This document shows positions 1 through 64,000 of a stretch of DNA of 64,000 bases, one piece after another. Within the stretch, counting starts at the first letter, position 1. Every line of letters begins with the position of its first letter. The position numbers and the translations under genes are program-made. The DNA is taken from assembly GCA_003612335.1 (NCBI GenBank), contig RAYO01000015.1, positions 1 through 64,000 on the forward strand, given 5' to 3'. The DNA comes from a bacterium 1xD42-67 (lineage in GTDB: Bacteria > Bacillota > Clostridia > Oscillospirales > Oscillospiraceae). The notes beneath the pieces are model-generated. The model ran no database searches and was not told the origin of the DNA. It saw nothing but the letters and a program-made list of their open reading frames with translations.

Positions 1-77
1 ATCCGGGCCACCGGCCCTCCTTGGTCCGTGCCCCTCCCGCCGGTCCACCCGCGCTGCTCACGACGGCTCCGCGCTTC

Positions 78-851
78 TTATTCCTGGTTGGCCGCGTTGA
101 TGATCTGCACGAAGTCGGCGGGCTTCAGGGCCGCGCCGCCGATCAGGCCGCCGTCCACGTCGGGCTGGGCCAGTAGCTCCTGGGCGTTCTTGGCGTTCAT
201 AGAGCCGCCGTACTGGATGGTGACGGACCGGGCCACATGGGCGCCGTACTGCTTGCGGATCACGGTGCGGATGGCCTGGCAGACCTCGCCGGCCTGCTCC
301 GCAGTGGCGGTCTTGCCGGTGCCGATGGCCCACAGGGGCTCATAGGCGATCACCACATGGCGGGCGTCCTCGGGCGCCACATTGGCCAGGGCACACTTCA
401 CCTGATAGGCGATCAGCTCCATGGTGACGCCCAGCTCCCGTTCCTCCAGGCTCTCGCCCACGCAGATGATGGGGATCAGCCCAGCGGCCAGGGCGGCATG
501 GACCTTCTTGTTGACGGTGAAATCGGTCTCGTTGTAATACTGGCGGCGCTCGGAGTGGCCGATGATCACATACTTGGCCCCCGCCTCCTTGATCATGGCG
601 GCGGTGATCTCGCCGGTGTAAGCGCCGTGGTCCAGCTCGTGGCAGGTCTCGGCGCCGATGGCGATATGGCAGTCCTTGAACAGGCGGACAGCGGCCTGGA
701 TGTTGGTGGCAGGGACGCACAGCACCACGCTGCACCACTTGCCCTTGGGCATGATGGGCTTGATCTCCTCTGCGAAAGCCTTGGTCTGGGACAGGGTGTT
801 GTTCATCTTCCAGTTGCCGGCGATGATGGTCTTACGGTAGCGGCGATTCAT
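78..851 (-). CDS. tpiA: Triosephosphate isomerase
   Basis: Interconverts dihydroxyacetone phosphate and glyceraldehyde 3-phosphate in cytosolic glycolysis. The 257-residue length is normal for the family. The substrate-binding GNWKMN motif is near the N-terminus, the electrophilic His lies in IIGHSERR and the catalytic Glu in AYEPLWAIGTGK, and a phosphate-binding GGS follows (IQYGGSM). The ATG follows an AGGAGAG ribosome site on the minus strand. It is the last complete gene of a trmL-pgk-tpiA run. A 112-base gap separates it from pgk and contains no obvious terminator, so co-transcription is likely. Bases 1-77 hold no complete gene; a downstream gene would start beyond the window edge. Confidence 0.98.
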   Translation of the reverse strand: MNRRYRKTIIAGNWKMNNTLSQTKAFAEEIKPIMPKGKWCSVVLCVPATNIQAAVRLFKDCHIAIGAETCHELDHGAYTGEITAAMIKEAGAKYVIIGHSERRQYYNETDFTVNKKVHAALAAGLIPIICVGESLEERELGVTMELIAYQVKCALANVAPEDARHVVIAYEPLWAIGTGKTATAEQAGEVCQAIRTVIRKQYGAHVARSVTIQYGGSMNAKNAQELLAQPDVDGGLIGGAALKPADFVQIINAANQE

Positions 852-963
852 AGCAGATCTCTCCTATCGTATATTGTTTGCTTATGCTGCAAAGCTGATG
901 ATCATCAAAACAAGAAGGATGCCTGCAACAGCCAGCAGAATATTTCTAACTCTTTTGCTCGTA

Positions 964-2235
964 TCAGGCGTCCAGCAGGCAAGCGACGCCGGGCAGCTCC
1001 TTGCCCTCCATGAACTCCAGGGAGGCGCCGCCGCCGGTGGAGATGTGGGTCATCTTGTCGGCGTAGCCCAGCTGCTGCACGGCCGCAGCGGAGTCGCCGC
1101 CGCCGATGATCGTGATGGCGCTGGTCTTGCTGAGGGCCTCGGCCACCGCCTTGGTCCCGGCGGCGAACTTCTCGAACTCGAACACCCCCATGGGGCCGTT
1201 CCAGATCACGGTGCCCGCGTCGGCCACAGCCTCACAGTACAGCTTGACGGTCTCGGGGCCGATGTCCAGGCCCTGCCAGCCGTCGGGGATCTCGCCGGCG
1301 GCCACCACCTTGGAGTCGGCGTCGGGGGCGAACTTGTCGGCGATGACGGTGTCCACAGGCAGGAGGAGCTCGACCCCCTTGTCCTTGGCCTTCTGGATCA
1401 TCTCCAGGGAGTAGTCCTTCCAGTCGGCCTCCAGCAGGCTGTCCCCCACCTTGCCGCCCTGGGCGGCGGAGAAGGTGTAGGCCATGCCGCCGCCGATGAT
1501 GATGGTGTCGGCGATCTCCAGCAGGTTGTTGATCACACCGATCTTAGAGGACACCTTAGACCCGCCCAAAATGGCCACCAGGGGCCGCTTGGGGTCGGCC
1601 AGGGCGCCGCCGATGAAGTCCAGTTCCTTCTGGATCAGGAAGCCGGAGACGGCGGGGAGATGGTCGGCCACGCCGGCGGTGGAGGCGTGGGCGCGGTGGA
1701 CGGCGCCGAAGGCATCGGACACATATACCTCGGCCATGGAGGCCATGGCTTTGGCCAGGGCGGGGTCGTTCTTGGTCTCGCCCTTCTCGAAGCGGGTGTT
1801 CTGGAGCAGGAGGATCTGGCCGGGCTCCAGGGCGGCGGCCTTGGCCTGGGCGTCAGGGCCCACCACATCGTCGGCCAGGATCACCGGCTTGCCCAGCAGC
1901 TCGCTGAGGCGGGCGGCCACCGGCTCCATGCGCAGCTCGGCCAGAGACTTCTTCCACTTCTCTTCGGTGATGGAGGCCTCGTCCTTGCCCTTCTCCAGCT
2001 GCTTCTTCTTGTAGGACTCGAAGGTGGCCACCGGCTTGCCCATGTGGGAGCAGGCGATCACCGCCGCGCCCTGGTCCAGCAGGTACTGGATGGTGGGCAG
2101 GGCGGCCCGGATACGCTTATCGTCGGTGATCACGCCGCTGCCGTCCTTGGCCATGGGCACATTGAAGTCGCAGCGCAGCAGGACCTTCTTGCCCTTGACG
2201 TCCACATCCTTGACCGTCTTCTTGTTATAGTTCAT
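964..2235 (-). CDS. pgk: Phosphoglycerate kinase
   Basis: Transfers phosphate from 1,3-bisphosphoglycerate to ADP, the first ATP-yielding step of glycolysis. N-terminal [13 protein letters not shown] is the substrate-binding signature, and the C-terminal nucleotide-binding GGGDSAAAV and [10 protein letters not shown] motifs are intact. At 423 residues it is about 25-30 longer than usual. The extra length is a Lys/Glu-rich insertion after SHMGKP, where most family members have SHLGRPKG followed by a short linker. An AAAGGAG site precedes the ATG. It sits between trmL (45 bases upstream) and tpiA in one minus-strand run. The fold assignment is secure; a function for the insertion is not known to me. 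Confidence 0.98.
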
Positions 2236-2280
2236 TTTCCTGACTCCTTTCTTTTGATAAAAGGTGACAAAACAAGGGGG

Positions 2281-2763
2281 TCATCCTGCCATCCCGCCCT
2301 CCCCGGACAGACCGGGGAAGCCCTGCTGCCGCAGGGCCTCATAGGTCAGTACAGCTACCGAGTTGGCCAGGTTCAGGCTCCGGGCATCGGGCCGCATGGG
2401 GATCCGGATGCACCGGTGGGACCAGCGCAGACGCAGGTCCTCGGGCAGTCCGGCGGTCTCCTTGCCGAACATGAGCCAGCAGTCCTCTCGGAACTGGGCC
2501 TGAGCATAGTCCCTGGGCGCCTTGGTGGTGGCCAGCCACAGGTCGGGCTCGGGATGGACGGCGAAGAAATGGTCCAGGCTGTCATATACCTGGAGATCCA
2601 CCATGGGCCAGTAGTCCAGCCCTGCCCGGCGCACCGCCCGGTCGCTGATGTCGAAGCCCAGAGGCTTGACCAGGTGGAGGCGGCTGCGGGTGGCGGCGCA
2701 GGTCCGGGCGATATTGCCGGTGTTCTGCGGGATCTCCGGTTCGACCAATACGATGTTCAGCAC
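2281..2763 (-). CDS. trmL: tRNA (cytidine(34)-2'-O)-methyltransferase
   Basis: SPOUT-class methyltransferase that 2'-O-methylates the wobble base of certain leucine tRNAs using S-adenosylmethionine. The 160-residue protein shows the family N-terminus NIVLVEPEIPQNTGNIARTC and the knot motifs LMFGKETAGLPE and IPMRPDARSLNLANS that form the trefoil cofactor site. The start is a GTG: a strong GAGGAGGGG site lies five bases before it and the homologous protein begins exactly there. It is the first gene of the trmL-pgk-tpiA unit, with a good sigma-A promoter just upstream. Confidence 0.95.
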   Translation of the reverse strand: MLNIVLVEPEIPQNTGNIARTCAATRSRLHLVKPLGFDISDRAVRRAGLDYWPMVDLQVYDSLDHFFAVHPEPDLWLATTKAPRDYAQAQFREDCWLMFGKETAGLPEDLRLRWSHRCIRIPMRPDARSLNLANSVAVLTYEALRQQGFPGLSGEGGMAG

Positions 2764-2792
2764 TTGGGCCCCTCCTCGCTCTTGCGGCTCTT

Positions 2793-2821
2793 ATTGTAGT
2801 CCAAAGCTGGAAAAATTTCAA
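2793..2821 (-). promoter_or_regulatory. Sigma-A promoter of trmL-pgk-tpiA
   Basis: Read on the minus strand, TTGAAA and TACAAT are separated by exactly 17 bases, and the -10 box ends about 30 bases before the trmL GTG. The region is AT-rich compared with its surroundings. Confidence 0.7.
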
Positions 2822-3084
2822 CTGTAATTTGGTCGAAAAATTGCAAAACCTTCACAAATGTATTGAAATAACCATGGTTGACCCTATTTTTTGGACATTT
2901 TCCAGATTTGTCCGCAGTTTTATCGCTTTTTTTCGGCAAAGTGCCGAAGCAGACCGGTCCAAATGAGGCGCAGCGCCCGCCTCCGCCCCGGTCCTTCCTC
3001 CATATCCACCCGTCCAGCAGGAAAATTATACAAAATCATGGGCCGGTCCCGGGAAAACACCTACCTCTTTTCGCAGTTATATGG

Positions 3085-3090
3085 TATAAT
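3085..3090 (+). promoter_or_regulatory. Probable -10 box upstream of cinA
   Basis: A perfect TATAAT preceded by TGG lies 52 bases before the cinA start. No convincing -35 hexamer is seen at 16-18 bases, so this is a moderate candidate. Confidence 0.45.
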
Positions 3091-3142
3091 GCCCCAAAAG
3101 GCCGCACCCGACGGCCGCACCATCGATCAGGAGGTCTTTCCC

Positions 3143-4402
3143 ATGTCTCACACTGTCGAGCTTTTATCGGTAGGCACCGAGCTGCTGTTGGGCAACATCG
3201 CCAATACCGACGCCCAGATGCTCTCCCAGGGCCTGAGCGAGCTGGGCCTGAACGTCTTCTGGCACACCGTGGTGGGGGACAACCCCCAGCGGGCCCGGGA
3301 CGCAGTGGCCATCGCCAAGCAGCGGGCGGACATCATCATCACCACCGGCGGGCTGGGCCCCACCTGCGACGACCTGACCAAGAACGTCCTGGCGGAAGCT
3401 TTTGGCAAGAAACTGATCTTCGACGAGGGCTCTGCGGAGCGGATCCGCTCCTATTTCCAGCGCACCGGCCGGACCATGACGGACAACAACCTTCAGCAGG
3501 CCATGCTCCCCGAGGGGTGCTCCGTCTTGGCCAACGACTGGGGCACCGCTCCCGGCTGCGCCTTCGAGGCGGAGGGGGTCCATGTGATCATGCTCCCCGG
3601 CCCCCCCAGCGAGTGCCGCCCCATGTTCCGATACCGGGCCAGGCCCTACTTGCTGTCCCTGTCCGAGGGGATCATCGCCTCCCACACCCTCAAGCTCTTC
3701 GGGATCGGAGAGTCGGCCATGGAGGCCCAGCTCAGAGAGCAGATGAACGCTATGCACAATCCCACCCTGGCCCCCTACGCCAAGGAGGGGGAATGTGAGC
3801 TTCGGGTCACCGCCAAGGCGGCCACCGATGAGGAGGCCCAGGCCCTCCTCCAGCCCACCGTGGCCCAGGTGAAAGCGCTCTTCGGGGACAAGGTCTATGG
3901 GGTGGACGTGCCCTCGCTGGAGCATGTGGTCGTCCAGGCCCTGAAGGACAGGGGGCTGACCATCGGTACGGCGGAGAGCTGCACCGGCGGGCTGATGGCC
4001 AAACGGCTCACCGATATCCCCGGGGCCTCCGCCGCCTTCAAGGGGGGCATCGTGTCCTATACCGACGAGATCAAAGAGGGTGTCCTGCGCGTCCCCGGCC
4101 ATCTGCTGGCTCAGTACGGGGCCGTCTCCGCCCCGGTGGCCCAGGCCATGGCCGAGGGGGCCCGCCAGGTGCTGGGCTGCGACATCGCTCTGTCCTCCAC
4201 CGGCGTGGCCGGCCCCGACAAGGACAGCTGGGGCAACGAGGTGGGCACTATGTTCGTGGCCATCGCCACCCCGGAGGGCGCCCACGTCCGGGCCCTGGCG
4301 CTTGGCGCCCGCCCCATGCGGGAGCGGCTGCGCACCCAGACCGCCAGCCACGCCTTCGACCTGGCCCGGCGGTATCTATCCGGCTTGCGCTGGGGAGACT
4401 GA
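3143..4402 (+). CDS. cinA: CinA-family protein (nicotinamide-nucleotide amidase / competence-damage inducible)
   Basis: Two-domain cytosolic enzyme. The N-terminal half (about residues 1-170) is a molybdopterin-binding-like domain beginning VELLSVGTELLLGNIANTDA. The C-terminal half carries the amidase signature GTAESCTGGLMAKRL, with the presumed nucleophilic Ser and GIVSYTDEIK, and it deamidates nicotinamide mononucleotide in characterised relatives. The reading frame is open further upstream, but the ATG at 3143 is chosen because a CAGGAGG site lies just before it and homology starts there, giving 419 residues. It is 50 bases upstream of a MATE exporter on the same strand. Confidence 0.93.
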   Translation: MSHTVELLSVGTELLLGNIANTDAQMLSQGLSELGLNVFWHTVVGDNPQRARDAVAIAKQRADIIITTGGLGPTCDDLTKNVLAEAFGKKLIFDEGSAERIRSYFQRTGRTMTDNNLQQAMLPEGCSVLANDWGTAPGCAFEAEGVHVIMLPGPPSECRPMFRYRARPYLLSLSEGIIASHTLKLFGIGESAMEAQLREQMNAMHNPTLAPYAKEGECELRVTAKAATDEEAQALLQPTVAQVKALFGDKVYGVDVPSLEHVVVQALKDRGLTIGTAESCTGGLMAKRLTDIPGASAAFKGGIVSYTDEIKEGVLRVPGHLLAQYGAVSAPVAQAMAEGARQVLGCDIALSSTGVAGPDKDSWGNEVGTMFVAIATPEGAHVRALALGARPMRERLRTQTASHAFDLARRYLSGLRWGD

Positions 4403-4452
4403 CATGCCCCAGAGCGCAGCCCTGCAAATAAGACGTTAGGAGGTCGATCGAC

Positions 4453-5847
4453 TTGTCCGCACTGAAAAAGGGCGCCAGCCGCCCGGTGGACATGACGGAA
4501 GGCAACGTGGCCCGCCATCTGGTCCGATTCGCTGTCCCTCTCCTGCTGGGCAACCTGTTCCAGCAGCTGTACAACACCGTGGATCTGTGGGTAGTGGGCA
4601 AATACGTCAGCAATGAGGCGTATTCCGCCGTGGGCACCGTGACCCCGGTGATCATCATGCTCATCGGCTTCTTCATGGGACTGGCCAGCGGCGCGGGAGT
4701 GGTGATCTCCCAGTACTACGGGGCCAAGAAATACGACCAGGTCCGCAAGACGGTCCACACCTCCCTGGTCATGACCCTGGTGCTGGGAGCGGTGCTGTCG
4801 GTGGTGGGGATCGGGATCATCCCCCTGATGCTCGACCTGATGAAGACCGACCCCAAAGCCGTCCCGGAGGCCACCACCTATCTCACCATCTACTATGCCG
4901 GCGTCCTGGGCCTGATGCTGTACAACATGGGCTCCGGGATCCTCCGGGCCGTGGGGGACTCCAAACGCCCCTTCTACTTCCTGGTGGTGTCCGCCCTGCT
5001 GAACATCGCCCTGGACCTCCTCTTCGTCATCGGCTTCGGCATGGGGGTGGAGGGGGTGGCTTACGCCACCATCCTGTCCCAGGGGGTGTCGGCGGTGCTG
5101 ATCCTGGCCGTGCTGGCCCGGAGCGAATCCTGCATCCAGCTCCACTGGAGGGAGCTGCGGATATCCCCCCGCATCCTGCGGCAGATCGTGCGGATCGGCA
5201 TCCCCTCCGCCCTCCAGATGGCGATCACCTCCTTCTCCAACGTCTTCGTCCAGTCCTACATCAACTTCTTCGGCCTGGACTGCATGTCTGGCTGGACCAC
5301 CTACAGCAAGCTGGACCAGTTCATGATCCTCCCGGTCCAGTCTTTAGGCTTGGCTGCCACCACCTTCGTGGGCCAGAACCTTGGCACCGGACAGGTGGAC
5401 CGGGCCAAACAGGGCACACGGGCCGCGTTCCTCCTGTCCGTGGTCATCACGGTGGTCCTGTCTGCCGTAGCTGTCCTCGGCGCCCCCTGGCTGGTGGCCT
5501 TTTTCAACAGCGAGCCGGAAGTCGTGCGGTACGGCACCCTCTTCCTGCGGCATATGTGCCCCTGCTATGTGCTGATCTGCGTCAACCAGATCTACTCCGG
5601 CTCCCTCCGGGGCGCGGGGATCAGCCAGGCCCCCACCTATATCATGCTGATCTCCTTCGTGGCCTTCCGCCAGGTCTATCTCTATCTCATGGCCAACTAT
5701 ATCTCCAACACCATCCTGCCCATCGCTATGGGCTACCCCGCCGGCTGGCTGGTATGCAGCATCCTCACCCTGATCTACTACAGCCGGGTGGACCTGGCCG
5801 GGAAGCGGGTGGTGGACGATCCCACCTCCATGCCCGAAAAGGCATAA
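4453..5847 (+). CDS. MATE family efflux transporter
   Basis: Polytopic inner-membrane multidrug/cation antiporter of 464 residues with about 12 hydrophobic segments in two similar halves. Family features include the start MTEGNVARHLVRFAVPLLLG, NLFQQLYNTVDLWVVGKYV, and a second-half equivalent around IGIPSALQMAITSFSNVFVQ. The start is TTG, with TAGGAGGT eight bases upstream and no better ATG. The substrate cannot be inferred. It closes a short plus-strand unit after cinA and is followed by a strong terminator. Confidence 0.92.
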   Translation: MSALKKGASRPVDMTEGNVARHLVRFAVPLLLGNLFQQLYNTVDLWVVGKYVSNEAYSAVGTVTPVIIMLIGFFMGLASGAGVVISQYYGAKKYDQVRKTVHTSLVMTLVLGAVLSVVGIGIIPLMLDLMKTDPKAVPEATTYLTIYYAGVLGLMLYNMGSGILRAVGDSKRPFYFLVVSALLNIALDLLFVIGFGMGVEGVAYATILSQGVSAVLILAVLARSESCIQLHWRELRISPRILRQIVRIGIPSALQMAITSFSNVFVQSYINFFGLDCMSGWTTYSKLDQFMILPVQSLGLAATTFVGQNLGTGQVDRAKQGTRAAFLLSVVITVVLSAVAVLGAPWLVAFFNSEPEVVRYGTLFLRHMCPCYVLICVNQIYSGSLRGAGISQAPTYIMLISFVAFRQVYLYLMANYISNTILPIAMGYPAGWLVCSILTLIYYSRVDLAGKRVVDDPTSMPEKA

Positions 5848-5850
5848 GAA

Positions 5851-5876
5851 AAGAGCGCCGTTTGGCGCTCTTTTTT
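5851..5876 (+). terminator. Intrinsic terminator after the MATE gene
   Basis: AAGAGCGCC, a GTTT loop, GGCGCTCTT, then a T-run. A near-identical hairpin with a different loop ends the next transcription unit at 6696-6723. Confidence 0.92.
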
Positions 5877-5901
5877 GAATATTTATGGACTTAAGACTTT
5901 G

Positions 5902-5930
5902 TTGACATTAATTTGATTTAGTGGTATAAT
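5902..5930 (+). promoter_or_regulatory. Consensus sigma-A promoter
   Basis: Perfect TTGACA and TATAAT with a 17-base spacer and a TGG before the -10. It drives the lipoprotein gene at 6061. The 130-base leader between them holds no open frame or strong hairpin that I could identify. Confidence 0.9.
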
Positions 5931-6060
5931 GAATTAGATCAGAAAAGAAATGGGTGGATCCAATGGGCCATTTTTGATATGACAGATATGATGGTATAGA
6001 TCGGCACTGCGATAAGAATACCTGGACTATGGTCCCAGACGAGTATAAAGGAAAGCCAAG

Positions 6061-6696
6061 ATGACACAGATGCGCCATGCCGCGAAGAGACTGCTGGCCG
6101 GACCGATCCTGGCGGTGTGCGCCCTCCTGAGCGCCTGTCAGGGCGGTCCGATGCCCCAGCCCGACTATCCCCTGTCCGAGGAGACGGTCTCCGCCGCTCT
6201 AAAGGAATCGGCCCTGTCTTGGGAGATTGAGGAGGCGCGGACCTCCTCCGGCGAGGGGGTGGAGCAGACCATATATTCCCTGCGGCCCACAGAGGGCGAG
6301 GATGGTTCCCAGATCACGATCAACAGCTGCCAGTCCGACGGATCTGGCCCCAGGCTCCAGATCCATTCCCGCTGGCGCGGGGACAGGGATCCGGAGGACT
6401 GGCAGAAGGTGCTCAGACTGGCGGCGCGGCTCTATGGGGGCTTCCAGGATGAGGACGAGATCTGCTGGACCTGCGTCCCTCCGGAGGCGGAGGAGGGCGG
6501 GACCGTCTCCTGGCAGGGCGCCCTGAGGGGCAGATACCTCACGGTCAGCATGGGCGCTCTCTCCCCATGGGACTCAGATCAGAAGATCCTGTCCATCCAG
6601 CTGTACCAATCCAAGGAGGTCTATGACCAGATCCAGGCGGAGATAGAGGAGATGCGGGGAGATAGGATGCAGCAGCCAAAGGACGAAGGACCATGA
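6061..6696 (+). CDS. Lipoprotein of unknown function
   Basis: A 211-residue secreted protein, probably lipid-anchored. It has a basic start (MRHAAKRLL), a hydrophobic core and a lipobox LLSAC with the acceptor Cys near residue 26. The mature part is acidic, rich in Glu, Gln and Trp, and has no recognisable catalytic motif. It is transcribed from a consensus promoter and ends at a bidirectional terminator shared with the convergent anti-sigma gene. It could be an envelope-stress or surface protein, but nothing in the sequence proves this. I do not recognise the family. Confidence 0.8.
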   Translation: MTQMRHAAKRLLAGPILAVCALLSACQGGPMPQPDYPLSEETVSAALKESALSWEIEEARTSSGEGVEQTIYSLRPTEGEDGSQITINSCQSDGSGPRLQIHSRWRGDRDPEDWQKVLRLAARLYGGFQDEDEICWTCVPPEAEEGGTVSWQGALRGRYLTVSMGALSPWDSDQKILSIQLYQSKEVYDQIQAEIEEMRGDRMQQPKDEGP

Positions 6697-6723
6697 AAAA
6701 GAGCGCCGGACGGCGCTCTTTTT
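6696..6723. terminator. Bidirectional terminator
   Basis: AAAAAGAGCGCC, loop GGAC, GGCGCTCTTTTT. It has A/T tails on both sides and lies between the convergent lipoprotein and anti-sigma genes, overlapping the lipoprotein stop codon by one base. Confidence 0.9.
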
Positions 6724-6729
6724 CTATGC

Positions 6730-8319
6730 TCAGTCGGTGTCCTGCTCATACTCCAGGATGGCTCCGGTGACGCCGTCGATGGTGTACTCATACTCGGTCC
6801 GGCCCACATCGAACTCCACTTCATACTCCAGCCGGCCGTCGTCCCGATCCTGCTCTACCTTCATCTTGGTGGTCTGGCTCTCGGTCACGCCGGCGTGGGC
6901 CAGGGCGGCGGCCTTGGCGGCCGCGGCGCCGATATCGCCGGAGGGCGCGGCCGTACCAGCGCCCGTCCCGCCGTGGTGGGGGGCATCATGCTCCTGGTGG
7001 TGGTCCACCTCATGTTTGAGGACCGCGCAGGAATGGCCGTCGATGGTGTAGTCGTACTCGGTGGTGCCGCACCAGAACTCGATCTCATACTCCAGCCGGC
7101 CATCGTCCCAGTCCCGCTCGATCTTCCAATCGGTGACCTGGCTCTCCGTGAGACCTGCGTGGTCCAGGGCGGCTTTTTTTGCGGTCTCCTGATCGGTCAC
7201 CGCACCACCGATCACATCAGCATTTCCGGGATCCCGCCAAACATCGATCTCTGTAGACGGAGTGGTATCAGGGGTCGTCGGGGCCAGATCTGGGGCAACG
7301 GGTGTGTCGGCACGGATGTTCAGCACATCTTGGGGCCCGCTGAGCACCTCGCCGGTAAAGGCGTCCACGATATATTCGAACTCGCCCCAGGCGGTCTTCA
7401 GCTCCACCTCGTAGTGGGGGGGATAGTCGTCCAGCTCTGGGTCCACGTCGGTGGTCACCGAGTCCAGAGCCAGCGTACCGGCATACGTTTCAGCGGCCAA
7501 GGCGGCGGCGGGCTTGCCGATGGGGATGCGCTTCTCCCCCGCCTTGAGCAGGTCGCTCAGCTCCTCCACGGAGAGGGCGGCCAGCTTGTCGAAGGCCTCA
7601 TCCCCGGCGCCGTTCACGGCCAGCACCTTGTTGACCAGAGCGGCTTTGCCCGAGGAGATATTGCTTACGCTTCCATACTCCACACGAAGCGTACCCTGGT
7701 CCACGACCTGGCTCAGCACGTCGGTCCCCGGGGCCTGGGCCTGGAGGACCCCGTCCACCGAGGCCACCAGCTCCGCCTGGAGCCGGGCGGCCCGGGCCTG
7801 GTCCTTGTCCTCCACCGAGATGAGGATGGCGGAGGAGATGCTGTCCATATAGCCCTCCCGCACCAGGGCCCCCACGATGGCGTTCACCGCCACATCCAGC
7901 TTGGTGCCCTTCAGATCGTCCCCGCCGCCCATGTCGAAGAGGACGGCCGCGGCTTCCTCATTCAGGGCGGTGCAGGAGAGCACCTTCTCGTTCCGGTTCA
8001 CTCTCAGCTCGATACTGGGGTTGACGTCCAGGGACACCACCGAGGCCACAGCGTAGCTCTGATGATATACCAGTCCGCCGCCCCCGGCCCCCAGCAGCAC
8101 CAGCGCCGCGCAGGCGGCGGCCAGCCAGGGGCGCAGCTTCTTTCTGGGCTCTACTTCTCTGACTTCCACATCGATGATATCCTGTCCCGATCTCAGCTCT
8201 TTCATTTCCATCACGCTCCCGTTTCGTCCACCGCAGCGGGAGAGGATCGCGTCCAAGTCGTCGGGGGCGGTGCGGGCGATGGCGCCTGCCAGTCTCTGTT
8301 CCAGTTCCCGGTCGGTCAT
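6730..8319 (-). CDS. RsgI-like anti-sigma factor with PepSY-type repeats
   Basis: A 529-residue single-pass membrane protein. Residues 1-60 form a cytosolic, acidic/helical segment suited to binding a sigma factor. One transmembrane helix follows (LRPWLAAACAALVLLGAG, about 62-84). The outer part starts with an RsgI-type domain bearing SLDVNPSIELRVN; in characterised RsgI proteins the Asn-Pro bond of this motif is autoproteolysed. The C-terminal half has three PepSY-like repeats, two clearly paralogous (each with DDGRLEYE and EYTIDG or DYTIDG), joined by Pro/Thr- and His-rich linkers. Its ATG overlaps the sigma factor stop by four bases, so the two are translationally coupled. Known: RsgI partners usually control SigI-type factors. 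Inferred: here it controls an ECF factor. Confidence 0.85.
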   Translation of the reverse strand: MTDRELEQRLAGAIARTAPDDLDAILSRCGGRNGSVMEMKELRSGQDIIDVEVREVEPRKKLRPWLAAACAALVLLGAGGGGLVYHQSYAVASVVSLDVNPSIELRVNRNEKVLSCTALNEEAAAVLFDMGGGDDLKGTKLDVAVNAIVGALVREGYMDSISSAILISVEDKDQARAARLQAELVASVDGVLQAQAPGTDVLSQVVDQGTLRVEYGSVSNISSGKAALVNKVLAVNGAGDEAFDKLAALSVEELSDLLKAGEKRIPIGKPAAALAAETYAGTLALDSVTTDVDPELDDYPPHYEVELKTAWGEFEYIVDAFTGEVLSGPQDVLNIRADTPVAPDLAPTTPDTTPSTEIDVWRDPGNADVIGGAVTDQETAKKAALDHAGLTESQVTDWKIERDWDDGRLEYEIEFWCGTTEYDYTIDGHSCAVLKHEVDHHQEHDAPHHGGTGAGTAAPSGDIGAAAAKAAALAHAGVTESQTTKMKVEQDRDDGRLEYEVEFDVGRTEYEYTIDGVTGAILEYEQDTD

Positions 8320-8897
8320 CGGTCTCTCTCTCCTTTCATCAGGGCTCTCAGCTTTTTCAGCCCACGGTGGTATTTGGACAGGACGGTGGACAACGGCAGC
8401 TCCAGCAGCTGGGCGATCTCCCGGTGCTTCAGGCCGGTGACGGCGTGGAGCAGGACGATCCTCCGCTCCTCCTCCCCCAGCCTGGCCAGGGCCTCCTGGA
8501 GGACCTGCCTGTCCTCCGGGGAGACGGCAGGCAGGTCAGCGGGGATGGCGTTCCACTCCTCGTCGTCCAGGCCCACCTGCCGCCCACCCCGGCGCAGGCG
8601 GGACCGGGCCAGATTCCGGGCGATGGTGAGTATCCAGGCCATGGGCGAGCCCTGGGGGCGGTATGACGAGGCGCTCTCCCACACCTTGACGAAGGTGTCC
8701 TGGGCGGTGTCCTGGGCCTCATGGGCGTCTTGGAGGAGGGAGAGGGCCAGGGCATACACCGCCCCCCGGGCCAGGCTGTACAGCCTGGCGAATGCCTCCC
8801 GGTCCCCCTGCCCCACCTGGAGCAGGAGCCTCTCCAGTTCCAGGGCCCGGCGGTCCGCTTCCTCTTCTGTTGTCTGAACTCCCAGCAGAGCCAGCAT
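8316..8897 (-). CDS. ECF-type RNA polymerase sigma factor
   Basis: A 193-residue sigma-70 family factor with only regions 2 and 4. Region 2 shows the helix with EAQDTAQDTFVKVWES and the -10-recognising segment SPMAWILTIARNLARSRLRR. Region 4 has the helix-turn-helix TGLKHREIAQLLELPLSTV. The ATG has AGGAGA eight bases upstream. It forms a two-gene operon with the overlapping RsgI-like anti-sigma gene. The upstream region contains a hairpin-forming AT-rich stretch around 8930-8975 that could be an autoregulated promoter, but I cannot define its boxes with confidence. Confidence 0.93.
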   Translation of the reverse strand: MLALLGVQTTEEEADRRALELERLLLQVGQGDREAFARLYSLARGAVYALALSLLQDAHEAQDTAQDTFVKVWESASSYRPQGSPMAWILTIARNLARSRLRRGGRQVGLDDEEWNAIPADLPAVSPEDRQVLQEALARLGEEERRIVLLHAVTGLKHREIAQLLELPLSTVLSKYHRGLKKLRALMKGERDR

Positions 8898-9015
8898 AGT
8901 CCATTTCTCCTGTCATATCAGGAACGCACGAAGGGAGCATTTTATCCCGCGCTCCAAAAGATTTTTTTCACTTGTTATAGTTGGCGTGGCCGAAAAGCGG
9001 CCTGCGCCAGACTTC

Positions 9016-9099
9016 ATAGTCAGCGCACAAGCTTTGCCCGCCAGCGGCTCTGCCGCTGGCCGAAGATCGGTCTTACCGATCTTCAAGTGTGCTGACTAT
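9016..9099. repeat. Three-stem inverted-repeat element
   Basis: An outer 13-bp stem (ATAGTCAGCGCAC at 9016-9028 with GTGTGCTGACTAT at 9087-9099) encloses two perfect 9-bp hairpins: GCCAGCGGC/GCCGCTGGC (9040-9060, loop TCT) and GAAGATCGG/CCGATCTTC (9062-9084, loop TCTTA). The one imperfect pair of the outer stem is a G-U wobble in plus-strand RNA. It lies between the sigma operon and bioY in a 289-base region without genes. Function unknown: it could be a structured RNA, a REP-like dispersed repeat or a MITE remnant. Confidence 0.7.
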
Positions 9100-9124
9100 A
9101 TTATATGACGCGTTCCTCCAGAAA

Positions 9125-9170
9125 GCAAGAAAAGATCCCGCCGCCTCAGAGATCGCTCCGAGACGGCGGG
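9125..9170 (-). terminator. Terminator after bioY
   Basis: On the minus strand an 11-bp GC-rich stem (CCCGCCGTCTC with GAGGCGGCGGG, one wobble) is followed by TCTTTTCTT. Confidence 0.75.
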
Positions 9171-9186
9171 GAGAGGGGAAGAGAGC

Positions 9187-9744
9187 TCAGCGCTCCGGAT
9201 GGATGCCTGCCTTCACCAGCCGATCCCCCAGGAGGGGGCCCAACGCGGTGGCAATGAACATCTTGATCAGATCGCCGGGGATGAAGGGGATCACGCACCA
9301 CTTCAGCGCCACATCCAGGGGATTCCCGGACTGGAACATATACCAGATGGTGCCCAAGATGTACAGCACGGCAGTGGCGGCGGCCATGCCCAAGAGCTGG
9401 ATCACCCGATTCTTTGGGAATGCCTTGATCGCCAGGCCGGTGATGATGACCAGAGGGAGATACCCCGCGATATAGCCCCCAGTGGGGCCCAGCACCTTGC
9501 CCATGCCGCCCTGGAAGCCAGTGAACACAGGCGCCCCCACCGTGCCGAGCAGGATGAAGACCAGCGTTGCCACAGCGCCCCGCTGCCAGCCCAGGATATA
9601 GGGGACCATGTACAACACCAGCGTACACAGGGACAGGGAGATCGGTCCGATCGGGATGGCGAAGGGACTGACTGCCGCGATCACTGCCGCCATCATGGCG
9701 GTCATGGCCAGGGGATACACATTGCTCCTTGTTTTTGTCTCCAT
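9187..9744 (-). CDS. bioY: Biotin ECF transporter substrate-binding subunit BioY
   Basis: Membrane S component that captures biotin and works with a shared EcfA/A'/T energising module, which is not encoded in this window. The 185 residues form six hydrophobic helices, with the family features LMTAMMAAVIAA-like start, GTVGAPVFTGFQGG, GPTGGYIAGYL and a C-terminal FIPGDLIKM. An in-frame ATG at 9756 abuts the GGAAAGG ribosome site, so the second ATG (residues METKTR), about 11 bases from it, is preferred. It stands alone with its own promoter and terminator, and a palindrome overlies its transcription start. Confidence 0.93.
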   Translation of the reverse strand: METKTRSNVYPLAMTAMMAAVIAAVSPFAIPIGPISLSLCTLVLYMVPYILGWQRGAVATLVFILLGTVGAPVFTGFQGGMGKVLGPTGGYIAGYLPLVIITGLAIKAFPKNRVIQLLGMAAATAVLYILGTIWYMFQSGNPLDVALKWCVIPFIPGDLIKMFIATALGPLLGDRLVKAGIHPER

Positions 9745-9774
9745 AGAGGGATACATCCTTTCCAGATCCAGATC

Positions 9775-9787
9775 GTAAACCGTTTAC
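9775..9787 (-). promoter_or_regulatory. Candidate operator overlapping the bioY transcription start
   Basis: GTAAACCGTTTAC is a perfect inverted repeat with a single central base. It is placed 8-20 bases downstream of the bioY -10 box, and another half-site (AGTTTACGA) lies just upstream of the -35 at 9838-9846. The half-sites recall BirA boxes, but the classical 14-16 bp spacing between arms is absent, so the regulator is unidentified. Confidence 0.55.
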
Positions 9788-9794
9788 AGGTCAC

Positions 9795-9823
9795 AGTATA
9801 CATGCTCCCCTTCTGTTTGTCAA
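9795..9823 (-). promoter_or_regulatory. Sigma-A promoter of bioY
   Basis: On the minus strand, TTGACA and TATACT are separated by exactly 17 bases, about 50 bases before the bioY start. Confidence 0.88.
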
Positions 9824-9939
9824 CCACTATTTTTTTAAGTTTACGATTTTTTAGATCTATCTTCATCAGAACTTGATCTTTCCTTCCGGTGATCTTAAGA
9901 TCTGTATGCTAATATCATAGCAGTGGCCGGACCGATCTC

Positions 9940-9957
9940 AAAACGACCGGTCGTTTT
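9940..9957 (+). promoter_or_regulatory. Perfect 18-bp palindrome, TetR-type operator candidate
   Basis: AAAACGACCGGTCGTTTT is fully symmetric and resembles operators of TetR-family repressors. It lies 22 bases after a TATCAT -10-like box (9913-9918) and 47 bases before the gene at 10005. A second short palindrome, GATCTTAAGATC, is at 9891-9902. No TetR gene is encoded nearby. Confidence 0.6.
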
Positions 9958-10004
9958 CTCCAGGCGGGCTGTCCGCCGGCCAAATCTGAAAGGGGGCGCG
10001 CCCT

Positions 10005-10538
10005 ATGTCCGGACCAACGATCCATATCCTGCTCACCCGTTCTGGGACCTGCTTCTCCCGGCTGATCCACCTTATCACCCGAGACAGCTACACCCACGCC
10101 TCGATCGGCCTGGACGGTCCCGACGGGCCCTTCTACAGCTTCGCCCGGAAATACCGGCATCTCGCCCTGCCTGCCGGCCTGGTGGAGGAGCGGATCGCCC
10201 CACACCGCCAGGCAGTGCCCTGCTGCCTGTATGAGCTGACCGTGGACGAGAAGACCTATCTCCGTCTGCGCCGCCAGCTCCAGACCATGTATGCCCAGCG
10301 GCAGACCTATCACTACAGCCTCCTGGGGGCCCTCGCCTGCTGGCTCGATCTCCCTCTCCAGCGCAGCTGTCACTACTTTTGTTCCCAGTTCGTGGCCGAG
10401 CTGCTGGAGGACTGCGGCGCCGTGGCCCTGCCCAAGCCCCCCGCGCTCCTGCGCCCGGCAGACTTCTGCGGCGTCGAGGGCCTGCGGCCCGTCCACCAGG
10501 GCCCGTTGGGCGGGATCCTGTCCCGGCCGGCGGCATAA
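10005..10538 (+). CDS. Permuted NlpC/P60 (YiiX-like) papain-fold protein
   Basis: A 177-residue cytosolic protein without a signal peptide. The arrangement of a conserved His early (SYTHASIGLD) and a Cys late (HYFCSQFVAELLED) is that of circularly permuted papain-fold enzymes (YiiX/DUF830 type), which act as peptidases or acyl hydrolases on lipids or peptidoglycan-related substrates. AAAGGGGG precedes the ATG. It is monocistronic, divergent from bioY, and preceded by a perfect TetR-type palindrome, suggesting inducible expression. The substrate is unknown. Assignment is by motif order, so moderately sure. Confidence 0.7.
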   Translation: MSGPTIHILLTRSGTCFSRLIHLITRDSYTHASIGLDGPDGPFYSFARKYRHLALPAGLVEERIAPHRQAVPCCLYELTVDEKTYLRLRRQLQTMYAQRQTYHYSLLGALACWLDLPLQRSCHYFCSQFVAELLEDCGAVALPKPPALLRPADFCGVEGLRPVHQGPLGGILSRPAA

Positions 10539-10569
10539 AAAAATTTCCCGGGAAACTGAAAATAGGGGG

Positions 10570-10598
10570 TTGACTTTTTCGCCGGCAGGGGCTATAAT
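10570..10598 (+). promoter_or_regulatory. Sigma-A promoter of tRNA-Gly
   Basis: TTGACT and TATAAT with a 17-base spacer, ending 13 bases before the tRNA gene. The -35 begins 32 bases after the preceding stop codon. Confidence 0.88.
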
Positions 10599-10611
10599 AG
10601 CCACTGTTGTT

Positions 10612-10687
10612 GCGAGTGTAGCTCATCTGGTAGAGCGCCACCTTGCCAAGGTGGAGGTAGCGAGTTCGAGCCTCGTCACTCGCTCCA
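10612..10687 (+). tRNA. tRNA-Gly (anticodon GCC)
   Basis: A 76-base cloverleaf including an encoded CCA: acceptor GCGAGTG/CACTCGC, D-arm GCTC/GAGC, anticodon stem CCACC/GGTGG with loop TTGCCAA, and T-arm GCGAG/CTCGT with TTCGAGC. It has its own promoter and terminator. Confidence 0.98.
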
Positions 10688-10690
10688 GAA

Positions 10691-10723
10691 AAGGGACAGC
10701 CTGACGGCTGTCCCTTCGTTTTT
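10691..10723 (+). terminator. Terminator of tRNA-Gly
   Basis: AAGGGACAGCC, loop TGAC, GGCTGTCCCTT, then CGTTTTT. Confidence 0.92.
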
Positions 10724-10742
10724 GAAACGCAGCAGACGGACA

Positions 10743-10770
10743 CGCGCCCTGGACAGATGTCCAGGGCGCG
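10743..10770 (-). terminator. 13-bp hairpin after the chemoreceptor gene
   Basis: CGCGCCCTGGACA/TGTCCAGGGCGCG with a two-base loop, downstream of the minus-strand MCP stop. It lacks a T-run, so it may be a factor-assisted end or simply a structured element. Confidence 0.4.
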
Positions 10771-10794
10771 CCTATGCTCTCGGTCCCAGTCCCC

Positions 10795-11736
10795 TCAGCG
10801 CCCGCTCTCCAGGTCCTTGACGATGGGCGGGAGCTGGGAGATCATGTTGTCCATGTCCTCGAACATGGCGCTCTTCGTGGTGCCCAGCCGGCTGGCGGAG
10901 TCGATATGCTTGACCACCGCCTGATACTGATTCTTGATACGGTCGAAGAACTGGCGCAGTCCCTCCAGCTCCCGCTGGGACGACCCGATCACATCGGCGA
11001 TCTCGCTCTGCACCACCACGGCATTCTCCGCCGCCGCAGTGATCTGCTCGAAGCTCCCTTCGGTCTGCCCAACGATCCCGGTGTTCTGCTCCAGGGTCTG
11101 CTGGGATACGGAGATGCTCTGGCTCAGCTCCCCTGCGCGGAGCTCCACATCGTTCACACCGTTGTCCACCTCGCCTGCCAGGTCCTTGATCTCCTCCGCC
11201 AGTTTCTTGACCTGAGCGGCCACCACAGCGAAGCCCCGGCCCTCCTGGCCGGCCCTGGCCGCTTCGATCGAGGCATTGATCGCCAAGATATTGGTCTGCT
11301 CCGCGATAGACACAATCTTGCCCATGGAGCGCTGGATCCCTCTGATCGCCTCCTCCAGCTGTGCGAAGGTCTCCGCCATCGTGTCGTAGGTCCGCTGCAC
11401 CTGCACAGAGGTCTGGCCCAGCTCCTCCATCTGGCCCCGGGCGGCCGACACCGCCTGGGCGATCTCCTCGCGCACCTGACTGAACTGCTCCGCCGTCTCA
11501 TTGATGTTGGAGAAGGACGCCCCCAGGTCCTGGAGCTTCATCTGGAAGTGGTCCCCTTCCTGCAGCACGCTCCCAAAGGAGGCGCCCACCTGGCTCAGCT
11601 CCCAGAGGGAGGCCACCTCCTTCTTGACCAGCTCCTGCTGATACTCTTTCAAACTGTCCGCCACATGCAGCACGGGGTAGAGGCTCTTCTCCTCCCGGGC
11701 CCGGGCCGGCTGCCGGTCTTTTTTGCGAAACAACAT
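10795..11736 (-). CDS. Soluble methyl-accepting chemotaxis protein
   Basis: A 313-residue coiled-coil signalling protein. The hairpin tip that contacts CheA and CheW is intact ([18 protein letters not shown], then [17 protein letters not shown]). There is no transmembrane segment and no ligand-binding domain: the first 50 residues are charged ([17 protein letters not shown]). It therefore signals from the cytosol. It lies 14 bases downstream of a FIST-domain gene and has a GGGGAGG ribosome site, so the pair is probably one transcript in which the FIST protein senses and the MCP relays. No other chemotaxis gene is in the window. Confidence 0.93.
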
Positions 11737-11750
11737 GGCTGTCCTCCCCT

Positions 11751-12806
11751 TTACTCAAAGACCACACAGGTCATGGACTGGTTGACGAAACGGTCGTTAT
11801 AGTGCTCCCCATATCCCACGAGACCGGCATGGTCCCCCAGCGCAGCCATGTCCCGCAGGTAGCTCTGCATGTACCCCTGCTCGGAGAAGAGCTTATAGCG
11901 GAACAGACAGTTCACAGAGAAGATGGCCGACCGGCGGGGGAAATCCCGGCAGATCTGCTGGATCGTGTCCCGCACGATGGCCCGGTAGTCCCCCAGTTCC
12001 AGGAGGATGAGCACGTCCGAGTCGTTCACCTGGCGGAAACAGGCCAGGGCATTGCCGTTGACCTCTTTGATAGAGATGATGCATGTGTCGTCGCCATTGA
12101 GCTTGCCGAAGGGGTTCTGGAAGGTCCGGGTGAGGATCTCCTCGTCCGTCACATGGAGGATATCTTTATAGACCTGCTTGGCGCTCTTGCCGTTCAGCGC
12201 CCCCAGGATATAGTTGGCCCGGTCGGTGTTGGAGGCCACAAATCGGTAGTCCCCCAGCTGGTGGTAGATGTTCTCCTTATAGGTCTTCACCCGGCCGTTC
12301 AGGTTGCGCACGAGGCCGTAGGCCACCGCGTCCCGATACACCCGCCCGTTGGCGGACACCCGGCCCTGGTCCCCGGTCCCCCCTACCAGAGAGATCCCCC
12401 GCTTGCGCAGGGCGGTGTAGATTGTGGTGAGCACACAGGCATCGTTGCCGGAGCAGAGATCGATGCACACCGTGTCCCGGTCGGAGCCGCCCACCGTCCT
12501 CATGTCCCGCTCCAGACGGTCTATGTATTTCACCGGCATAGTGGACACCTGCTCCAGCACATCGGCAGCAGCGGTCACCCCGTCAGAGAACGCGATGATC
12601 CCTACCCCCTTCTCCACCACATCCAGCCGATAGCTCATCCCGATACACCCGATGCTGGGCACCCCGGGGAACCGCTTCTCCAGCGCCGCGACATGGGCCT
12701 CGAACTGGTCGTCATTGGATAATAGCATGATGAACTGCGGGAGGTAGAGGCCCTGCAGCGCCTCGTCCAGATCCCCCCGCTGGCTCATGCCGAAAAATTG
12801 TTTCAT
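11751..12806 (-). CDS. FIST-domain sensory protein
   Basis: A 351-residue cytosolic protein with the FIST N and FIST C signature: [20 protein letters not shown] near residue 50, a central [11 protein letters not shown], and the C-terminal [15 protein letters not shown] and [20 protein letters not shown] segments. FIST domains are predicted small-molecule (amino-acid-like) sensors found with chemotaxis and two-component proteins. The frame is open for 23 codons further upstream, but the ATG at 12806 has AGGAGG eight bases before it and follows a consensus promoter. The neighbouring soluble MCP is the likely partner. Confidence 0.87.
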
Positions 12807-12846
12807 CCTGTCGTCCTCCTCACGATCGATATCATCTGCATGATAT

Positions 12847-12875
12847 ACTATAAGATAAAATCTCCAGCCTGTCAA
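12847..12875 (-). promoter_or_regulatory. Sigma-A promoter of the FIST-MCP unit
   Basis: On the minus strand, TTGACA and TATAGT are separated by 17 bases, about 40 bases before the FIST start. Confidence 0.85.
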
Positions 12876-12962
12876 CCAGATCGGCGATCTTTGGATATCA
12901 TGATATCTTTACGGCCGGGGCCCGCTCCTGCGGATCGGCTTTTGCGGATCGGCTTTTATGGA

Positions 12963-12991
12963 TTGACTTTTATGGATTCTTCCTGTATGAT
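12963..12991 (+). promoter_or_regulatory. Sigma-A promoter of tRNA-Leu
   Basis: TTGACT and TATGAT with a 17-base spacer, about 67 bases before the tRNA gene. Just upstream, a short sequence (GGATCGGCTTTT) is repeated in tandem. Confidence 0.75.
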
Positions 12992-13058
12992 AAGAGCCTG
13001 CCGGTCAGGATCGATACGTCCAAATGACAAACAAAAGCGGCCTCGATCCCCCACACAG

Positions 13059-13143
13059 GCGGGCATGGCGGAATTGGCAGACGCGCAGGATTTAGGTTCC
13101 TGTGGAGAGATCCATATGGGTTCGACCCCCATTGCCCGCACCA
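13059..13143 (+). tRNA. tRNA-Leu (anticodon TAG)
   Basis: An 85-base class II tRNA with encoded CCA: acceptor GCGGGCA/TGCCCGC, anticodon stem CAGGA/TCCTG with loop TTTAGGT, a long variable arm (TGGAGAGATCCA), and T-loop TTCGACC. Confidence 0.97.
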
Positions 13144-13366
13144 CGTCGGAGCGAGATCCGCTCCACTCCGTTCCAAGGCGGTCCCTTTTGGGGCCGCCTT
13201 AAAACTGCGCTCCGCTCCTCTGCTCCTCCTTTCCAACTCGAACCCGCTGCGCTGGGCTTCGAGTTGGCTTTTGGTGCATGATGATCGTCTGCATCTTTTT
13301 TATCAACACATGACACGTCGGAGCGAGCGATATAACGCTTGCTCCGGCTCCTTTTCGGCAAAAGGA
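13142..13366. repeat. Duplicated post-tRNA hairpin flanking about 160 bp of structured DNA
   Basis: The 14-mer CACGTCGGAGCGAG occurs at the tRNA-Leu 3' end (13142-13155, including the last two bases of CCA) and again at 13314-13327. The first copy can form GGAGCG/CGCTCC. The second forms GGAGCGAGCG/CGCTTGCTCC, soon followed by TTTT, like a normal tRNA terminator. Between them lie two further hairpins, AAGGCGG..CCGCCTT near 13176-13200 and CCAACTCGAA/TTCGAGTTGG near 13232-13266. No coding frame is convincing here. The arrangement suggests an insertion that duplicated part of the terminator. Confidence 0.55.
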
Positions 13367-13410
13367 CAAGGCCCGCAGGACCAGGAGGATCCTGCGGGCC
13401 TTGTTTTCAG
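13367..13410 (-). terminator. Terminator of gdhA
   Basis: A 14-bp perfect stem (CAAGGCCCGCAGGA/TCCTGCGGGCCTTG) starts 25 bases after the gdhA stop on the minus strand and is followed by TCCTTTT. A TTTT on the other side makes it potentially bidirectional. Confidence 0.85.
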
Positions 13411-13428
13411 ATGTTGAGAGAGCCCTTC

Positions 13429-14781
13429 TTAGAAGATGCCCTGCGCCATCATGGCGTCAGCGACCTTCTGGAAGCCCACGATGTTGGCGCCGGCCACCAG
13501 GTCATAGCCCAGTCCATAGCGCTCAGCGACCTCGACGGAGGAGTGGTAGATGTTCTTCATGATGCCCTTCAGCTTCTCATCCACCTCTTCGGCGGTCCAG
13601 TACAGACGCTCAGCGTTCTGAGCCATCTCCAACTCGGACACGGACACGCCGCCGGCGTTGACGGCCTTGGAGGGAGCGACCACGATGTGGCCCTGCTTCT
13701 TCAGGAACTCCAGAGCGTCGTTGGTGGTGGGCATATTGGCGACCTCGATGTAGTACTTCACACCGGAGGCGGCGATCTTCTCAGCCCACTCCATGTTGAC
13801 GTCGTTCTGGGTGGCGGCAGGCATATAGATGTCCACGTCCTTCACGCCCCAGCACTTCTCGCCGGCGACGAACTCGCAGCCGAACTTCTCGGCGTAAGAG
13901 GCGCAGTGCATAGGATCCTTGGCGCGCATCTCCAGGATGTAGTTCAGCTTCTCGTCGGTGTCCACGCCGTCGGGATCGTGGATATAGCCGTCGGGGCCGG
14001 CGAAGTAGGTGACCTTAGCGCCCAGCTCAGCGGCCTTCTTCATGATGCCCCAGCCCACGTTGCCGTAGCCGGACATGGCGATCCGCTTGCCCTTGATGTC
14101 CTCGCCGTCGTGCTTCAGGGCCTCGACCAGATAGTACACAGCGCCGTAGCCGGTGGCCTCGGGACGCATCAGGGAACCGCCGGTGCATACGGCCTTGCCG
14201 GACAGAGCGCCGAACTCAGAGGCGCCCACGATGCGGCGGTACTGGCCGTACATATAGCCGATCTCACGGCCGCCGCAGCCCAGGTCGCCGGCGGGGCAGT
14301 CGATGTCCTGACCGATGTGGCGGTACAGCTCGGTGATGAAGGCCTGACAGAAGCGCATGACCTCAGCGTCGCTCTTGCCGCGGGGATCGAAGTCGGAGCC
14401 GCCCTTGGCGCCGCCGATGGGCAGGCCGGTCATAGCGTCCTTGAACACCTGCTCGAAGCCCAGGAACTTGATGATGGACAGGTTGACGGAGGGATCGAAG
14501 CGGATGCCGCCCTTGTAGGGGCCCAGGGCGCCGTTGTACTGCACACGGTAGCCGCGGTTGACCTGCCAGTTGTGGTTGTCGTCCTCCCAGGTGACGCGGA
14601 ACTCGACCAGGCGCTCGGGCTCCACCATGCGCTCCAGCAGAGCGACCTTCTCATACTCGGGATGGGCGTCGATCACGGGCTCCAGGGAGGAGAGGACCTC
14701 CTCGACGGTCTGCAGGAACTCGGGCTCGTTGGCATTCTTGGCCTTGGTGGCGTTCAGGACTCTCTCGATGTACTGATTCAT
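13429..14781 (-). CDS. gdhA: Glutamate dehydrogenase (NADP-type, family of 450-residue enzymes)
   Basis: Reversibly aminates 2-oxoglutarate to glutamate in the cytosol. At 450 residues it matches the hexameric bacterial enzymes. Catalytic and substrate residues are seen in GPYKGGIRFDPSVN and LPIGGAKGGSDFDP, with the second-domain nucleotide motif ISGYGNVGWG-like (IAMSGYGNVGWGI) and CPAGDLGCGGREIGYM. An AGGAGG site precedes the ATG. It is monocistronic, with its own promoter, a structured 5' leader and a strong terminator. NADP preference is inferred from overall similarity only. Confidence 0.96.
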   Translation of the reverse strand: MNQYIERVLNATKAKNANEPEFLQTVEEVLSSLEPVIDAHPEYEKVALLERMVEPERLVEFRVTWEDDNHNWQVNRGYRVQYNGALGPYKGGIRFDPSVNLSIIKFLGFEQVFKDAMTGLPIGGAKGGSDFDPRGKSDAEVMRFCQAFITELYRHIGQDIDCPAGDLGCGGREIGYMYGQYRRIVGASEFGALSGKAVCTGGSLMRPEATGYGAVYYLVEALKHDGEDIKGKRIAMSGYGNVGWGIMKKAAELGAKVTYFAGPDGYIHDPDGVDTDEKLNYILEMRAKDPMHCASYAEKFGCEFVAGEKCWGVKDVDIYMPAATQNDVNMEWAEKIAASGVKYYIEVANMPTTNDALEFLKKQGHIVVAPSKAVNAGGVSVSELEMAQNAERLYWTAEEVDEKLKGIMKNIYHSSVEVAERYGLGYDLVAGANIVGFQKVADAMMAQGIF

Positions 14782-14821
14782 AGCAGCATTCCTCCTTATG
14801 ATATATGACCGATGGATCTTG

Positions 14822-14859
14822 ACGGGGCTCCTTCATTTTTGGCGGAGGAGCGGCCCCGT
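14822..14859 (-). promoter_or_regulatory. Bulged hairpin in the gdhA leader
   Basis: ACGGGG and CTCCT pair with AGGAG and CCCCGT around an unpaired CCG, between the gdhA promoter and ribosome site. On the plus strand it is followed by TTTTT, so it could terminate antisense transcription. No riboswitch class is recognised. Confidence 0.4.
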
Positions 14860-14877
14860 TTTTGCTCCGGTATGTAT

Positions 14878-14905
14878 ATCATACCATAAAACGGTCATCT
14901 GTAAA
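14878..14905 (-). promoter_or_regulatory. Sigma-A promoter of gdhA
   Basis: On the minus strand, TTTACA and TATGAT are separated by 16 bases, leaving a leader of about 90 bases before the start codon. Confidence 0.75.
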
Positions 14906-14965
14906 GCACGTTTTTTGTGGAGGTTACCACAACAAAAAAACTGTAGCAGACATGTCTCAGCACTA

Positions 14966-15003
14966 AAAAACGGCTGTTTCCACAAAAAGGATCAGCCGTT
15001 TTT
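14966..15003 (-). terminator. Terminator of the GNAT gene
   Basis: AAAAACGGCTG/CAGCCGTTTTT with a 16-base loop, 18 bases after the stop codon on the minus strand. The A and T flanks make it bidirectional in form. Confidence 0.85.
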
Positions 15004-15020
15004 GTTCAATATGCAAGAGC

Positions 15021-15923
15021 TCAGTCAAATGCCAGCCCCAGATAGCCGACAGTATCCCAGTCCCAGGCGCTCTCCAGCGCCGGGTCCAGCCATTTCAGCA
15101 TCCCGAATCTCCCCAGTTTCTCATTGACCCCCACGCAAAACTCCGCTGGCCGGGGCTGGCGGAGGTCCCAGCGCTGGGCGGGGAGGAGCGCCGCGATGTT
15201 CTGCCAGATCCCGCCCAGCTCCGGGAGGGGAGGCCGTCCCAGATACAAAAACTCCTTCAGGATCACCAGCTCCCCACTGGCCCGCTCGGCGCACAGGCAC
15301 ATGGGACCCGTGGAGGCGTCCCCGATGAACAGCCCGCCGTCCCCCAGGGCACAGCACCCCGCCTGATAGGCCAGGGCGTCGGGGGGGTAGGCGATGTGGG
15401 GGATGTCCTTCAGCAGCGCTTCCCGCACCCGGCCGTACTCCTCCGGGGAGGCGGGGCGGAGCAGGTCGGGGGCCGGAACGGGGGCCTTCTCCAGCTCATG
15501 GGAGCCGTAGCAGGTCCCCAGGACCCGGAAGCACTCCTGGAACCCGTTTGAGCCGAAAAAGTCGTGGAGGCTCTTCTCCGCCGGGACGGTGGTGACGGCG
15601 GGGATATTCAGGGAGCAGAAGTACTCATCCGCTCCGGCCAGCAGCGCCGCCGCCAGGCCCCGGCCCCGGCAGTCGGGGCGGGTGGCCACAGCGTAGAGGT
15701 AGGCCGTCCGGTGCTCCCCCTGGCCTGGGACCACAAAGGTGGTGTCGAACCAGGCGGTCATGGACCGGACCGCGCCGTCCTCCTCCAGGAGGATCACCCG
15801 CTCCGGGCGGTAGTAGGTACTGTAGAAATTGTCGATATACTGGTCGCTGTCCCCAAAGGCCAGCTTCCACAGCTCCCGCTGAGCGGGGACATCTTCGGGG
15901 ACGGAGGGGCGAACGGTGATCAT
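15021..15923 (-). CDS. GNAT family N-acetyltransferase
   Basis: A 300-residue cytosolic acetyltransferase. The N-terminal GNAT domain shows the acetyl-CoA-binding motif VATRPDCRGRGLAAALL and FFGSNGFQE; the C-terminal half is a less conserved second domain, as in Eis-like two-domain members. The frame begins 12 codons earlier, but the ATG at 15923 has CAGGAGGT seven bases upstream and homology begins there (MITVRPSVPEDV). It is monocistronic. The acceptor substrate cannot be predicted. Confidence 0.85.
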   Translation of the reverse strand: MITVRPSVPEDVPAQRELWKLAFGDSDQYIDNFYSTYYRPERVILLEEDGAVRSMTAWFDTTFVVPGQGEHRTAYLYAVATRPDCRGRGLAAALLAGADEYFCSLNIPAVTTVPAEKSLHDFFGSNGFQECFRVLGTCYGSHELEKAPVPAPDLLRPASPEEYGRVREALLKDIPHIAYPPDALAYQAGCCALGDGGLFIGDASTGPMCLCAERASGELVILKEFLYLGRPPLPELGGIWQNIAALLPAQRWDLRQPRPAEFCVGVNEKLGRFGMLKWLDPALESAWDWDTVGYLGLAFD

Positions 15924-16003
15924 GTGTGAGACCTCCTGTTTCTCGCTTGTAGGAGCCAACGCCCTCGACGGCCCGCCTGTCCAGGGCAGAAAACGGTGTG
16001 CTT

Positions 16004-16030
16004 GGGGCGGCGCAGAGGCCGCCCCCTACA
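16004..16030. repeat. Short GGGGCGG/CCGCCCC dispersed hairpin, copy 1
   Basis: GGGGCGGCGCAGAGGCCGCCCC followed by CTACA. On the minus strand it reads TGTAGGGGGCGG and then its complement. It sits in the downstream region of the PspC gene. Related copies are at 22639-22710 and 57446-57471. Confidence 0.6.
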
Positions 16031-16036
16031 GATCGC

Positions 16037-16246
16037 TCAATAACCTGGGTAGATATCGCTCTTCTTGGGCATGATGAGGGCGCAGATCAGATAGGCCCAG
16101 AAGCCGAAGGTGCCGCAGAAGAAGGCGATGACCCAGCCCACCCGCACCAGGGTGGGGTCGATGTCGAAATACTCCGCCAGCCCGCCGCACACACCGCACA
16201 GCATCTTATAGGGGCCCTCCGTCCGATACAGCCGTTTGCTTCCCAT
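16037..16246 (-). CDS. PspC domain membrane protein
   Basis: A 69-residue protein that is almost entirely one PspC domain: an N-terminal RLYRTEGPYKMLCGVCGGLAE motif region followed by YFDIDPTLVRVGW and a hydrophobic helix (VIAFFCGTFGFWAYLICALI). PspC proteins sit in the inner membrane and help sense envelope stress, though short stand-alone versions in Firmicutes have no defined role. The frame is open for 21 more codons upstream; the ATG at 16246 is chosen because an AAAGGAG site precedes it and the domain starts at once. It lies 66 bases or more from aroQ and is probably separate from the aromatic operon. Confidence 0.85.
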   Translation of the reverse strand: MGSKRLYRTEGPYKMLCGVCGGLAEYFDIDPTLVRVGWVIAFFCGTFGFWAYLICALIMPKKSDIYPGY

Positions 16247-16375
16247 AATTAGGATCGCTCCTTTCAAAGATCGAAGTCTCATCTTGTTCCTGTATCTCAT
16301 CATACGCATATCAGATGAAAAATACCATAGAGAAAAGATGAAAGATCCATTAAGATTCGAGGAAGGAGGGGCGGG

Positions 16376-16804
16376 TCAGCCCTCCGCCAGCAGCCGCAGG
16401 GCCTCCAGATAGCCCTCCAGGCCGCGGCCTTTGACGGTGGCGATGCAGGCCGCCCGGATGTAGGACACATGCCGGAACTCCTCCCGGCTGTCCGGGTCGG
16501 AGATGTGGACCTCCACCGCGGGGATGGACACCGCCTTCACCGCGTCCAGCAGGGCCACACTGGTGTGGGTGTAGGCCCCCGGGTTGATCACGATCCCGTC
16601 CACCTTGTCGAAGTACGCCTGTTGGATGGCGTCCACCAGGGCCCCCTCGTGGTTGGACTGGAAAAAGCTCACCTGGACGCCCAGCTCCTCCGCCTCGGCC
16701 TGGATCATGGACACCAGGCCATCATAGGTGGTGTGTCCGTAGATCTCAGGCTGACGGATGCCCAGCATATTCAAATTAGGGCCGTTGATCACCAGGATAT
16801 CCAC
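16376..16804 (-). CDS. aroQ: 3-dehydroquinate dehydratase, type II
   Basis: Dehydrates 3-dehydroquinate to 3-dehydroshikimate, the third shikimate step, in the cytosol. The 142 residues match dodecameric type II enzymes. ILVINGPNLNMLGIRQPEIYG carries the catalytic Tyr, NPGAYTHTSVAL the Asn and Thr ligands, and VEVHISDPDSREEFR the catalytic His. No ATG fits; a GTG six bases after GGAGGG begins homology, and this start overlaps the end of the aroE-aroK fusion by 29 bases. It is the last gene of the aromatic operon. Confidence 0.95.
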   Translation of the reverse strand: MDILVINGPNLNMLGIRQPEIYGHTTYDGLVSMIQAEAEELGVQVSFFQSNHEGALVDAIQQAYFDKVDGIVINPGAYTHTSVALLDAVKAVSIPAVEVHISDPDSREEFRHVSYIRAACIATVKGRGLEGYLEALRLLAEG

Positions 16805-18095
16805 AAAGATCCCTCCAGATCTTGGCGGCGGTCTCCTCCGCCGTCGTGTCGTTTCGGACAGACCGGTCCGCCGCCGCCTCATACAGGGGCAGCCGCGCCC
16901 GATACATCTCCTCCAGATCCCCGCTTTGGGAGAGGGGCCGGCCCTCTCTGGACAGCTGGCCCAGGACCCGGCGCAGGAAATATACCCGTCCCGTGCGGCG
17001 CAGGGCGGTCCGGTTCTCCGCTCGGAGCACCGCCCCGCCGCCGGTGGCGATCACCTGGCCGTTCCGGGCGCAGACCTCGGCCAGCATCTGGACCTCCAGC
17101 TCTCGGAAGGCCCCCTCGCCCTGAGAGGCGAAGATCTCCGGGATGGGCTTCCCGGCCCGGCGGACGATCTCCCCGTCCAGGTCCACAAAGGGCCTGCCGG
17201 ACAGCTCCGCCAGCGCCTGGCCCACGGTGGTCTTGCCGCAGCCGGGCATCCCCACCAGGACAAGGTTGGTCCGGTCCCGCCACAGCCGGGCGGCGATCCT
17301 CTCCGTCTCATCGGCGAGGATGGACCGGTCAAAGAACAGCTCCTCGGCCTGCACCGCCTGGGCCACCAGCATGGACAGGCCGCCAGTCCAGCGGATGCGC
17401 CGCCGGACCGCCTCCAGCGGCAGGCCGCGGCTCATATCCGCCTGCCGGCCCGGGTCCTCCCGATCCAGCTCCTCCGCCTGGAGCAACAGGCTCGTCCGGC
17501 CCGGGTTGTAGATCACGTCGGCCACCGCTCCCAGCTCGGGCAGGAGGGACAGGTCCACCGGCCGGCGGTCCATGTCGGGCCACATGCCCACTGGGGTGGT
17601 GTTGATCAGCACCTCCGCGTCGGCGTGGCGCCGGGGGAGGTCTTCATAGCTGTCCGGACCCGTCCGGGACACCACCACCGCCTCCCGGGCCCTCTCCCGC
17701 CGGGCGGCCGCCTGGGCGGTGAGGGACGCCCCCCCGCTGCCCAGGATCAGCACCTTTTTCCCCGTCAAAGAGATGCGCGCCCGGCGGAGCATATACAAAA
17801 AGCCGTCGATGTCGGTGTTATAGCCGTACAGCTTCCCGCTCCGGCGGACCAGGGTGTTCACACTGCCGATGGCCTCCGCCGCCGGGTCGATGACGTCACA
17901 GAAGGACATCACCTCCCGCTTGTAGGGGATGGTGACGTTCAGCCCCCCGATGTCTTCCCGGCGGAGGAAGTCCCCCAGCCGATCGGGCTCCAGCTCGATC
18001 AGGCGGTAATCCTCACAGCCCAGGGCCTGGTGGATGGGGACGGACCAGCTGTGCCCCAGCTTCCGGCCTAAAAGGCCATAGATCTTCTCCCCCAT
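16776..18095 (-). CDS. aroE-aroK: Fused shikimate dehydrogenase / shikimate kinase
   Basis: One 439-residue polypeptide carrying two consecutive shikimate-pathway activities. Residues 1-265 are AroE: a start GLLGRKLGHSWSVPIH, NVTIPYK with the catalytic Lys at about 59, NTDIDG with the catalytic Asp near 95, and the NADP-binding ILGSGGASLTAQ. From about residue 278 it is AroK: Walker A GMPGCGKTTVGQ, DLDGEI, and the kinase core IATGGGAVLR. Each half has all expected catalytic residues, so neither looks degenerate. It starts three bases after pheA ends and overlaps aroQ. The reactions are NADPH reduction of dehydroshikimate, then ATP-dependent phosphorylation of shikimate. Confidence 0.95.
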   Translation of the reverse strand: MGEKIYGLLGRKLGHSWSVPIHQALGCEDYRLIELEPDRLGDFLRREDIGGLNVTIPYKREVMSFCDVIDPAAEAIGSVNTLVRRSGKLYGYNTDIDGFLYMLRRARISLTGKKVLILGSGGASLTAQAAARRERAREAVVVSRTGPDSYEDLPRRHADAEVLINTTPVGMWPDMDRRPVDLSLLPELGAVADVIYNPGRTSLLLQAEELDREDPGRQADMSRGLPLEAVRRRIRWTGGLSMLVAQAVQAEELFFDRSILADETERIAARLWRDRTNLVLVGMPGCGKTTVGQALAELSGRPFVDLDGEIVRRAGKPIPEIFASQGEGAFRELEVQMLAEVCARNGQVIATGGGAVLRAENRTALRRTGRVYFLRRVLGQLSREGRPLSQSGDLEEMYRARLPLYEAAADRSVRNDTTAEETAAKIWRDLCGYPGDQRP

Positions 18096-18098
18096 GGA

Positions 18099-19235
18099 TC
18101 ACACTTCCGCATAGCCGCCCAGGAACTGGAACTGGGCGCAGGAGCGCTCCAGCTCCTCCAGCATCGCCAGGACGCTGGGGTCCTTCACGCTGGCCTCCAG
18201 CTCCAGGAAGAAGATGAACTCGAAGTCGCTCCCCGCCACCGGGCAGGACTCCAGCTTGGTCATATCGATGTCCAGCGCCGCCAGCTTGGACAGCACCTCA
18301 TACAGGGCGCCGGGCTTGTTGTCCAGGGCGATGATCAGGCTGATCTTGTTGGCCCCGGCGTAGATCACCGGCTCCTTGGTCACGCAGATGAAGCGGGTGT
18401 AGTTGTTGTCGCTGTCCTGGATGTCCCCATCGATGCGCTCCAGGCCGTAGAGGGCGGCACAGGGGTGGGAGGAGATGGCGGCGGCATGGGGATCCCCCCT
18501 CTCGGCCACCATCTTGGCCGCCGCCGCAGTGTTGGCGCAGGGGATCACCTTCACGTCCTTGAGCCCATTCAGGAATCTGGAGCACTGGCCGATGGCCTGC
18601 TCATGGGACCAGATCTCGGTGATGTCTTCCAGCCTGGTCCCGGGGAGGGCCAGCAGCTCGTGGCGGATACACAGGCGGGCGGACCGGACCACCGACAGGT
18701 CGTGCTCCTGAAGGAGCTGGTACACCGCCCGGACCGAGCCGTTGGAGCTGTTCTCGATGGGCAGGACGCCGAACTTGCACAGCCCGGACTCCACAGCGGA
18801 GACCACCGCCCCGAAGCTCTTCACATAGACGATGTTCCCCCGGGGGAAGAGACGGTCGCAGGCCACCTGGGAGTTGGCCCCCTCCACCCCCTGGCAGGCC
18901 ACCATCCCCGTCTGGGGGAAGATCTCGCCGCCGGCGGCCAGGGCGGCCTCCACCCGCCGGGCCACCTTGGCGGGGGCGGAGATCAGCTCCGCCTGGCGGG
19001 AGCGGGCCAGCTCGAAGAGGGTGGAATACAGATGATAGGCATACCGCTCCTTGTCTCCCGCCCTCTGGGCCACCTTGGCCAGGATCTCCCGCTCCCGGGC
19101 TTTGTTCAAAATGGGCAGATGGTGCTCGTTTTTGTAGGCGGCCACCTCCTCGCTCAGGGCCATGCGCTCCAGGAAGAGCTCCAGGAGCTGGTCATCGACA
19201 GCGTCAATCTTCGTGCGGATCTCAGAAAGTTCCAT
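18099..19235 (-). CDS. pheA: Bifunctional chorismate mutase / prephenate dehydratase
   Basis: A 378-residue P-protein that makes phenylpyruvate from chorismate. Residues 1-90 are an AroQ-type chorismate mutase (IRTKIDAVDDQLLELFLERM, and KAREREIL). The middle is prephenate dehydratase, ending with the SHEQAIGQCSRFL-type motif, and from about residue 285 an ACT domain (SLIIALDNKPGALYEVL, then TKLESCPV) provides feedback inhibition by Phe. One difference is SFGAVVSAVESGLCKFGVLPIE in place of the usual TFxDV region. A GGAGGG site lies five bases before the ATG, which overlaps the end of aroC by 14 bases. Confidence 0.95.
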   Translation of the reverse strand: MELSEIRTKIDAVDDQLLELFLERMALSEEVAAYKNEHHLPILNKAREREILAKVAQRAGDKERYAYHLYSTLFELARSRQAELISAPAKVARRVEAALAAGGEIFPQTGMVACQGVEGANSQVACDRLFPRGNIVYVKSFGAVVSAVESGLCKFGVLPIENSSNGSVRAVYQLLQEHDLSVVRSARLCIRHELLALPGTRLEDITEIWSHEQAIGQCSRFLNGLKDVKVIPCANTAAAAKMVAERGDPHAAAISSHPCAALYGLERIDGDIQDSDNNYTRFICVTKEPVIYAGANKISLIIALDNKPGALYEVLSKLAALDIDMTKLESCPVAGSDFEFIFFLELEASVKDPSVLAMLEELERSCAQFQFLGGYAEV

Positions 19236-20313
19236 GATCTCCCTCCAATAGTAAGTCTAACAGTACGGTGGCCGTCACCGCCTCCACCACAGGCACCGCC
19301 CGGTGGGCGATGCAGGGATCGTGGCGGCCGTGGATGGTCAGGTCCGTGTCCTCCATGGCGGACAGGCTGACGGTCTTCTGGGGCTGTCCGATGGACGGTG
19401 TGGGCTTTACCGCCACCCGAAGAGTGACGGGCATCCCGGTGGTGATGCCGCCCAAAATGCCGCCCGCGTGATTGCTCCCGGCGGATATCGTTCCGTTTTC
19501 TATGGTGAAGGAGTCGTTGTTCTTCGAGCCTCGGCGGGCGGCGGCGGAGAAGCCCGCGCCGAACTCCACCCCCTTGACGGCAGGGATGCCAAAGAGGGCG
19601 GCGGCCAGGCGGTTCTCCACCCCGTCGAACATGGGATCCCCCAGCCCGGCGGGGACGCCGATGGCGGCGCACTCGATGACCCCTCCCACGCTGTCCAGGG
19701 CGTCCTTCGCCGCCAAGATCGCGTCCTGCATCCGGGCCCCGTCGTTGTCGCTCAGGGCGGGGAAGGGCTTGGCGGCGACAGCCTCGAAGAGCTCCCTTGT
19801 GGGGCACAGGGGGAAGTGTTCGTCGCAGGCCGTGCCCACCGAGTCCAGGTGGGCCCCCACATAGATCCCCCGGCGGGCCAGGATCTGTTTGGCGATGCCC
19901 CCGGCGATACACAGGGGGGCGGTGAGCCGGCCGGAAAAGTGGCCTCCGCCCCGCATGTCGGCCAGACCCTTCCACTTCACCCAGGCGGTGTAATCGGCGT
20001 GGCCGGGGCGGGGCTTGTCGGCCAGCCCGGCGTAGTCGCCGGACCGCTGGTCGCTGTTGCGGATCATGGCGCACAGAGGTGCGCCGCAGGTGCGGCCGTT
20101 CTCCAGCCCGGAGAGGAACTCGGGCACGTCCCCCTCCTTCCGTGCGGTGGACAGGGAACTCTTCCCCGGCCTGCGCCGGTCCAGGAACCGCTGGAGCTCC
20201 TCCAGGTCGATCTCCTCCCCGGCGGGCAGGCCGTCCATCACCACGCCGATGGCCGTCCCGTGGGACTGTCCAAAGACGGACACCTTTAAGATCTTTCCAA
20301 ACTCAGAGGACAT
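19222..20313 (-). CDS. aroC: Chorismate synthase
   Basis: Converts EPSP to chorismate, needing reduced FMN. The 363-residue protein has the family signatures VFGQSHGTAIGVVMDGLPAG, RRPGKSSLSTARKE, HADYTAWVKW, RGGGHFSGR and the C-terminal RHDPCIAHRAVPVVEA. The frame extends 36 codons further upstream, but the ATG at 20313 begins the conserved N-terminus and sits at the aroA stop (11-base overlap). It is mid-operon, coupled to both neighbours by overlap. Confidence 0.97.
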   Translation of the reverse strand: MSSEFGKILKVSVFGQSHGTAIGVVMDGLPAGEEIDLEELQRFLDRRRPGKSSLSTARKEGDVPEFLSGLENGRTCGAPLCAMIRNSDQRSGDYAGLADKPRPGHADYTAWVKWKGLADMRGGGHFSGRLTAPLCIAGGIAKQILARRGIYVGAHLDSVGTACDEHFPLCPTRELFEAVAAKPFPALSDNDGARMQDAILAAKDALDSVGGVIECAAIGVPAGLGDPMFDGVENRLAAALFGIPAVKGVEFGAGFSAAARRGSKNNDSFTIENGTISAGSNHAGGILGGITTGMPVTLRVAVKPTPSIGQPQKTVSLSAMEDTDLTIHGRHDPCIAHRAVPVVEAVTATVLLDLLLEGDHGTF

Positions 20314-21529
20314 CGAAAATACCTCCCAGCCGTCTGTACTCCTCCCAGAAATCAGGGTAGGATTTTTGAACGCACTCCGCCCCCAAGAGGGTGATGGGCT
20401 CTCTGCACCGGGTGGCGGCAATGGCGGCCATCATGGCGATCCGGTGGTCGTTGCAGCAGTCCACTGTCACGCCCCCCGCCAAAGTATCCCGGCCCCAGAT
20501 CTTCAGGAAGTCCGGGCCCTCCTCCACCTGTGCCCCCAGGGCGTTGAGGGCCTGGGTCACAGAGGCCAGCCGGTCGCTCTCCTTCAGCCGCAGGCGGGCG
20601 GCGCTGCTCATATAGGTGGTGTATCCATCCCGCAGAGCCGCCATAGCGGCCAAAGGCGGCACCAGGTCGGGGCAGTCAGCAACAGGAAAGCCCATGTTTC
20701 GGGGCATGGCCAGTCTGCGATAGAACCAACTGAATTTCCGGTCGCCCTGGCATGAATACTTCGGCATACCTGATATCTCGACCGAATTGCCCAGAAACTC
20801 CGCTGCGTACCAGAAGGCGGCTTGGGACCAGTCGGCCTCAATGGTAAGGTCGCAGGGCTGGTAGACCTGTCCGCCCGGAATGACCCAGCCGGTGTCCTGT
20901 TCCCCTGAGGTAATACCAAACTTTTCCAGCACATTCTCCGTCATCATGACATACCCGGCGCTCTCCAGTGTGGAGGTCAGGACGATCTCGCTGTCCCCGT
21001 CCAGCAGGGGCAGAGCGCAGAGCAGTCCGGTGACGAACTGGCTGGACACGTTGCCGGGCAGGCGGTACTCCCCGGCGTTCCACTCCCCCCGAATGGTGAG
21101 GACACCGTCCTTTTGTTCGTAGGAAATGCCCTTCTCGTCAAAAATGTCGAAGTAGGGCTTCTGGGGCCGCTCCATCAGCCGGCCCCGTCCGGTAAAGACG
21201 CCGCCGTTGTTCAGCGTCAGCGCCAGGGGGATCAGAAAGCGGAGGGTGGAGCCCGACTCGCCGCAGTCCAGGTGAGGCAGCTCGGCGGGGTCCCATTCCC
21301 GGTGCCAGACCCCACTGACGTACAGGGTGTCCCCCTCCCGCTCCCACGCGCCGCCCAGAGCGGTGATGCAGCGCAGGGTGGCCTCGATATCCTGGGAGAT
21401 GGCCACATTTTGAATGGTGCTGGTCCCGTTGGTCAGCGCTGCGGCCAGGATGGCCCGGTGGGCGATGGACTTGCTGGGGGGCGGGGTGACGGTCCCCTCC
21501 AGAGGGCCGGGAGTGATGCGGATGTTCAT
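20303..21529 (-). CDS. aroA: 3-phosphoshikimate 1-carboxyvinyltransferase (EPSP synthase)
   Basis: Transfers the enolpyruvyl group from PEP to shikimate 3-phosphate. The 408 residues include the substrate-binding PPSKSIAHRAILAAAL, the LDCGESGSTLRFLIPLAL motif and the late KESDRLASV and CNDHRIAMMAA motifs. The ATG at 21529 forms an ATGA overlap with the aroB stop, giving translational coupling. An upstream in-frame ATG is rejected because it would lie inside aroB and homology begins at NIRITPG. Confidence 0.97.
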   Translation of the reverse strand: MNIRITPGPLEGTVTPPPSKSIAHRAILAAALTNGTSTIQNVAISQDIEATLRCITALGGAWEREGDTLYVSGVWHREWDPAELPHLDCGESGSTLRFLIPLALTLNNGGVFTGRGRLMERPQKPYFDIFDEKGISYEQKDGVLTIRGEWNAGEYRLPGNVSSQFVTGLLCALPLLDGDSEIVLTSTLESAGYVMMTENVLEKFGITSGEQDTGWVIPGGQVYQPCDLTIEADWSQAAFWYAAEFLGNSVEISGMPKYSCQGDRKFSWFYRRLAMPRNMGFPVADCPDLVPPLAAMAALRDGYTTYMSSAARLRLKESDRLASVTQALNALGAQVEEGPDFLKIWGRDTLAGGVTVDCCNDHRIAMMAAIAATRCREPITLLGAECVQKSYPDFWEEYRRLGGIFDVL

Positions 21530-22608
21530 TCCAGCGCCCACCCCGCTTCGATGACGGAACACAGCTCCGAGACGGGGATCGTTTTCAACTCACAGCGACC
21601 GATCTTGCTGGGCACTACGATGGTGATGCTGTCTCCCGCCCGCTTTTTGTCAGACAGGGCGGCCTGGGCCAGGGCCTCGGGAGGATACTCGGTGGAAGAG
21701 GGCAGTCCCAGGCTTTCCACGGCGCTCTCGATTCGTCCCTCCTCAAAGCACTGCTTCGCTTCGTCTGTCAGCCACCCCAGGTTCTCCGTGGCCCGGGCCA
21801 TGATGGCCAGCCCCGCCGCCACCGCATGGCCGTGGGGGATGGTGAAATCACTGCACTTCTCGATCGCGTGGCCCACGGTGTGGCCCAGGTTGAGCAGTTT
21901 CCGCTCCCCCTGTTCCTTCTCGTCCCGCTCCACCACGCCGGCCTTGTAAGCTGCGCACCGGGCGATGACTTCCTCCAACATAGATACTTTCAGCCCGTCC
22001 TCCATTTGGGCGAACAGCCGCTCATCACTCAGTACAGCCGTCTTGAGCGCCTCGGCGGCCCCGTCGGCAAAGACGTGGCGGGGCAGGGTCTTGAGGCAGT
22101 CGGTGTCGCAGAGGACGGCGGAGGGCTGCATGAAAGCCCCGGCCAGGTTCTTCCCGGCCCGCAGGTCGATGGCTGTCTTGCCCCCCACGGAGGAGTCCAC
22201 CGCCGCCAGCAGAGTGGTGGGCATCTGGACGTACTTCACCCCCCGCAGGTACAGGGCTGCGGCAAGCCCCGCCATGTCCCCGGTGACGCCGCCCCCCAGG
22301 GCGGCCACGCAGTCGGTGCGGGTGAGCTGCTCCTCCGCCAGGAACTCCAGGATCTTGGACAGGGTGTCGAAATTCTTGCTCCCCTCTCCGGCGGGGAAGA
22401 CATAGGCGCTGACCCGGAAGCCCGCGCTCTCCAAGCTGGTCTTTACCCGCTCCAGGTACAGCGGGGCCACGTTGCTGTCGGTCACCACCGCCATATGGCA
22501 CAGGGGCAGGACCTCCTTCAGCCGCGCCCCGCACTCCCCCAGCAGGCCGGGACCGATGGTCACATCGTACTCCGGGTCGGTGCGGACATGGATGGTCTGG
22601 ATGGACAT
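21526..22608 (-). CDS. aroB: 3-dehydroquinate synthase
   Basis: NAD- and metal-dependent cyclisation of DAHP to 3-dehydroquinate. The 360-residue protein shows GGGVTGDMAGLAAALYLRG, the NAD/metal motif QMPTTLLAAVDSSVGGKTA, NLGHTVGHAIEK with the metal-binding His, and PHGHAVAAGL. AGGAG is eight bases upstream of the ATG. It is separated from tyrA by 107 bases that hold two palindromic repeats, the only sizeable gap inside the operon. Confidence 0.97.
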   Translation of the reverse strand: MSIQTIHVRTDPEYDVTIGPGLLGECGARLKEVLPLCHMAVVTDSNVAPLYLERVKTSLESAGFRVSAYVFPAGEGSKNFDTLSKILEFLAEEQLTRTDCVAALGGGVTGDMAGLAAALYLRGVKYVQMPTTLLAAVDSSVGGKTAIDLRAGKNLAGAFMQPSAVLCDTDCLKTLPRHVFADGAAEALKTAVLSDERLFAQMEDGLKVSMLEEVIARCAAYKAGVVERDEKEQGERKLLNLGHTVGHAIEKCSDFTIPHGHAVAAGLAIMARATENLGWLTDEAKQCFEEGRIESAVESLGLPSSTEYPPEALAQAALSDKKRAGDSITIVVPSKIGRCELKTIPVSELCSVIEAGWALE

Positions 22609-22638
22609 GATGATCGCTCCTTGTTCGGTCAGATCGTC

Positions 22639-22710
22639 TGTAGGGGCGGATATGATCCGCCCATCGATCATTTTTCTATTTATGCAGGCGGATGATATCC
22701 GCCCCTGCAC
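22639..22710. repeat. Paired GGGGCGGAT hairpins between tyrA and aroB (copy 2)
   Basis: TGTAGGGGCGGATATGATCC begins one palindrome (22639-22662), and an inverted second one at 22684-22710 ends CCGCCCCTGCAC. Each folds on itself, and the two can also pair as arms of a larger hairpin around an AT-rich centre. It lies inside the aromatic operon transcript and could act as an RNA processing or stability element. Confidence 0.65.
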
Positions 22711-22715
22711 AAAGG

Positions 22716-23552
22716 TCAATTCCCTCCGGCGGCGGCCTTCTTCTCCCGGCCCTCCTTGAGGAGGTCGTGGAGACGCCGGGCGTCCCTGGTCTCCAGGGCC
22801 TGCCGGTACTCCTCCAGATGGCCGATGAGGATCCCAAGCTCATGGGTGAGGAAATCGGCGTCGTCCAGGAAGAGCTCGGTCCACATGTCCTCATCCAGCC
22901 GGGCCACCCGGGTCATGTCCTTGAAGCTGCCTGCGGAGAAGCCCCGGCGGCGCTGGGCCTCAGGGGACTTGACGTAGGCGCTGGAGACGATATGGGCCAG
23001 CTGAGAGGTGAAGGCGATGATCCGGTCATGCTCCTCGGGCTGGGAGAAGGTGAGCCGGGCGAAGCCCAGGTCCAGGAAAAAGGTCTGTAGGGTCTCCAGC
23101 AGCTTCATATCGGTGCGTTTGTCGGGGGTGAGGATCATAGAAGCCCCCACATACAGGTCGCCGGAGGAGGAGGTGAAGCCCCCCCGCTCCTTCCCCGCCA
23201 TGGGGTGGCCCCCGATATAGGCGAAGCCCTGTTCCTCGGCGATGGGGGCGATCTGCTCCACCACCGTCCGTTTCACCCCGCACAGGTCCACCAAAATGGC
23301 GGACTTGGGGATCTGGGGGGCGTGGGCCCTCACCCAGTCCACCGCGGCCTGGGGCCGGATGGCCACCAGGATCAGACCGCACCGGGCCAGGCCCTCCTCG
23401 TCCAGGGGACCGTCGATGGCCCCGCACATCCGGGCCAGGAGCATGGTCTCCTGGTCCAGGTCGATGCCGTAGACGGTGTGGCCGGTGCGCTCCTTGATGC
23501 TCTTGGCCATGGACCCGCCGATCAGGCCCAGGCCCACGATCCCTACATCCAT
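22716..23552 (-). CDS. tyrA: Prephenate dehydrogenase
   Basis: Oxidatively decarboxylates prephenate to 4-hydroxyphenylpyruvate for tyrosine. The 278 residues start with a Rossmann fold ([17 protein letters not shown]), followed by the catalytic His region IGGHPMAGKERGGF, and helical dimerisation segments (SQLAHIVSSAYV). No ACT domain is present, so feedback must occur elsewhere. It overlaps the aroF end by 10 bases. Confidence 0.95.
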   Translation of the reverse strand: MDVGIVGLGLIGGSMAKSIKERTGHTVYGIDLDQETMLLARMCGAIDGPLDEEGLARCGLILVAIRPQAAVDWVRAHAPQIPKSAILVDLCGVKRTVVEQIAPIAEEQGFAYIGGHPMAGKERGGFTSSSGDLYVGASMILTPDKRTDMKLLETLQTFFLDLGFARLTFSQPEEHDRIIAFTSQLAHIVSSAYVKSPEAQRRRGFSAGSFKDMTRVARLDEDMWTELFLDDADFLTHELGILIGHLEEYRQALETRDARRLHDLLKEGREKKAAAGGN

Positions 23553-24568
23553 ACCTGCCCCTCCATCTCCCGGATGGCGGCGTGGAGGGCCAGCAGCTTC
23601 TTCGCCAGGGGATCGAAGGCCTCAGGCTTGAGGGACTGGGGGCCGTCACACAGGGCGTGGGCCGGGTCGTTGTGGACCTCGATCTGAAGGCCGTCCGCCC
23701 CGGCGGCCACGGCGGCCATGGCCAGGGGGTCCACCAGCCAGTACTTCCCGGTGGCGTGGCTGGGGTCCACGATGATGGGCAGGTGGGTCAGCTTGCGGAG
23801 CACCGGGATCGCCGCCAGGTCCAGCGTGTTGCGGGTGTAGCTCTCGAAGGTGCGGACCCCCCGCTCACAGAGGATCACCTGCTCATTCCCCCCGGCCATG
23901 ACGTATTCGGCGCTCATCAGCCATTCCTCATAGGTGGCGGACATGCCCCGCTTGATCATCACCGGCTTGTCCTGATGGCCCACCGCCTTCAAAAGGTCGA
24001 AGTTCTGCATGTTCCGGGCGCCGATCTGGATCACGTCCACATCTTGGAACAGGGGCAGCTGGGTCACGTCCATCAGCTCGGTGACGATGGGCAGGCCGGT
24101 CTCGGCCCGGGCGGCCTTCAGATACTCGATCCCCCTCTCTCCCAGGCCCTGGAAGGAGTAAGGGGAGGTCCGGGGCTTGAAGGCGCCCCCCCGGAGCATG
24201 GTGGCCCCGCTGGCCTTGACGGCCTTGGCGATGGCCACCACCTGCTCTTCGCTCTCCACCGAGCAGGGCCCGGCCATGATGGTCAGCCCCCCGCCGCCGA
24301 TCTGGGCCCTCCCCGCCCGGACCACTGTGTCCTCGGGGTGGAACTTCCGGTTGGCGTTCTTGTAAGGCTCCTGGACCCGCTTCACATCCTCCACGATGTC
24401 CAGGGCGGCGATCAGGTCGATGTCCAGCTTGGAGGTGTCTCCCACCAGGCCCAGGATGGTGTGGGCCTCTCCGATGCTGGTGTGGACGGTGATGTCCTTC
24501 TCCCGGAGCCAGGCGATCAGGCTCTCCAGCTGGTCGCTGTCGTGGCCGTGCTTCAATATGACGATCAT
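23543..24568 (-). CDS. aroF: 3-deoxy-7-phosphoheptulonate (DAHP) synthase
   Basis: Condenses PEP and erythrose 4-phosphate, the first step of aromatic biosynthesis. The 341 residues have an N-terminal ferredoxin/ACT-like regulatory domain of about 65 residues ([18 protein letters not shown]), then the type I-beta barrel with [53 protein letters not shown] and the metal/His region [12 protein letters not shown]. This is the Thermotoga-type, feedback-regulated form. AGGAGG lies eight bases before the ATG. It is the first structural gene behind a Tyr/Phe leader attenuator. Confidence 0.96.
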
Positions 24569-24602
24569 TGCTGTTTCCTCCTTCATGATGGCGGGATAGT
24601 AC

Positions 24603-24635
24603 AAAAAAGACCTGCGGCCGGTCTGGCCGCAGGTC
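24603..24635 (-). terminator. Attenuator terminator of the aromatic operon
   Basis: On the minus strand, GACCTGCGGCC, loop AGACC, GGCCGCAGGTC, then six Ts. It lies between the Tyr/Phe leader peptide and aroF, so readthrough must be controlled. Upstream, GACCGA/TCGGTC (24647-24665) forms an alternative small stem, and TCTCGGTC at 24779-24786 can pair with GACCGAGA at 24660-24667. Confidence 0.88.
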
Positions 24636-24667
24636 GTCATGTACGATCGGTCTCTCTTGGACCGAGA

Positions 24668-24766
24668 TCACACGCCCGCATTTCCAGCCAAACCGAAACA
24701 AGCCTTACCTCCAAAGAAGGTAAAGCTAAAGTAGCGGTAGTAAGAGCTGCGGGCGATAACAGTCAT
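24668..24766 (-). CDS. Tyr/Phe-rich leader peptide of the aromatic operon
   Basis: A 32-codon open frame, ATG to TGA, directly upstream of an intrinsic terminator and aroF. It encodes MTVIARSS, then the aromatic cluster YYRYFSFTFF, then GGKACFGLAGNAGV. That is three Tyr and five Phe codons, with seven aromatic codons in a run of ten. A GAGAGGG ribosome site lies nine bases before the ATG. This is the hallmark of ribosome-mediated attenuation: stalling on Tyr or Phe codons when charged tRNA is scarce would change folding of the following RNA and prevent termination. Inferred from sequence; a T-box, the usual Firmicutes solution, is not seen. Confidence 0.88.
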   Translation of the reverse strand: MTVIARSSYYRYFSFTFFGGKACFGLAGNAGV

Positions 24767-24802
24767 ATCTCAGATCCCTCTCGGTCTTTCAAAACTACAC
24801 AC

Positions 24803-24831
24803 AGGATAACACTTTAGCGCGGAAAATGGAA
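24803..24831 (-). promoter_or_regulatory. Probable promoter of the aromatic operon
   Basis: On the minus strand, TTCCAT and TATCCT are separated by 17 bases, 37 bases before the leader peptide ATG. The -35 is weak, so other positions are possible. Confidence 0.45.
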
Positions 24832-24898
24832 CTGTGGATCCCTACAGATCCGCCGGCTTCTGCCCGCTTTTTTTGTGTGTCTTAGACAGGGATCCCGA

Positions 24899-24922
24899 GA
24901 GGGCACAGTGGGACGTGCCCTC
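24899..24922 (-). terminator. Hairpin after the sensor kinase gene
   Basis: GAGGGCAC/GTGCCCTC with an 8-base loop, just after the kinase stop on the minus strand. There is no T-run, so it is a weak terminator candidate. Confidence 0.35.
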
Positions 24923-24935
24923 CCGGGGGGAGCGC

Positions 24936-27296
24936 TCAGGACAGGGGGAAGGTCACCACAGCGGTGAACAGGTCGGCTTCGGTGGAGATGGTCAGCTCGC
25001 CGCCGCAGGCCCGGGTGAAGGAGTCGGCGATGGACAGCCCCAGGCCGGAACCGCCGTCGGTGCGGCTCTCGTCCCCCCGGACGAAGCGGGCAGTGTACTC
25101 GGCGCCCGGCTCCAGCTCGGCGGCGGAGGTGTTCCGCAGGGTGGCCACCGACCGGCCGGCCACCGTCTCCAGGGACAGATATACCCTTGAGCCGGGCAGG
25201 GAGTATTTCAGGGCGTTTCCGATCAGGTTCTGGAAGACCCGGTACAGCCGGTCGCTGTCGGCGGTGATGGGCACCTCCTCCTCGGGGATGGAGGTCCGGA
25301 GGATCAGACCGCTCTCGTCGATGGCCTGGGCCATGTCGGCCAAGGTCTGGCGCAATAACCGTGCATGATCGAGGCGCTCTAATTTGACCGGGAGTTGTCC
25401 CGAGGCCGCCTTGCTCACCTCAAAGACATCCTGGACCATAGACTTGAGCCGCTGGGCCTTCTCCCCTAAGATCGTGACATATTCGCTGGCCGGGGGCTCC
25501 AAGGGCTCTTGGGAGAGCAGCTCGGTGTAGCTGATGATGGATGTGAGAGGGGTCTTCAGGTCGTGGGACACGTTGGTCACCAGTTCCACCTTCATCCGCT
25601 CGCTGCGGGTGCGCTCCTCCACCGCCTGGTGCAGGCCCTGACCGATGTGGTCCAGGTCGTCGGCGATCTGATAGAGGTCGCTGTCCTCCTGTAAGTCCGA
25701 TCTCCTTTCCAGATCCCCCGCCCGAAGGGCCGCGGCCTGGTCCGCCACCGCCCCGAAGTCGGTCCACAGCTTCCGCTGCCGCCAAGCGGTCCAGACGTAC
25801 ACCGCCATCGCCAGCAGCCAGGGCAGGCCCAGCAGATTCCAGATGGCCCAGGTGGGCAGGTACAGCTCCAGGGTCTGGGCCACCAGGAGGGACAGCACCT
25901 CCAGCCACAGCAGGAGCAGGGCCAGCCCGAGGAGACCGTTCCTCCGGCTCAGCCGCCTTTGCAGGGGGTACTTGAGCTCCTGGACGGCCAGCATTCCAAA
26001 TACACCCTGTTTCCACGGCTTTCTATTATACCGCCAGTCATTGACGATCAGCAGGTACAGCCCCCAGAACACCGCCAGCAGGCCGGGCGTGTGGTCGGCC
26101 AGCTCCCGGAGGTACTCCTGGAACAACCAGCCGCCGTTCTCCTGGAGGATGGCCATCGCTATATCGATGTTGGTAGTATACTCCTCCGAGATGACCTGGG
26201 CATAGCCGTACTCCTGGAGGATGACGTCCCGCTCCTCGCCGGGGAGCTGATCCAGCATCTCCCAGTCCAAGGAGACGTCGCCGGGAACGGCGGTGACGCT
26301 GGGAACGGCGGCCGAGCTGGACTCCCCATAGGAATACGTGGGGGCGTAGGCGTAGGTCAGCTCCTGCCAGATCTCCCCCAGATACTCCGGGCGGGGCATA
26401 CAGAGGAACACCAGCAGCAGGGCGGCCAGCACCTTGACCTCGAACCAGACCTTGCCCGTCCCCCGGGCCAGGGCCTGGTCGGCCCGTTTTTTGTCCTGAC
26501 CCAGCAGGATATACACCAGGAACGCCCCCGCGCCCACACCCGTTCGGACAGCGTGGCCCATGATAGTTTTCCGGTAGTGGGTCAGGTTCCGCTTCAAGTA
26601 GTACAGCTCGTTGTACTGGTCGGAGCCGGTGCTGCCGTAGCTGCCCTTGATGAAGATCTGGGGCTCGTCGATCACCGCCATGGTCACCTTCACCTTGGAC
26701 CCCGCCTCGTCCACCGTGAAGTTCTTGTAGCCGGGGACATACCACTGATAGGGTTCGTCGATGCTCTCAAAGCGGTAGTAGCCGTCGCCATAGAGATCCA
26801 GCTCCGTGCCGTCCTTCCAGGCCCGGACCTTCTGCCCGTCGAACTGGAGGAGGAAGCCATATCCCTCGGGGAGCTGGGCGGCTGTCCCAGAGGCAGTCAA
26901 TGTCTCGCTGTTGCTGTAAAGGGTCTCCCCCTCCTTCTCCACACGGTAGAGGATGTTCTTGTCCTCCTTCATCCGTTCATGGGCCCCTTTGGCCCACCGC
27001 TCCGCGCCGGTGGAGGGTACCGGGCCGTTTCCGTCGTCCGCGCTGTAGCCGTAATAGCCGTAGGCCCAGCCCCCGGCCCCCATGGTAATGAGCCGCTCCA
27101 GCCGGGAGGAGACGAACCCCCGGAACTCCGTCGTGTCCCGCCAGTCCGAGGCGAAGCTGTCGGAGATCCACCGCCGGCTCCCGGAGGAGGTCAGCGCCGT
27201 GCCGAAGTACAGCGCCCCCTCCAGAATCATCGATACCCCCAGCAGGAAGGCCACAAAGCCTAAGATCGCCTTACTTTTTTTCCATTTTGTATCCAA
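24936..27296 (-). CDS. Membrane sensor histidine kinase
   Basis: A 786-residue kinase. An N-terminal anchor (ILGFVAFLLGVSMILEGAL) is followed by a large external region, then several hydrophobic helices around residues 245-500. The cytosolic part contains the phospho-acceptor NVSHDLKTPLTSIISY (His about 578), the N-box FQNLIGNALKYS near 694 and the G-box DGGSGLGLSIADSF. The long multi-helix input domain is atypical. The start appears to be TTG, because the first hydrophobic helix begins ten residues later and no ATG fits, but the ribosome site is weak. The gene overlaps the response regulator stop by 26 bases. The signal is unknown. Confidence 0.92.
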   Translation of the reverse strand: MDTKWKKSKAILGFVAFLLGVSMILEGALYFGTALTSSGSRRWISDSFASDWRDTTEFRGFVSSRLERLITMGAGGWAYGYYGYSADDGNGPVPSTGAERWAKGAHERMKEDKNILYRVEKEGETLYSNSETLTASGTAAQLPEGYGFLLQFDGQKVRAWKDGTELDLYGDGYYRFESIDEPYQWYVPGYKNFTVDEAGSKVKVTMAVIDEPQIFIKGSYGSTGSDQYNELYYLKRNLTHYRKTIMGHAVRTGVGAGAFLVYILLGQDKKRADQALARGTGKVWFEVKVLAALLLVFLCMPRPEYLGEIWQELTYAYAPTYSYGESSSAAVPSVTAVPGDVSLDWEMLDQLPGEERDVILQEYGYAQVISEEYTTNIDIAMAILQENGGWLFQEYLRELADHTPGLLAVFWGLYLLIVNDWRYNRKPWKQGVFGMLAVQELKYPLQRRLSRRNGLLGLALLLLWLEVLSLLVAQTLELYLPTWAIWNLLGLPWLLAMAVYVWTAWRQRKLWTDFGAVADQAAALRAGDLERRSDLQEDSDLYQIADDLDHIGQGLHQAVEERTRSERMKVELVTNVSHDLKTPLTSIISYTELLSQEPLEPPASEYVTILGEKAQRLKSMVQDVFEVSKAASGQLPVKLERLDHARLLRQTLADMAQAIDESGLILRTSIPEEEVPITADSDRLYRVFQNLIGNALKYSLPGSRVYLSLETVAGRSVATLRNTSAAELEPGAEYTARFVRGDESRTDGGSGLGLSIADSFTRACGGELTISTEADLFTAVVTFPLS

Positions 27297-27966
27297 TGCC
27301 CCACACCACCTTCAAATAGTCTGGCTCACGAGGGTCCAGCTCGATCTTCTCCCGGATGCGCCGGATGTGGACCATCACCGTGTTCTCGGAGGACCAGGCG
27401 TCCTCCCCCCACACCCGGCGGTAGATCTCTTCCGCAGGGAAGACCCGGCCCAGATTGCGCATGAGCAGGTCCACGATGCCCGTCTCGATGTTGGTCAGGC
27501 GCACCGGCTCGCCGTCGGCGGTGAGGGCGCGTCTGTCCGGGTCGTATTCCAGCCGGCCGCTGACGATGATCCCGGCAGGGGCGGTGTCCACGCCCCCCAG
27601 ACGGGTATACCGCCGCAGCTGGCTGCGCACCCGGGCCACCAGCTCCTGGATCCCAAAGGGCTTGGTGACGTAGTCGTCCGCCCCCATGCTCAGGCCCAGG
27701 ACCTTGTCGCTCTCCTCGCTCTTGGCCGACAGGACGATGATGGGCAGGTTCCGCCGCTCCCGGATCCGCAGGACCGCCGACAGGCCGTCCAGCCGCGGCA
27801 TCATCACGTCCATGATGATCAGCCGCAGGTCGGGGTCCGTCGCCTTGTCCAGCGCCTCCATACCGTCGTAGGCCCGGAGGACCCGCCACTCCTCCTTCTC
27901 CAGGGCGGCGGCGATGGCCCCCACGATCTCCCGGTCGTCGTCCACTACCAATATCGTATCTCGCAT
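27271..27966 (-). CDS. OmpR-family response regulator
   Basis: A 231-residue DNA-binding regulator. The receiver domain has the acidic pair VVDDDRE, phospho-acceptor Asp in IIMDVMMPRLDG, and the conserved Lys in DDYVTKPFG. The C-terminal winged helix has RLTNIETGIVDLLM, VHIRRIREKIE and GIGYKME. Of two possible ATGs, the one at 27966 has GGGAGGAG eight bases upstream. It is co-transcribed with and overlaps its cognate kinase. Three TCTTAC repeats just upstream are candidate autoregulatory sites. Confidence 0.95.
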   Translation of the reverse strand: MRDTILVVDDDREIVGAIAAALEKEEWRVLRAYDGMEALDKATDPDLRLIIMDVMMPRLDGLSAVLRIRERRNLPIIVLSAKSEESDKVLGLSMGADDYVTKPFGIQELVARVRSQLRRYTRLGGVDTAPAGIIVSGRLEYDPDRRALTADGEPVRLTNIETGIVDLLMRNLGRVFPAEEIYRRVWGEDAWSSENTVMVHIRRIREKIELDPREPDYLKVVWGIGYKMEKK

Positions 27967-27997
27967 CAGATCCGCTCCTCCCTCGTTCACTGGGCCC

Positions 27998-28025
27998 AGG
28001 ATACCAGAGATATCTTACGAAACAA
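27998..28025 (-). promoter_or_regulatory. Candidate promoter of the two-component operon
   Basis: On the minus strand, TTGTTT and TATCCT with a 16-base spacer. One GTAAGA repeat lies inside the spacer. Confidence 0.5.
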
Positions 28026-28052
28026 GTGGGGTCTTTCTTACAGATCTCTTAC
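28013..28052 (-). promoter_or_regulatory. Direct GTAAGA repeats, likely response-regulator boxes
   Basis: TCTTAC (GTAAGA on the minus strand) occurs at 28013-28018, 28036-28041 and 28047-28052. The last two start 11 bases apart, one helical turn, and the first is 23 bases from the second. This is the spacing expected for tandem binding of an OmpR-type dimer. Confidence 0.55.
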
Positions 28053-28228
28053 ATTTTATCCCCGCGGTCGGGAAAAGGCAAGAAGATCCGCCGCCGCCCG
28101 GCAGATCTCCCCAGCAAAATTCAAAAAGATATTTGTTTTTCTTCACGCTTTTTTCATATTTTAGGGTTATGATAGCCACAGTTCCAGGGAGCACCTGAGA
28201 TCCCCCGTTTCGAAAGGAGCGTTTTGAC

Positions 28229-29644
28229 ATGGAAGAGTTCAATTTTTACAGCAGCGAGAACGACGGCTACCGGGGCGGCTTTGGGGACTACACCGACCCT
28301 GTCCCCCCGATGCCTGATACCCCCCTCCGCACCGGCCCCCGGGCCCCCAGGAAAAAGCGGGGGGCGGCAAAGGTGGTGGCGCTGGTGCTGGCCTGTGCCC
28401 TGGCGGGCGGCTCCGCCGGCGTGGGCGAGGCCTGGCTCTACCAGCAGCTTTCCCCCAGGCCTCAGCTCCCACCGGGCGGCTCCGTCGTCCTCCAGGAGGA
28501 GGACCGCCCCCAGGTGGAGACGGTACGCAACACCAACAGCGGCCAGCCCATGTCCCCCCAGCAGCTCTACGCCGCCAACCTGCCCTCCTGCGTGGGCATC
28601 ACGGTGAACACCACGGTGAACATCTTCGGGCAGACCACCACCTCCGCCGCCTCGGGCTCCGGATTCGTCCTCAGTCAGGACGGCTACATCGCCACCAACT
28701 ACCACGTGATCGAGGAGGCGGTGGACAACAGCTCGGTGACCATCGAGGTGTCCTTCGCCAACGGTGACAAGTACGACGCCAAGCTGGTGGGGGGCGAGAA
28801 GGACAACGACGTGGCCGTCCTCAAGATCGAGGCCAGCGGTCTCGTCCCTGTCACCCTGGGGGACAGCGACAAGCTGGTGGTGGGCGAGAGCGTCTACGCC
28901 ATCGGCAACCCCCTGGGCGAGCTGACCTACTCCCTTACCGACGGGATCGTCTCCGCCCTGGACCGGCTGATCACCACCACCAGCGTCAACAGGAACGGCC
29001 AGAAGGAGTCCACCACCCTCAACGTCCTCCAGACCAACTGCGCCATCAACCCGGGCAACTCCGGCGGTCCTCTCTTCGACAGCTACGGCAATGTGATCGG
29101 CATCACCACCGCCAAATATACCCAGTCCTCCTCCGGCGTCAACGCCGAAGGCCTGGGCTTCGCTCTGCCGATCAACGACGTGAAGGCCCTGCTGGCCGAC
29201 ATCATCGAGAACGGCTACGTCACCGGCAAGCCCTATCTGGGGGTCCAGGTGCTCCCCGTATCCTCTGACGCCCAGCGCTACGGCATCCCCGCCGGGGCCT
29301 CTGTGGAGTATGTGGCCGAGGGCTCCTGCGCCCAGAAGGCGGGCCTCCAGGCCGGCGACATCATCACCGCCATCGACGGCACCGCCATCGACTCCCCCTC
29401 CGCTCTCACCGCCGCCCTGTCCACCAACTACCGGTCCGGCGACACCGCGGTCCTCACCGTGATCCGCAGCCAGAAGGAGCTGGCGCTCACCGTCACCTTC
29501 GACGAGAAGAACGCCCAGACCGAGGCCAACAACCAGATCCAGCAGGACGGCGGACAGCAGTCCCAGCAGCCCTCCCAGCAGCAGCCCGGCCAGGGCGGCA
29601 GCTACTACTACCAGTGGCCCTTCAACGATATGTTCCCCTGGTGA
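28229..29644 (+). CDS. HtrA/DegP-like membrane-anchored serine protease
   Basis: A 471-residue envelope protease. A 47-residue cytosolic, acidic then basic tail is followed by one transmembrane helix (AAKVVALVLACALAGGSAG). The trypsin-like domain has its triad at His159 (TNYHVIEEA), Asp194 (KDNDVAVLKI) and Ser278 (NPGNSGGPL). One PDZ domain spans about 335-435, followed by a Gln/Ser-rich tail. AAAGGAG precedes the ATG. It is divergent from the two-component operon, so that system may control it, as CssRS controls htrA in Bacillus; that link is an inference. Confidence 0.95.
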   Translation: MEEFNFYSSENDGYRGGFGDYTDPVPPMPDTPLRTGPRAPRKKRGAAKVVALVLACALAGGSAGVGEAWLYQQLSPRPQLPPGGSVVLQEEDRPQVETVRNTNSGQPMSPQQLYAANLPSCVGITVNTTVNIFGQTTTSAASGSGFVLSQDGYIATNYHVIEEAVDNSSVTIEVSFANGDKYDAKLVGGEKDNDVAVLKIEASGLVPVTLGDSDKLVVGESVYAIGNPLGELTYSLTDGIVSALDRLITTTSVNRNGQKESTTLNVLQTNCAINPGNSGGPLFDSYGNVIGITTAKYTQSSSGVNAEGLGFALPINDVKALLADIIENGYVTGKPYLGVQVLPVSSDAQRYGIPAGASVEYVAEGSCAQKAGLQAGDIITAIDGTAIDSPSALTAALSTNYRSGDTAVLTVIRSQKELALTVTFDEKNAQTEANNQIQQDGGQQSQQPSQQQPGQGGSYYYQWPFNDMFPW

Positions 29645-29657
29645 TCCCGCCCCTCCC

Positions 29658-29690
29658 GCCTGCGGCCCGAAAAAGGGCCGCAGGCATCTT
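29658..29690 (+). terminator. Hairpin terminator after htrA
   Basis: GCCTGCGGCCC, loop GAAAAA, GGGCCGCAGGC, followed by a short ATCTTCG tail. The stem is strong and the tail weak. Confidence 0.65.
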
Positions 29691-29697
29691 CGTCCCA

Positions 29698-29727
29698 TTG
29701 ACAAGGCCGGTCTTGATGGCTTATAAT
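29698..29727 (+). promoter_or_regulatory. Sigma-A promoter of the gene at 29773
   Basis: TTGACA and TATAAT with an 18-base spacer, 45 bases before the start codon. Confidence 0.85.
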
Positions 29728-29772
29728 CATGACCAGCATCCCTAAAACTTTGATACATAGGAGATATCAGGA

Positions 29773-30675
29773 ATGTTTGGTCTGTTTGGAAAAAAAGAGG
29801 GCAAGGCCGGAGAGGACCGGGTGGCCGAGTGTCAAAAGAAGAAGGACTGGGCGGGCCTGGCCAAGGCCTACTATGAGATGGGCGTCTCTGCCATGGAGGC
29901 GGGGGACCTGGAGCACGCCCAGCTGTGGCTCCACCGCTCGGACACTATCTACAGCGCCGACGACGATGTCTATGAGAAGGTAGGGGACAAGATCGCAGAC
30001 GACTGCTCCGACCGGATCGGCCGGCTGGAGGCGGAAGAGGGCCTGCTGTATAACGCCGTCCCCGCCGAGATCTCTGAGAAGGCGGAGGAGCTGAGCGAGC
30101 CCCAGGTGCGCATCTGGGGCCTGCTGTCCGCCGCCCGGCTGGCGGCGCTGGGGAAGCGGCTGTCCGGGATCCCCGGCTGCGAGGTGCTGGGAGAGCTGGG
30201 CTGGGCCGTGGACATGATGGCGAGGTCCCTCCAGGAGCCCCCCACGCAGGAGGAGTATCAGCACCTGATGGACGTCTGCAACGGCCTGTACGCGCTGAAC
30301 GGCAAGCCGGGCTACTGGTGCGGCCAGATCGATGTGCCCGGCGGGGCCCCCTTCCAGGTCTTCGACCTGAACGGCATGATGGGGGTAGAGCAGGAGCTCA
30401 GCGGCTTCATCGACAGCCACCTGCGTCTCATCGCCGCCCTGAGCCAGGGGGTGGAGGATCCCGCCGCCGCCGCTGAGAGCGATATCGTGGGCTGCACCCT
30501 CCTGCCCGACTACTATGTCCGCACCGGCGGGGGCCGGCTGGAGGAGGTCCCCCAGATCCGGGCGGAGCTGGAGCGGATCCAAAGCGACTATGAGTTCGTC
30601 TGTGACGGTCTCACCTGGGAAAAGGTGGGCCAGCGGATCGCCGCCTATCAGGCGCTGGACATCCTGGCGATGTGA
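29773..30675 (+). CDS. Unknown protein with TPR-like N-terminus
   Basis: A 300-residue acidic cytosolic protein. It starts with MFGLFGKKEGKAG, a short hydrophobic/basic tail sometimes seen on membrane-associated soluble proteins. About residues 20-60 (DWAGLAKAYYEMGVSAMEAG, then AQLWLHRSD) look like one or two tetratricopeptide helices. The rest is helical with no catalytic motif I recognise. It is monocistronic, with a consensus promoter and its own terminator. AGGAGA precedes the ATG. I do not recognise the family. Confidence 0.8.
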   Translation: MFGLFGKKEGKAGEDRVAECQKKKDWAGLAKAYYEMGVSAMEAGDLEHAQLWLHRSDTIYSADDDVYEKVGDKIADDCSDRIGRLEAEEGLLYNAVPAEISEKAEELSEPQVRIWGLLSAARLAALGKRLSGIPGCEVLGELGWAVDMMARSLQEPPTQEEYQHLMDVCNGLYALNGKPGYWCGQIDVPGGAPFQVFDLNGMMGVEQELSGFIDSHLRLIAALSQGVEDPAAAAESDIVGCTLLPDYYVRTGGGRLEEVPQIRAELERIQSDYEFVCDGLTWEKVGQRIAAYQALDILAM

Positions 30676-30681
30676 TGATGG

Positions 30682-30717
30682 GTCCGGATCTCTGATATGG
30701 GATCCGGACTTCCTTTT
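30682..30717 (+). terminator. Terminator upstream of the cobalamin riboswitch
   Basis: GTCCGGATC/GATCCGGAC with a 10-base loop, then TTCCTTTT. Confidence 0.75.
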
Positions 30718-30743
30718 CGTCTGGAGATGTGGTATGATATCCC

Positions 30744-30898
30744 CGCTCCAGGTGCCCGGGCGGCAGCGTCCGGGAGAATAGGGAAGAAAGACACGGTCCC
30801 GCCGCTGTGAGAGGGGAGCCAGCTCCAAATATGCCACTGGGAGACCGGGAAGGCGGAGACTGGCGGCGATCCTCAAGTCAGAAGACCTGCCTGGAGCG
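30744..30898 (+). ncRNA. Cobalamin (B12) riboswitch
   Basis: The closing stem CGCTCCAGG/CCTGGAGCG encloses the conserved blocks of this class: GGTGCCCGGGCGGCAGC, GAGAATAGGGAA, CCGCTGTGAGAGGGGAGC, the B12-box region TATGCCACTGGGAGACCGGG and AAGTCAGAAGACCTGCC. It precedes a DUF4430 protein and an ECF S component. No classical terminator follows. A short GCGCTCGC/GCGAGTG pairing near the ribosome site suggests translational control. A TATGAT box at 30733-30738 is a possible -10. Confidence 0.93.
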
Positions 30899-30940
30899 CT
30901 CGCTCTTATGTTGCGAGTGACAACGATAGGAGGTCATATC

Positions 30941-31327
30941 ATGAAAGGGAACAAAAAGACAGTGCTCGTCCTGGCTGCTCTGGCGGCAGCCGCGGTCCTG
31001 ATGCTGGGGCTCTGGTGGTCCACCCAGCCCAAGGCCCAGGAGGGGGACAAGACGGTGATCGTGGAGGTGGTCCACGGCGACCAGAGCTCCAAGGAGTTCA
31101 CCTACCGCACCGACGCCCAGCACCTGGGCCCCCTGCTGACAGAGGAGGGGCTGATCCAGGGGGAGCAGGGCGCCATGGGCCTGTTCATCCTCACGGCGGA
31201 CGGCGAGACCGCCCAGGGCAGCCAGTGGTGGTGCATCACCAAGGGGGGCGCCTGGCTGGACACCGGCGTGGATAAGACGCCCATCGCTGACGGCGACCAC
31301 TTCGAGCTGACCTTGAAAAAGGGGTAG
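30941..31327 (+). CDS. Secreted DUF4430 protein, probable B12-uptake partner
   Basis: A 128-residue protein with an N-terminal membrane anchor or signal (KKTVLVLAALAAAAVLMLGL) and one DUF4430 domain (SKEFTYRTDAQHLGPLL, then MGLFILTADGET, and WWCITKGGAWLDTGVD). This domain resembles the beta domain of vertebrate cobalamin carriers. The ATG follows TAGGAGGT. It lies just behind the cobalamin riboswitch and six bases before the S-component gene, so it most likely binds corrinoid outside the membrane and hands it to the transporter; that role is inferred from context. Confidence 0.87.
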   Translation: MKGNKKTVLVLAALAAAAVLMLGLWWSTQPKAQEGDKTVIVEVVHGDQSSKEFTYRTDAQHLGPLLTEEGLIQGEQGAMGLFILTADGETAQGSQWWCITKGGAWLDTGVDKTPIADGDHFELTLKKG

Positions 31328-31333
31328 CCCGCC

Positions 31334-31855
31334 ATGGATGGGAACGACCTGCGCACAGCCAGCCGCCGCGTGGTGCTCTGCGCCCTGCTGGCCTCCCTGA
31401 TGCTGGTGCTCCAGACGGCCATGGCCCCCCTGCCCAACATCGAGCCGGTGTCCCTGCTGATCCTGGTCTGCGCCCGGGCTTTCGGCCGGCAGGTGTTCTG
31501 GATCGTCTATACCTTCGTATTTTTGGAGGGCCTGGTCTTCGGCTTCCACCTGTGGTGGATCACCTATCTCTACATCTGGGCCCTCTGGGCCCTGACGGTC
31601 CTCCTCCTGGCACGGGGGAAGGGCCAGCCGGTCCTGGTCTGGGCGGCAGCCAGCGGGGCCTTCGGGCTCAGCTTCGGCGCCCTGGACGCCCTGCCCTATC
31701 TGGCCGGCGGGCCCTGGGCCGCCCTCTCCCGGTGGATCACCGGGATCCCCTTCGACCTGATCCACTGCGTGGGGAACTTCGCCCTGGCCCTCGCCCTGGA
31801 GGAGCCCCTGTACCAGACCCTGTCCCAGCTGCGCGACGGACTGGGCAGGAAATAA
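31334..31855 (+). CDS. ECF transporter S component, probable cobalamin/corrinoid type
   Basis: A 173-residue integral membrane protein with about five or six helices, starting RRVVLCALLASLMLVLQTAM and containing the PNIEPVSLLILVCARAFG segment typical of ECF S subunits. Substrate is assigned from the upstream cobalamin riboswitch and DUF4430 partner. No ATPase or EcfT gene is adjacent, so it must use a shared module elsewhere. It ends at a strong bidirectional terminator. Confidence 0.87.
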   Translation: MDGNDLRTASRRVVLCALLASLMLVLQTAMAPLPNIEPVSLLILVCARAFGRQVFWIVYTFVFLEGLVFGFHLWWITYLYIWALWALTVLLLARGKGQPVLVWAAASGAFGLSFGALDALPYLAGGPWAALSRWITGIPFDLIHCVGNFALALALEEPLYQTLSQLRDGLGRK

Positions 31856-31856
31856 G

Positions 31857-31895
31857 AAAGACCTGGAGGCGGGACATCCCGCCTCCAGGTCTTTT
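31857..31895. terminator. Bidirectional terminator
   Basis: An 18-bp perfect stem AAAGACCTGGAGGCGGGA/TCCCGCCTCCAGGTCTTT with a two-base loop and a following T, between the S-component gene and the convergent methyltransferase gene. Confidence 0.92.
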
Positions 31896-31906
31896 CCATG
31901 CGTGCT

Positions 31907-33271
31907 TCATCTCGCGCCGGTCCTGTCCAAACAGACGACGGTCTCCACATGTCTCGTCCGGGGGAACAGGTCCACCCCCTGGGCGCTCGTCACCTGGTAT
32001 CCCAGATCGCGGAATCTTGCCGCGTCCCGAGCCAAGGTAGCCGGGTCGCAGGAGACATAGACGATCCGCTCCGGGGCCATACCGGCCAAGATGGCGGGCA
32101 CCTCCGGGGCCAGGCCCTTCCTGGGCGGATCCACGCAGACCATCTGGGGCCGGGCCCCCTCCGCCGCCAGACGCCGGGCCACCGCCCCGGCGTCACCGCA
32201 GAAGAACTCCGCATTCGATATCCCGTTCCGCCGGGCGTTCTCCTCCGCGTCCTCCACGGCCTGGGGGAGGATCTCCGCCCCGATGACCCGTCCCGCTCTG
32301 CGGGCCAGGACCAGGGAGATGGTCCCGATCCCGCAGTAGAGATCCAGGACGGTCTCCTTCCCAGAGAGCTGGGCCAGATCCAGGACGAGGCCATACAGCC
32401 GCTCCGTCTGGGCCCGGTCAATCTGGAAGAAGGATGGCACCGACAGCCGGAAGGTCGATCCGCACAGCTCCTCCTCCAGCCAGTCCCGGCCCCAAAGGAG
32501 GGCGTACCGGTCCCCCAGGATCACGTTGGTGTCCCGGTCGTTGGTGTTGAGGACCACCCCCGTCAGCCCCGGCTCTGCCCGGCGCAGGGCCTCAGTCAGT
32601 TCGCCGGCGCATGGCAGGCGGTCCCCATTGGCCACCACGCACACCAGGCTCTCCCCCCGGCTGTTGGTGCGGACATACAGATGCCGGACCAGCCCCCGCC
32701 CCGTCCTCTCATCGTAAGCGGGCACGGCGTGCTCCTCCATCCAGCCCTTGAACGCCCCCCTCAGCCGGGTGACGGCCTCTGGCTGGAGCAGGCAGTCCGG
32801 CGCGTCCAGGACGTCGTGGCTCCGGGGGCGGTAGTAGCCCACGGCCAGTCTCCCTCTCCCCTGGGACACCGGGAGCTGTACCTTGTTCCGGTAGCGGTCC
32901 GGCTCCTCCGCGCCCAGCACGGGGGGGAGGTCCACCGTCACATGGCCCACCCGCTCCAGGGCATCGGCGATCCGCTGCCTCTTGGCCCGCAGCTCCTCCG
33001 CATAGGTCATGTGCCGGAACTGACAGCCGCCGCATCTGCTGTACAGGGGACAGTCCGGGGCGATCCGCTCAGGGGAGGGGCGGAGCAGCTGTGTCCCCCG
33101 GCCCCAGGCCACACGCCGGTCCACCTTCTCCAAGCGGACCATCCACCGCTCCCCCTGGACCACGGCGGGGACGAAGACGACCCGCCCCTCCAGCCGGCCC
33201 ACTCCCATCCCCTCGGCGGTGTATCCGGTGATATCCAGGGCGTGGACCGTATTTTTTCTGATCTCGGCCAT
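31907..33271 (-). CDS. 23S rRNA (uracil-5-)-methyltransferase, RlmD/TrmA family
   Basis: A 454-residue SAM-dependent methyltransferase. The N-terminal TRAM RNA-binding domain (DITGYTAEGMGVGRLEGRV) is followed by an iron-sulfur Cys motif (DCPLYSRCGGCQFRHM), which points to the RlmC/RlmD branch. The catalytic part has LDLYCGIGTISLVLA, NDRDTNVILGDR, the VDPPRKG motif, and the nucleophile region YVSCDPATLARD. Target is probably U1939 and/or U747 of 23S rRNA. It is monocistronic on the minus strand. Confidence 0.92.
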   Translation of the reverse strand: MAEIRKNTVHALDITGYTAEGMGVGRLEGRVVFVPAVVQGERWMVRLEKVDRRVAWGRGTQLLRPSPERIAPDCPLYSRCGGCQFRHMTYAEELRAKRQRIADALERVGHVTVDLPPVLGAEEPDRYRNKVQLPVSQGRGRLAVGYYRPRSHDVLDAPDCLLQPEAVTRLRGAFKGWMEEHAVPAYDERTGRGLVRHLYVRTNSRGESLVCVVANGDRLPCAGELTEALRRAEPGLTGVVLNTNDRDTNVILGDRYALLWGRDWLEEELCGSTFRLSVPSFFQIDRAQTERLYGLVLDLAQLSGKETVLDLYCGIGTISLVLARRAGRVIGAEILPQAVEDAEENARRNGISNAEFFCGDAGAVARRLAAEGARPQMVCVDPPRKGLAPEVPAILAGMAPERIVYVSCDPATLARDAARFRDLGYQVTSAQGVDLFPRTRHVETVVCLDRTGAR

Positions 33272-33440
33272 GTGGAGCCCCCCTTTCCAAGTCAGATGAT
33301 GATATCATATCCTGACAGGGAAGTAAAGCCCCGCTCCGGGGCCATAGTCCCATCGGAACTGCCCACAGACACCGCTTTCCTGCAAAAAACGACATTTACC
33401 GACAAATAATCTTGCCCTTCCCCAGTCTATGCCCCATAGT

Positions 33441-33477
33441 TTTCCCCAAGGGGATCGATCCCTCCTTTTTGGGGAAA
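33441..33477. promoter_or_regulatory. Nested palindromes upstream of the integrase
   Basis: TTTCCCCAA (33441-33449) and TTGGGGAAA (33469-33477) are inverted arms around the perfect palindrome GGGATCGATCCC (33451-33462). The element ends 36 bases before the integrase start. It could be a repressor operator, or part of a recombination site. Confidence 0.5.
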
Positions 33478-33513
33478 GATACCCAAATATAGAAAAAATA
33501 TGGAGGCATCACT

Positions 33514-34644
33514 ATGGCAAGGAAGAATGTAGAGCGGAACATCTCCTATGACGATGTCAGGAAGATCTATTACGTCAGTATGGACCTGGGCAAGGACAAG
33601 GAGGGCAAACGGACCAAGCGCTATCAGACCTACCGCACTTTGCGGGCGGCCCGGATCGGCCTGCGGGACTTCCTCGCCCACCGGGAGGAGGAGCTGAACG
33701 CCCCAAAGCACGACCTGACCCTGGGGGACTGGCTGGAGAGCTGGATGGACAACATCGTCCGCCCCACCCGGGCGGAGACCACGGTGTACGGCTACCAGAA
33801 GATCATCGACAACCACGTCGGCCCCGGACTGGGACACATCCCCCTCCTCAAGCTCACTCCCATGGACATCCAGCAGTACTATATCCAGGTCCAGCAGAGC
33901 GCCAGCCTCTCCTCCAACACCCTGCGGCGGCACCACGACCTGCTGTCCGCCTCTCTCCGGGCGGCGGTGCGGCAGGACAAGCTGCTCCGATCCCCCATGG
34001 ACAAGGTGGAGCCCCCCAGGGCCCAGCAGAAGGAGGCGTCCTACTACCGGCCAGAGGAGCTGAAGCAGCTGTATGCCCTTTTGGAGGGACACCCCCTGGA
34101 GCTGTCCGCCAAGCTGGCCGGCAGTCTGGGGATGCGGCGGGAGGAGATCTGCGGTCTGAAGTGGGACTGCATCGACTTCCAGCGCCAGCTCCTCTATATC
34201 CGGGAGGCCCGCACCGCCTTCGGAGCCACTGTGGTCCAGAAGGAGACCAAGACGAAGTCCTCGGTGCGCACCCTGTTCATCCCGGATGACGTGGCCCGTC
34301 TGCTCCAGCTGGAGCAGGCCAGGCAGGCGGAGAAGCTGCGGGAGGGCAGGCTGAAGGAGCCCAGCGAGCATATCGTCCTGGACCACAAGGGCCGGCCCTA
34401 CTCCCCCAACGCCCTGTCCCTGGCCTTCACCCGGTTCGTGCGCGACCACGACCTGCCCCGGGTCACGCTCCACGGTCTGCGCCACTCCTTCGCCACAGTG
34501 GCCTCCTTCCAGGGCGTGCCCCTCTTCGACATCGGGAAAGCCCTGGGCCATGCCACACCGGCCACCACCGGGCGGATCTACACCCATCTGGTGGACCACA
34601 CCCATGAGGACACCCTGCTCAAGGTGTCCGACGCCCTGAAATAG
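33514..34644 (+). CDS. Tyrosine recombinase (phage-type integrase), orphan
   Basis: A 376-residue site-specific recombinase. It has an AP2-like arm-binding N-terminus (SYDDVRKIYYVSMDLGKDKE), a SAM-like core-binding domain (LTLGDWLESWMDN) and the catalytic domain with the full set: Arg in LGMRREEICGLKW, Lys in TKTKSSVRTLFIP, HGLRHSFAT, LGHATPATT and Tyr in RIYTHL. TGGAGG precedes the ATG. Its flanks are a methyltransferase and a symporter, with no excisionase, phage or conjugation genes and no tRNA attachment gene within several kilobases. It is either a relic of a lost element or a domesticated recombinase. Confidence 0.93.
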   Translation: MARKNVERNISYDDVRKIYYVSMDLGKDKEGKRTKRYQTYRTLRAARIGLRDFLAHREEELNAPKHDLTLGDWLESWMDNIVRPTRAETTVYGYQKIIDNHVGPGLGHIPLLKLTPMDIQQYYIQVQQSASLSSNTLRRHHDLLSASLRAAVRQDKLLRSPMDKVEPPRAQQKEASYYRPEELKQLYALLEGHPLELSAKLAGSLGMRREEICGLKWDCIDFQRQLLYIREARTAFGATVVQKETKTKSSVRTLFIPDDVARLLQLEQARQAEKLREGRLKEPSEHIVLDHKGRPYSPNALSLAFTRFVRDHDLPRVTLHGLRHSFATVASFQGVPLFDIGKALGHATPATTGRIYTHLVDHTHEDTLLKVSDALK

Positions 34645-34684
34645 GCCGTCATCATCCCGTCCTCCTCCGCATATAGCTCTCTCA

Positions 34685-34713
34685 GGCCCGCCCCGCCCCC
34701 GGCGGAGCGGGCC
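34685..34713 (+). terminator. GC-rich hairpin after the integrase
   Basis: GGCCCGC/GCGGGCC around a 15-base C- and G-rich loop, without a T-run. Confidence 0.3.
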
Positions 34714-34738
34714 GTTCCGATCTGGGAGGTGAGGCGTG

Positions 34739-36139
34739 ATGGCCTTCACGGCGCGGCTGGCCGATCTTTTGTGGAGCCCCTGGCTGCTGGGGCTGTTCCT
34801 GGCGGTGGGGCTGGTGTACTCCATAGGCTCTGGCTTCTTCCAGCTCTTCGGGGCCAGGACCTGGTGGCGGGCCACCGCCGGGTCATGGATGGGCCGGCGG
34901 AGAGGGCGGAGGGACGGACTGTCTCCCCTCCAGGCCCTGGCCACCGCCCTGGCCTCCACCATGGGCACCGGGTCCATCGCCGGAGTGGCCGCGGCGCTCA
35001 GCCTGGGCGGTCCGGGGGCGGTGTTCTGGATGTGGATCTCCGCCCTGCTGGGGATGATGACCAGCTGCGGAGAGAAACTGCTGGCGGTGGCGTATCAGCG
35101 CCCCGGCCCCGGCGGCGCCCTCCGGGGCGGGCCCATGTATTATCTTCGGGACGGGGCTGGGGCGCCTCTGCTGGCCGCCTGCTTCTGCCTGGCCTGTGTC
35201 CCTGCCACCCTGGCCGGAGGGGACCTGGTCCAGTCCTCCTCCATCGCCTCCAGCCTGGAGGCCGCCTTCGGCCTGCCCCGCCTGCCTGTGGGACTGGCCG
35301 CCGCCCTGCTCGCCGCCCTGGTGACGGCTGGTGGCCTGGGACGGATCGCGGCGGTGTCCTCCGCACTGGTCCCAGTGATGGCCGCCCTCTATCTGGGGAG
35401 CGGCGCTCTGGTCCTCCTGGCCAACTGGGACCGGATCCCCGGGGCCCTGGTCCAGATCCTCTCCTGCGCCCTCTCCCCTGCAGCAGCGGCGGCGGGAGGA
35501 GCGGGCTGGACCGTATCCGCAGCCCTTCGGTATGGGGTGGCCCGAGGGGTGTTCACCAATGAGGCGGGCCTGGGCACCTCCGCCATGGCCCACGGGGCGG
35601 CCCGCACGGATCATCCCGCACGGCAGGGGATGTGGGGCATCTTCGAGGTCTTCCTGTCCACTCTGCTGGTGTGCACCGTCACCGCCCTGTCCATCCTGGT
35701 CAGCGGCGTCTGGGACCCTCTGGATCCTGCCGCTCCCGCCGGAGCCCCCCTCACCGCCGCCGCCTTCGCCTCGGTCCTGGGCCCCGCCGGCCAGGGGATC
35801 GTGGCCCTGTCCCTGCTCCTCTTCGCCTTCTCCTCCATCCTGGGGTGGAGCTACTACGGGGAGCAGTGCCTCTCTTTCCTGTGCGGAAGGGCGGGGAGGG
35901 GGCTGTCCGCCGCTCTCCGCGCATACCGGGCCCTTTTCCTGGGGTGTATCGTCCTGGGGGCGGTCTGGAGCCCCCAGACCGTCTGGCAGCTGGTGGACAT
36001 CTGCAACGCCCTGATGGCCCTGCCCAGCCTGACGGCCCTGCTCCTCCTGGCCCCTCAGGCGCTGGCCCTGCTGAGGGAGTGGACCGCCCAAGAAAAAATG
36101 TCCTTGTGCAAACCGAAAAAAATGGAAAGACCCTATTGA
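34739..36139 (+). CDS. Alanine/glycine:cation symporter family (AGCS) protein
   Basis: A sodium-coupled amino acid transporter of 466 residues with about 10-11 membrane helices. Family motifs include MGTGSIAGVAAALSLGGPGA, GEKLLAVAYQ, GPMYYLRDG, GVFTNEAGLGTSAMAHGA and FAFSSILGWSYYGEQC. A GTG three bases earlier is in frame, but the ATG is eight bases from GGGAGGT and is preferred. Likely substrates are alanine, glycine or glutamine. The acpP promoter -35 overlaps its last codons. Confidence 0.93.
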   Translation: MAFTARLADLLWSPWLLGLFLAVGLVYSIGSGFFQLFGARTWWRATAGSWMGRRRGRRDGLSPLQALATALASTMGTGSIAGVAAALSLGGPGAVFWMWISALLGMMTSCGEKLLAVAYQRPGPGGALRGGPMYYLRDGAGAPLLAACFCLACVPATLAGGDLVQSSSIASSLEAAFGLPRLPVGLAAALLAALVTAGGLGRIAAVSSALVPVMAALYLGSGALVLLANWDRIPGALVQILSCALSPAAAAAGGAGWTVSAALRYGVARGVFTNEAGLGTSAMAHGAARTDHPARQGMWGIFEVFLSTLLVCTVTALSILVSGVWDPLDPAAPAGAPLTAAAFASVLGPAGQGIVALSLLLFAFSSILGWSYYGEQCLSFLCGRAGRGLSAALRAYRALFLGCIVLGAVWSPQTVWQLVDICNALMALPSLTALLLLAPQALALLREWTAQEKMSLCKPKKMERPY

Positions 36140-36164
36140 CAGCGGAGGGAAATGTGCCTATCAT
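36136..36164 (+). promoter_or_regulatory. Sigma-A promoter of acpP
   Basis: TTGACA and TATCAT with a 17-base spacer. The -35 overlaps the symporter stop codon, and the -10 ends 56 bases before the acpP ATG. Confidence 0.82.
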
Positions 36165-36220
36165 AAGGACAGAAAACGCACCCAGGCGCAAGATAGATAA
36201 GACAGAAGGAGCGACATATT

Positions 36221-36457
36221 ATGATCTTTGAAAAGCTGGCTGCCCTCATTGCCGAGCAGTTCAATGTCGACGCCGGCAGCATCACGATGGACACTTCTTT
36301 TACCGATGACCTGAACGCCGACTCTGTGGATATCGTGGACCTGTCCATGGCCCTGGAGGAGGAGTTCGGGATCGAGGAACTGGCGGAAGAGGAGACCTCT
36401 TCGATCTCCACTGTAGGCGATCTGGTCCGGTTCCTTCAGAATAAAGTAGATCAGTGA
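36221..36457 (+). CDS. acpP: Acyl carrier protein
   Basis: A 78-residue acidic four-helix protein that carries acyl chains in fatty acid synthesis. The 4'-phosphopantetheine attachment Ser is in DDLNADSVDIVDL; the Val after Ser replaces the more common Leu. Length and charge are typical. AAGGAG lies nine bases before the ATG. It precedes rnc, the usual Firmicutes order acpP-rnc-smc-ftsY. Confidence 0.95.
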   Translation: MIFEKLAALIAEQFNVDAGSITMDTSFTDDLNADSVDIVDLSMALEEEFGIEELAEEETSSISTVGDLVRFLQNKVDQ

Positions 36458-36462
36458 TACTG

Positions 36463-36499
36463 GCGGAACTCCGCTCCCGGCGGAGTTCCGCATCGTTTG
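36463..36499 (+). terminator. Hairpin between acpP and rnc
   Basis: GCGGAACTCCG/CGGAGTTCCGC with a 7-base loop, then ATCGTTTG. Probably a partial terminator that lets abundant acpP mRNA exceed rnc. Confidence 0.55.
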
Positions 36500-36509
36500 A
36501 GGAGATCGC

Positions 36510-37190
36510 ATGAAGACTTTGGAAGAAAAGCTGGGATACACCTTCCAGGACCCGGCCCTGCTGGAGAACGCCCTCACCCACAGCTCCCGGGCCAACGAGA
36601 GCCGGGGCAAGCTGGCCAGCAACGAGCGGCTGGAGTTCCTGGGGGATTCGATCTTGGGCATGGCGGTGGCCGATCACCTGTACCGCAACCACCCCGACCT
36701 GCCCGAGGGGGAGCTGACCCGCACCAGGGCCGCCCTCGTGTGCGAGGAGAGCCTTGTGGAGGTGGCCCAGGAGCTGGGCCTGGGCGGATACCTGCGTCTG
36801 GGCAAGGGGGAGAGCTCCGGCGGAGGCCGGGAGCGGCCCTCTATCCAGGCCGACGCGGTGGAGGCCGTGCTGGCCGCCATCTATCTGGACGGCGGGATCG
36901 GATCGGCCCGAAGATTCGTCCAGCGGTTCATCCTCAGCCGGGAGGTGGCCAGCCTCACCAAGCCCCGGGACCACAAGACCGCCCTCCAGGAGCTGGTCCA
37001 GCGGGAGAGCGGCCAGGTCCTCCAATACCGCCTGGTGGGCGAGGAGGGCCCCGACCACGACAAGCGCTTTTTCGTGGAGGTGCTGCTCAACGGCACCGCC
37101 ATCGGTTCCGGCTCCGGCCGCAGCAAGAAGGAGGCCGAACAGATGGCCGCCGCCGCCGCCATCGAGACGCTGGATCAAAAACAGCCCTGA
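36510..37190 (+). CDS. rnc: Ribonuclease III
   Basis: A 226-residue dsRNA endonuclease that processes rRNA and other structured RNAs. The nuclease domain holds the signature NERLEFLGDSILGMAVADHL with its metal-binding Glu and Asp, and the second acidic motif ADAVEAVLAAIYLDGG. The C-terminal dsRNA-binding domain includes DHKTALQELVQ and GSGSGRSKKEAEQMAA. GAGGAGA precedes the ATG. It follows acpP and ends at a bidirectional terminator. Confidence 0.97.
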   Translation: MKTLEEKLGYTFQDPALLENALTHSSRANESRGKLASNERLEFLGDSILGMAVADHLYRNHPDLPEGELTRTRAALVCEESLVEVAQELGLGGYLRLGKGESSGGGRERPSIQADAVEAVLAAIYLDGGIGSARRFVQRFILSREVASLTKPRDHKTALQELVQRESGQVLQYRLVGEEGPDHDKRFFVEVLLNGTAIGSGSGRSKKEAEQMAAAAAIETLDQKQP

Positions 37191-37195
37191 CCGCA

Positions 37196-37234
37196 AAAAG
37201 GGCCGTGCGATACGAAGTATCGCACGGCCCTTTT
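37196..37234. terminator. Bidirectional terminator after rnc
   Basis: An 18-bp perfect stem AAAAGGGCCGTGCGATAC/GTATCGCACGGCCCTTTT, loop GAA, shared with the convergent SLH gene. Confidence 0.93.
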
Positions 37235-37245
37235 CTCATCGCGCC

Positions 37246-38709
37246 TCACGCGCCGATCCCGCTCCGGCTCCAGGCCGTCTCCGGGTCCATGCCGAACTGG
37301 CTGTCGTCCCTGCCGCCAGGACCGCTGCCCCAGGTCACATCTCCCCAGGTCACATCGATGTGATACAGGACGCCGTCCAGGGTAGCGGCGGTCCAGAGAT
37401 GGACGTCGGTCTCCACACCGGCACAGTCGATCCCCTCCAGGCCCAAGAAGATCTGATAGGCAGCCGTGTAGCCCTGACACACGGCCTTTCCGTTGCACAG
37501 GGCCCCATAGGCCGTATAGGACACGTCCTGGAAGGTGTAGTCATATTCACAGACGCTGCACAGATAGTCGAAGTATACCTTCGCGATCTCCCGCTGGCTC
37601 ATCCCCGGCCGGAGGGTCCCGTCCGCCCAGAACTGGTCGTGGACCGCGATGGCCCGCTCCAGGGCGGCGTCCTGCTCTGCCCTGCTGCAATTATCATTGA
37701 TGAAGGTGATGGACATCCTCCCGTCGGAGTAGTACTCATAGCTGATCGTGCTATAGCCCTGCTCCGGGTGGCACATCGACTCATCGAGATAGCGCTCCGC
37801 GACGGCATCCGCCACAGCGCCTGTCGCCCCTCCCGCGATCTGGAGGGCCAGCTTGGCGTTCCCGCCCTTGAACATATACCGCACATTGGACCGGATGGCC
37901 TCCAGGTCCTCCGGGGCGTGGGCGAGGACCGGGATCGGATCCTCTCGGATGAGATCGGCGAAGGTGGTCCCCTTGGCGGAATAGAGGTCGGACAGATCCC
38001 AGGTCAGATCCACCCGCAGAGAGGGATCCGCCATCCGGGTGAGCATGGCGGCCAGCTCCCCCCGGGTGATGGTGGCCTCCGGCCGGTAGGACCCCTTGGC
38101 GTCCCCGCCGGTGACGATCCCCCAGCGGTACAGGTCCAGGATCTCCTCCTTGTAGGGGGTGGCCCCGGTGACGTCGGGGATGTACCGCCCGCTGCCGTGG
38201 GCCGTGAGCACCACGCCGGCGTTGCGCTCCTCCAGCTCCTCCTCCGGCAGCACCCCGCTGAGGAGATACGCCACCTGGCCCCGGGTGGCAGGCTCGCCAT
38301 AGCGGCCGTCGAATCGGCCGTCGATCCCTCCGGCGGCCCTCAGATAGTCCGCATACGGGGCATACCAGGGCCCCTCCGGACCGGCATACCGGTCCGGGCC
38401 GGTCTGGGCCCCGCCCTGGTGGTAGATGCTGTGGATCCGCGCCGCAAAGCTCACAGCCTCCGCCAGAGACACCTGGCTGTCCGTACCAAAGGTCCGGGAG
38501 GACTGTCCGTCTGTCAGCCCCATCTCGTAGAGGGCGGTCACATTGTCAAAATACCAGGCCCCCTCCTCCACGTCGGTGAAGCGGCCGTCGTAGCTGCGGA
38601 CAGCGGTGAACCGGTCCATGCCTCCGCCGGGAGCGGCACAGGCCGGACTGGGGAGCCCGGGCAGCAGGAGACAGAGGGCCAGGGCCAGAGAGAGCAGTTT
38701 TTTGCGCAT
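37246..38709 (-). CDS. Secreted S-layer-homology / transglutaminase-like protein
   Basis: A 487-residue cell-surface protein. A signal peptide (KKLLSLALALCLLLPGLPSPACA) is followed by three SLH-type segments over residues 40-230 (for example FTDVEEGAWYFDNVTALYEM and TRGELAAMLTRM) that would anchor it to wall polymers. The C-terminal third is a transglutaminase-like domain with Cys in GKAVCQGYTAAYQIFL, His in ETDVHLWTAATL and an Asp in YHIDVTWGD. The DVTWG motif is duplicated by a 15-base tandem repeat. It is a probable peptidase or protein cross-linker, set convergently between rnc and dpsA. Confidence 0.88.
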   Translation of the reverse strand: MRKKLLSLALALCLLLPGLPSPACAAPGGGMDRFTAVRSYDGRFTDVEEGAWYFDNVTALYEMGLTDGQSSRTFGTDSQVSLAEAVSFAARIHSIYHQGGAQTGPDRYAGPEGPWYAPYADYLRAAGGIDGRFDGRYGEPATRGQVAYLLSGVLPEEELEERNAGVVLTAHGSGRYIPDVTGATPYKEEILDLYRWGIVTGGDAKGSYRPEATITRGELAAMLTRMADPSLRVDLTWDLSDLYSAKGTTFADLIREDPIPVLAHAPEDLEAIRSNVRYMFKGGNAKLALQIAGGATGAVADAVAERYLDESMCHPEQGYSTISYEYYSDGRMSITFINDNCSRAEQDAALERAIAVHDQFWADGTLRPGMSQREIAKVYFDYLCSVCEYDYTFQDVSYTAYGALCNGKAVCQGYTAAYQIFLGLEGIDCAGVETDVHLWTAATLDGVLYHIDVTWGDVTWGSGPGGRDDSQFGMDPETAWSRSGIGA

Positions 38710-38780
38710 CCAAACGACCTCCTTGTCTTTTATACCTCCAGTCTAACACATCGGCGGCAGGAGCACAAGGGAAGATCTTC

Positions 38781-38806
38781 ACCATCCTCCGTCCCCCTCA
38801 TACAAT
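38781..38806 (+). promoter_or_regulatory. Candidate SigK/SigE promoter of dpsAB
   Basis: ACC at -35, a 16-base spacer after AC, then CATACAATG, close to the mother-cell consensus CATANNNTA. It is about 48 bases before dpsA. In Bacillus subtilis the homologous spoVF operon is SigK-dependent. No sigma-A boxes compete here. Confidence 0.55.
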
Positions 38807-38853
38807 GGGATAGAGACCCGCCGCCCACGGCCGGCGGTCCTGGAGGTATCATC

Positions 38854-39729
38854 ATGAAACACGAACTGAACATCTGGGTAGTGGGCGGCGACCTGCGGCA
38901 GGCCAAGCTGGCTCAGCTGCTGGCCGAAGACGGCCACACCGTCCACACCTACGCCTTGGGCGAGTCCCAGGAGCCGGTCCCCAGTCTCACCGCCGAGGTC
39001 ACGCTGCGCCGGGTGGAAAAGGCGGACTGTGTGATCCTCCCCCTCACAGTGACTGCGGGGAACGGCCTGCTCAACGCCCCTCTGTCCATCCTGGAGCATC
39101 CCCTGGCCCCGATCCTGGACCAGCTGGCCCCCCGCCAGTTCCTCTGCGGGGGACGGATCGATCAGACGGTCTGCGCGATGGCCAGGGAGCGGGGACTGAC
39201 GATCCACGACTATTTCGCCCGGGAGGAACTGGCAGTGGCCAACGCTGTCCCCACGGCAGAGGGGGCCGTCCAGCTGGCGATGGAGCATCTGCCCATCACC
39301 ATCCACGGCTCCAAGGTCCTGGTGATCGGTTTCGGCCGGGTGGGACGGCTCACCGCCCAGAGATTCCAGGCCCTGGGGGCCCGGGTGAGCGTGGCCGCCC
39401 GCAGATATGACCAGCTGGCCTGGGCCAAAGCCATGGGCCTTGGCGGGGAGCACCTGGCCCACCTGAAGGGCTGGCTGTGCGGCTACGACCTGATCGTCAA
39501 TACCGTCCCCGCCCAGGTGCTGGGCCGGGAGGAGCTGGAGGACCTGAAGCCCGACTGCCTCATCCTGGATCTGGCGTCCAAACCCGGCGGAGCGGACCTG
39601 GGCGCCGCCGGAGAACTGGGGCTCACCGTCATCTGGGCCCTGTCCCTCCCCGGCAAGGTGGCCCCTGTCACCGCCGGCGCGGCCATCCGGGACACCATTT
39701 ATAATATGCTGCGGGAGGCCGGGCTCTGA
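38854..39729 (+). CDS. dpsA: Dipicolinate synthase subunit A
   Basis: Makes dipicolinic acid for the spore core in the mother cell, together with DpsB. The 291-residue protein has an N-terminal domain (LNIWVVGGDLRQAKLAQLLA) and a second Rossmann fold (GSKVLVIGFGRVGRLTAQRF), as in SpoVFA. The frame is open for another 700 codons upstream across the SLH and rnc region, but that is antisense noise. The ATG at 38854 has GGAGGT six bases before it and begins family homology. It sits behind a candidate SigK/SigE promoter. Confidence 0.95.
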   Translation: MKHELNIWVVGGDLRQAKLAQLLAEDGHTVHTYALGESQEPVPSLTAEVTLRRVEKADCVILPLTVTAGNGLLNAPLSILEHPLAPILDQLAPRQFLCGGRIDQTVCAMARERGLTIHDYFAREELAVANAVPTAEGAVQLAMEHLPITIHGSKVLVIGFGRVGRLTAQRFQALGARVSVAARRYDQLAWAKAMGLGGEHLAHLKGWLCGYDLIVNTVPAQVLGREELEDLKPDCLILDLASKPGGADLGAAGELGLTVIWALSLPGKVAPVTAGAAIRDTIYNMLREAGL

Positions 39730-39790
39730 TCAGGAAGACTTTGGGGAAGCTCTGGCCTCCCCTCCACTAATTTCGGAAAGGATGCTCTCT

Positions 39791-40369
39791 TTGGAAAACA
39801 AAACTGTTGGATTTGCGGTATGCGGGTCCTTCTGCACCCACGCCAAGGCCATGGAGGCCCTGGAGCAGGTGAAGGCCCGCTTCGCCCGGGTGGTACCCAT
39901 CGTCTCAGAGGTGACGGCGGACACCGACACCCGATTCGGCACGGCCCACGACCTGATGCGGGAGATGGAACGGATCTGCGACTGCCGGGTGATCTCCACC
40001 ATCAAGGGGGCGGAGCCCATCGGCCCCCAGAAGCTGCTGGATCTGCTGATCATCGCCCCCTGTACAGGGAACACCTTGGGCAAGCTGGCCGCGGGGGTGA
40101 CCGACACCTGCGTCACCATGGCGGCCAAAGCCCACCTGCGCAACTGCCGCCCCCTGCTGATCGCCCCCTCCACCAACGACGGCCTGGCCGCTTCCGCCGC
40201 CAGCATCGGCGCGCTGCTGCCCCGGAGATACATCTATTTCGTCCCCTTCGGGCAGGACGATTTTGAAAAGAAGCCCACTTCTCTGGTGGCTGACTTCTCC
40301 TTGGTGGCCGACGCCGCCCAGGCCGCTCTGGAGGGCCGGCAGCTCCAGCCCGTCCTGCTGGGGAACTGA
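39791..40369 (+). CDS. dpsB: Dipicolinate synthase subunit B
   Basis: Flavoprotein-like partner of DpsA (SpoVFB). The 192 residues begin ENKTVGFAVCGSFCTHAKAM and include LDLLIIAPCTGNTLGKLA and MAAKAHLRNCRPLLIAPSTN, typical of the HFCD/flavoprotein family. An in-frame ATG at 39782 directly abuts GGAAAGG, leaving no spacer, so the TTG nine bases from that site is the likely start. It lies 61 bases after dpsA in the same transcript. Confidence 0.94.
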   Translation: MENKTVGFAVCGSFCTHAKAMEALEQVKARFARVVPIVSEVTADTDTRFGTAHDLMREMERICDCRVISTIKGAEPIGPQKLLDLLIIAPCTGNTLGKLAAGVTDTCVTMAAKAHLRNCRPLLIAPSTNDGLAASAASIGALLPRRYIYFVPFGQDDFEKKPTSLVADFSLVADAAQAALEGRQLQPVLLGN

Positions 40370-40414
40370 TGGAAGGTCCCTCCGCCTTCCCCCGACGCCC
40401 TCCCACCAGCTCAT

Positions 40415-40452
40415 CCGCCGGGGCCGGACAGACATCTGTCCGGCCCCGGCGG
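40415..40452 (+). terminator. 18-bp perfect hairpin after dpsB
   Basis: CCGCCGGGGCCGGACAGA/TCTGTCCGGCCCCGGCGG with a two-base loop and no T-run. It separates the sporulation genes from smc. Confidence 0.5.
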
Positions 40453-40487
40453 TCTGCGGGACGGCCCAGATCCAAGCAGCTGGAACC

Positions 40488-40516
40488 TTGCAAAAGGGGC
40501 TCTGATGTGGTAAACT
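40488..40516 (+). promoter_or_regulatory. Probable promoter of smc
   Basis: TTGCAA and TAAACT with a 17-base spacer, 54 bases before the smc ATG. Confidence 0.5.
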
Positions 40517-40570
40517 ATGCTATCATAATGCACCGTATCACAGCCGGTCTGATCAGAATGGAGAAATGGT

Positions 40571-43500
40571 ATGTATCTGCGCGCACTGGAGATCCAGGGC
40601 TTCAAGTCCTTCCCCGACAAGACGGTCCTCACCTTCGGCGAGGACATCACCGCCATCGTGGGCCCCAACGGGTCGGGCAAGTCCAACATCTCCGACGCCA
40701 TCCGCTGGGTGATGGGGGAGCAGTCCACCCGGGCCCTCCGGGGGGGCAAGATGGAGGACGTGATCTTCGGCGGCACTGCCAAGCGCAAGCAGACAGGCTA
40801 TGCCGAGGTCTCTCTGGTGCTGGACAACACCACCCGCCTCTTTGACATGGAGGAGAGCGAGGTGATGGTCACCCGGCGGTACTACCGCTCAGGCGAGAGC
40901 GAATACTATATCAACCGCCGCTCCGTCCGGCTGAAGGACGTGAACGAACTGTTCATGGACACCGGCTTGGGCCGGGAGGGCTACTCCATCATCGGCCAGG
41001 GCCGGATCGACGAGATCCTGTCGGTGAAGTCCGCCGACCGCCGGGAGGTCTTCGAGGAGGCCGCCGGCATCTCCCGCTTCCGCCACCGGAAGGAGGAGGC
41101 AGAGCGGAAGCTGGAGCGCACCGACGAGAACCTGGTGCGGATCAACGACAAGATCTCTGAGCTGGAGCTCCAGGTGGAGCCTTTGCGGGAGCAGAGCGAG
41201 AAGGCGAAAAAATTCCTGATCCTCCGGGACGAGCTCCGGGGGCTGGAGATCTCGGTCTGGCTGGATACCCTGGAGCGGATCCGGGCCAGCAATATCAAGC
41301 TGGAGGCCGACTATCAAGAGGCCGTCCGCCGGCGCGAGGAGGTCAAGGAGGCCCAGGAGCGGGCCTATGCCGCCGCCGAGAAGTTTTCCCAGGCCATGCG
41401 GGACAAGGACGTGGAGGCCGACCGCCTGCGCTTTGAGATGCAGGGCCGGCAGGCCAAAGCCAACGAGCTGGAGTCAGCCATCGCTGTGCTGAGGAGCAGC
41501 ATCCAGCACAATCTGGAGTCCGCCCGGCGCATCAAGGCCGACCTGGAGCAGCAGGAGGACCGGGAGGGCTCTCTGTCCCAGCAGATCGGCCAGCGGCAGG
41601 CCCGTCTGGCCGAGATCGGATCCCAGCTGGAGGAGGGGCGGGCCGCCCTGACCGCCAGGAGCCGGGAGGCGGAGGAGGCCGCCCGGTCCGCAGGCACCTT
41701 GGCCAAGGAGCTGGAGGAGCTGCGCTCCCAGGCCGACCTGGGCACCGCCGGGGCCGCCGAAGCTAAGGCCCTGCTCTCCGCCCTGGCCGCCGCCGCCCAG
41801 GAGGTGATGGACCGGGACGAGACCGTCCGCCGGGAGGCCAACGAGCTGGCCGGCCGGCTGGAGGAGGCCCAAAAGGAGGTCCGTTCCTCCAAAAAAGCAT
41901 ACGACAGCGCGGTGGAGGAGCGGGACGCAGTCAGGAACGTGATCCAAGGCTATCAGCTGCGGATGGATTCCCGGAAAAAGAAGTGGGACCAAGCCAAGGA
42001 CGCCCAGGTCAGGCTCCAGATGGAGGAGAACGCCCTCACCTCCAGGATCAAACTCCTCACCGAGATGGAACGGGAACACGAGGGCTACACCAAGGCGGTC
42101 AAGCTGGTGATGAACGAGGCCCAGCGGGGCGCCCTCCGCAACATCCACGGCCCGGTGGCCGACCTGCTGAAGGTCCCCGACCGCTTCACTGTGGCCATCG
42201 AGACCGCCCTGGGCGGGGCCATGCAGAACATCGTGGTGGACCGGGAGGAGGACGGCAAGGCCGTCATCCAGTACCTGAAGCGCCGGGACGGAGGCCGGGC
42301 CACCATCCTGCCTCTCACCTCCATCCGCCCGGGCGCCCTCCGGGAGAGGGAGCCGCTGAGCCGGGAGCCCGGCTTCGTGGGGATCGGGGACCAGCTAATC
42401 TCCTTCGACCCCAGATATCAAAACATCTTCTCCAACCTGCTGGGGCGGGTGGCCGTGATGGAGGATCTGGACGCCGCCATCGCCGCCGCACGAAAGTACG
42501 GCTACAAGTTCCGCATCGTCACCCTGGACGGCCAGGTGCTGAACCCCGGCGGGTCCATGACCGGCGGCTCGGCCAGCCGCAGCGCCGGGATCCTGAGCCG
42601 GGCCAACGAGCTGGAGCGGCTGAACAGCCAGCTCTCCGGAATCCGGGCCCAGGTGTCGGAGACCGCCAAGGCGGTGACCGAGGCGGAGCGGGAATCCACC
42701 GCCGCCGCCTACGAGCTGGAGACCGCTCAGGCCCAGCTGCGCCAGTGGGAGGATGCCATCCTCAAGGCGGAGGGGGAGCTGTCCCACCGCCGGAGCGTCG
42801 TCTCCGACCTGGAGCGGCAGGCGGAGGGCCAGCAGGAGGAGCTGGAACAGCTCAAGGCCCGCGCTGTCCAGATCGAATCGGACACCCAGGGGGCCCGGGC
42901 CCGCATCCAGGCCCTGGAGGGGGAGACCGCAGCCCTGAAGAGCGAGGCGGAGGGCAAGGCCCGGGGCCAGACCGAGATCCAGGAGCGGTCCGCCCGAATC
43001 GCCCAGGAGGTATCCGCCCTCACCGCCTCTCAGGCAGCCCTGGAGGCGGAACAGGAGGCCACCAGATCCGGCCTGCTCGAGCTGGAACGTCTGAAGGAGA
43101 ACATGGCCGGGGACCGGGACCAGAGCCGGGCCCTCGTGGCCGGCTACGAACAGGAGAACCTGGGCTTCACCCGGGAGATCAAGGAAAAACATCAGGCGCT
43201 GTCCGTTTTGCAGCGGGAGAACCAAGACCGAACCGAGGCCATCTCCCAGCTGAACCGGGAGAAGATCGACCTGGAGGGCCAGCGGGTGAAAGCTACCCGA
43301 GAGAGCCAGTCTCTCAACGAGGAGCTGCTGCGCACTGAGGGGGAGGTCTCCCGGCTGGAGCAGCGGAAGGTGTCCGCCTCTATGGAGGAGAAACAGCTGC
43401 TGGACAAGCTGTGGGAGAACTATGAGCTCAGCCACGAGGCCGCCCGCCAGCAGCGGGTGGAGATCGAGTCGGTGCAGAAGGCCAGCCGCCGCATCGCCGA

Positions 43501-44143
43501 GCTGAAGCGGTCCATCTCCGGACTGGGGAACGTGAACGTGGGCGCCATCGAGGAGTTCCAGCGGGTCAACGAGCGGTATACCTACCTCACCGACCAGCGG
43601 GACGACGTGGACAAGGCCAAAAGAGAGCTGGAGGGGATCATCACCGCCATCACCGCCGAGATGAAGGCCATCTTCGCCCGGGAGTTCGCCATCATCAACG
43701 AAGCCTTCGGCCAGACCTTCGCAGAGCTCTTCGGCGGCGGCAAGGCCACCCTGGAGCTGGAAGACCCGGAGGACATCCTCAACTGCGGCATCGAGATCAA
43801 GGTCCAGCCCCCGGGAAAAGCTTTGAAGATCATCACCCTCCTGTCCGGGGGCGAGAAGGCCTTCGTCGCGATCGCCCTGTACTTCGCGATCTTGAAGGTC
43901 CGGCCCACCCCCTTCGTGGTCATGGACGAGATCGAAGCCGCCCTGGACGACAACAACGTGGTGCGCTTCGCCCGGTATATGCGCAATATGTCGGAAAAGA
44001 CCCAGTTCATCGTCATCACCCACCGCCGGGGCACCATGGAGGAGGCCGACGTCCTCTACGGCGTCACTATGCAGGAGCAGGGGATCTCCCGGATGCTCAC
44101 CATCAACCTGAACGATGTGGAGAAGGAGCTGGATATCCGGTGA
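40571..44143 (+). CDS. smc: Chromosome segregation ATPase SMC
   Basis: A 1190-residue condensin core protein that compacts and segregates the chromosome. The N-terminal head has Walker A IVGPNGSGKSNISDAI. Two long coiled coils (about 165-490 and 660-1000) flank the hinge (roughly 515-650). The C-terminal head has the signature LLSGGEKAFVAIAL and Walker B PFVVMDEIEAALDDNNV. The ribosome site is weak (AATGGAG). It is part of the conserved rnc-smc-ftsY order, here with dpsAB between rnc and smc. It is followed by a structured repeat rather than directly by ftsY. Confidence 0.98.
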   Translation: MYLRALEIQGFKSFPDKTVLTFGEDITAIVGPNGSGKSNISDAIRWVMGEQSTRALRGGKMEDVIFGGTAKRKQTGYAEVSLVLDNTTRLFDMEESEVMVTRRYYRSGESEYYINRRSVRLKDVNELFMDTGLGREGYSIIGQGRIDEILSVKSADRREVFEEAAGISRFRHRKEEAERKLERTDENLVRINDKISELELQVEPLREQSEKAKKFLILRDELRGLEISVWLDTLERIRASNIKLEADYQEAVRRREEVKEAQERAYAAAEKFSQAMRDKDVEADRLRFEMQGRQAKANELESAIAVLRSSIQHNLESARRIKADLEQQEDREGSLSQQIGQRQARLAEIGSQLEEGRAALTARSREAEEAARSAGTLAKELEELRSQADLGTAGAAEAKALLSALAAAAQEVMDRDETVRREANELAGRLEEAQKEVRSSKKAYDSAVEERDAVRNVIQGYQLRMDSRKKKWDQAKDAQVRLQMEENALTSRIKLLTEMEREHEGYTKAVKLVMNEAQRGALRNIHGPVADLLKVPDRFTVAIETALGGAMQNIVVDREEDGKAVIQYLKRRDGGRATILPLTSIRPGALREREPLSREPGFVGIGDQLISFDPRYQNIFSNLLGRVAVMEDLDAAIAAARKYGYKFRIVTLDGQVLNPGGSMTGGSASRSAGILSRANELERLNSQLSGIRAQVSETAKAVTEAERESTAAAYELETAQAQLRQWEDAILKAEGELSHRRSVVSDLERQAEGQQEELEQLKARAVQIESDTQGARARIQALEGETAALKSEAEGKARGQTEIQERSARIAQEVSALTASQAALEAEQEATRSGLLELERLKENMAGDRDQSRALVAGYEQENLGFTREIKEKHQALSVLQRENQDRTEAISQLNREKIDLEGQRVKATRESQSLNEELLRTEGEVSRLEQRKVSASMEEKQLLDKLWENYELSHEAARQQRVEIESVQKASRRIAELKRSISGLGNVNVGAIEEFQRVNERYTYLTDQRDDVDKAKRELEGIITAITAEMKAIFAREFAIINEAFGQTFAELFGGGKATLELEDPEDILNCGIEIKVQPPGKALKIITLLSGGEKAFVAIALYFAILKVRPTPFVVMDEIEAALDDNNVVRFARYMRNMSEKTQFIVITHRRGTMEEADVLYGVTMQEQGISRMLTINLNDVEKELDIR

Positions 44144-44162
44144 TCCCCGTCCCGCCCGCAGC

Positions 44163-44415
44163 GAAAAAGGCCCCTTTTCCCCGCAGGGGGACACGATAGC
44201 CGTAAGCGGCAAAGCCGCTAACGGCTATCCAGTGAAAGGGGCTGTCAGCCGCAGGCTGACTGAGGATCGTATTTCGCCGCAGGTGAAATGTGCAAAGCAA
44301 ACACAGGTCTGCAAAACCTTGTTTATTTCATATGTTTTGCTACACAAAATGCGATCCTCCGTCTGGCCTTCGGCCAGCCACCTCCTTTCCAAAGGAGGCA
44401 TTTGGCCCTGCGGGG
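44163..44415. repeat. Large structured repeat, copy A
   Basis: A chain of hairpins. At the left is a 16-bp GATAGCCGT.. stem with loop AAA and one mismatch (about 44194-44229), then GTCAGCC/GGCTGAC. A 98-bp core at 44262-44359 is bounded by GAGGATCG/CGATCCTC. Then come CTGGCC/GGCCAG and CCTCCTTT/AAAGGAGG. The ends (CCCCGCAGGG near 44180 and CCCTGCGGGG near 44407) also pair. The core is homologous to the one at 46910-47006. It has no coding potential. Confidence 0.75.
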
Positions 44416-44438
44416 GACGAAAGATCAGGAGGAAGACC

Positions 44439-44732
44439 GTGAACGAAAACGAGAAAAAAACAGGCGACTGGAAAACGATCCTGGGCGGCATCGCGCTGAT
44501 CGCGGTGCTGTTCATCAGCATCAAGATCATATTCTGGGGATTGGATCAGGTCATCCCCAAGCAGTCGGGCGGGGACGTGCAGAGCAGTCAGAGCGTGTCC
44601 GCGAGCGTTCCGCCGGAGGGACAGGAGACCGAGGACGCCCCCAGCTTCTGTGTCCACTGCGGCAAGGGGCTGCCGGAGAGCTTCCAGTGGGGGCAGTTCT
44701 GCCCGTACTGCGGGGAGAAAAATGAACGATAA
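44439..44732 (+). CDS. Small membrane protein with C-terminal zinc ribbon
   Basis: A 97-residue protein with one transmembrane helix (ILGGIALIAVLFISIKIIFW) and a C-terminal zinc ribbon with two CxxC pairs (FCVHCGKGL and FCPYCGEKN). The start is GTG, six bases after AGGAGG; the longer open frame upstream runs through the repeat element and is not coding. It lies 12 bases before ftsY on the same strand, so is probably co-transcribed. Function unknown; the architecture suggests a membrane-tethered protein or RNA binder. Confidence 0.8.
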   Translation: MNENEKKTGDWKTILGGIALIAVLFISIKIIFWGLDQVIPKQSGGDVQSSQSVSASVPPEGQETEDAPSFCVHCGKGLPESFQWGQFCPYCGEKNER

Positions 44733-44744
44733 GGAGCAATACCG

Positions 44745-45614
44745 ATGGGGTTTTTTGACAAACTGAAAAAGATCAACATTTTCGCAGGCTTCGGCTCGGA
44801 GCTGGATGACGACTTCTACGACGATCTGGAGGAGTCCCTGATCCTGGCGGACACCGGTATGGACGTGACCTTGGAGCTGGTGGAGGAACTGCGCCGCCGG
44901 GTGAAGGCGGAGGGAGTGAAGACCATCGAGGGGGCCCGGGAGGTGATGGTCCAGGTCATCGCCGGTGCCCTCAGCGCCGGGGACCTGTCTCTGGACCTGT
45001 CCACCAAGCCCTCAGTGGTGCTGTTCATCGGGGTGAACGGGGTGGGCAAGACCACTACCATCGGCAAGATCGGCCGCCAGCTCCGGGCCCAGCGGAAGAA
45101 GGTCCTCTTCTGCGCTGCCGACACCTTCCGGGCCGCCGCCGCCGACCAGCTCACCATCTGGGCCGACCGGGCGGGGGTGGACATCATCAAGCAGCAGGAG
45201 GGGGCCGACCCCGCCGCCGTGGTCTTCGACGCCATGTCCGCCGCCAAGGCCCGCAGCTCCGACGTGGTCCTGGTGGACACCGCGGGCCGGCTGCACAACA
45301 AGCAGAACCTGATGAACGAGCTGAACAAGATCTCCCGGGTCATCGACCGGGAGCTGCCCGGCTGCGCCCGGGAGACCCTCCTCGTCCTGGACGCCACCAC
45401 CGGCCAGAACGGCCTCATCCAGGCCAAGCAGTTCAAGGAGGCGGCGGGGATCACCGGCATCGTCCTCACCAAGCTGGACGGCACCGCCAAGGGGGGCATC
45501 GCCATCGCCATCGCCAAGGAGCTGGGAGTGCCCGTGAAATACGCTGGGGTGGGCGAGGGAATCGACGACCTGCGGCCCTTCGACGCCCAGGAGTTCGCCC
45601 AGGCGCTGATCTGA
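44745..45614 (+). CDS. ftsY: Signal recognition particle receptor FtsY
   Basis: GTPase that receives SRP-ribosome complexes at the membrane. The 289-residue protein lacks a long acidic A-domain, as is common in Gram-positives. It has the N-domain (DDLEESLILADTGMDVTLEL) and the G-domain with GVNGVGKTTTIGKIG, DTFRAAAADQL, VDTAGRLHN and TKLDGTAKGG. It follows the zinc-ribbon gene by 12 bases. The position after smc is the conserved Firmicutes arrangement. Confidence 0.97.
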   Translation: MGFFDKLKKINIFAGFGSELDDDFYDDLEESLILADTGMDVTLELVEELRRRVKAEGVKTIEGAREVMVQVIAGALSAGDLSLDLSTKPSVVLFIGVNGVGKTTTIGKIGRQLRAQRKKVLFCAADTFRAAAADQLTIWADRAGVDIIKQQEGADPAAVVFDAMSAAKARSSDVVLVDTAGRLHNKQNLMNELNKISRVIDRELPGCARETLLVLDATTGQNGLIQAKQFKEAAGITGIVLTKLDGTAKGGIAIAIAKELGVPVKYAGVGEGIDDLRPFDAQEFAQALI

Positions 45615-45641
45615 GGCAGAAAACTCTCGCCCCGCTGTGGC

Positions 45642-45679
45642 AAAAAAGCCTCCTTTTGAAGCGGTGCCGCAGAAACTCT
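45642..45679. repeat. Fragment related to the structured repeat
   Basis: AAAAAAGCCTCCTTTTGAA followed by GCGGTGCCGCAGAAACTCT resembles the left end of copy B (AAAAAAGCCTCCTTTCGAA) but lacks the rest. Probably a truncated or eroded copy downstream of ftsY. Confidence 0.5.
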
Positions 45680-45699
45680 AAAAATTAATAGAATATCAA

Positions 45700-45727
45700 T
45701 AGACAGAAAGAGAAAATATGGTAGAAT
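45700..45727 (+). promoter_or_regulatory. Probable promoter of rdgB
   Basis: TAGACA and TAGAAT with a 16-base spacer, in an AT-rich stretch 15 bases before the rdgB ATG. Confidence 0.45.
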
Positions 45728-45742
45728 AAGGGGGAAGCATAT

Positions 45743-46330
45743 ATGAAGCTGGTATTGGCCAGCAAGAACGAGAAGAAGCTGGCGGAGATGAACGATATCC
45801 TGTCCCACCTGGGGATCGAGGTCTGTTCCGAGGCCGACGCCGGGGTGGACATCGAGGTGGAGGAGACGGGGACCACCTTCGAAGAGAACTCCCTGCTGAA
45901 AGCCAAGGCGGTGATGGAGGCCAGCGGGCTGCCCGCCATCGCTGACGACTCGGGGCTGTGCGTGGACTGCCTCAACGGGGCTCCGGGGGTGTGGTCCGCC
46001 CGGTACGGCGGCGAGGGGCTGGATGACACGGCCCGCTACCGCCTGCTGCTGGAGAACATGCGGGGCCAGATGACCCGGGCGGCCAGGTTCGTCAGTGTGA
46101 TCACATGCTGCTTCCCCAACGGCGACGTACTCTCCGCCAGGGGGGAATGCCCCGGCACCATCGCCTACGCCCCCATGGGAGAGGGCGGCTTCGGCTACGA
46201 CCCGGTGTTCTTCGTCCCGGAGCTGAAAAAGACCTTCGCTCAGATGACGGCCGACGAGAAGAACGCCATCTCCCACCGGGGCAAGGCACTGGAAGCGTTC
46301 AAGGAAAAGCTGGAGGAATATTTGAAATGA
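45743..46330 (+). CDS. rdgB: XTP/dITP diphosphatase (RdgB/HAM1 family)
   Basis: House-cleaning enzyme that hydrolyses non-canonical purine triphosphates. The 195 residues begin KLVLASKNEKKLAEM, with the catalytic region TFEENSLLKAKAV, IADDSGLCVD, ARYGGEG and GGFGYDPVF, and a C-terminal SHRGKALE. All expected metal and base-binding residues are present. Its stop overlaps the following zinc-ribbon gene by ATGA. Confidence 0.96.
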   Translation: MKLVLASKNEKKLAEMNDILSHLGIEVCSEADAGVDIEVEETGTTFEENSLLKAKAVMEASGLPAIADDSGLCVDCLNGAPGVWSARYGGEGLDDTARYRLLLENMRGQMTRAARFVSVITCCFPNGDVLSARGECPGTIAYAPMGEGGFGYDPVFFVPELKKTFAQMTADEKNAISHRGKALEAFKEKLEEYLK

Positions 46331-46533
46331 GGGATACCAGGACCTGCCCCAAATGCGGCAGCAAGGACGTAGTCGAGGTGCCCGGCGGCCATGATGGCGG
46401 CGCGAACTGGTTGCCGGCAGGCTGGGGCACAGTGCCGATCGATCGGTATATCTGCTGTGCCTGTGGTTTTTGTGAAGAGTGGATCCGGGCAGACAAGCTG
46501 ACGAAAGTACAAAAATTCTGGAGAGATCGATAA
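46327..46533 (+). CDS. Small zinc-ribbon protein
   Basis: A 68-residue protein with two Cys pairs, CPKCGSKDV near the start and CCACGFCEEW in the middle, that would bind one zinc. The tail is DKLTKVQKFW. The ATG overlaps the rdgB stop (ATGA) and its own stop shares a base with the yhbY ATG (TAATG), so it is tightly coupled within the rdgB-yhbY operon. Function unknown; possibly a nucleic-acid or ribosome-associated adaptor. Confidence 0.82.
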   Translation: MRDTRTCPKCGSKDVVEVPGGHDGGANWLPAGWGTVPIDRYICCACGFCEEWIRADKLTKVQKFWRDR

Positions 46534-46859
46534 TGGAACTTACAAGCAAACAGCGGGCCCAACTTCGGGGGCTGGCCAACAGCATCGACACCATCCTGAT
46601 CGTAGGCAAGAACGGCATCGGGGACGACCTGGTCACACAGGCCAACGAGGCCCTGGAGGCCCGGGAGCTGATCAAGGGGAAGGTGCTGGAGAACTCCCTC
46701 CTCTCCCCCCGGGAGGCGGCGGAGGCCCTGGCCCCCCTCACCCGGAGCGAGGTGGTCCAGGTGATCGGAACAAAATTCGTGCTGTATCGTCCAAGCCATA
46801 AAAAGGACAAAAAGGATAAGATCGTACTGGTGCAGGAGAAGAAACGGCCAAAGGGCTAA
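46533..46859 (+). CDS. yhbY: YhbY-family ribosome-assembly RNA-binding protein
   Basis: A 108-residue protein consisting of one CRM (CRS1-YhbY) domain: ELTSKQRAQLRGLANSIDTI, VGKNGIGDDLV and the loop GTKFVLYRPSHKK. Homologues bind pre-50S ribosomal particles. The start is fixed by a TAATG junction with the preceding gene. It is followed immediately by a structured repeat. Confidence 0.93.
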   Translation: MELTSKQRAQLRGLANSIDTILIVGKNGIGDDLVTQANEALEARELIKGKVLENSLLSPREAAEALAPLTRSEVVQVIGTKFVLYRPSHKKDKKDKIVLVQEKKRPKG

Positions 46860-46860
46860 G

Positions 46861-47050
46861 AAAAAAGCCTCCTTTCGAAAGGAGGTGCCTCAGTTCGCAA
46901 ACTGGGGCGGAGGATCGTATTTTGCCGAAGGCAAAATGTGTGAAGCACACAAGTATCCAAAAGCCTTATTTACTTCGTATGTTCGGCTTCGCCGAACGCG
47001 ATCCTCAGTCGGCCCGCGGCTGACAGCTCCTTTCAAAAGGAGCCTTTTGG
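46861..47050. repeat. Large structured repeat, copy B
   Basis: A left hairpin (GCCTCCTTTCGAAAGGAGG) and CAGTTCGCAAACTG precede a 97-bp core at 46910-47006 bounded by GAGGATCG/CGATCCTC. Inside the core are TTTTGCC/GGCAAAA (loop GAA) and GTTCGGC/GCCGAAC (loop TTC). GTCGGCC..GGCTGAC and CTCCTTT/AAAGGAG follow. The core aligns along its length with copy A, sharing GAGGATCGTATTT, AAATGTG and TATGTT. It lies between yhbY and the nadD-yqeK gene. Confidence 0.75.
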
Positions 47051-47094
47051 TGCGGACTTGAACCATTTTCATTCTGAATAAGGCGGTGTTTCCA

Positions 47095-48306
47095 ATGAAG
47101 ATCGGGATCTTTGGCGGGACCTTCAACCCGCCCCATCTGGGCCATCTGGCGGCGGCCCAGACGGCCATCGATGTGCTGGGACTGGACAAGCTGCTCATCA
47201 TCCCAGACGCCATCCCGCCTCACAAGGCGCTGCCGGAGAACACGCCCGCTCCGGAGCACCGGCTGGCCATGGCGGCCAAGCTGGGGGACGCCCTGCTCCT
47301 GCCCGAGGTGACGGAGGTATCCTCCATCGAGCTGGACCGGGCCGGGAAGAGCTACACCTCCGACACCCTGGCGGCCCTGCGGGAGCAGTACCCAGAGGCA
47401 GAGCTGTGGCTCCTCATGGGGACGGACATGTTCCTCACCCTCCACCAGTGGCACGAGCCGGAGCGGATCTTGTCCCTGGCGGGGATCTGCGCCTTCGGCC
47501 GGACCGAACAGGACGGCGAGGCCCTCTTCGCCCCTCAGCGGGAGCATCTGATGGCGACCTTCCCCGGCGCGAAGATCGTCACCATCTCCCTGCCCGGGCT
47601 GGTGGACATCTCCTCCACCCAGCTGCGGGCGATGCTGGCGAAGGGAGAGGGGGCGGACGATCTGCTCCCCTCGGTCTACGGCTACATCCTGATGAAGGGG
47701 CTCTATGATACCCACGCCGACCTAAAGCACTTGGATATCCCCCAGCTGCGGGCCTGTTCCTACGCCCTGGTCCTGGCCAAGCGGGTGCGACACATCCGTG
47801 GGACCGAGGAGGAGGCGGTGCGGCTGGCCCAGCGGTGGGGAGCGGACGAGACCATGGCCCGCCGGGCAGGGATCCTCCATGACTGCACCAAGTATCTGTC
47901 CGGACAGGAGCACATCGCCATCTGCGAGCAGTACGGAGTACCTCTGGACAGCCTGGAGCGCACCGCCCCCAAGCTGCTCCACTCCAAGACGGGGGCGTGT
48001 ATCGCCCGGCACGTTTTTGGAGAACCTGATGAGGTATATGAGGCCATCTTTTGGCACACCACCGCCAAGGCGGACATGACCACCCTGGAAAAGATCCTGT
48101 ACGTGGCCGACTACATGGAGCCCAACCGGGCCTTCGACGGGGTGGAGCGCCTGCGGGAGCTGGCCTATCGTGACCTGGACAAGGCTCTGCTCCTGGGGGT
48201 GGAGACCACCATCCAGGAGATGGAGGAGCGAAAGCTCCCCGTCCATTCCAACACCCTCCAGGCACAGGCTTGGCTGAAGGGACACGGTGTAACGACAGAG
48301 GGATAG
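47095..48306 (+). CDS. nadD-yqeK: Fused nicotinate-nucleotide adenylyltransferase / HD-domain YqeK hydrolase
   Basis: A 403-residue fusion. Residues 1-200 are NadD, which adenylates nicotinate mononucleotide: GIFGGTFNPPHLGHLAAAQ with the nucleotide-binding HxGH-type His residues, and the ISSTQLRAML motif. Residues 210-400 are YqeK, an HD-superfamily hydrolase of diadenosine tetraphosphate: HIRGTEEEAVRLAQ, AGILHDCTKYL with the His-Asp pair, HSKTGACIA, WHTTAKADMT and ADYMEPNR. In most Firmicutes these are adjacent separate genes. The ATG is eight bases after AAGGCGG; an in-frame GTG nine bases earlier is less well spaced. Confidence 0.95.
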   Translation: MKIGIFGGTFNPPHLGHLAAAQTAIDVLGLDKLLIIPDAIPPHKALPENTPAPEHRLAMAAKLGDALLLPEVTEVSSIELDRAGKSYTSDTLAALREQYPEAELWLLMGTDMFLTLHQWHEPERILSLAGICAFGRTEQDGEALFAPQREHLMATFPGAKIVTISLPGLVDISSTQLRAMLAKGEGADDLLPSVYGYILMKGLYDTHADLKHLDIPQLRACSYALVLAKRVRHIRGTEEEAVRLAQRWGADETMARRAGILHDCTKYLSGQEHIAICEQYGVPLDSLERTAPKLLHSKTGACIARHVFGEPDEVYEAIFWHTTAKADMTTLEKILYVADYMEPNRAFDGVERLRELAYRDLDKALLLGVETTIQEMEERKLPVHSNTLQAQAWLKGHGVTTEG

Positions 48307-48312
48307 AGCGTT

Positions 48313-49914
48313 ATGAGCGAAAAGAAAGAGAACCAAGAAAAACACTGCGAATGGGAGGCGGCCGGAGGCCGGTCCTCCCTGAAGACATGGTGGGCCCAGC
48401 ACCGCGCCTGGGTGAAGGGCCTGGACAAGAAGCACCGGCTGAGATACCGCCTGTTCCAGGGGCTGGTGGTGTTCTCCATCCTGGTCCTGGCCCTGTTCCT
48501 ATGGCTGCGGGCCTGGATCCGGCTGCCCGATGTGCCCGACCCGCCCCAGCCCATCCAGCCCGGCCCTGGGAGCAGCAGCAGCTCCCAGACGGGGCCCGCC
48601 CTGGAGTATGAGGGGGCGGAGCTGCCAGAGGTGATCCGGAGCGGCCGGAAAGAGGGCTACTACACCTTCCTGGTGGCGGGACAGGATGAGATCAGCGGCG
48701 CCACCGACACTATGATCCTCTTCACCTATGACACCAAGGGCCAAAAGGTGAGTGCCATCAGCCTGCTGCGGGATACTATGATCAATACCAAAGCAGGGAG
48801 CAAGCGGCTGAACACGGTATACGCCCGGAACCGGGGAGGGCGAGACCTGCCGGATAAGGAGCGGGTGGAGAAGGGCATGACCGCTCTGAAGCAGGAGGTG
48901 AGCAAGCTCACCGGCATCTACCCCGACTTCTACGTCCTGGTGGAGTGGGAGGCCATCGGCGAGCTGGTGGACGCCATCGGCGGAGTGGAGTTCGAGGTCC
49001 CCTTCCTCATGAACTATAAGGACCCCTATCAGGACCTGGTCATCTACCAGGAGCCGGGCCTGCGCACCCTGGACGGCCGGGACGCCATGGAGGTGATCCG
49101 GTTCCGCAAGAACAGCGACGGATCCCATCAGCTGGGGGACGCGGGACGCACCCAGATCCAGCGGGACTTCCTCACAGCGGTCTTGAAGGAGTGCCTCAAG
49201 CCCGAGATCCTCCTCAAGCTGCCCACCCTGGCCCAGATCTTCATGGACAATGTGGACACCGACCTGACCATCGGCAACATCCTGGCCTTTGCTCAGCTGG
49301 CAGTGGGGATGGACACAGAGAAGGATGTGAAGTTCGTCTCCATGCCCTATGACAATGCCTGGTATGGAGGGGCCGCCATGGCGGTGGCACGGCAGGAGGA
49401 GCTGCTGGAGCTGCTCAACGACGGGCTGGATCCCTATCTGGACGAGATCAAGGCCAGCGACCTCCAGCTGATCTACCGGAAGAGCGGCGGGGGCTATGAC
49501 GTGACCAACGGCACCTTGGCCGATCCGGCTATGGGCCGGGTGCCGCCTCCCACTCCCCCCAAGGAGGAGGAGCCCGCCGGCTCGGACGAAAACAGCGGCC
49601 CTGCGCAGTCCGGTGAGGCTCAGCAGCCCAGTGGGACGCAGTCTCCTGGGACGGGCGACACGTCTCAGCCCGGCGGGACGGGCGACACGTCTCAGCCCGG
49701 CGGGACGCAGTCCCCTGGGACGGGCGACACGTCTCAGCCTGGCGGGACACAGCCGCCGGCGGGGACCGGCGATACCTCCCAGCCCGGCGGGACAGAGCAG
49801 CCGGGTGATATCAGAGACATCGACCCGGCGAAGATCTTCCCAGACCCCTCCCCAGATATCCAGAACGACACAGGCGGGACGCCTGGACAGGACCCTTTGC
49901 AGGCCGCAGCCTGA
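48313..49914 (+). CDS. LytR-CpsA-Psr family wall polymer ligase
   Basis: A 533-residue membrane-anchored protein that attaches wall glycopolymers to peptidoglycan. A basic cytosolic tail and one transmembrane helix (LFQGLVVFSILVLALFLWL) precede the LCP domain (about 110-390) with GATDTMILFTYD, SAISLLRDTMINT, EWEAIGELVDAIGGV and the Arg-bearing VIRFRKNSDGSHQLGDAGR. The last 120 residues are a low-complexity tail of repeated GTGDTSQPGG units encoded by 27-base tandem repeats. It follows nadD-yqeK by six bases and precedes rsfS, the usual clostridial context. Confidence 0.94.
   Translation: MSEKKENQEKHCEWEAAGGRSSLKTWWAQHRAWVKGLDKKHRLRYRLFQGLVVFSILVLALFLWLRAWIRLPDVPDPPQPIQPGPGSSSSSQTGPALEYEGAELPEVIRSGRKEGYYTFLVAGQDEISGATDTMILFTYDTKGQKVSAISLLRDTMINTKAGSKRLNTVYARNRGGRDLPDKERVEKGMTALKQEVSKLTGIYPDFYVLVEWEAIGELVDAIGGVEFEVPFLMNYKDPYQDLVIYQEPGLRTLDGRDAMEVIRFRKNSDGSHQLGDAGRTQIQRDFLTAVLKECLKPEILLKLPTLAQIFMDNVDTDLTIGNILAFAQLAVGMDTEKDVKFVSMPYDNAWYGGAAMAVARQEELLELLNDGLDPYLDEIKASDLQLIYRKSGGGYDVTNGTLADPAMGRVPPPTPPKEEEPAGSDENSGPAQSGEAQQPSGTQSPGTGDTSQPGGTGDTSQPGGTQSPGTGDTSQPGGTQPPAGTGDTSQPGGTEQPGDIRDIDPAKIFPDPSPDIQNDTGGTPGQDPLQAAA
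49648..49800 (+). repeat. 27-bp tandem repeats inside the LCP gene
   Basis: Two exact adjacent units (49648-49674 and 49675-49701), a near-exact third at 49717-49743 after a spacer, and a diverged fourth near 49765 each encode GTGDTSQPG. The repeats keep the frame, so copy-number change would alter only tail length. Confidence 0.85.
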
Positions 49915-49941
49915 CGAAGGGATCAGAGAGGAGAAAAATAG

Positions 49942-50331
49942 ATGGATTCCTATGAGCTGGCGATCCTGCTGGCCAGAACGCTGGACAGCAAAAAGGGCGG
50001 AGACCTCAAGGTGCTGAAGACAGAGGGCCTCACCACCCTGGCCGACTACTTCGTCATCTGCACCGCTACCTCCAACACCCAGGTCAAGGCGATGTCCGAC
50101 GCCTGTGAGGAGGCTGTAGAGCGGAACGGCGAGCGGGCCCACCACATCGAGGGCCACCGTGGGGGCACCTGGCTGCTCATGGACTTCTCCGCCGTGGTGG
50201 TCCACGTCTTCACTGACGAGGCCCGGAAGTTCTACGACCTGGAGCGGCTGTGGAGCGACGCCGAGGAGATCGACATCTCCAAGGCCCTGGACGAGATGCC
50301 CAAGCATCAGAACTGGAGGTCGGCGACCTGA
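49942..50331 (+). CDS. rsfS: Ribosome silencing factor RsfS
   Basis: A 129-residue protein that binds ribosomal protein uL14 and blocks subunit joining in nutrient limitation. Conserved motifs are LDSKKGGDLKVL, LADYFVICTATSNTQVKAM, HHIEGHRGGTWLLMDFSAVV and VHVFTDEARKFYDLERLW. GAGAGGAG precedes the ATG. It ends the rdgB-to-rsfS housekeeping run and is followed by a 15-bp hairpin. Confidence 0.96.
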   Translation: MDSYELAILLARTLDSKKGGDLKVLKTEGLTTLADYFVICTATSNTQVKAMSDACEEAVERNGERAHHIEGHRGGTWLLMDFSAVVVHVFTDEARKFYDLERLWSDAEEIDISKALDEMPKHQNWRSAT

Positions 50332-50337
50332 CGAAAG

Positions 50338-50371
50338 AGAGCCCCGTGTCCCTGATGGGACACGGGGCTCT
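50338..50371 (+). terminator. Hairpin terminator after rsfS
   Basis: AGAGCCCCGTGTCCC, loop TGAT, GGGACACGGGGCTCT. The tail is GTCATG without a T-run, so it may need a factor. Confidence 0.6.
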
Positions 50372-50413
50372 GTCATGTTGCCGGCGGGATCGGAGCGGGG
50401 CCTATCGGCGATC

Positions 50414-50893
50414 TCACCCCTCCTCCTGCCACCCCTTGCACACATCGATCCACCCCAGGGAATGGGAATATCCCGCCAGCTCTTCACAGGTGAGCTGGAT
50501 GGCGGAATTGCCGCTCCCGGCGGCGGGGAAGACAGTGTCGAACCGCTGGAGGGAGACGTCCAGATAGGTCCTGACCCCCTCCGGGTTGGCAAAGGGACAC
50601 ACCCCGCCCACGGCGTGGCCGGTGAAGGCGGACACCTGCTCCTGTGTGAGCATCTTGGCCTTGGTGTGGAACAGGGCCTTATATCTGCTGTTGTCGATCT
50701 TGGCGTCCCCCGCAGTCACGATGAGGACGCAGCCGTCCTCCACCAGGAAGGAGAGGGTCTTGGCGATTCGGGCGGGGATCACCCCCACCGCCTGGGCGGC
50801 CAGCTCCACTGTGGCGCTGGAGACAGGGAACTCCAAAATATCCCCCTCCCGGCCCAGAGGGCGGAAGTAGTCCCGTACCTTTTCGATGGACAT
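50414..50893 (-). CDS. YbaK/EbsC-family aminoacyl-tRNA deacylase
   Basis: A 159-residue trans-editing enzyme that hydrolyses mischarged Cys- or Ala-tRNA(Pro). Family landmarks are AKTLSFLVEDGCVLIVTAGD, the invariant Lys region in DNSRYKALFHTKAK, FTGHAVGGVCPF and the C-terminal IQLTCEELAGYSHS. It starts three bases after the thioesterase gene ends, so the two are co-transcribed on the minus strand. Which amino acid it clears is not clear from sequence. Confidence 0.92.
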   Translation of the reverse strand: MSIEKVRDYFRPLGREGDILEFPVSSATVELAAQAVGVIPARIAKTLSFLVEDGCVLIVTAGDAKIDNSRYKALFHTKAKMLTQEQVSAFTGHAVGGVCPFANPEGVRTYLDVSLQRFDTVFPAAGSGNSAIQLTCEELAGYSHSLGWIDVCKGWQEEG

Positions 50894-50896
50894 CCC

Positions 50897-51289
50897 TCAG
50901 CCCTCCAGCTTCCTGGCCGTTTTGGCCAGGAACCGCTCGTCGGTAATGATGAAGCGCTCATGGGCCCCCTGGCCGATGGGGCCCCTCTCATCATAGGCGG
51001 CCACCTTCAGGACCAGCCGCTTGCCGTCCACCTCGGTGACCTCGCTCTCTGCCCAGACCTTCATCCCCACCGGGGTGGCGCTGTCGTGGGAGATGTCCAG
51101 CTTGGTGCCCACGGTGCTCTGGCCCTCCTCCAGATGGGGGGCGATGGATTTCCAGGCCGCCTCCTCCATCAGGGCGCACATAAAAGGGGTCCCAAATACA
51201 GGCAGGGCCCCGGAACAGGCCGCCTGTGCGGTGTTGGCATCGCTGACGACCGTCTCGGCGCGGCCCTTCAGCCCCACTGTAACAGACAT
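50897..51289 (-). CDS. FlK-like hotdog thioesterase
   Basis: A 130-residue acyl-CoA thioesterase of the fluoroacetyl-CoA thioesterase (FlK)-like family. The probable active-site Glu is in CALMEEAAWKSI, with the His-bearing motif SHDSATPVGMKVWA and a second His in GAHERFII. The frame is open far upstream, but the ATG at 51289 has GGAGG eight bases before it and starts homology. An ATTATA (minus-strand TATAAT) at 51321-51326 may be its -10 box. The natural substrate is unknown; many relatives protect against toxic acyl-CoAs. Confidence 0.87.
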   Translation of the reverse strand: MSVTVGLKGRAETVVSDANTAQAACSGALPVFGTPFMCALMEEAAWKSIAPHLEEGQSTVGTKLDISHDSATPVGMKVWAESEVTEVDGKRLVLKVAAYDERGPIGQGAHERFIITDERFLAKTARKLEG

Positions 51290-51350
51290 AAAAATGTCCT
51301 CCTTTCTCTTTGGTCCCCATATTATAGCACAAGGGATAGAAGAAATCCAG

Positions 51351-51375
51351 AAAAACTCTCGCCTGCAGGGCAGGC
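51351..51375 (-). terminator. Short terminator after the LysM-GH18 gene
   Basis: On the minus strand, GCCTGC/GCAGGC with a 3-base loop, then GAGAGTTTTTC. Confidence 0.5.
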
Positions 51376-51401
51376 TCCCTTCGTCTAAGGGGCCTTCCAT
51401 C

Positions 51402-52679
51402 CTACATCTCGCTGCGGATATCCGCCATGGCGTTGACCACCGCCCAGCCCTGGGGGAAGGGGCGGTCCAGATTCCAGACGCCCACGCCGTACAGGCCAAA
51501 GCCGAAGGCCAGTTCCAGCTTGGCCCGGATGGATCGGGCGTCCTCGAACCAGACCTCGTGCTCCCTTCCCTGACCGTCCACATACCGGAACCAGGGGGCC
51601 TGGACCTGCTCGTCATACCGGATCGCGGACCGCCGGTCCCAGGCCAGCCGGACCGCCGCCACATTGTCCAGGGACTGGGCCCGCGCCCCCTCCCGGAAGG
51701 GGAGGGCCCAGTCGTAGCCGTAGTTGGGGATGCCCAGATAGAGCTGGCCGGGGGCGAACTCTGTCAGGGCGTACTCCACGACCCGGCGCACCTGGGGCAG
51801 AGGGGCCACCGCCATGGGCGGGCTGGCCGGATTGCCCCATTCATAGGTCATCAGCAGGGCGAAATCCACCGACTGGGCGATTTGGTGATAGTCGATGCCC
51901 TCATAGAGCCGGCCGGGCTGATCCCCAGAGGTCTTGGGGGCCAGGGCGACGATCAGGGGCAGGCCCCGCGGGACGAGGGCCCGGCGCAGCCGGGCCAGAA
52001 AACGGGCATAGGTCTGGGCGTCCTCCCTGCGGACATACTCGAAGTCCACATCCACCCCCCGATAGCCTCTGCGGCCGATGGTGCGGAGGATCTCCCCGAT
52101 CAGCTCCTCCTGATCCTCCCTGTCCTCCAGCAGCTCATGGGCCAGCTCCGGAGAGAACCTCCCCTCCTCGTCCAGGTTGGACAGGTGGAGGATGGGGGCC
52201 ACCCGGCTCTGGAGGGCGGCGTTCACCAGGGCCTCGTCCCGAAGGGGGATCAGATCGTCTCCGTCGAAGCGGTAGGTGAAGGGAGTGAGCTGAGACAGAT
52301 AGGGCAGGACCGACTGGAACAGGTCTCGGCCGATGGAGGGATAGGAGTAGGCATTGACAGTAAGGGCCCCTCTGGGCCGGGAAGCGTACTCCACCACGAT
52401 CTTCTGTCCGGGATAGATCAGGTCCCGGCCGCGGAGCACAGGGTTATCGCGCAGGAGCTGGGCCACAGTGGTGTCGTGCATCTGGGCGATGGAATACAAG
52501 GAATCCCCCGCCCGGACGGTGTGGGTCAGCTCAGGATACTGGACCACGATGGCCTGCCCCACCACCAGCTGGGAGGGGTCAGGGAGCTGATTGTCCTGGA
52601 TCAGCCGGTCCATCGAGACGCCGTATCGCTGGGACAGCTGGTACATGGTATCGCCGGGCTGGACGACATGGATATCCAT
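51402..52679 (-). CDS. LysM-containing glycoside hydrolase family 18 protein (spore YaaH/SleL-like)
   Basis: A 425-residue protein without a signal peptide. Two N-terminal LysM domains (HVVQPGDTMYQLSQRYGV, and HTVRAGDSLYSIAQMHDT) bind peptidoglycan. The catalytic GH18 barrel follows, with the acid Glu in GVDVDFEYV and conserved LLMTYEWG and FGFGLYGVGVWNL. This is the layout of YaaH and SleL, cortex- and coat-associated N-acetylglucosaminidases. The ATG has GGAGGG six bases upstream. It lies 14 bases after a cell-wall amidase, so the pair is probably a mother-cell operon. Confidence 0.92.
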   Translation of the reverse strand: MDIHVVQPGDTMYQLSQRYGVSMDRLIQDNQLPDPSQLVVGQAIVVQYPELTHTVRAGDSLYSIAQMHDTTVAQLLRDNPVLRGRDLIYPGQKIVVEYASRPRGALTVNAYSYPSIGRDLFQSVLPYLSQLTPFTYRFDGDDLIPLRDEALVNAALQSRVAPILHLSNLDEEGRFSPELAHELLEDREDQEELIGEILRTIGRRGYRGVDVDFEYVRREDAQTYARFLARLRRALVPRGLPLIVALAPKTSGDQPGRLYEGIDYHQIAQSVDFALLMTYEWGNPASPPMAVAPLPQVRRVVEYALTEFAPGQLYLGIPNYGYDWALPFREGARAQSLDNVAAVRLAWDRRSAIRYDEQVQAPWFRYVDGQGREHEVWFEDARSIRAKLELAFGFGLYGVGVWNLDRPFPQGWAVVNAMADIRSEM

Positions 52680-52693
52680 TGGGCTCCCTCCTT

Positions 52694-53434
52694 TCAGACT
52701 ACCGTTACGAACTCGCTGCTGGCGTAGCCGATGGTGCCGTTGTAGTTCACCAGATGCCAGCCGTTGGCGGTGTTGAGGATCGTGAGGGGGGCGCCGTCGG
52801 GGGCCTGGGCGACGATCGCGGCAGAGGTGTTGGGCCGGGCCCGGATGTTGAGGTTCCCCCACTCCACATCCACCACCCCAGGGCGGCGGTGCTCTGTCTC
52901 AAAAAAGGGGATTCCAAAGTATTCCGTCAGGGCAAGCACGATCACCCGGGCGGCGCTGTCCAGGTTGGCTTTGATCCAGGCGGCGTCCTCCGGATTGTCG
53001 TGAAAGGCCAGCTCGATGAGGACGGCGGGGGCCCTCACCCGGGCCACCTCTCCCAGGGTAGTGGTAGCCTCGGTGCGCACCTTGTTGGGGTCGGGATAGA
53101 TGGTCTTCAGCCCATCGGCGATGAGCTCCGCAGCCCGCTGGCTGTTGGCGCTCCCAGGGTAGTAGAAGACGATGGATCCCCGGGCCTTGCCCGCCTGGGC
53201 TCCGGCGGCGGCGTTGGAGTGGAGGGCCAGGTGGAGGTCGTAGTCCCCCGCGTTGGAGGCCGCGATCGAGGAAGCGGCCGTCATATCCGGGGCGTTCCGG
53301 GCGTACCGGATCCCAGATGCGTCCAGCATGGGGACCATCTTGTCCGCCAGGAGATTCATCCACTCCTCTTCCGTGCCTCCGTTGACATAAGGATTCCAGT
53401 CCTGTGTAGATGGGGACAGATATATGATGGGCAT
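52694..53434 (-). CDS. N-acetylmuramoyl-L-alanine amidase with SH3-like domain
   Basis: A 246-residue leaderless amidase_3 protein that cleaves the stem peptide from muramic acid. The Zn-binding Glu is in GTEEEWMNLLAD, a Zn His in LALHSNAAAG, and the catalytic Glu in VLIELAFHDNPEDAAW. The first Zn-site His, normally in a DPGHGG motif, is replaced in YLSPSTQDWNPYV, a variant I associate with clostridial spore-type amidases. A C-terminal bacterial SH3 domain (NLNIRARPNTSAA, then GWHLVNYNGTIGY) binds wall. It is the first gene of the pair with the LysM-GH18 hydrolase and follows a SigK-like box. Confidence 0.88.
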   Translation of the reverse strand: MPIIYLSPSTQDWNPYVNGGTEEEWMNLLADKMVPMLDASGIRYARNAPDMTAASSIAASNAGDYDLHLALHSNAAAGAQAGKARGSIVFYYPGSANSQRAAELIADGLKTIYPDPNKVRTEATTTLGEVARVRAPAVLIELAFHDNPEDAAWIKANLDSAARVIVLALTEYFGIPFFETEHRRPGVVDVEWGNLNIRARPNTSAAIVAQAPDGAPLTILNTANGWHLVNYNGTIGYASSEFVTVV

Positions 53435-53459
53435 AGCGATGCACCTCCCGATGTTTCCC

Positions 53460-53487
53460 CATCCTATGAAACGATCGTGGATTCGGT
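53460..53487 (-). promoter_or_regulatory. Candidate SigK-type promoter of the amidase gene
   Basis: On the minus strand, AC, a 17-base spacer, then CATAGGATG, one mismatch from CATANNNTA. The -10 ends 26 bases before the amidase ATG, leaving room for its GGGAGGT ribosome site. Confidence 0.4.
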
Positions 53488-53550
53488 GCGACCGTCTGGG
53501 ATCTTTTCCGTCTATATCAGTAGGAGCACAAAAAGAAAGGGAGGATCATA

Positions 53551-54525
53551 ATGGAACGAAAACTTCTCGCGGTCAGTCTGGCCGCAGTCCTGCTGCTGTC
53601 CGGGTGCGGGGACAGATCCCTCGCTGGCGGAGCAGTCAAGGACGACATGGCCGCCAGCAGCCCCCCCAGCGGGGACTGGGGCGGCGAGTGGAACGGGGCC
53701 TTTGACATGACGACGGGCGGGGAGAGCATGGACAGTGCACCTGGAGAGCCGGCCCCTCCCCCCGAGGGCGAGCCTGCCGGCGGCTCCGTCTACCAGGACG
53801 CCCGGACCAAGCTGATCCGCCGGGCGGAGCTGGAGATCCAGACCGAGCAGTTCGACCATAGCAAGGAGGCCCTGGACAGGCTGGTGGACAGCTGCGAGGG
53901 CTACTTCGAGAACGCCTCGGTCTACGGCGGGGGCCGGCGGGACGCCTATGCCAGCCGCCGGGGGGAGTATGTGGTCCGGATCCCGGCGGAGCGATACAGC
54001 CAGTTCCTGTCCGGCGCCGGGGACCTGGGCTATGTGACCAGCAGGACCGAGAGCAGCGAGGACGTGGGCGAGCAGTACTTCGACATCGAGGCCCGGCTCA
54101 AGACCCAGCGCACCAAGCAGGAGCGGCTGCTCTCCCTGCTGGAGAAGGCGGAGACCATGGAGGATATCATCCTTTTGGAGGGGGCCCTGTCCGACGTGGA
54201 GTATCAGATCGAGATGTACTCCTCCGACCTGAATCGGTACGACTCCCTCATCGGCTTCTCCACCATCCGGATCTACATCAGTGAGGTTGGCCGGATCACC
54301 GAGGAGGTGGGTGAGACCGCCTCGCTGGGCCAGCGGATGTCGGCAGGGGTCCAGGCCAGCTTCCGGGCCCTGGACCAGGGGATCCAGGATCTGCTGGTCT
54401 GGGCGTCTTACAACCTGTTCTTCCTCATCATCCTGGCCGCAGCGGCCGCCGCAGGCATCATCATCGTGGCGCGATATCGGAAAAAACTGCGGAGCAGATC
54501 CGAGACGAGACCAGAGGAGGAGTGA
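53551..54525 (+). CDS. DUF4349 lipoprotein
   Basis: A 324-residue lipoprotein. The signal ends in the lipobox LLSGC at about residue 19. A Pro/Gly-rich linker follows, then the DUF4349 domain (KLIRRAELEIQTEQFDHSKE, ARLKTQRTKQERLLSLLEKA, then FSTIRIYISE) with a central coiled coil. A C-terminal transmembrane helix (LFFLIILAAAAAAGIIIVAR) and a basic tail end the protein. This topology is standard for the family, whose role is not established. GGGAGGATC precedes the ATG. It is monocistronic, divergent from the amidase pair. Confidence 0.9.
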   Translation: MERKLLAVSLAAVLLLSGCGDRSLAGGAVKDDMAASSPPSGDWGGEWNGAFDMTTGGESMDSAPGEPAPPPEGEPAGGSVYQDARTKLIRRAELEIQTEQFDHSKEALDRLVDSCEGYFENASVYGGGRRDAYASRRGEYVVRIPAERYSQFLSGAGDLGYVTSRTESSEDVGEQYFDIEARLKTQRTKQERLLSLLEKAETMEDIILLEGALSDVEYQIEMYSSDLNRYDSLIGFSTIRIYISEVGRITEEVGETASLGQRMSAGVQASFRALDQGIQDLLVWASYNLFFLIILAAAAAAGIIIVARYRKKLRSRSETRPEEE

Positions 54526-54543
54526 CCAGCCCCTGTCAGGGAC

Positions 54544-54585
54544 AAAGACCGGGCGGTGTCTTGCTGACACCGCCCGGTCTTTTTA
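54544..54585 (+). terminator. Terminator after the DUF4349 gene
   Basis: AAAGACCGGGCGGTGTC, loop TTGCT, GACACCGCCCGGTCTTT, then TTA. It lies between convergent genes and may act for both. Confidence 0.92.
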
Positions 54586-54660
54586 TCTCGATCTTAAGAA
54601 ACTGCTGAACAGGAGCGGATCCTTTCCGTGCCGGCCATCTCCGGCCCCAGCGCTGGCCTT

Positions 54661-56046
54661 TCATCCGCCGAATTTGTCCCAATAGCCCATGATGAAGACG
54701 AACAGGACGATGGCGGGCAGCACATAGCTGACATAGGCCCGCACCCCCTTGGGGAAGGCCAGGCCCTGGCCCTGGTTGGCCTCTGACAGGAACGCATCCC
54801 AGCCCCAGCCCTTCCTGCTGGTGCAGAACAGCACATAGAGCAGAGAGCCCAGGGGCAGGATGTTCTGGGAGACCAGGAAGTCCTCGATCCCGGAAATGTC
54901 CATCCCCAGTATCTTGAGCTCCGACCAGATGTTGCACCCCAGCACACAGGGCATAGACAGCAGAGATATCCCCACGAAGTTCACCGCCACCGCCTGTTTC
55001 CGGGAGGATCCCCACCGGTCCATGGTGAAGGAGATGATGTTCTCAAAAACAGCGATCACGGTGGACAGGGCCGCGAAGGAGAGGAACAGGAAAAAGGCCG
55101 CCCCCCACAGCCTCCCCATAGGCATATGGTTGAAGATGTTGGGCAGGGTGACGAAGACCAGCGCAGGCCCCTCTCCGGTGGACACCCCAAAGGCAGAGCA
55201 GGCGGGGAAGATGATCAGGCCGGCCACGAAGGCCACGCAGGTGTCCAGGACCCCGATGCGCAGGGCCTCTCCGGCCAGACGGTGCTCTTTGCCGATATAG
55301 CTGCCGAAGATCGCGATGGCCCCGATGCCCAGGGAGAGGGTGAAGAACGCCTGTCCCATGGCGGCGAAGACCGCCTCGCCCAGGATCCAGTTCCCCTCAG
55401 TGTCGTAGACCAGATTGTGGAAGTTGGGCTGGAGATAGAACCGCAGGCCCTCCCCCGCCCCCTCCAGCAGGACGGAGTTCACCGCCAGCACCGCCATCAG
55501 GGCCAGCAGACAGAGCATCATGAGCTTGTTCACCCGCTCCACCCCGTTGCGCAGGCCCTGGACGCAGACGAACATCCCGATGCACACCACGATGAGCATG
55601 AACAGGGTCATGGTCCCGGTCTTGCCCATCAGCTCGGTGAACTGTCCGGCCACTCCACCGGCATCCAGGCCGGTGAAGTCCCTGCGGATCATCTTGACGA
55701 AGTAATACAGCAGCCACCCGGCGATGACGGTGTAGAACATCATCAGCAGATAGTTGCCCGCGAAGCCGATATAGCTGTACCAATGCCACTTGGAACCCTT
55801 GGGCTCCAGCCGCTGGAAGGACAGGGCGATGCTCCTCTGGCTGGCCCGGCCTACGGCCAGCTCCATCACCATCACGGGCAGGCCCAGGATCACCAGGAAC
55901 AGCAGGTAGAGCAGCACGAACGCCGCTCCGCCGTATTTCCCGGTGATATAGGGGAACCGCCAAACGTTGCCCAGTCCGATCGCGCAGCCCGCCGAGATGA
56001 GCACGAAGCCCAGGCGGGAGGAAAAGGTCTCTCTTTTTTCCATCAT
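54661..56046 (-). CDS. Neurotransmitter:sodium symporter (SNF) family transporter
   Basis: A 461-residue sodium-coupled amino acid transporter of the LeuT fold with 11-12 helices. The signature helix 1 region is SAGCAIGLGNVWRFPYITGKYGG, including the unwound sodium-binding stretch. FTLSLGIGAIAIFGSYIGKE and FAALSTVIAVFENIIS mark helices 6 and 8. Two ATGs are adjacent to AGGAGG (five and eight bases); either could start. It is monocistronic with a consensus promoter. Likely substrates are hydrophobic or aromatic amino acids, by family only. Confidence 0.95.
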   Translation of the reverse strand: MMEKRETFSSRLGFVLISAGCAIGLGNVWRFPYITGKYGGAAFVLLYLLFLVILGLPVMVMELAVGRASQRSIALSFQRLEPKGSKWHWYSYIGFAGNYLLMMFYTVIAGWLLYYFVKMIRRDFTGLDAGGVAGQFTELMGKTGTMTLFMLIVVCIGMFVCVQGLRNGVERVNKLMMLCLLALMAVLAVNSVLLEGAGEGLRFYLQPNFHNLVYDTEGNWILGEAVFAAMGQAFFTLSLGIGAIAIFGSYIGKEHRLAGEALRIGVLDTCVAFVAGLIIFPACSAFGVSTGEGPALVFVTLPNIFNHMPMGRLWGAAFFLFLSFAALSTVIAVFENIISFTMDRWGSSRKQAVAVNFVGISLLSMPCVLGCNIWSELKILGMDISGIEDFLVSQNILPLGSLLYVLFCTSRKGWGWDAFLSEANQGQGLAFPKGVRAYVSYVLPAIVLFVFIMGYWDKFGG

Positions 56047-56077
56047 CTCTGCCTCCTTTTAAAACACAGCGCCCCTT

Positions 56078-56106
56078 ATTTTACTCGCTCATCCTCTGGA
56101 GGTCAA
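56078..56106 (-). promoter_or_regulatory. Sigma-A promoter of the SNF transporter
   Basis: On the minus strand, TTGACC and TAAAAT are separated by 17 bases, 31 bases before the start codon. Confidence 0.8.
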
Positions 56107-56241
56107 GCCTTTCCCGGCGGATCCGACAGAAATGACGATCAAAGAACAGACCAAGGGGACCTGAGATCGTCTGCTCCGCCAAAGCGCGCCCCCTGCGGAG
56201 GGCTCCGCCCCACCAGCAGAGGACGGTCCCCTGCAGAACGG

Positions 56242-56280
56242 CCTCCCCTGGCGCAGGCTGTCTGCCTGCGCCAGGGGAGG
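56242..56280 (-). terminator. 17-bp perfect hairpin downstream of queH
   Basis: CCTCCCCTGGCGCAGGC/GCCTGCGCCAGGGGAGG with a 5-base loop, 44 bases after the queH stop. There is no T-run on either strand. It occupies a 278-base non-coding stretch (56047-56324) together with other GC-rich partial palindromes; nothing else is seen there apart from the transporter promoter. Confidence 0.5.
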
Positions 56281-56324
56281 TCCCGTCTCTCATCCGCTGA
56301 CGCTGCGCCTGTCCGCCTATCGGG

Positions 56325-56885
56325 CTACGGCGCCGCGGCCGCTCTCTTCCTCCGCTTGGCCGCCATATAGCGGTCCTCCTCGCTGAAGATACAGCCGCAG
56401 TATTTCTGCATGTAGAATCCGTGCTCCCGGGCGAACTGCTGGCCCTCCTGGAACAGAGGCCGGAAGTCCCGATAGAGGAACTCCACACCATATCTCTCCC
56501 CCATCTCCCGGGCAGCGGCGGCGATCCCCTGATGGTCTTGATACGGAGAGATGAGCAGTGAGGTGGTGAAGCTGTCGAACCCGTTCTCTGCCGCATATCT
56601 GGCCGCCGCCTCCATCCGGACCCGGTAGCAGTAGGCGCACCGGCCGTCGATGTCCCCAGCCACGGCGGTGATGAAGGGGCGCAGATCGTAGGTCCCGCCC
56701 ACGATCAGCTTCATGCCGATCTCCTTGGCATAGCTCTCCAGAGCGTGTTTCCGGGCCTGATACTCGGTGTAGGGGTGGATGTTGGGATTGTACCAAAAGC
56801 CGGTGACGGCTGTCCCCTCCTCCCGCAGGCGGGCGATGGGCCGGTTGGCGCAGGGGGCGCAGCAGATGTGCATCAAAGTGGTCAT
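56325..56885 (-). CDS. queH: Epoxyqueuosine reductase QueH
   Basis: Performs the last step of queuosine synthesis, reducing epoxyqueuosine in tRNA; it is the cobalamin-independent, non-orthologous replacement of QueG. The 186 residues show the adjacent Cys pair near the N-terminus (HICCAPCANR), IHPYTEYQARK, a second CxxC (CAYCYRVRM) and FDSFTTSLLISPYQDH, then KYCGCIFSEEDRY. These Cys residues bind an iron-sulfur cluster and zinc. The start overlaps the upstream gene by ATGA, with GGAGG seven bases before it. Confidence 0.93.
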   Translation of the reverse strand: MTTLMHICCAPCANRPIARLREEGTAVTGFWYNPNIHPYTEYQARKHALESYAKEIGMKLIVGGTYDLRPFITAVAGDIDGRCAYCYRVRMEAAARYAAENGFDSFTTSLLISPYQDHQGIAAAAREMGERYGVEFLYRDFRPLFQEGQQFAREHGFYMQKYCGCIFSEEDRYMAAKRRKRAAAAP

Positions 56886-57394
56886 AGGTGATCCTCCAGG
56901 TCGATGATGCAGACGTCCAGCCCCTTTTTCATCGCGTAGGCCAGGGTCTGATAGGTGCCGCCCTTGGGCACGCCGTTGTATATGGCGACGATCCGCCCGG
57001 AGCGGTCCGCCATATACCGGTTGCGCCGCATCATACAAAACCGGTCGTAGTGGTGCTGGACCAGGGTCTCCAGGTCGCACCGATCCAGGATGGACCGGTA
57101 GCGGGCCCGCTCCCGCTCCGGCCAGCTGTCCGCCTGGGTCTCGCAGGGCCGGGCGCACTCCAGAAGGATGTCCCGCTCCTGCTCCCGCAGGGCCAGCACC
57201 GCCTCGGCGAAATACAGATCGCACCCCCGGGCCATACCGCAGATGAAATGACGGCAGCCTGAGATATAGGCGTCTTCCACCGCCTGGGCCAGCCGCTCCT
57301 TCAGCCGGAGGCACCGGGGATCCTCCTCCCGCTCTCCCCAGGGCAGCTTGTCGGGCCGGTGCCCGGTGAAACAGCAGGTCTTCTCCTTGTCCAT
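56882..57394 (-). CDS. SLOG-family (DUF1273, YpsA-like) protein
   Basis: A 170-residue cytosolic Rossmann-like protein. CCFTGHRPDKLPWGE starts the domain, GMARGCDLYFAEAVLALRE is the nucleotide-loop motif, and GTYQTLAYAMKKG ends it. SLOG proteins bind nucleotides or nucleotide-derived ligands; YpsA affects cell division in Bacillus. The ATG at 57394 is chosen at the start of homology after a GGAGGGGGC site. It overlaps queH by four bases, but a role in queuosine metabolism is not implied by known biology. Confidence 0.88.
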   Translation of the reverse strand: MDKEKTCCFTGHRPDKLPWGEREEDPRCLRLKERLAQAVEDAYISGCRHFICGMARGCDLYFAEAVLALREQERDILLECARPCETQADSWPERERARYRSILDRCDLETLVQHHYDRFCMMRRNRYMADRSGRIVAIYNGVPKGGTYQTLAYAMKKGLDVCIIDLEDHL

Positions 57395-57445
57395 GGCGCC
57401 CCCTCCTTCTCCCGCAGGTCTGCGCCCCTGTCGGCGGGCCATCGC

Positions 57446-57471
57446 GGGGGGCGTCCGGAGACCGCCCCCAC
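57446..57471. repeat. Short GGGGCGG/CCGCCCC dispersed hairpin, copy 3
   Basis: GGGGGGCGTCCGGAGACCGCCCCC, with CAC following. On the minus strand it begins GTGGGGGCGGTC. It sits directly after the M24 peptidase coding end and resembles the copies at 16004 and 22639. Confidence 0.55.
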
Positions 57472-57473
57472 GA

Positions 57474-58538
57474 TCATAACACGATCAGATCCTTGGGCGA
57501 ACGGGTGATGTCCTCACAGCCGCCTTCCTTCAGGATGAGCACGTCCTCGATCCTCACCCCCAGCCGTCCCGGGATATAGACCCCCGGCTCGGCGGAGATG
57601 ACGGCCCCCACAGGCATGAGGCGGTCCTCCCTGGCGCTGGCATTGGGGGATTCGTGGATCTCCACCCCCAGAGAGTGGCCGAAGCTGTGGGAGAAATAGT
57701 CCCCATACCCCGCCTCCTGGAGGACCCGCCGGGCGGCAGCGTCGATCTCCTTGCCGGCGACGCCCGCCCGGGCGGCGTTGATCCCCGCCTTCTGGGCGGC
57801 CAGCACGGCGTTGTAAACCTCTTCCATCTCCTGGGTGGGCTGGCCCAGGGCCACGGTGCGGGTCATGTCAGAACAGTAGCCCTCCACCTTGCAGCCGAAG
57901 TCCATGGTGATGAACATCCCCGTATCCACCACCTGGTCCCCAGGGACGGCGTGGGGCCGGGAGCCGTTGGCTCCAGCGGCCACGATGGGGTCGAAGGACA
58001 CCTTCTCGCCCCCCCGGCTGAGCAGCTCGTAGACCAGCCGGGCGGCGATCTCCCGCTCGGTCATGCCGGGGCGGATGAAACTGAGCACCGCCTTGAATGC
58101 CTCATCGGTGACCGCCTGGGCCCGGCGCATCAGGGCCAGCTCCCCCTCATCCTTGGAGGCCCGCAGACCGTCCAGCAGCTTCTGGGCGGGGGTGAGGATG
58201 CAGGGCAGCTCCTGGGCATACCGCTTGTGGGAGTCCACCGTCATCGCGCCGCTCTCGAAGCCGACGTTGTGCAGTCCCTTGGCCTGGATATGCTCCTTAG
58301 CAAAGGCCATGTGGCCCTTGTCCGGGGTGGTGAGCACCACCTCCGCCCCGCCGATCCGCTCCCGGGCGGCCTCGATATACCGGCCGTCGGTGGAGTACTG
58401 GGCCCCGTCCTTCGTCACCAGCAGCAGGCCCTCCCCCTGGAAGCCCAAAGCGTATCTCTCCCCCGGCTCACTGACGATCATCATCGCGTCCAGGCCGTAG
58501 TCGGGCAGCTGGGCGGCGATCTTTGCGATGTGGTCCAT
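57474..58538 (-). CDS. M24-family Xaa-Pro aminopeptidase
   Basis: A 354-residue metallopeptidase that removes N-terminal residues before proline. The N-terminal creatinase-like domain (DAMMIVSEPGERYALGF) is followed by the pita-bread catalytic domain. Its metal ligands are in ITMDFGCKVEGYCSDMTRTV (two Asp), SHSFGHSLGVEIHE (His), ISAEPGVYIPG (Glu) and GVRIEDVLI (Glu). The start is placed at an ATG six bases after GGAGGAG; a GTG five codons earlier is possible. Possibly co-transcribed with the downstream SLOG and queH genes. Confidence 0.94.
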   Translation of the reverse strand: MDHIAKIAAQLPDYGLDAMMIVSEPGERYALGFQGEGLLLVTKDGAQYSTDGRYIEAARERIGGAEVVLTTPDKGHMAFAKEHIQAKGLHNVGFESGAMTVDSHKRYAQELPCILTPAQKLLDGLRASKDEGELALMRRAQAVTDEAFKAVLSFIRPGMTEREIAARLVYELLSRGGEKVSFDPIVAAGANGSRPHAVPGDQVVDTGMFITMDFGCKVEGYCSDMTRTVALGQPTQEMEEVYNAVLAAQKAGINAARAGVAGKEIDAAARRVLQEAGYGDYFSHSFGHSLGVEIHESPNASAREDRLMPVGAVISAEPGVYIPGRLGVRIEDVLILKEGGCEDITRSPKDLIVL

Positions 58539-58559
58539 CTCGATCTCCTCCACGATAGT

Positions 58560-59405
58560 TCATATATGCCCCTGATCCCACCGGGCGCCCAAGGGGACGG
58601 ACAGCTCCACGTCGAAAGCGCCGTAGGCCCCGTAAGACGCCTCATACTTGTCGAAGGACAGGCAGATCTTCCCGTCCTGGACATAGAAGTCGTAGCTGTC
58701 CAGATCCCGCTCGGCCACGCTCTCATCGATATCGCCGTTCCCGCCGTCCTGTTCCGCCAGAGCGGCCCGGACCGCATCCCGGAGCTCTCCCTCGGTGACG
58801 TCGGTCACATCGGTCAGGTACAGCCGGTCCCCGGTCACAGTGTCGAAGGTGTAGTTGCTGCTGCCGTAATCGAAGACGCCCCCCATGTACCAGCTGTAGA
58901 AGATGGAGACGCTGATCAGTCTTCCCGTCTGTCCCATGACGGCGGCGTCCAGCTCATAGAGGCAGCTGTCCATCGGCGGATAGTCGGGATCGTTGACCAT
59001 CTCCAGGGCGGCGGCCACCATCCCGCTGCTGTCGGAGAGGAACTCCCCCCGCAGGTCCTGGAAGAAATCGTTGATCAGCTGATAGCCCGGCCCCCCGCCG
59101 GAGAAGACCGGGACCTCGAAGTAGATGCTCAGATCCTCCGTCCCAGTGTCCAGGGTGGTGCGCTGGATCTGGTATCCGTCGTCGTTGTAATAGTAAGTGG
59201 TGTCCACGGGGCAGTCCAGATCGGTCTCCAGGCCGGGCATCGCCCCTTCTGAGGACGAGCCGCCGCCCTGGAAGACGGGCACGCTGGTAAAGGCCGCCTT
59301 CGCCATGAAGGGCAGGCCCACTGCGGCCAGCGTCCCGGCGGGGAGGAAGGAGTTGAAGAGGAGCAGCGCGCCAAGGATCAGGGACAGGGCAGGGGAAGTA
59401 CTCAT
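58560..59405 (-). CDS. Secreted DUF4163/DUF3298 (RsiV-like) domain protein
   Basis: A 281-residue exported protein. The N-terminus has a hydrophobic anchor (ALSLILGALLLFNSFLPAGTLAA). The rest fits the RsiV-like extracellular module: QRTTLDTGTEDLSIYFEVPV, then YQLINDFFQDLRGEFL, SWYMGGVFDYGSSNYTFDTV and LSFDKYEASYGAYGAF. In RsiV this domain binds lysozyme to release a sigma factor, but here there is no cytosolic anti-sigma segment and no sigma gene beside it, so a different role is likely. Confidence 0.8.
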   Translation of the reverse strand: MSTSPALSLILGALLLFNSFLPAGTLAAVGLPFMAKAAFTSVPVFQGGGSSSEGAMPGLETDLDCPVDTTYYYNDDGYQIQRTTLDTGTEDLSIYFEVPVFSGGGPGYQLINDFFQDLRGEFLSDSSGMVAAALEMVNDPDYPPMDSCLYELDAAVMGQTGRLISVSIFYSWYMGGVFDYGSSNYTFDTVTGDRLYLTDVTDVTEGELRDAVRAALAEQDGGNGDIDESVAERDLDSYDFYVQDGKICLSFDKYEASYGAYGAFDVELSVPLGARWDQGHI

Positions 59406-59426
59406 GGTCCATTCCTCCAGATCTGT

Positions 59427-60305
59427 TTATTTCTGTTTAACATCGTGTTCCAAGACCTTCTGGTCATAGATCCTCTTCATGGTCAGGGCGTCCTCCGCCT
59501 GGGTGCCGGCGGACTCGCAGATGAAGGTGGGGGACCAGCCCCGGCGGGCGGTCTCCGCCGCCAGCGGGGCCCAGTCGGGGCCATAGCCCCCGTCGTCATC
59601 GAAGGTGCGGTGACATTTCTCCCCGCCGCCGAGGGTGAACTCGATGTGGGAGAAGTGGCTGTGGAAGGTACTGGCCCGGTCGGGGCCCAGCACCTCCTCC
59701 ACCCGGTCCAGCATCCGGGAAAAGGCCTCCCGGCCGTCATCCGCCCCCAGGGAGCGGGCGTAGAGGTGGCCGAAGTCGATACAGGGGATCAGGCGCTCAT
59801 CCAGGGCGCACAGCTCCAGCACCTCCTCCAGATCCCCCAGCTGGTTGATCTTGCCCATGGTCTCGGGGCACAGGGCGATATGGCCCAGGCCGGCGGCGTC
59901 GAGGACGGTCAGCAGGGCGCTCATCCCCCCTTTGGCGATGTCCAGGGCCTCCCGTCGGGTGCGGCCCATGAGGGCTCCGGTGTGGACCACCACCCGGGAC
60001 GCCCCCATCCACTCCGCCAGGGCGCAGGAGGCGAGCACATAGCCGTTGTTCTTCCTCACGCTCTCGTGGTCGGGGTTGGCCAGGTTGATGAAGTAGGGGG
60101 CGTGGAGAGACAGGGCGATCCCCGCCTTCCGGGCGTTCTCCCCCAGCTGGAGGGCGGTCTCCTTCTTCACCCGGACCCCCTTGCCGCACTGATACTCGTA
60201 GCAGTCCAGGCCGAAGTCCCTGATCCACTCCGGGGCGGCCAGGGAGGACTTGTGGACCTTGGAGAAGCTCTCTGAGTTGCCCGCAGGACCAAATCTGGCG
60301 CTCAT
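59427..60305 (-). CDS. Endonuclease IV-like TIM-barrel protein
   Basis: A 292-residue protein of the AP endonuclease 2/xylose isomerase-like barrel family. Metal-ligand motifs resemble Nfo: SLHAPYFINLANPD, VVHTGALMGR, CPETMGKINQLGDLEE, CIDFGHLYARS and THSHFSHIEFT-like (STFHSHFSHIEFTLGGGE). It may repair abasic DNA or act on another substrate; conservation of the His/Glu/Asp ligands suggests a working metal site. It overlaps the yqeG stop by ATGA, so the two form an operon. Confidence 0.88.
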   Translation of the reverse strand: MSARFGPAGNSESFSKVHKSSLAAPEWIRDFGLDCYEYQCGKGVRVKKETALQLGENARKAGIALSLHAPYFINLANPDHESVRKNNGYVLASCALAEWMGASRVVVHTGALMGRTRREALDIAKGGMSALLTVLDAAGLGHIALCPETMGKINQLGDLEEVLELCALDERLIPCIDFGHLYARSLGADDGREAFSRMLDRVEEVLGPDRASTFHSHFSHIEFTLGGGEKCHRTFDDDGGYGPDWAPLAAETARRGWSPTFICESAGTQAEDALTMKRIYDQKVLEHDVKQK

Positions 60306-60808
60306 AGGAAGGGCCTCCTCTTCCCCAGGAGGCGGAAAGGGGCCTCTGCCGCATATCGGATATACCGCCCCGGATTGCCCGCCAGCCGGATGGGCTCCAC
60401 CAGCAGGGGGACCGCCCCGGCGTTGTTGGCCCCCAGGGTGTCGGTGAAGATCTGGTCCCCCACCATGACGGTCTCCTGGGGCCGGGCCCCCATCCGCTCC
60501 ATGGCCCGGAGGTAGCCCGCCTTTTTCGGCTTGCCGGAGCGGCCCTGATAGGGGATGCCCAGCTTTTCGGCAAAGTGCTGGGCCCGGCCGGGCTTGCGGC
60601 TGTTGGACAGCAGGAACAGAGCGATCCCCGCCTGTTCCAGGGCCTCCTTCCAGGCGACGATCTCAGCAGGCGGCTCGGTCACCTTATAGGGGACCAGGGT
60701 GTTGTCCAGATCGGCCAGCACCAGCTTGATTCCCCTCGCAGCCAGCTTTTGGGGCGAGATATGGGTCACCGAGGGGTAGACCCCCTGGGGGATCGGGGAT
60801 AGGGACAT
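60302..60808 (-). CDS. yqeG: YqeG-family HAD phosphatase
   Basis: A 168-residue HAD subclass IIIA hydrolase. The nucleophile motif is LADLDNTLVPY, motif II is LLSNSRKPG, the Lys motif is GRSGKPKKAGY, and motif IV is VMVGDQIFTD. Relatives include phosphatidylglycerophosphate phosphatases and uncharacterised cytosolic phosphatases. The ATG at 60808 has AGGAGG eight bases before it; a longer frame upstream crosses the promoter. It is the first gene of a pair with the endonuclease IV-like protein. Confidence 0.92.
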   Translation of the reverse strand: MSLSPIPQGVYPSVTHISPQKLAARGIKLVLADLDNTLVPYKVTEPPAEIVAWKEALEQAGIALFLLSNSRKPGRAQHFAEKLGIPYQGRSGKPKKAGYLRAMERMGARPQETVMVGDQIFTDTLGANNAGAVPLLVEPIRLAGNPGRYIRYAAEAPFRLLGKRRPFL

Positions 60809-60848
60809 GGTTCTAACCTCCTGCCCGGATTCATAGGCTGTACAGCGT

Positions 60849-60877
60849 AGTATATCACAGGACGAGACTTTGGACAA
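60849..60877 (-). promoter_or_regulatory. Sigma-A promoter of the yqeG operon
   Basis: On the minus strand, TTGTCC and TATACT are separated by 17 bases, 40 bases before the yqeG ATG. It overlaps the ribosome-site region of the divergent gene. Confidence 0.7.
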
Positions 60878-60890
60878 GGGGGATCTCCAC

Positions 60891-61694
60891 ATGCCGCAGG
60901 ACACTTTCATCGTCACCCTTCTGCCCCGGCAGCTCCCATCCCTCCAGGGGTGGCGGGCGGTCCCCGCCCACCTGGCCTACCGGCTGGGCCCGGGGCCTCA
61001 CCTGTTCCGGGCGGAGAGCACCGCCCCCAAGGGCGGGCTGATGGTGGTGGACGACAAGGACTTCGACGGCCTGGGCCAGACCGGTCCCCTGTGCCAGGAG
61101 ATCCTCCGGGAGTGTCAGGCCCGGGGCTTCACCGGGGCGGTGCTGGACTTCGAGGGCCGCCTGCCCCCTCTGGAACGGATCGCCGCCGCCCTGGATGAGC
61201 CCTTCGCCCGCAGGGGCTGGGCCCTCTATGTGCCTGAACGGTACGCTGCTGCCGCGCCCCACGCCCGGGTGACGATCCCCTCCGCCCTGTCCGGTGGCTC
61301 TCTCCAGCGGCGGCTGGAGGAGGCCCTGGAGCGCTTTGGCGAGAGCCGGGCCGTCCTGGCCCTGGAGCGGCGTGCAGAGGACTTCCGCCTCCCCTCCCCA
61401 ACCGGCAGCGGCCAGCCGCTGACGGACCAGGCTCTGGAGGAGCTGAAGCGGCGGCTGGCCCCCTCGATATTTTTTTCCGGGGAGCTGTGCGCCCGGTATT
61501 TCACCTATATGAGCCGGGAGGACGGGGGGCACTTCGTCCTCTTCGATGACGGGGACACCCTGCGGCGGAAGGTGGAGGTGGCCCGCCGCCTGGGGATCCG
61601 CACCTTCCTGATCCCCTGGTCAGAGGCCGCCCCCTGCGCGGCCCAGCTGGGCATCCAGCGCCGGCCGGAGCAGCAGCGCCAGGGCCGGCGGTGA
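60891..61694 (+). CDS. Probable degenerate GH18-like protein
   Basis: A 267-residue cytosolic protein. The central GFTGAVLDFEGRLPPLERI resembles the GH18 catalytic strand (DxxDxDxE) but keeps only a DFE end. The C-terminal FVLFDDGDTLRRKVEVARRL, then GIRTFLIPWSEA, matches the last strands of spore-type GH18 barrels. This suggests a shortened or inactive relative of the SleL/YaaH group. The ATG at 60891 follows GGGGGAT by six bases; an earlier in-frame ATG is less well placed. It is monocistronic and divergent from yqeG. Confidence 0.6.
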   Translation: MPQDTFIVTLLPRQLPSLQGWRAVPAHLAYRLGPGPHLFRAESTAPKGGLMVVDDKDFDGLGQTGPLCQEILRECQARGFTGAVLDFEGRLPPLERIAAALDEPFARRGWALYVPERYAAAAPHARVTIPSALSGGSLQRRLEEALERFGESRAVLALERRAEDFRLPSPTGSGQPLTDQALEELKRRLAPSIFFSGELCARYFTYMSREDGGHFVLFDDGDTLRRKVEVARRLGIRTFLIPWSEAAPCAAQLGIQRRPEQQRQGRR

Positions 61695-61709
61695 CCTGTC
61701 TTTTTTGTG

Positions 61710-61736
61710 AGCCCCGCCCTCCTGGGCGGGGCTTTT
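61710..61736 (+). terminator. Terminator after the GH18-like gene
   Basis: AGCCCCGCCC, loop TCCT, GGGCGGGGCT, then TTT. Confidence 0.88.
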
Positions 61737-61757
61737 CCCCTCTTGGACATAATGACG

Positions 61758-61787
61758 TTGACAAAACACCATCTGTTGGATTATGAT
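61758..61787 (+). promoter_or_regulatory. Sigma-A promoter of the rnf operon
   Basis: TTGACA and TATGAT with an 18-base spacer. A second TATAAT lies at 61797-61802. The region is strongly AT-rich compared with its surroundings. Confidence 0.75.
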
Positions 61788-61871
61788 GTACCTTGTTATA
61801 ATATCGCATCGATACGAATATCTTGTCGAGGTATGGTCCTGCCGGGCAAGATATCTTGGAGGTCTATCCCT

Positions 61872-63194
61872 ATGATCCACTCCTTCTTCGGCGGGGTCTA
61901 TCCCGCCACCCGAAAGGGCAGCACCCGCCGCAAGCCCCTCTCCCGGCTGGCCCAGGCACCCAAGGAGGTCGTCATCCCCCTGATCATGTGCTCCGACGGC
62001 CCCGCCACCCCCATGGTCCGTCCCGGCGACCCAGTGACGGTGGGCCAGCCCATCGCCCGCCGGGGAGAGACAGGGGCTGCCGCCCACGCCAGCGTCTCCG
62101 GCCGGGTGAGCGCCATCGAGAAGCGCCCCCACCCCTGGGGGGGCTGGTCCAACGCCATCGTCATCCAGAACGACGACCGCAACGAGCACTACGACGGCCG
62201 GATGGAGCCCCTGGATCCCAGGTCCCTCACCCTGGAGCAGCTTTTGGCCCGGGTGGAGGCGGCGGGCGTGGTGGGCATGGGAGGGGGCGCCTTCCCCACC
62301 TGGGAGAAGATCGCCCGCGCCGCCGGCAGGACCGACACTCTGATCGTCAACGCCGCCGAATGTGAGCCCTATGTCACCGCCGACTACCGGCTGCTGCTGG
62401 AGCGGGGGGACCACATCCTCCGGGGGGCCCGGGCCCTGGCCCGCTGTCTGGGCTCCAAACGGGTGGTGGTGGTCACCGAGGGAGACAAGCTCAGCGCCGT
62501 GGAGGCGGTAGAGCGCCGCCTGCGCCGCCAGGGCGGCGGACAGGTCCAGCTGTGCACCATCCGCACCCGCTACCCCCTGGGGGCGGAGAAGCAGATCATC
62601 CAGACCGTCACCGGGCGGGAGGTGCCCCCCGGCGGCTCCCCCCTGGACGTGAAGTGCGCCGTCTTCAACGTGGCCACCGTTTTCGCCATCCAGGACGCCC
62701 TGTTCCAGGCCCGTCCCCTCATCAACCGGGCGGTCACCGTCACCGGCGGGGCGGTCACCCGCCCCCGGAACCTGTGGGTCCCCATCGGCACCCCCCTGCG
62801 CGCCCTCCTGGACGCCTGCGGCGGCCTGAAGGAGGAGCCCGACCGGATCCTCACCGGCGGGCCCATGATGGGGGTCGCCCTCCAAAACCTGGACGCCCCT
62901 GTGATGAAGGACACCAACAGTCTGATCTGTCTGTCCGGCTGGGAGCACAAGCCCGACGCCCCTGGCGGGGTGTGTATCCGCTGCGGGAAGTGCGTGGCCG
63001 CCTGTCCCATGCACCTGGCCCCCGCCTTCATCCGCCGGGCCCTGGAGGCCAAAGACCTGGACCGTCTGACCAAATACCACGTGGAGGACTGCATCTCCTG
63101 CGGCTGCTGCTCCTTCATCTGTCCCGCCCAGATCCCCCTGGTGGAGACGGTGGCCCAGGCGTCCGCCGCCATCAAGAGAGGAGGAGTGCTGTGA
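61872..63194 (+). CDS. rnfC: Rnf electron transport complex subunit C
   Basis: Peripheral NADH-oxidising subunit of the Rnf complex, which couples ferredoxin:NAD electron transfer to ion pumping. The 440 residues show the NADH/FMN fold (VEAAGVVGMGGGAFPTWEKI, then NAAECEPYVTADYRLLLE) and two C-terminal ferredoxin motifs (GVCIRCGKCVAACPMHLAP and CISCGCCSFICPAQIPL) for two [4Fe-4S] clusters. GGAGGT lies eight bases before the ATG. A longer frame upstream runs through the promoter and is not used. It is the first gene of the operon, before rnfD. Confidence 0.96.
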   Translation: MIHSFFGGVYPATRKGSTRRKPLSRLAQAPKEVVIPLIMCSDGPATPMVRPGDPVTVGQPIARRGETGAAAHASVSGRVSAIEKRPHPWGGWSNAIVIQNDDRNEHYDGRMEPLDPRSLTLEQLLARVEAAGVVGMGGGAFPTWEKIARAAGRTDTLIVNAAECEPYVTADYRLLLERGDHILRGARALARCLGSKRVVVVTEGDKLSAVEAVERRLRRQGGGQVQLCTIRTRYPLGAEKQIIQTVTGREVPPGGSPLDVKCAVFNVATVFAIQDALFQARPLINRAVTVTGGAVTRPRNLWVPIGTPLRALLDACGGLKEEPDRILTGGPMMGVALQNLDAPVMKDTNSLICLSGWEHKPDAPGGVCIRCGKCVAACPMHLAPAFIRRALEAKDLDRLTKYHVEDCISCGCCSFICPAQIPLVETVAQASAAIKRGGVL

Positions 63195-64000
63195 TGAGCG
63201 CCGCGTTCTCTCCCAAGCGCCTTTCCCCTCAGCTGCGCCAGCCCTCCACGACCCGGGCCATGATGCTGGATATGATCGTGGCCCTGCTCCCCGCCCTGGG
63301 GATGGCAGCCTTCTTCTTCGGCCCCAGGACCCTGATCCTGTGCGCCGTGTCTATGGTCTCCTGCGTCTTTTTCGAGGGGCTCTACCGTGCCCTCACCCGG
63401 CAGAGCCTCACCATCGGGGATCTGTCCGCCTGCGTCACCGGGCTGCTGCTGGCCCTCAGCCTGCCCCCCAGCACCCCCTACTGGGTGCCTGTGATGGGCG
63501 GGGCCTTCGCCATCATCGTGGTCAAGCAGTTCTACGGCGGGATGGGCCGGAACTTCATGAACCCCGCCCTGGCCGGCCGGATGCTGGCGGGGACCCTGCC
63601 CATGCTGATGACCACCTGGCCCCAGCCCCTCCAGCAGCTCACCCACGCCGCCCCCGACGCGGTGTCCGCCGCCACCCCCATGGCCTATCTCCACGAGGGG
63701 GCCCTGCCCCCCCAGTCCCTGGATCTCATGTTTTTGGGGGAGCGGGGCGGCTGTATGGGGGAGGTCTCCTCCTTCATGCTCCTGCTGGGCCTGACCTATC
63801 TGGTCCTGCGCCGTGTGATCGCCCTGCGGATCCCCTGCTCCTATCTGGGCACTGTGGCCCTCATCTCCTTCTTCTTCCCCCCCGCGGGGATCCCCGCCCT
63901 CACTTGGACGGCCTATCAGCTCATGGGAGGCGGCCTGCTCCTGGGGGCCTGCTTCTTCGCCACCGACCCCGCCACCTCTCCGGTCACCCCCCGGGGCCAG
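63194..64000 (+). CDS. rnfD: Rnf electron transport complex subunit D (partial, runs off the window)
   Basis: Integral membrane subunit with a covalently bound flavin. The first 269 codons are present and open to the edge. It starts MSAAFSPKRLSPQLRQPSTT and contains several hydrophobic helices (MLDMIVALLPALGMAAFFF), KQFYGGMGRNFMNPALAGRM, and the flavin-attachment stretch DAVSAATPMA, where Thr carries FMN in characterised subunits (the usual SGAT appears here as SAAT). Its ATG shares a base with the rnfC stop (TGATG). The 3' end lies beyond the sequence. Confidence 0.94.
   Translation, partial: MSAAFSPKRLSPQLRQPSTTRAMMLDMIVALLPALGMAAFFFGPRTLILCAVSMVSCVFFEGLYRALTRQSLTIGDLSACVTGLLLALSLPPSTPYWVPVMGGAFAIIVVKQFYGGMGRNFMNPALAGRMLAGTLPMLMTTWPQPLQQLTHAAPDAVSAATPMAYLHEGALPPQSLDLMFLGERGGCMGEVSSFMLLLGLTYLVLRRVIALRIPCSYLGTVALISFFFPPAGIPALTWTAYQLMGGGLLLGACFFATDPATSPVTPRGQ

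Follow-up and report, generated by a model that had tools for sequence, protein, structure and literature searches.

A probable ribosome-mediated attenuator with Tyr and Phe control codons ahead of a clostridial aromatic amino acid operon

In the trp, pheA, and his attenuators of proteobacteria, the leader peptide abounds in the amino acid under control, the RNA has alternative 1:2, 2:3, and 3:4 pairings, and a terminator precedes the first gene. Amino acid operon control in Clostridia is usually ascribed to T-boxes, which bind tRNA directly and do not need a reading frame; leaders under TRAP control carry (G/U)AG repeats in tandem, to which this protein binds. The preliminary description of the locus reported here likewise held that Firmicutes usually use T-boxes or TRAP, and the T-boxes agree with 11 T-box matches in the genome concerned, but leader attenuators of Firmicute his and ilv genes are in print. 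As given in the extracts of the sources on which we draw, His-leader attenuators have been predicted by comparison in the Bacillus cereus group, Eubacteriales, and Erysipelotrichales (PMC9413887; for bacilli also PMC2965389), and his and lys leader cases in Firmicutes are named elsewhere (PMC4833913). The ilv-leu operon of Staphylococcus aureus is described, in a similar extract, as having a Leu-rich attenuator peptide, a terminator, and a proposed antiterminator, with genetic support (PMC5794164). Closest in position is uORFC-13-1 of Acholeplasma, a frame upstream of aroF with at least one Phe codon that adjoins a terminator and for which attenuation is proposed; the extract of that source gives 24 sequences, all from Acholeplasma or environmental samples (PMC8632094).

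We describe a locus in a 64,000-nucleotide stretch of the genome of a member of the Oscillospiraceae (contig RAYO01000015.1), referred to here as the window; according to the sequence and its ORF list, the leader, the terminator, and aroF all lie on the minus strand. Comparative sequence evidence and fold models together suggest, with a probability that we put at about 0.85, that the feature is a ribosome-mediated transcription attenuator of an aromatic operon, most likely read through only when Tyr or Phe runs short. It combines a conserved leader frame and its ribosome site with a run of Phe and Tyr codons, a terminator before aroF, a candidate antiterminator that lies 3' of the control codons and pairs with the terminator 5' arm, and, in the window and its close relatives, a 1:2 hairpin. 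The encoded peptide is MTVIARSSYYRYFSFTFFGGKACFGLAGNAGV, with the core YYRYFSFTFF and no Trp codons. The preliminary description gave no strand, and everything that it listed as visible is present: the 32-codon frame, its ribosome site, this core, the 11-bp terminator, the six Ts, and aroF. The elements are as follows, in the order of transcription, where A1 denotes an alignment of 31 sequences, the window plus 30 relatives with an aroF at least 70% identical.

24826 to 24831, minus strand: putative -35 box TTCCAT, from the alignment (TTCACT in many relatives)
24803 to 24808, minus strand: putative -10 box TATCCT, from the alignment (TATGCT in many relatives)
24779 to 24786, minus strand: GACCGAGA, a proposed long-range partner that overlaps the ribosome site; present in the sequence
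24775 to 24780, minus strand: leader ribosome binding site GAGGGA, 8 nt 5' of the ATG
24766 (ATG) to 24668 (TGA), minus strand: leader peptide frame, 32 codons plus TGA, read from the sequence
24748 to 24755, minus strand: region 1, the left arm of the outer helix, CGCCCGCA; from A1
24713 to 24742, minus strand: control codons 9 to 18, Tyr Tyr Arg Tyr Phe Ser Phe Thr Phe Phe, read from the sequence
24735 to 24738, minus strand: ACCG in the Tyr10-Arg11 codons, second part of 1:2 (RNAalifold columns 60-63 with 118-121)
24719 to 24727, minus strand: left arm of the inner hairpin, AGCTTTACC, Ser-Phe-Thr codons; from A1 and the free RNAalifold consensus
24701 to 24709, minus strand: right arm of the inner hairpin, GGTAAGGCT, Gly-Lys-Ala codons; from A1 and the RNAalifold consensus
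24686 to 24694, minus strand: region 2, the left strand of the antiterminator, GGTTTGGCT, Gly-Leu-Ala codons 25-27; from A1
24673 to 24680, minus strand: right arm of the outer helix, TGCGGGCG, which pairs with region 1; from A1
24660 to 24667, minus strand: TCTCGGTC, directly after the leader stop; present in the sequence
24647 to 24665, minus strand: post-stop hairpin TCGGTC ... GACCGA, from fold models (TGGTTT/AAACCA counterpart in many relatives, with weak statistics)
24620 to 24635, minus strand: region 3, the terminator 5' arm GACCTGCGGCC plus the loop AGACC; from the terminator scan and alignment
24609 to 24619, minus strand: region 4, the terminator 3' arm GGCCGCAGGTC; from its pairing with region 3
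24603 to 24608, minus strand: T6 run of the terminator, from the terminator scan

The two putative promoter boxes are spaced by 17 nt in the 27 sequences aligned upstream of the leader, and from their position an RNA start is expected near 24796; a consensus promoter scan of the region found no promoter. The region folds more stably than its shuffles (z = -3.94, equalled by none of 200). Directly upstream of the attenuator, within 24936-27990 on the minus strand, there is a sensor histidine kinase gene, identified by a family match, together with a putative response regulator gene, identified by sequence reading.

The terminator spans 24635-24609 with 11 pairs, the loop AGACC, and then T6, and four terminator-like sites are found in 501 bases on both strands compared with 0.3 in shuffles. 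From the leader stop to aroF there are 99 nt with this strong terminator in between, and aroF begins at 24568 behind its own ribosome site. The operon of eight aromatic genes that had been claimed is borne out by matches to aromatic-pathway families for all eight downstream ORFs, of which aroF, aroB, aroA, aroC, and aroQ exceed curated cut-offs, and tyrA, pheA, and the aroE-aroK fusion fall under them:

23543 to 24568, minus strand: aroF, DAHP synthase, 341 aa (NCBIfam NF006421, 492 bits versus a cut-off of 335)
22716 to 23552, minus strand: tyrA, prephenate dehydrogenase (E 2.5e-45, under the curated cut-off)
21526 to 22641, minus strand: aroB, 3-dehydroquinate synthase (TIGR01357, over cut-off; start chosen in the analysis)
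20303 to 21526, minus strand: aroA, EPSP synthase (TIGR01356, over cut-off; start chosen in the analysis)
19222 to 20319, minus strand: aroC, chorismate synthase (TIGR00033, over cut-off; start chosen in the analysis)
18099 to 19235, minus strand: pheA, chorismate mutase-prephenate dehydratase (clear match, under the curated cut-off)
16776 to 18095, minus strand: aroE-aroK fusion, shikimate dehydrogenase plus kinase (clear match, under the curated cut-off)
16376 to 16804, minus strand: aroQ, type II dehydroquinase (TIGR01088, over cut-off; start chosen in the analysis)

Among the matches listed, none of the eight ORFs matches a Trp-branch family. The window also carries a cobalamin riboswitch at 30733-30908 on the plus strand (106 bits).

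The leader frame is open in all 31 sequences of A1, at a length of 24 to 37 codons, with a purine-rich ribosome site at a roughly equal position and with 5 to 12 Phe plus Tyr residues per leader (median 9). A1 is without L053, L057, and L098, which by hand were found not alignable or leaderless, L055 (69.94% identical), and exact duplicates; the L051 leader was assigned by hand. The segment from the ATG to the GLA codons remains in one phase in 29 of the 31 sequences, the segment after the stop is spread over three phases, and pN/pS is 0.64 in frame versus 1.30 and 0.86 in the shifted frames. Leaders that pass a strict test, at least six F/Y within 10 residues plus a ribosome site, are present in 30 of 34 related upstream regions, one of which is that of the window itself, with 0.00 expected from dinucleotide shuffles. 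Because the frames are open, the phase is kept, and pN/pS is low in frame among these relatives, the leader is very probably translated, and selection seems to act on its composition more than on its exact sequence. The arrangement originally proposed, a Tyr/Phe leader and terminator in front of an operon for the common pathway plus tyrA and pheA, is well supported by this conservation.

Several pairings are conserved as well. In A1, the 3:4 terminator is paired in 99.0% of cells and shows double changes at 7 of 10 pairs, and the in-frame inner hairpin, GCTTTACC with GGTAAGGC, is paired in 97.2% across the 31 sequences; these two are found in the free RNAalifold consensus, from which the outer helix is absent. 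The outer helix (in the window, GCCCGCA joined to TGCGGGC) is paired in 74.8% of cells with double changes at all seven pairs, is shifted in some relatives (CATGCGC with GCGCATG in L016, for example), and in its best version per sequence beats shuffles (p <= 0.05) in 11 of 31. None of 500 column shuffles reaches the covariation score of the whole A1 structure. The RNAalifold consensus also pairs ACCG with CGGT at 24695-24692, the start of region 2, and this helix would be a further means of holding region 2 when no ribosome is stalled. GCGGG at 24679-24675, in the right arm of the outer helix, doubles as the second part of region 2.

The 2:3 antiterminator joins GGTTTGGCT to the loop and upper 5' arm of the terminator and is paired in 97.8% of A1 cells, with 82.4% for its second part; sliding the partner by one to three columns lowers the overall pairing from 92.3% to 25-51%. 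A compensatory swap is seen in L056, where a G-to-C change in region 2 is matched by a C-to-G change in the loop. Region 2 hardly varies, and covariation in 2:3 is therefore limited and only moderately exceeds that of shuffles: its score is reached by 2 of 500 column shuffles, and its three double-change pairs, versus 1.5 expected, are a count reached by 81 of 500.

These in-frame helices, together with the 2:3 antiterminator formed with the arm and loop of the terminator, replace the switch put forward in the preliminary description, which set a long-range pairing of two 8-mers against a local hairpin of GACCGA with TCGGTC. Both 8-mers exist, but in swapped order, GACCGAGA being upstream of the frame and TCTCGGTC after the stop. 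Their pairing has a probability of at most 0.16 in any modelled state and beats shuffles (p < 0.05) in 4 of 27 sequences, including that of the window, and we reject it as the switch; it may hide the ribosome site. The local hairpin is a frequent feature of the relatives, but only 2 of 27 sequences exceed their shuffles; in the window, when no ribosome sits at the stop, its P is 0.71-0.99 in most modelled states and 0.22 in one. The alignment with relatives that had been recommended as a check thus upholds the leader frame but leaves both proposed stems weak against shuffles.

In the mechanism that we propose, RNA polymerase and the leader ribosome would advance together, and scarcity of charged tRNA-Tyr or tRNA-Phe would stall the ribosome at codons 9-18, covering region 1. 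Region 2, freed by the stall, would capture region 3 as it emerges, the terminator would fail, and the eight genes would be transcribed. With both charged tRNAs plentiful, the ribosome would reach the stop and mask 8 of the 14 region 2 bases, on the assumption that its footprint extends 15 nt 5' and 14 nt 3' of the first P-site base, and the terminator would form. Without translation, the 1:2 helices would hold region 2 and transcription would stop too.

Folding snapshots with the same footprint give P(2:3) for RNA that extends to the terminator loop, before region 4 emerges, as 0.01 with no ribosome, when the outer helix has P 0.94 in the window, and 0.00 with a ribosome at the stop, versus 0.89 for a stall at Tyr9, 0.16 at Tyr12, 0.94 at Phe13, and 0.54 at both Phe15 and Phe18. 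With half of region 4 out, the values are 0.87 for Tyr9, 0.17 for Tyr12, 0.00 for Phe13, 0.01 for Phe15, and 0.00 for Phe18, and only the Tyr9 stall retains the antiterminator; 2:3 is lost in the Phe stalls because the outer helix re-forms behind the ribosome (P 0.85-0.97). The early Tyr codons thus look like the more effective sensor in the modelled window, and the model casts doubt on a response to Phe alone. Once the RNA is complete, the terminator prevails in every modelled state (at least 0.91), and antitermination would therefore have to be kinetic.

The best conserved residues of the peptide in close relatives are GKA and GLA, which is what one would expect of a TnaC-like nascent-peptide arrest in which the C-terminal GKAxFGLAE responds to free Phe or Tyr within the exit tunnel of the ribosome. 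However, the bases of these codons are the ones that pair in the inner hairpin and the antiterminator, and the Phe codon in the left arm is TTT in 30 of 31 sequences and TAT in one, never TTC, although the leaders taken as a whole contain 40 TTC and 118 TTT codons. Distant loci replace the motif, yet they retain their aromatic runs and segments complementary to the loop. The choice of codons goes with the RNA helices, and we therefore judge a conserved peptide function less likely, and arrest of this kind is very improbable. It is a most unlikely prospect, too, that the leader is a translated small gene whose stop or reinitiation boosts aroF translation, with a terminator that is simply constitutive: leader genes before structural genes are widespread (PMC4833913, in extract), but here the stop is separated from aroF by 99 nt and a strong terminator, the aromatic codons are clustered, and there is pairing between the leader and the terminator loop.

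A T-box, in which the leader would bind uncharged tRNA directly, would be in keeping with the genome, where four of the 11 T-box matches exceed the curated cut-off, and with T-boxes before aroF in 5 of 39 distant families and also, about 0.6 kb upstream, in L123. The window has none at gathering score, however, and Rfam gives none within 24540-24900 even at E up to 10, a region occupied by the frame that is open in all 31 aligned sequences; we reject this identity, for which the chance appears close to negligible. No T-boxes are found at nine leaderless loci from a set of further loci, the best 80 of 590 matches. One T-box of the genome lies just past the window, at C108:66898-67089, and leader-peptide and T-box control appear to coexist in a single genome. 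The Rfam search produced no matching family for the attenuator itself, and three matches in the leader region (E up to 10) are chance-level and belong to other families.

Leaders with Phe and Tyr codons are not confined to close relatives. A genus search gave an aroF match in 45 of 61 genomes, and the 80 further loci come from named genomes and partly overlap the genus set. Strict leaders occur at 48 of 73 further loci (0.15 expected from dinucleotide shuffles) and in none of 39 other families across the phylum (0.05 expected), among which a looser test, counting Trp and accepting five aromatics if a terminator follows, finds one. By the looser test, 107 of 175 loci have Phe/Tyr leaders before aroF versus 2.3 expected from mononucleotide shuffles, a share that is no census because the loci were picked mostly by similarity to the window's AroF. 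On a tree of the 175 AroF proteins, built by FastTree only and with many weak forks, the leader needs 23 changes compared with 54 under shuffled labels (none of 500 as low), and it is absent from one clade of 37 (support 98). A leader is also present in a Kiritimatiellae-labelled MAG (L105), and frames without a detectable ribosome site, scored negative, are present in Lentisphaerae-type MAGs (L081 and L097); these occurrences may reflect mis-binning.

The pairing logic extends to these loci in part. Across 95 distinct leader loci, a mean of 86% of the terminator loop pairs with the leader 5' of it, versus 45% with shuffled leaders, and at 84 of the 95 a locus's own leader pairs better than the mean of swapped leaders. 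The overall 2:3 duplex energy (mean z -1.53; 18 of 95 loci with none of 60 shuffles as good) is by itself a weak test, and loop pairing and core helices were used for that reason as well. The core 2:3 helix of loop plus arm has a median p of 0.08, with p <= 0.05 at 42 of the 105 leader-plus-terminator loci, and a KS p of 5e-22 over these 105, related loci not being independent. Region 2 starts downstream of the first aromatic codon at 88 of 91 loci, at a median distance of 48 nt, and in 38% of the 91 a ribosome at the stop would not reach it with its footprint. A universal 1:2 pairing in distant loci was rejected, the result being at chance level (11 of 89, KS p 0.17).

A covariance model, R1, has one match in its own genome, by construction, and matches in 39 of 150 genomes of the family at E 0.01 and 44 of 197 genomes of the order at E 0.001. 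Sixty-nine R1 loci were examined, among 86 matches listed, and 55 lead into aroF. The other downstream genes are those for an AMP-binding CoA ligase (3 loci), aroB (2), tyrA (1), and a trpB-like gene (1); seven loci have none of these, all with E at or above 1.7e-4 and one of them (L257) ending at a contig end. At L248 and L251 the leader stands before aroB, and at L229 before tyrA, as it does before aroF, each being the first gene. In L256 (G457:C39, coding strand) the leader MNRTLGTAFYWFWFSFTDSFGKVDLRCDEA has Trp codons (FYWFWFSF) and precedes a gene whose sequence, read by eye, resembles that of a tryptophan synthase beta chain, and it is possible that amino acid specificity has changed within the family. 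Tyr-rich leaders with a like antiterminator logic precede an acyl-CoA ligase gene in L239, L241, and L243, for instance MLNRFYAGYYYGFVYYYGTGFNKVG, whose region 2 overlaps the stop codon. The ligase is nearest by sequence to feruloyl- and fatty-acyl-CoA synthetases and falls under the cut-off of each of 25 families among the matches listed. We reject a leader before this ligase as a general trait, with 3 of 33 loci, all three found by R1, and 0 of 30 other relatives.

The aromatic entry enzyme of many uncultured gut and rumen Clostridia is thus best explained as being under a leader-peptide attenuation that is absent from Rfam, and the codons of each leader suggest the amino acid sensed by its operon. 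We lean toward the view that Phe/Tyr attenuators form an old family, as yet without a name, from which the control of one large group of clostridial DAHP synthases descends. On this view, the family reached rumen and gut lineages that bear the labels of other phyla together with aroF, by inheritance or by transfer, and was re-used before tyrA, aroB, a Trp-codon trpB-like gene, and an acyl-CoA ligase in hosts otherwise dependent on T-boxes. A gene with some relatives under a leader and others under a T-box also lends itself to comparison. Transcription and translation are said not to be coupled in Bacillus; attenuation needs this coupling, and a working clostridial case would therefore bear on the question.

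The mechanism is already known, being that of the trp, phe, and his type; what appear to be new are the family, its spread, and its use in a few genomes before tyrA, aroB, a trpB-like gene, and a CoA ligase. The literature searched (mostly open-access) gave, among the matches listed, no description of an aroF leader peptide in Clostridia. T-boxes have the same physiological role and stand before aroF in some relatives, but are absent at the window's aroF. Going by the extracts of the sources cited, the Firmicute His leaders share leader-peptide attenuation with this locus, but with His codons and before his operons or hisS/hisZ, and the S. aureus ilv-leu leader is likewise a Firmicute leader peptide, but with Leu and Ile codons and for a branched-chain operon. 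As described in its own extract, uORFC-13-1 resembles the aroF leader in position, Phe codon, and terminator, a comparison by description only. As in the proteobacterial trp, pheA, and his attenuators, there are a leader peptide, alternative helices, and a terminator ahead of the first gene. In contrast to these, the aroF leader mixes Tyr and Phe codons and matches no Rfam family, its region 2 is part of the reading frame and pairs with both the loop and the arm of the terminator, and it would control the common pathway together with both branches.
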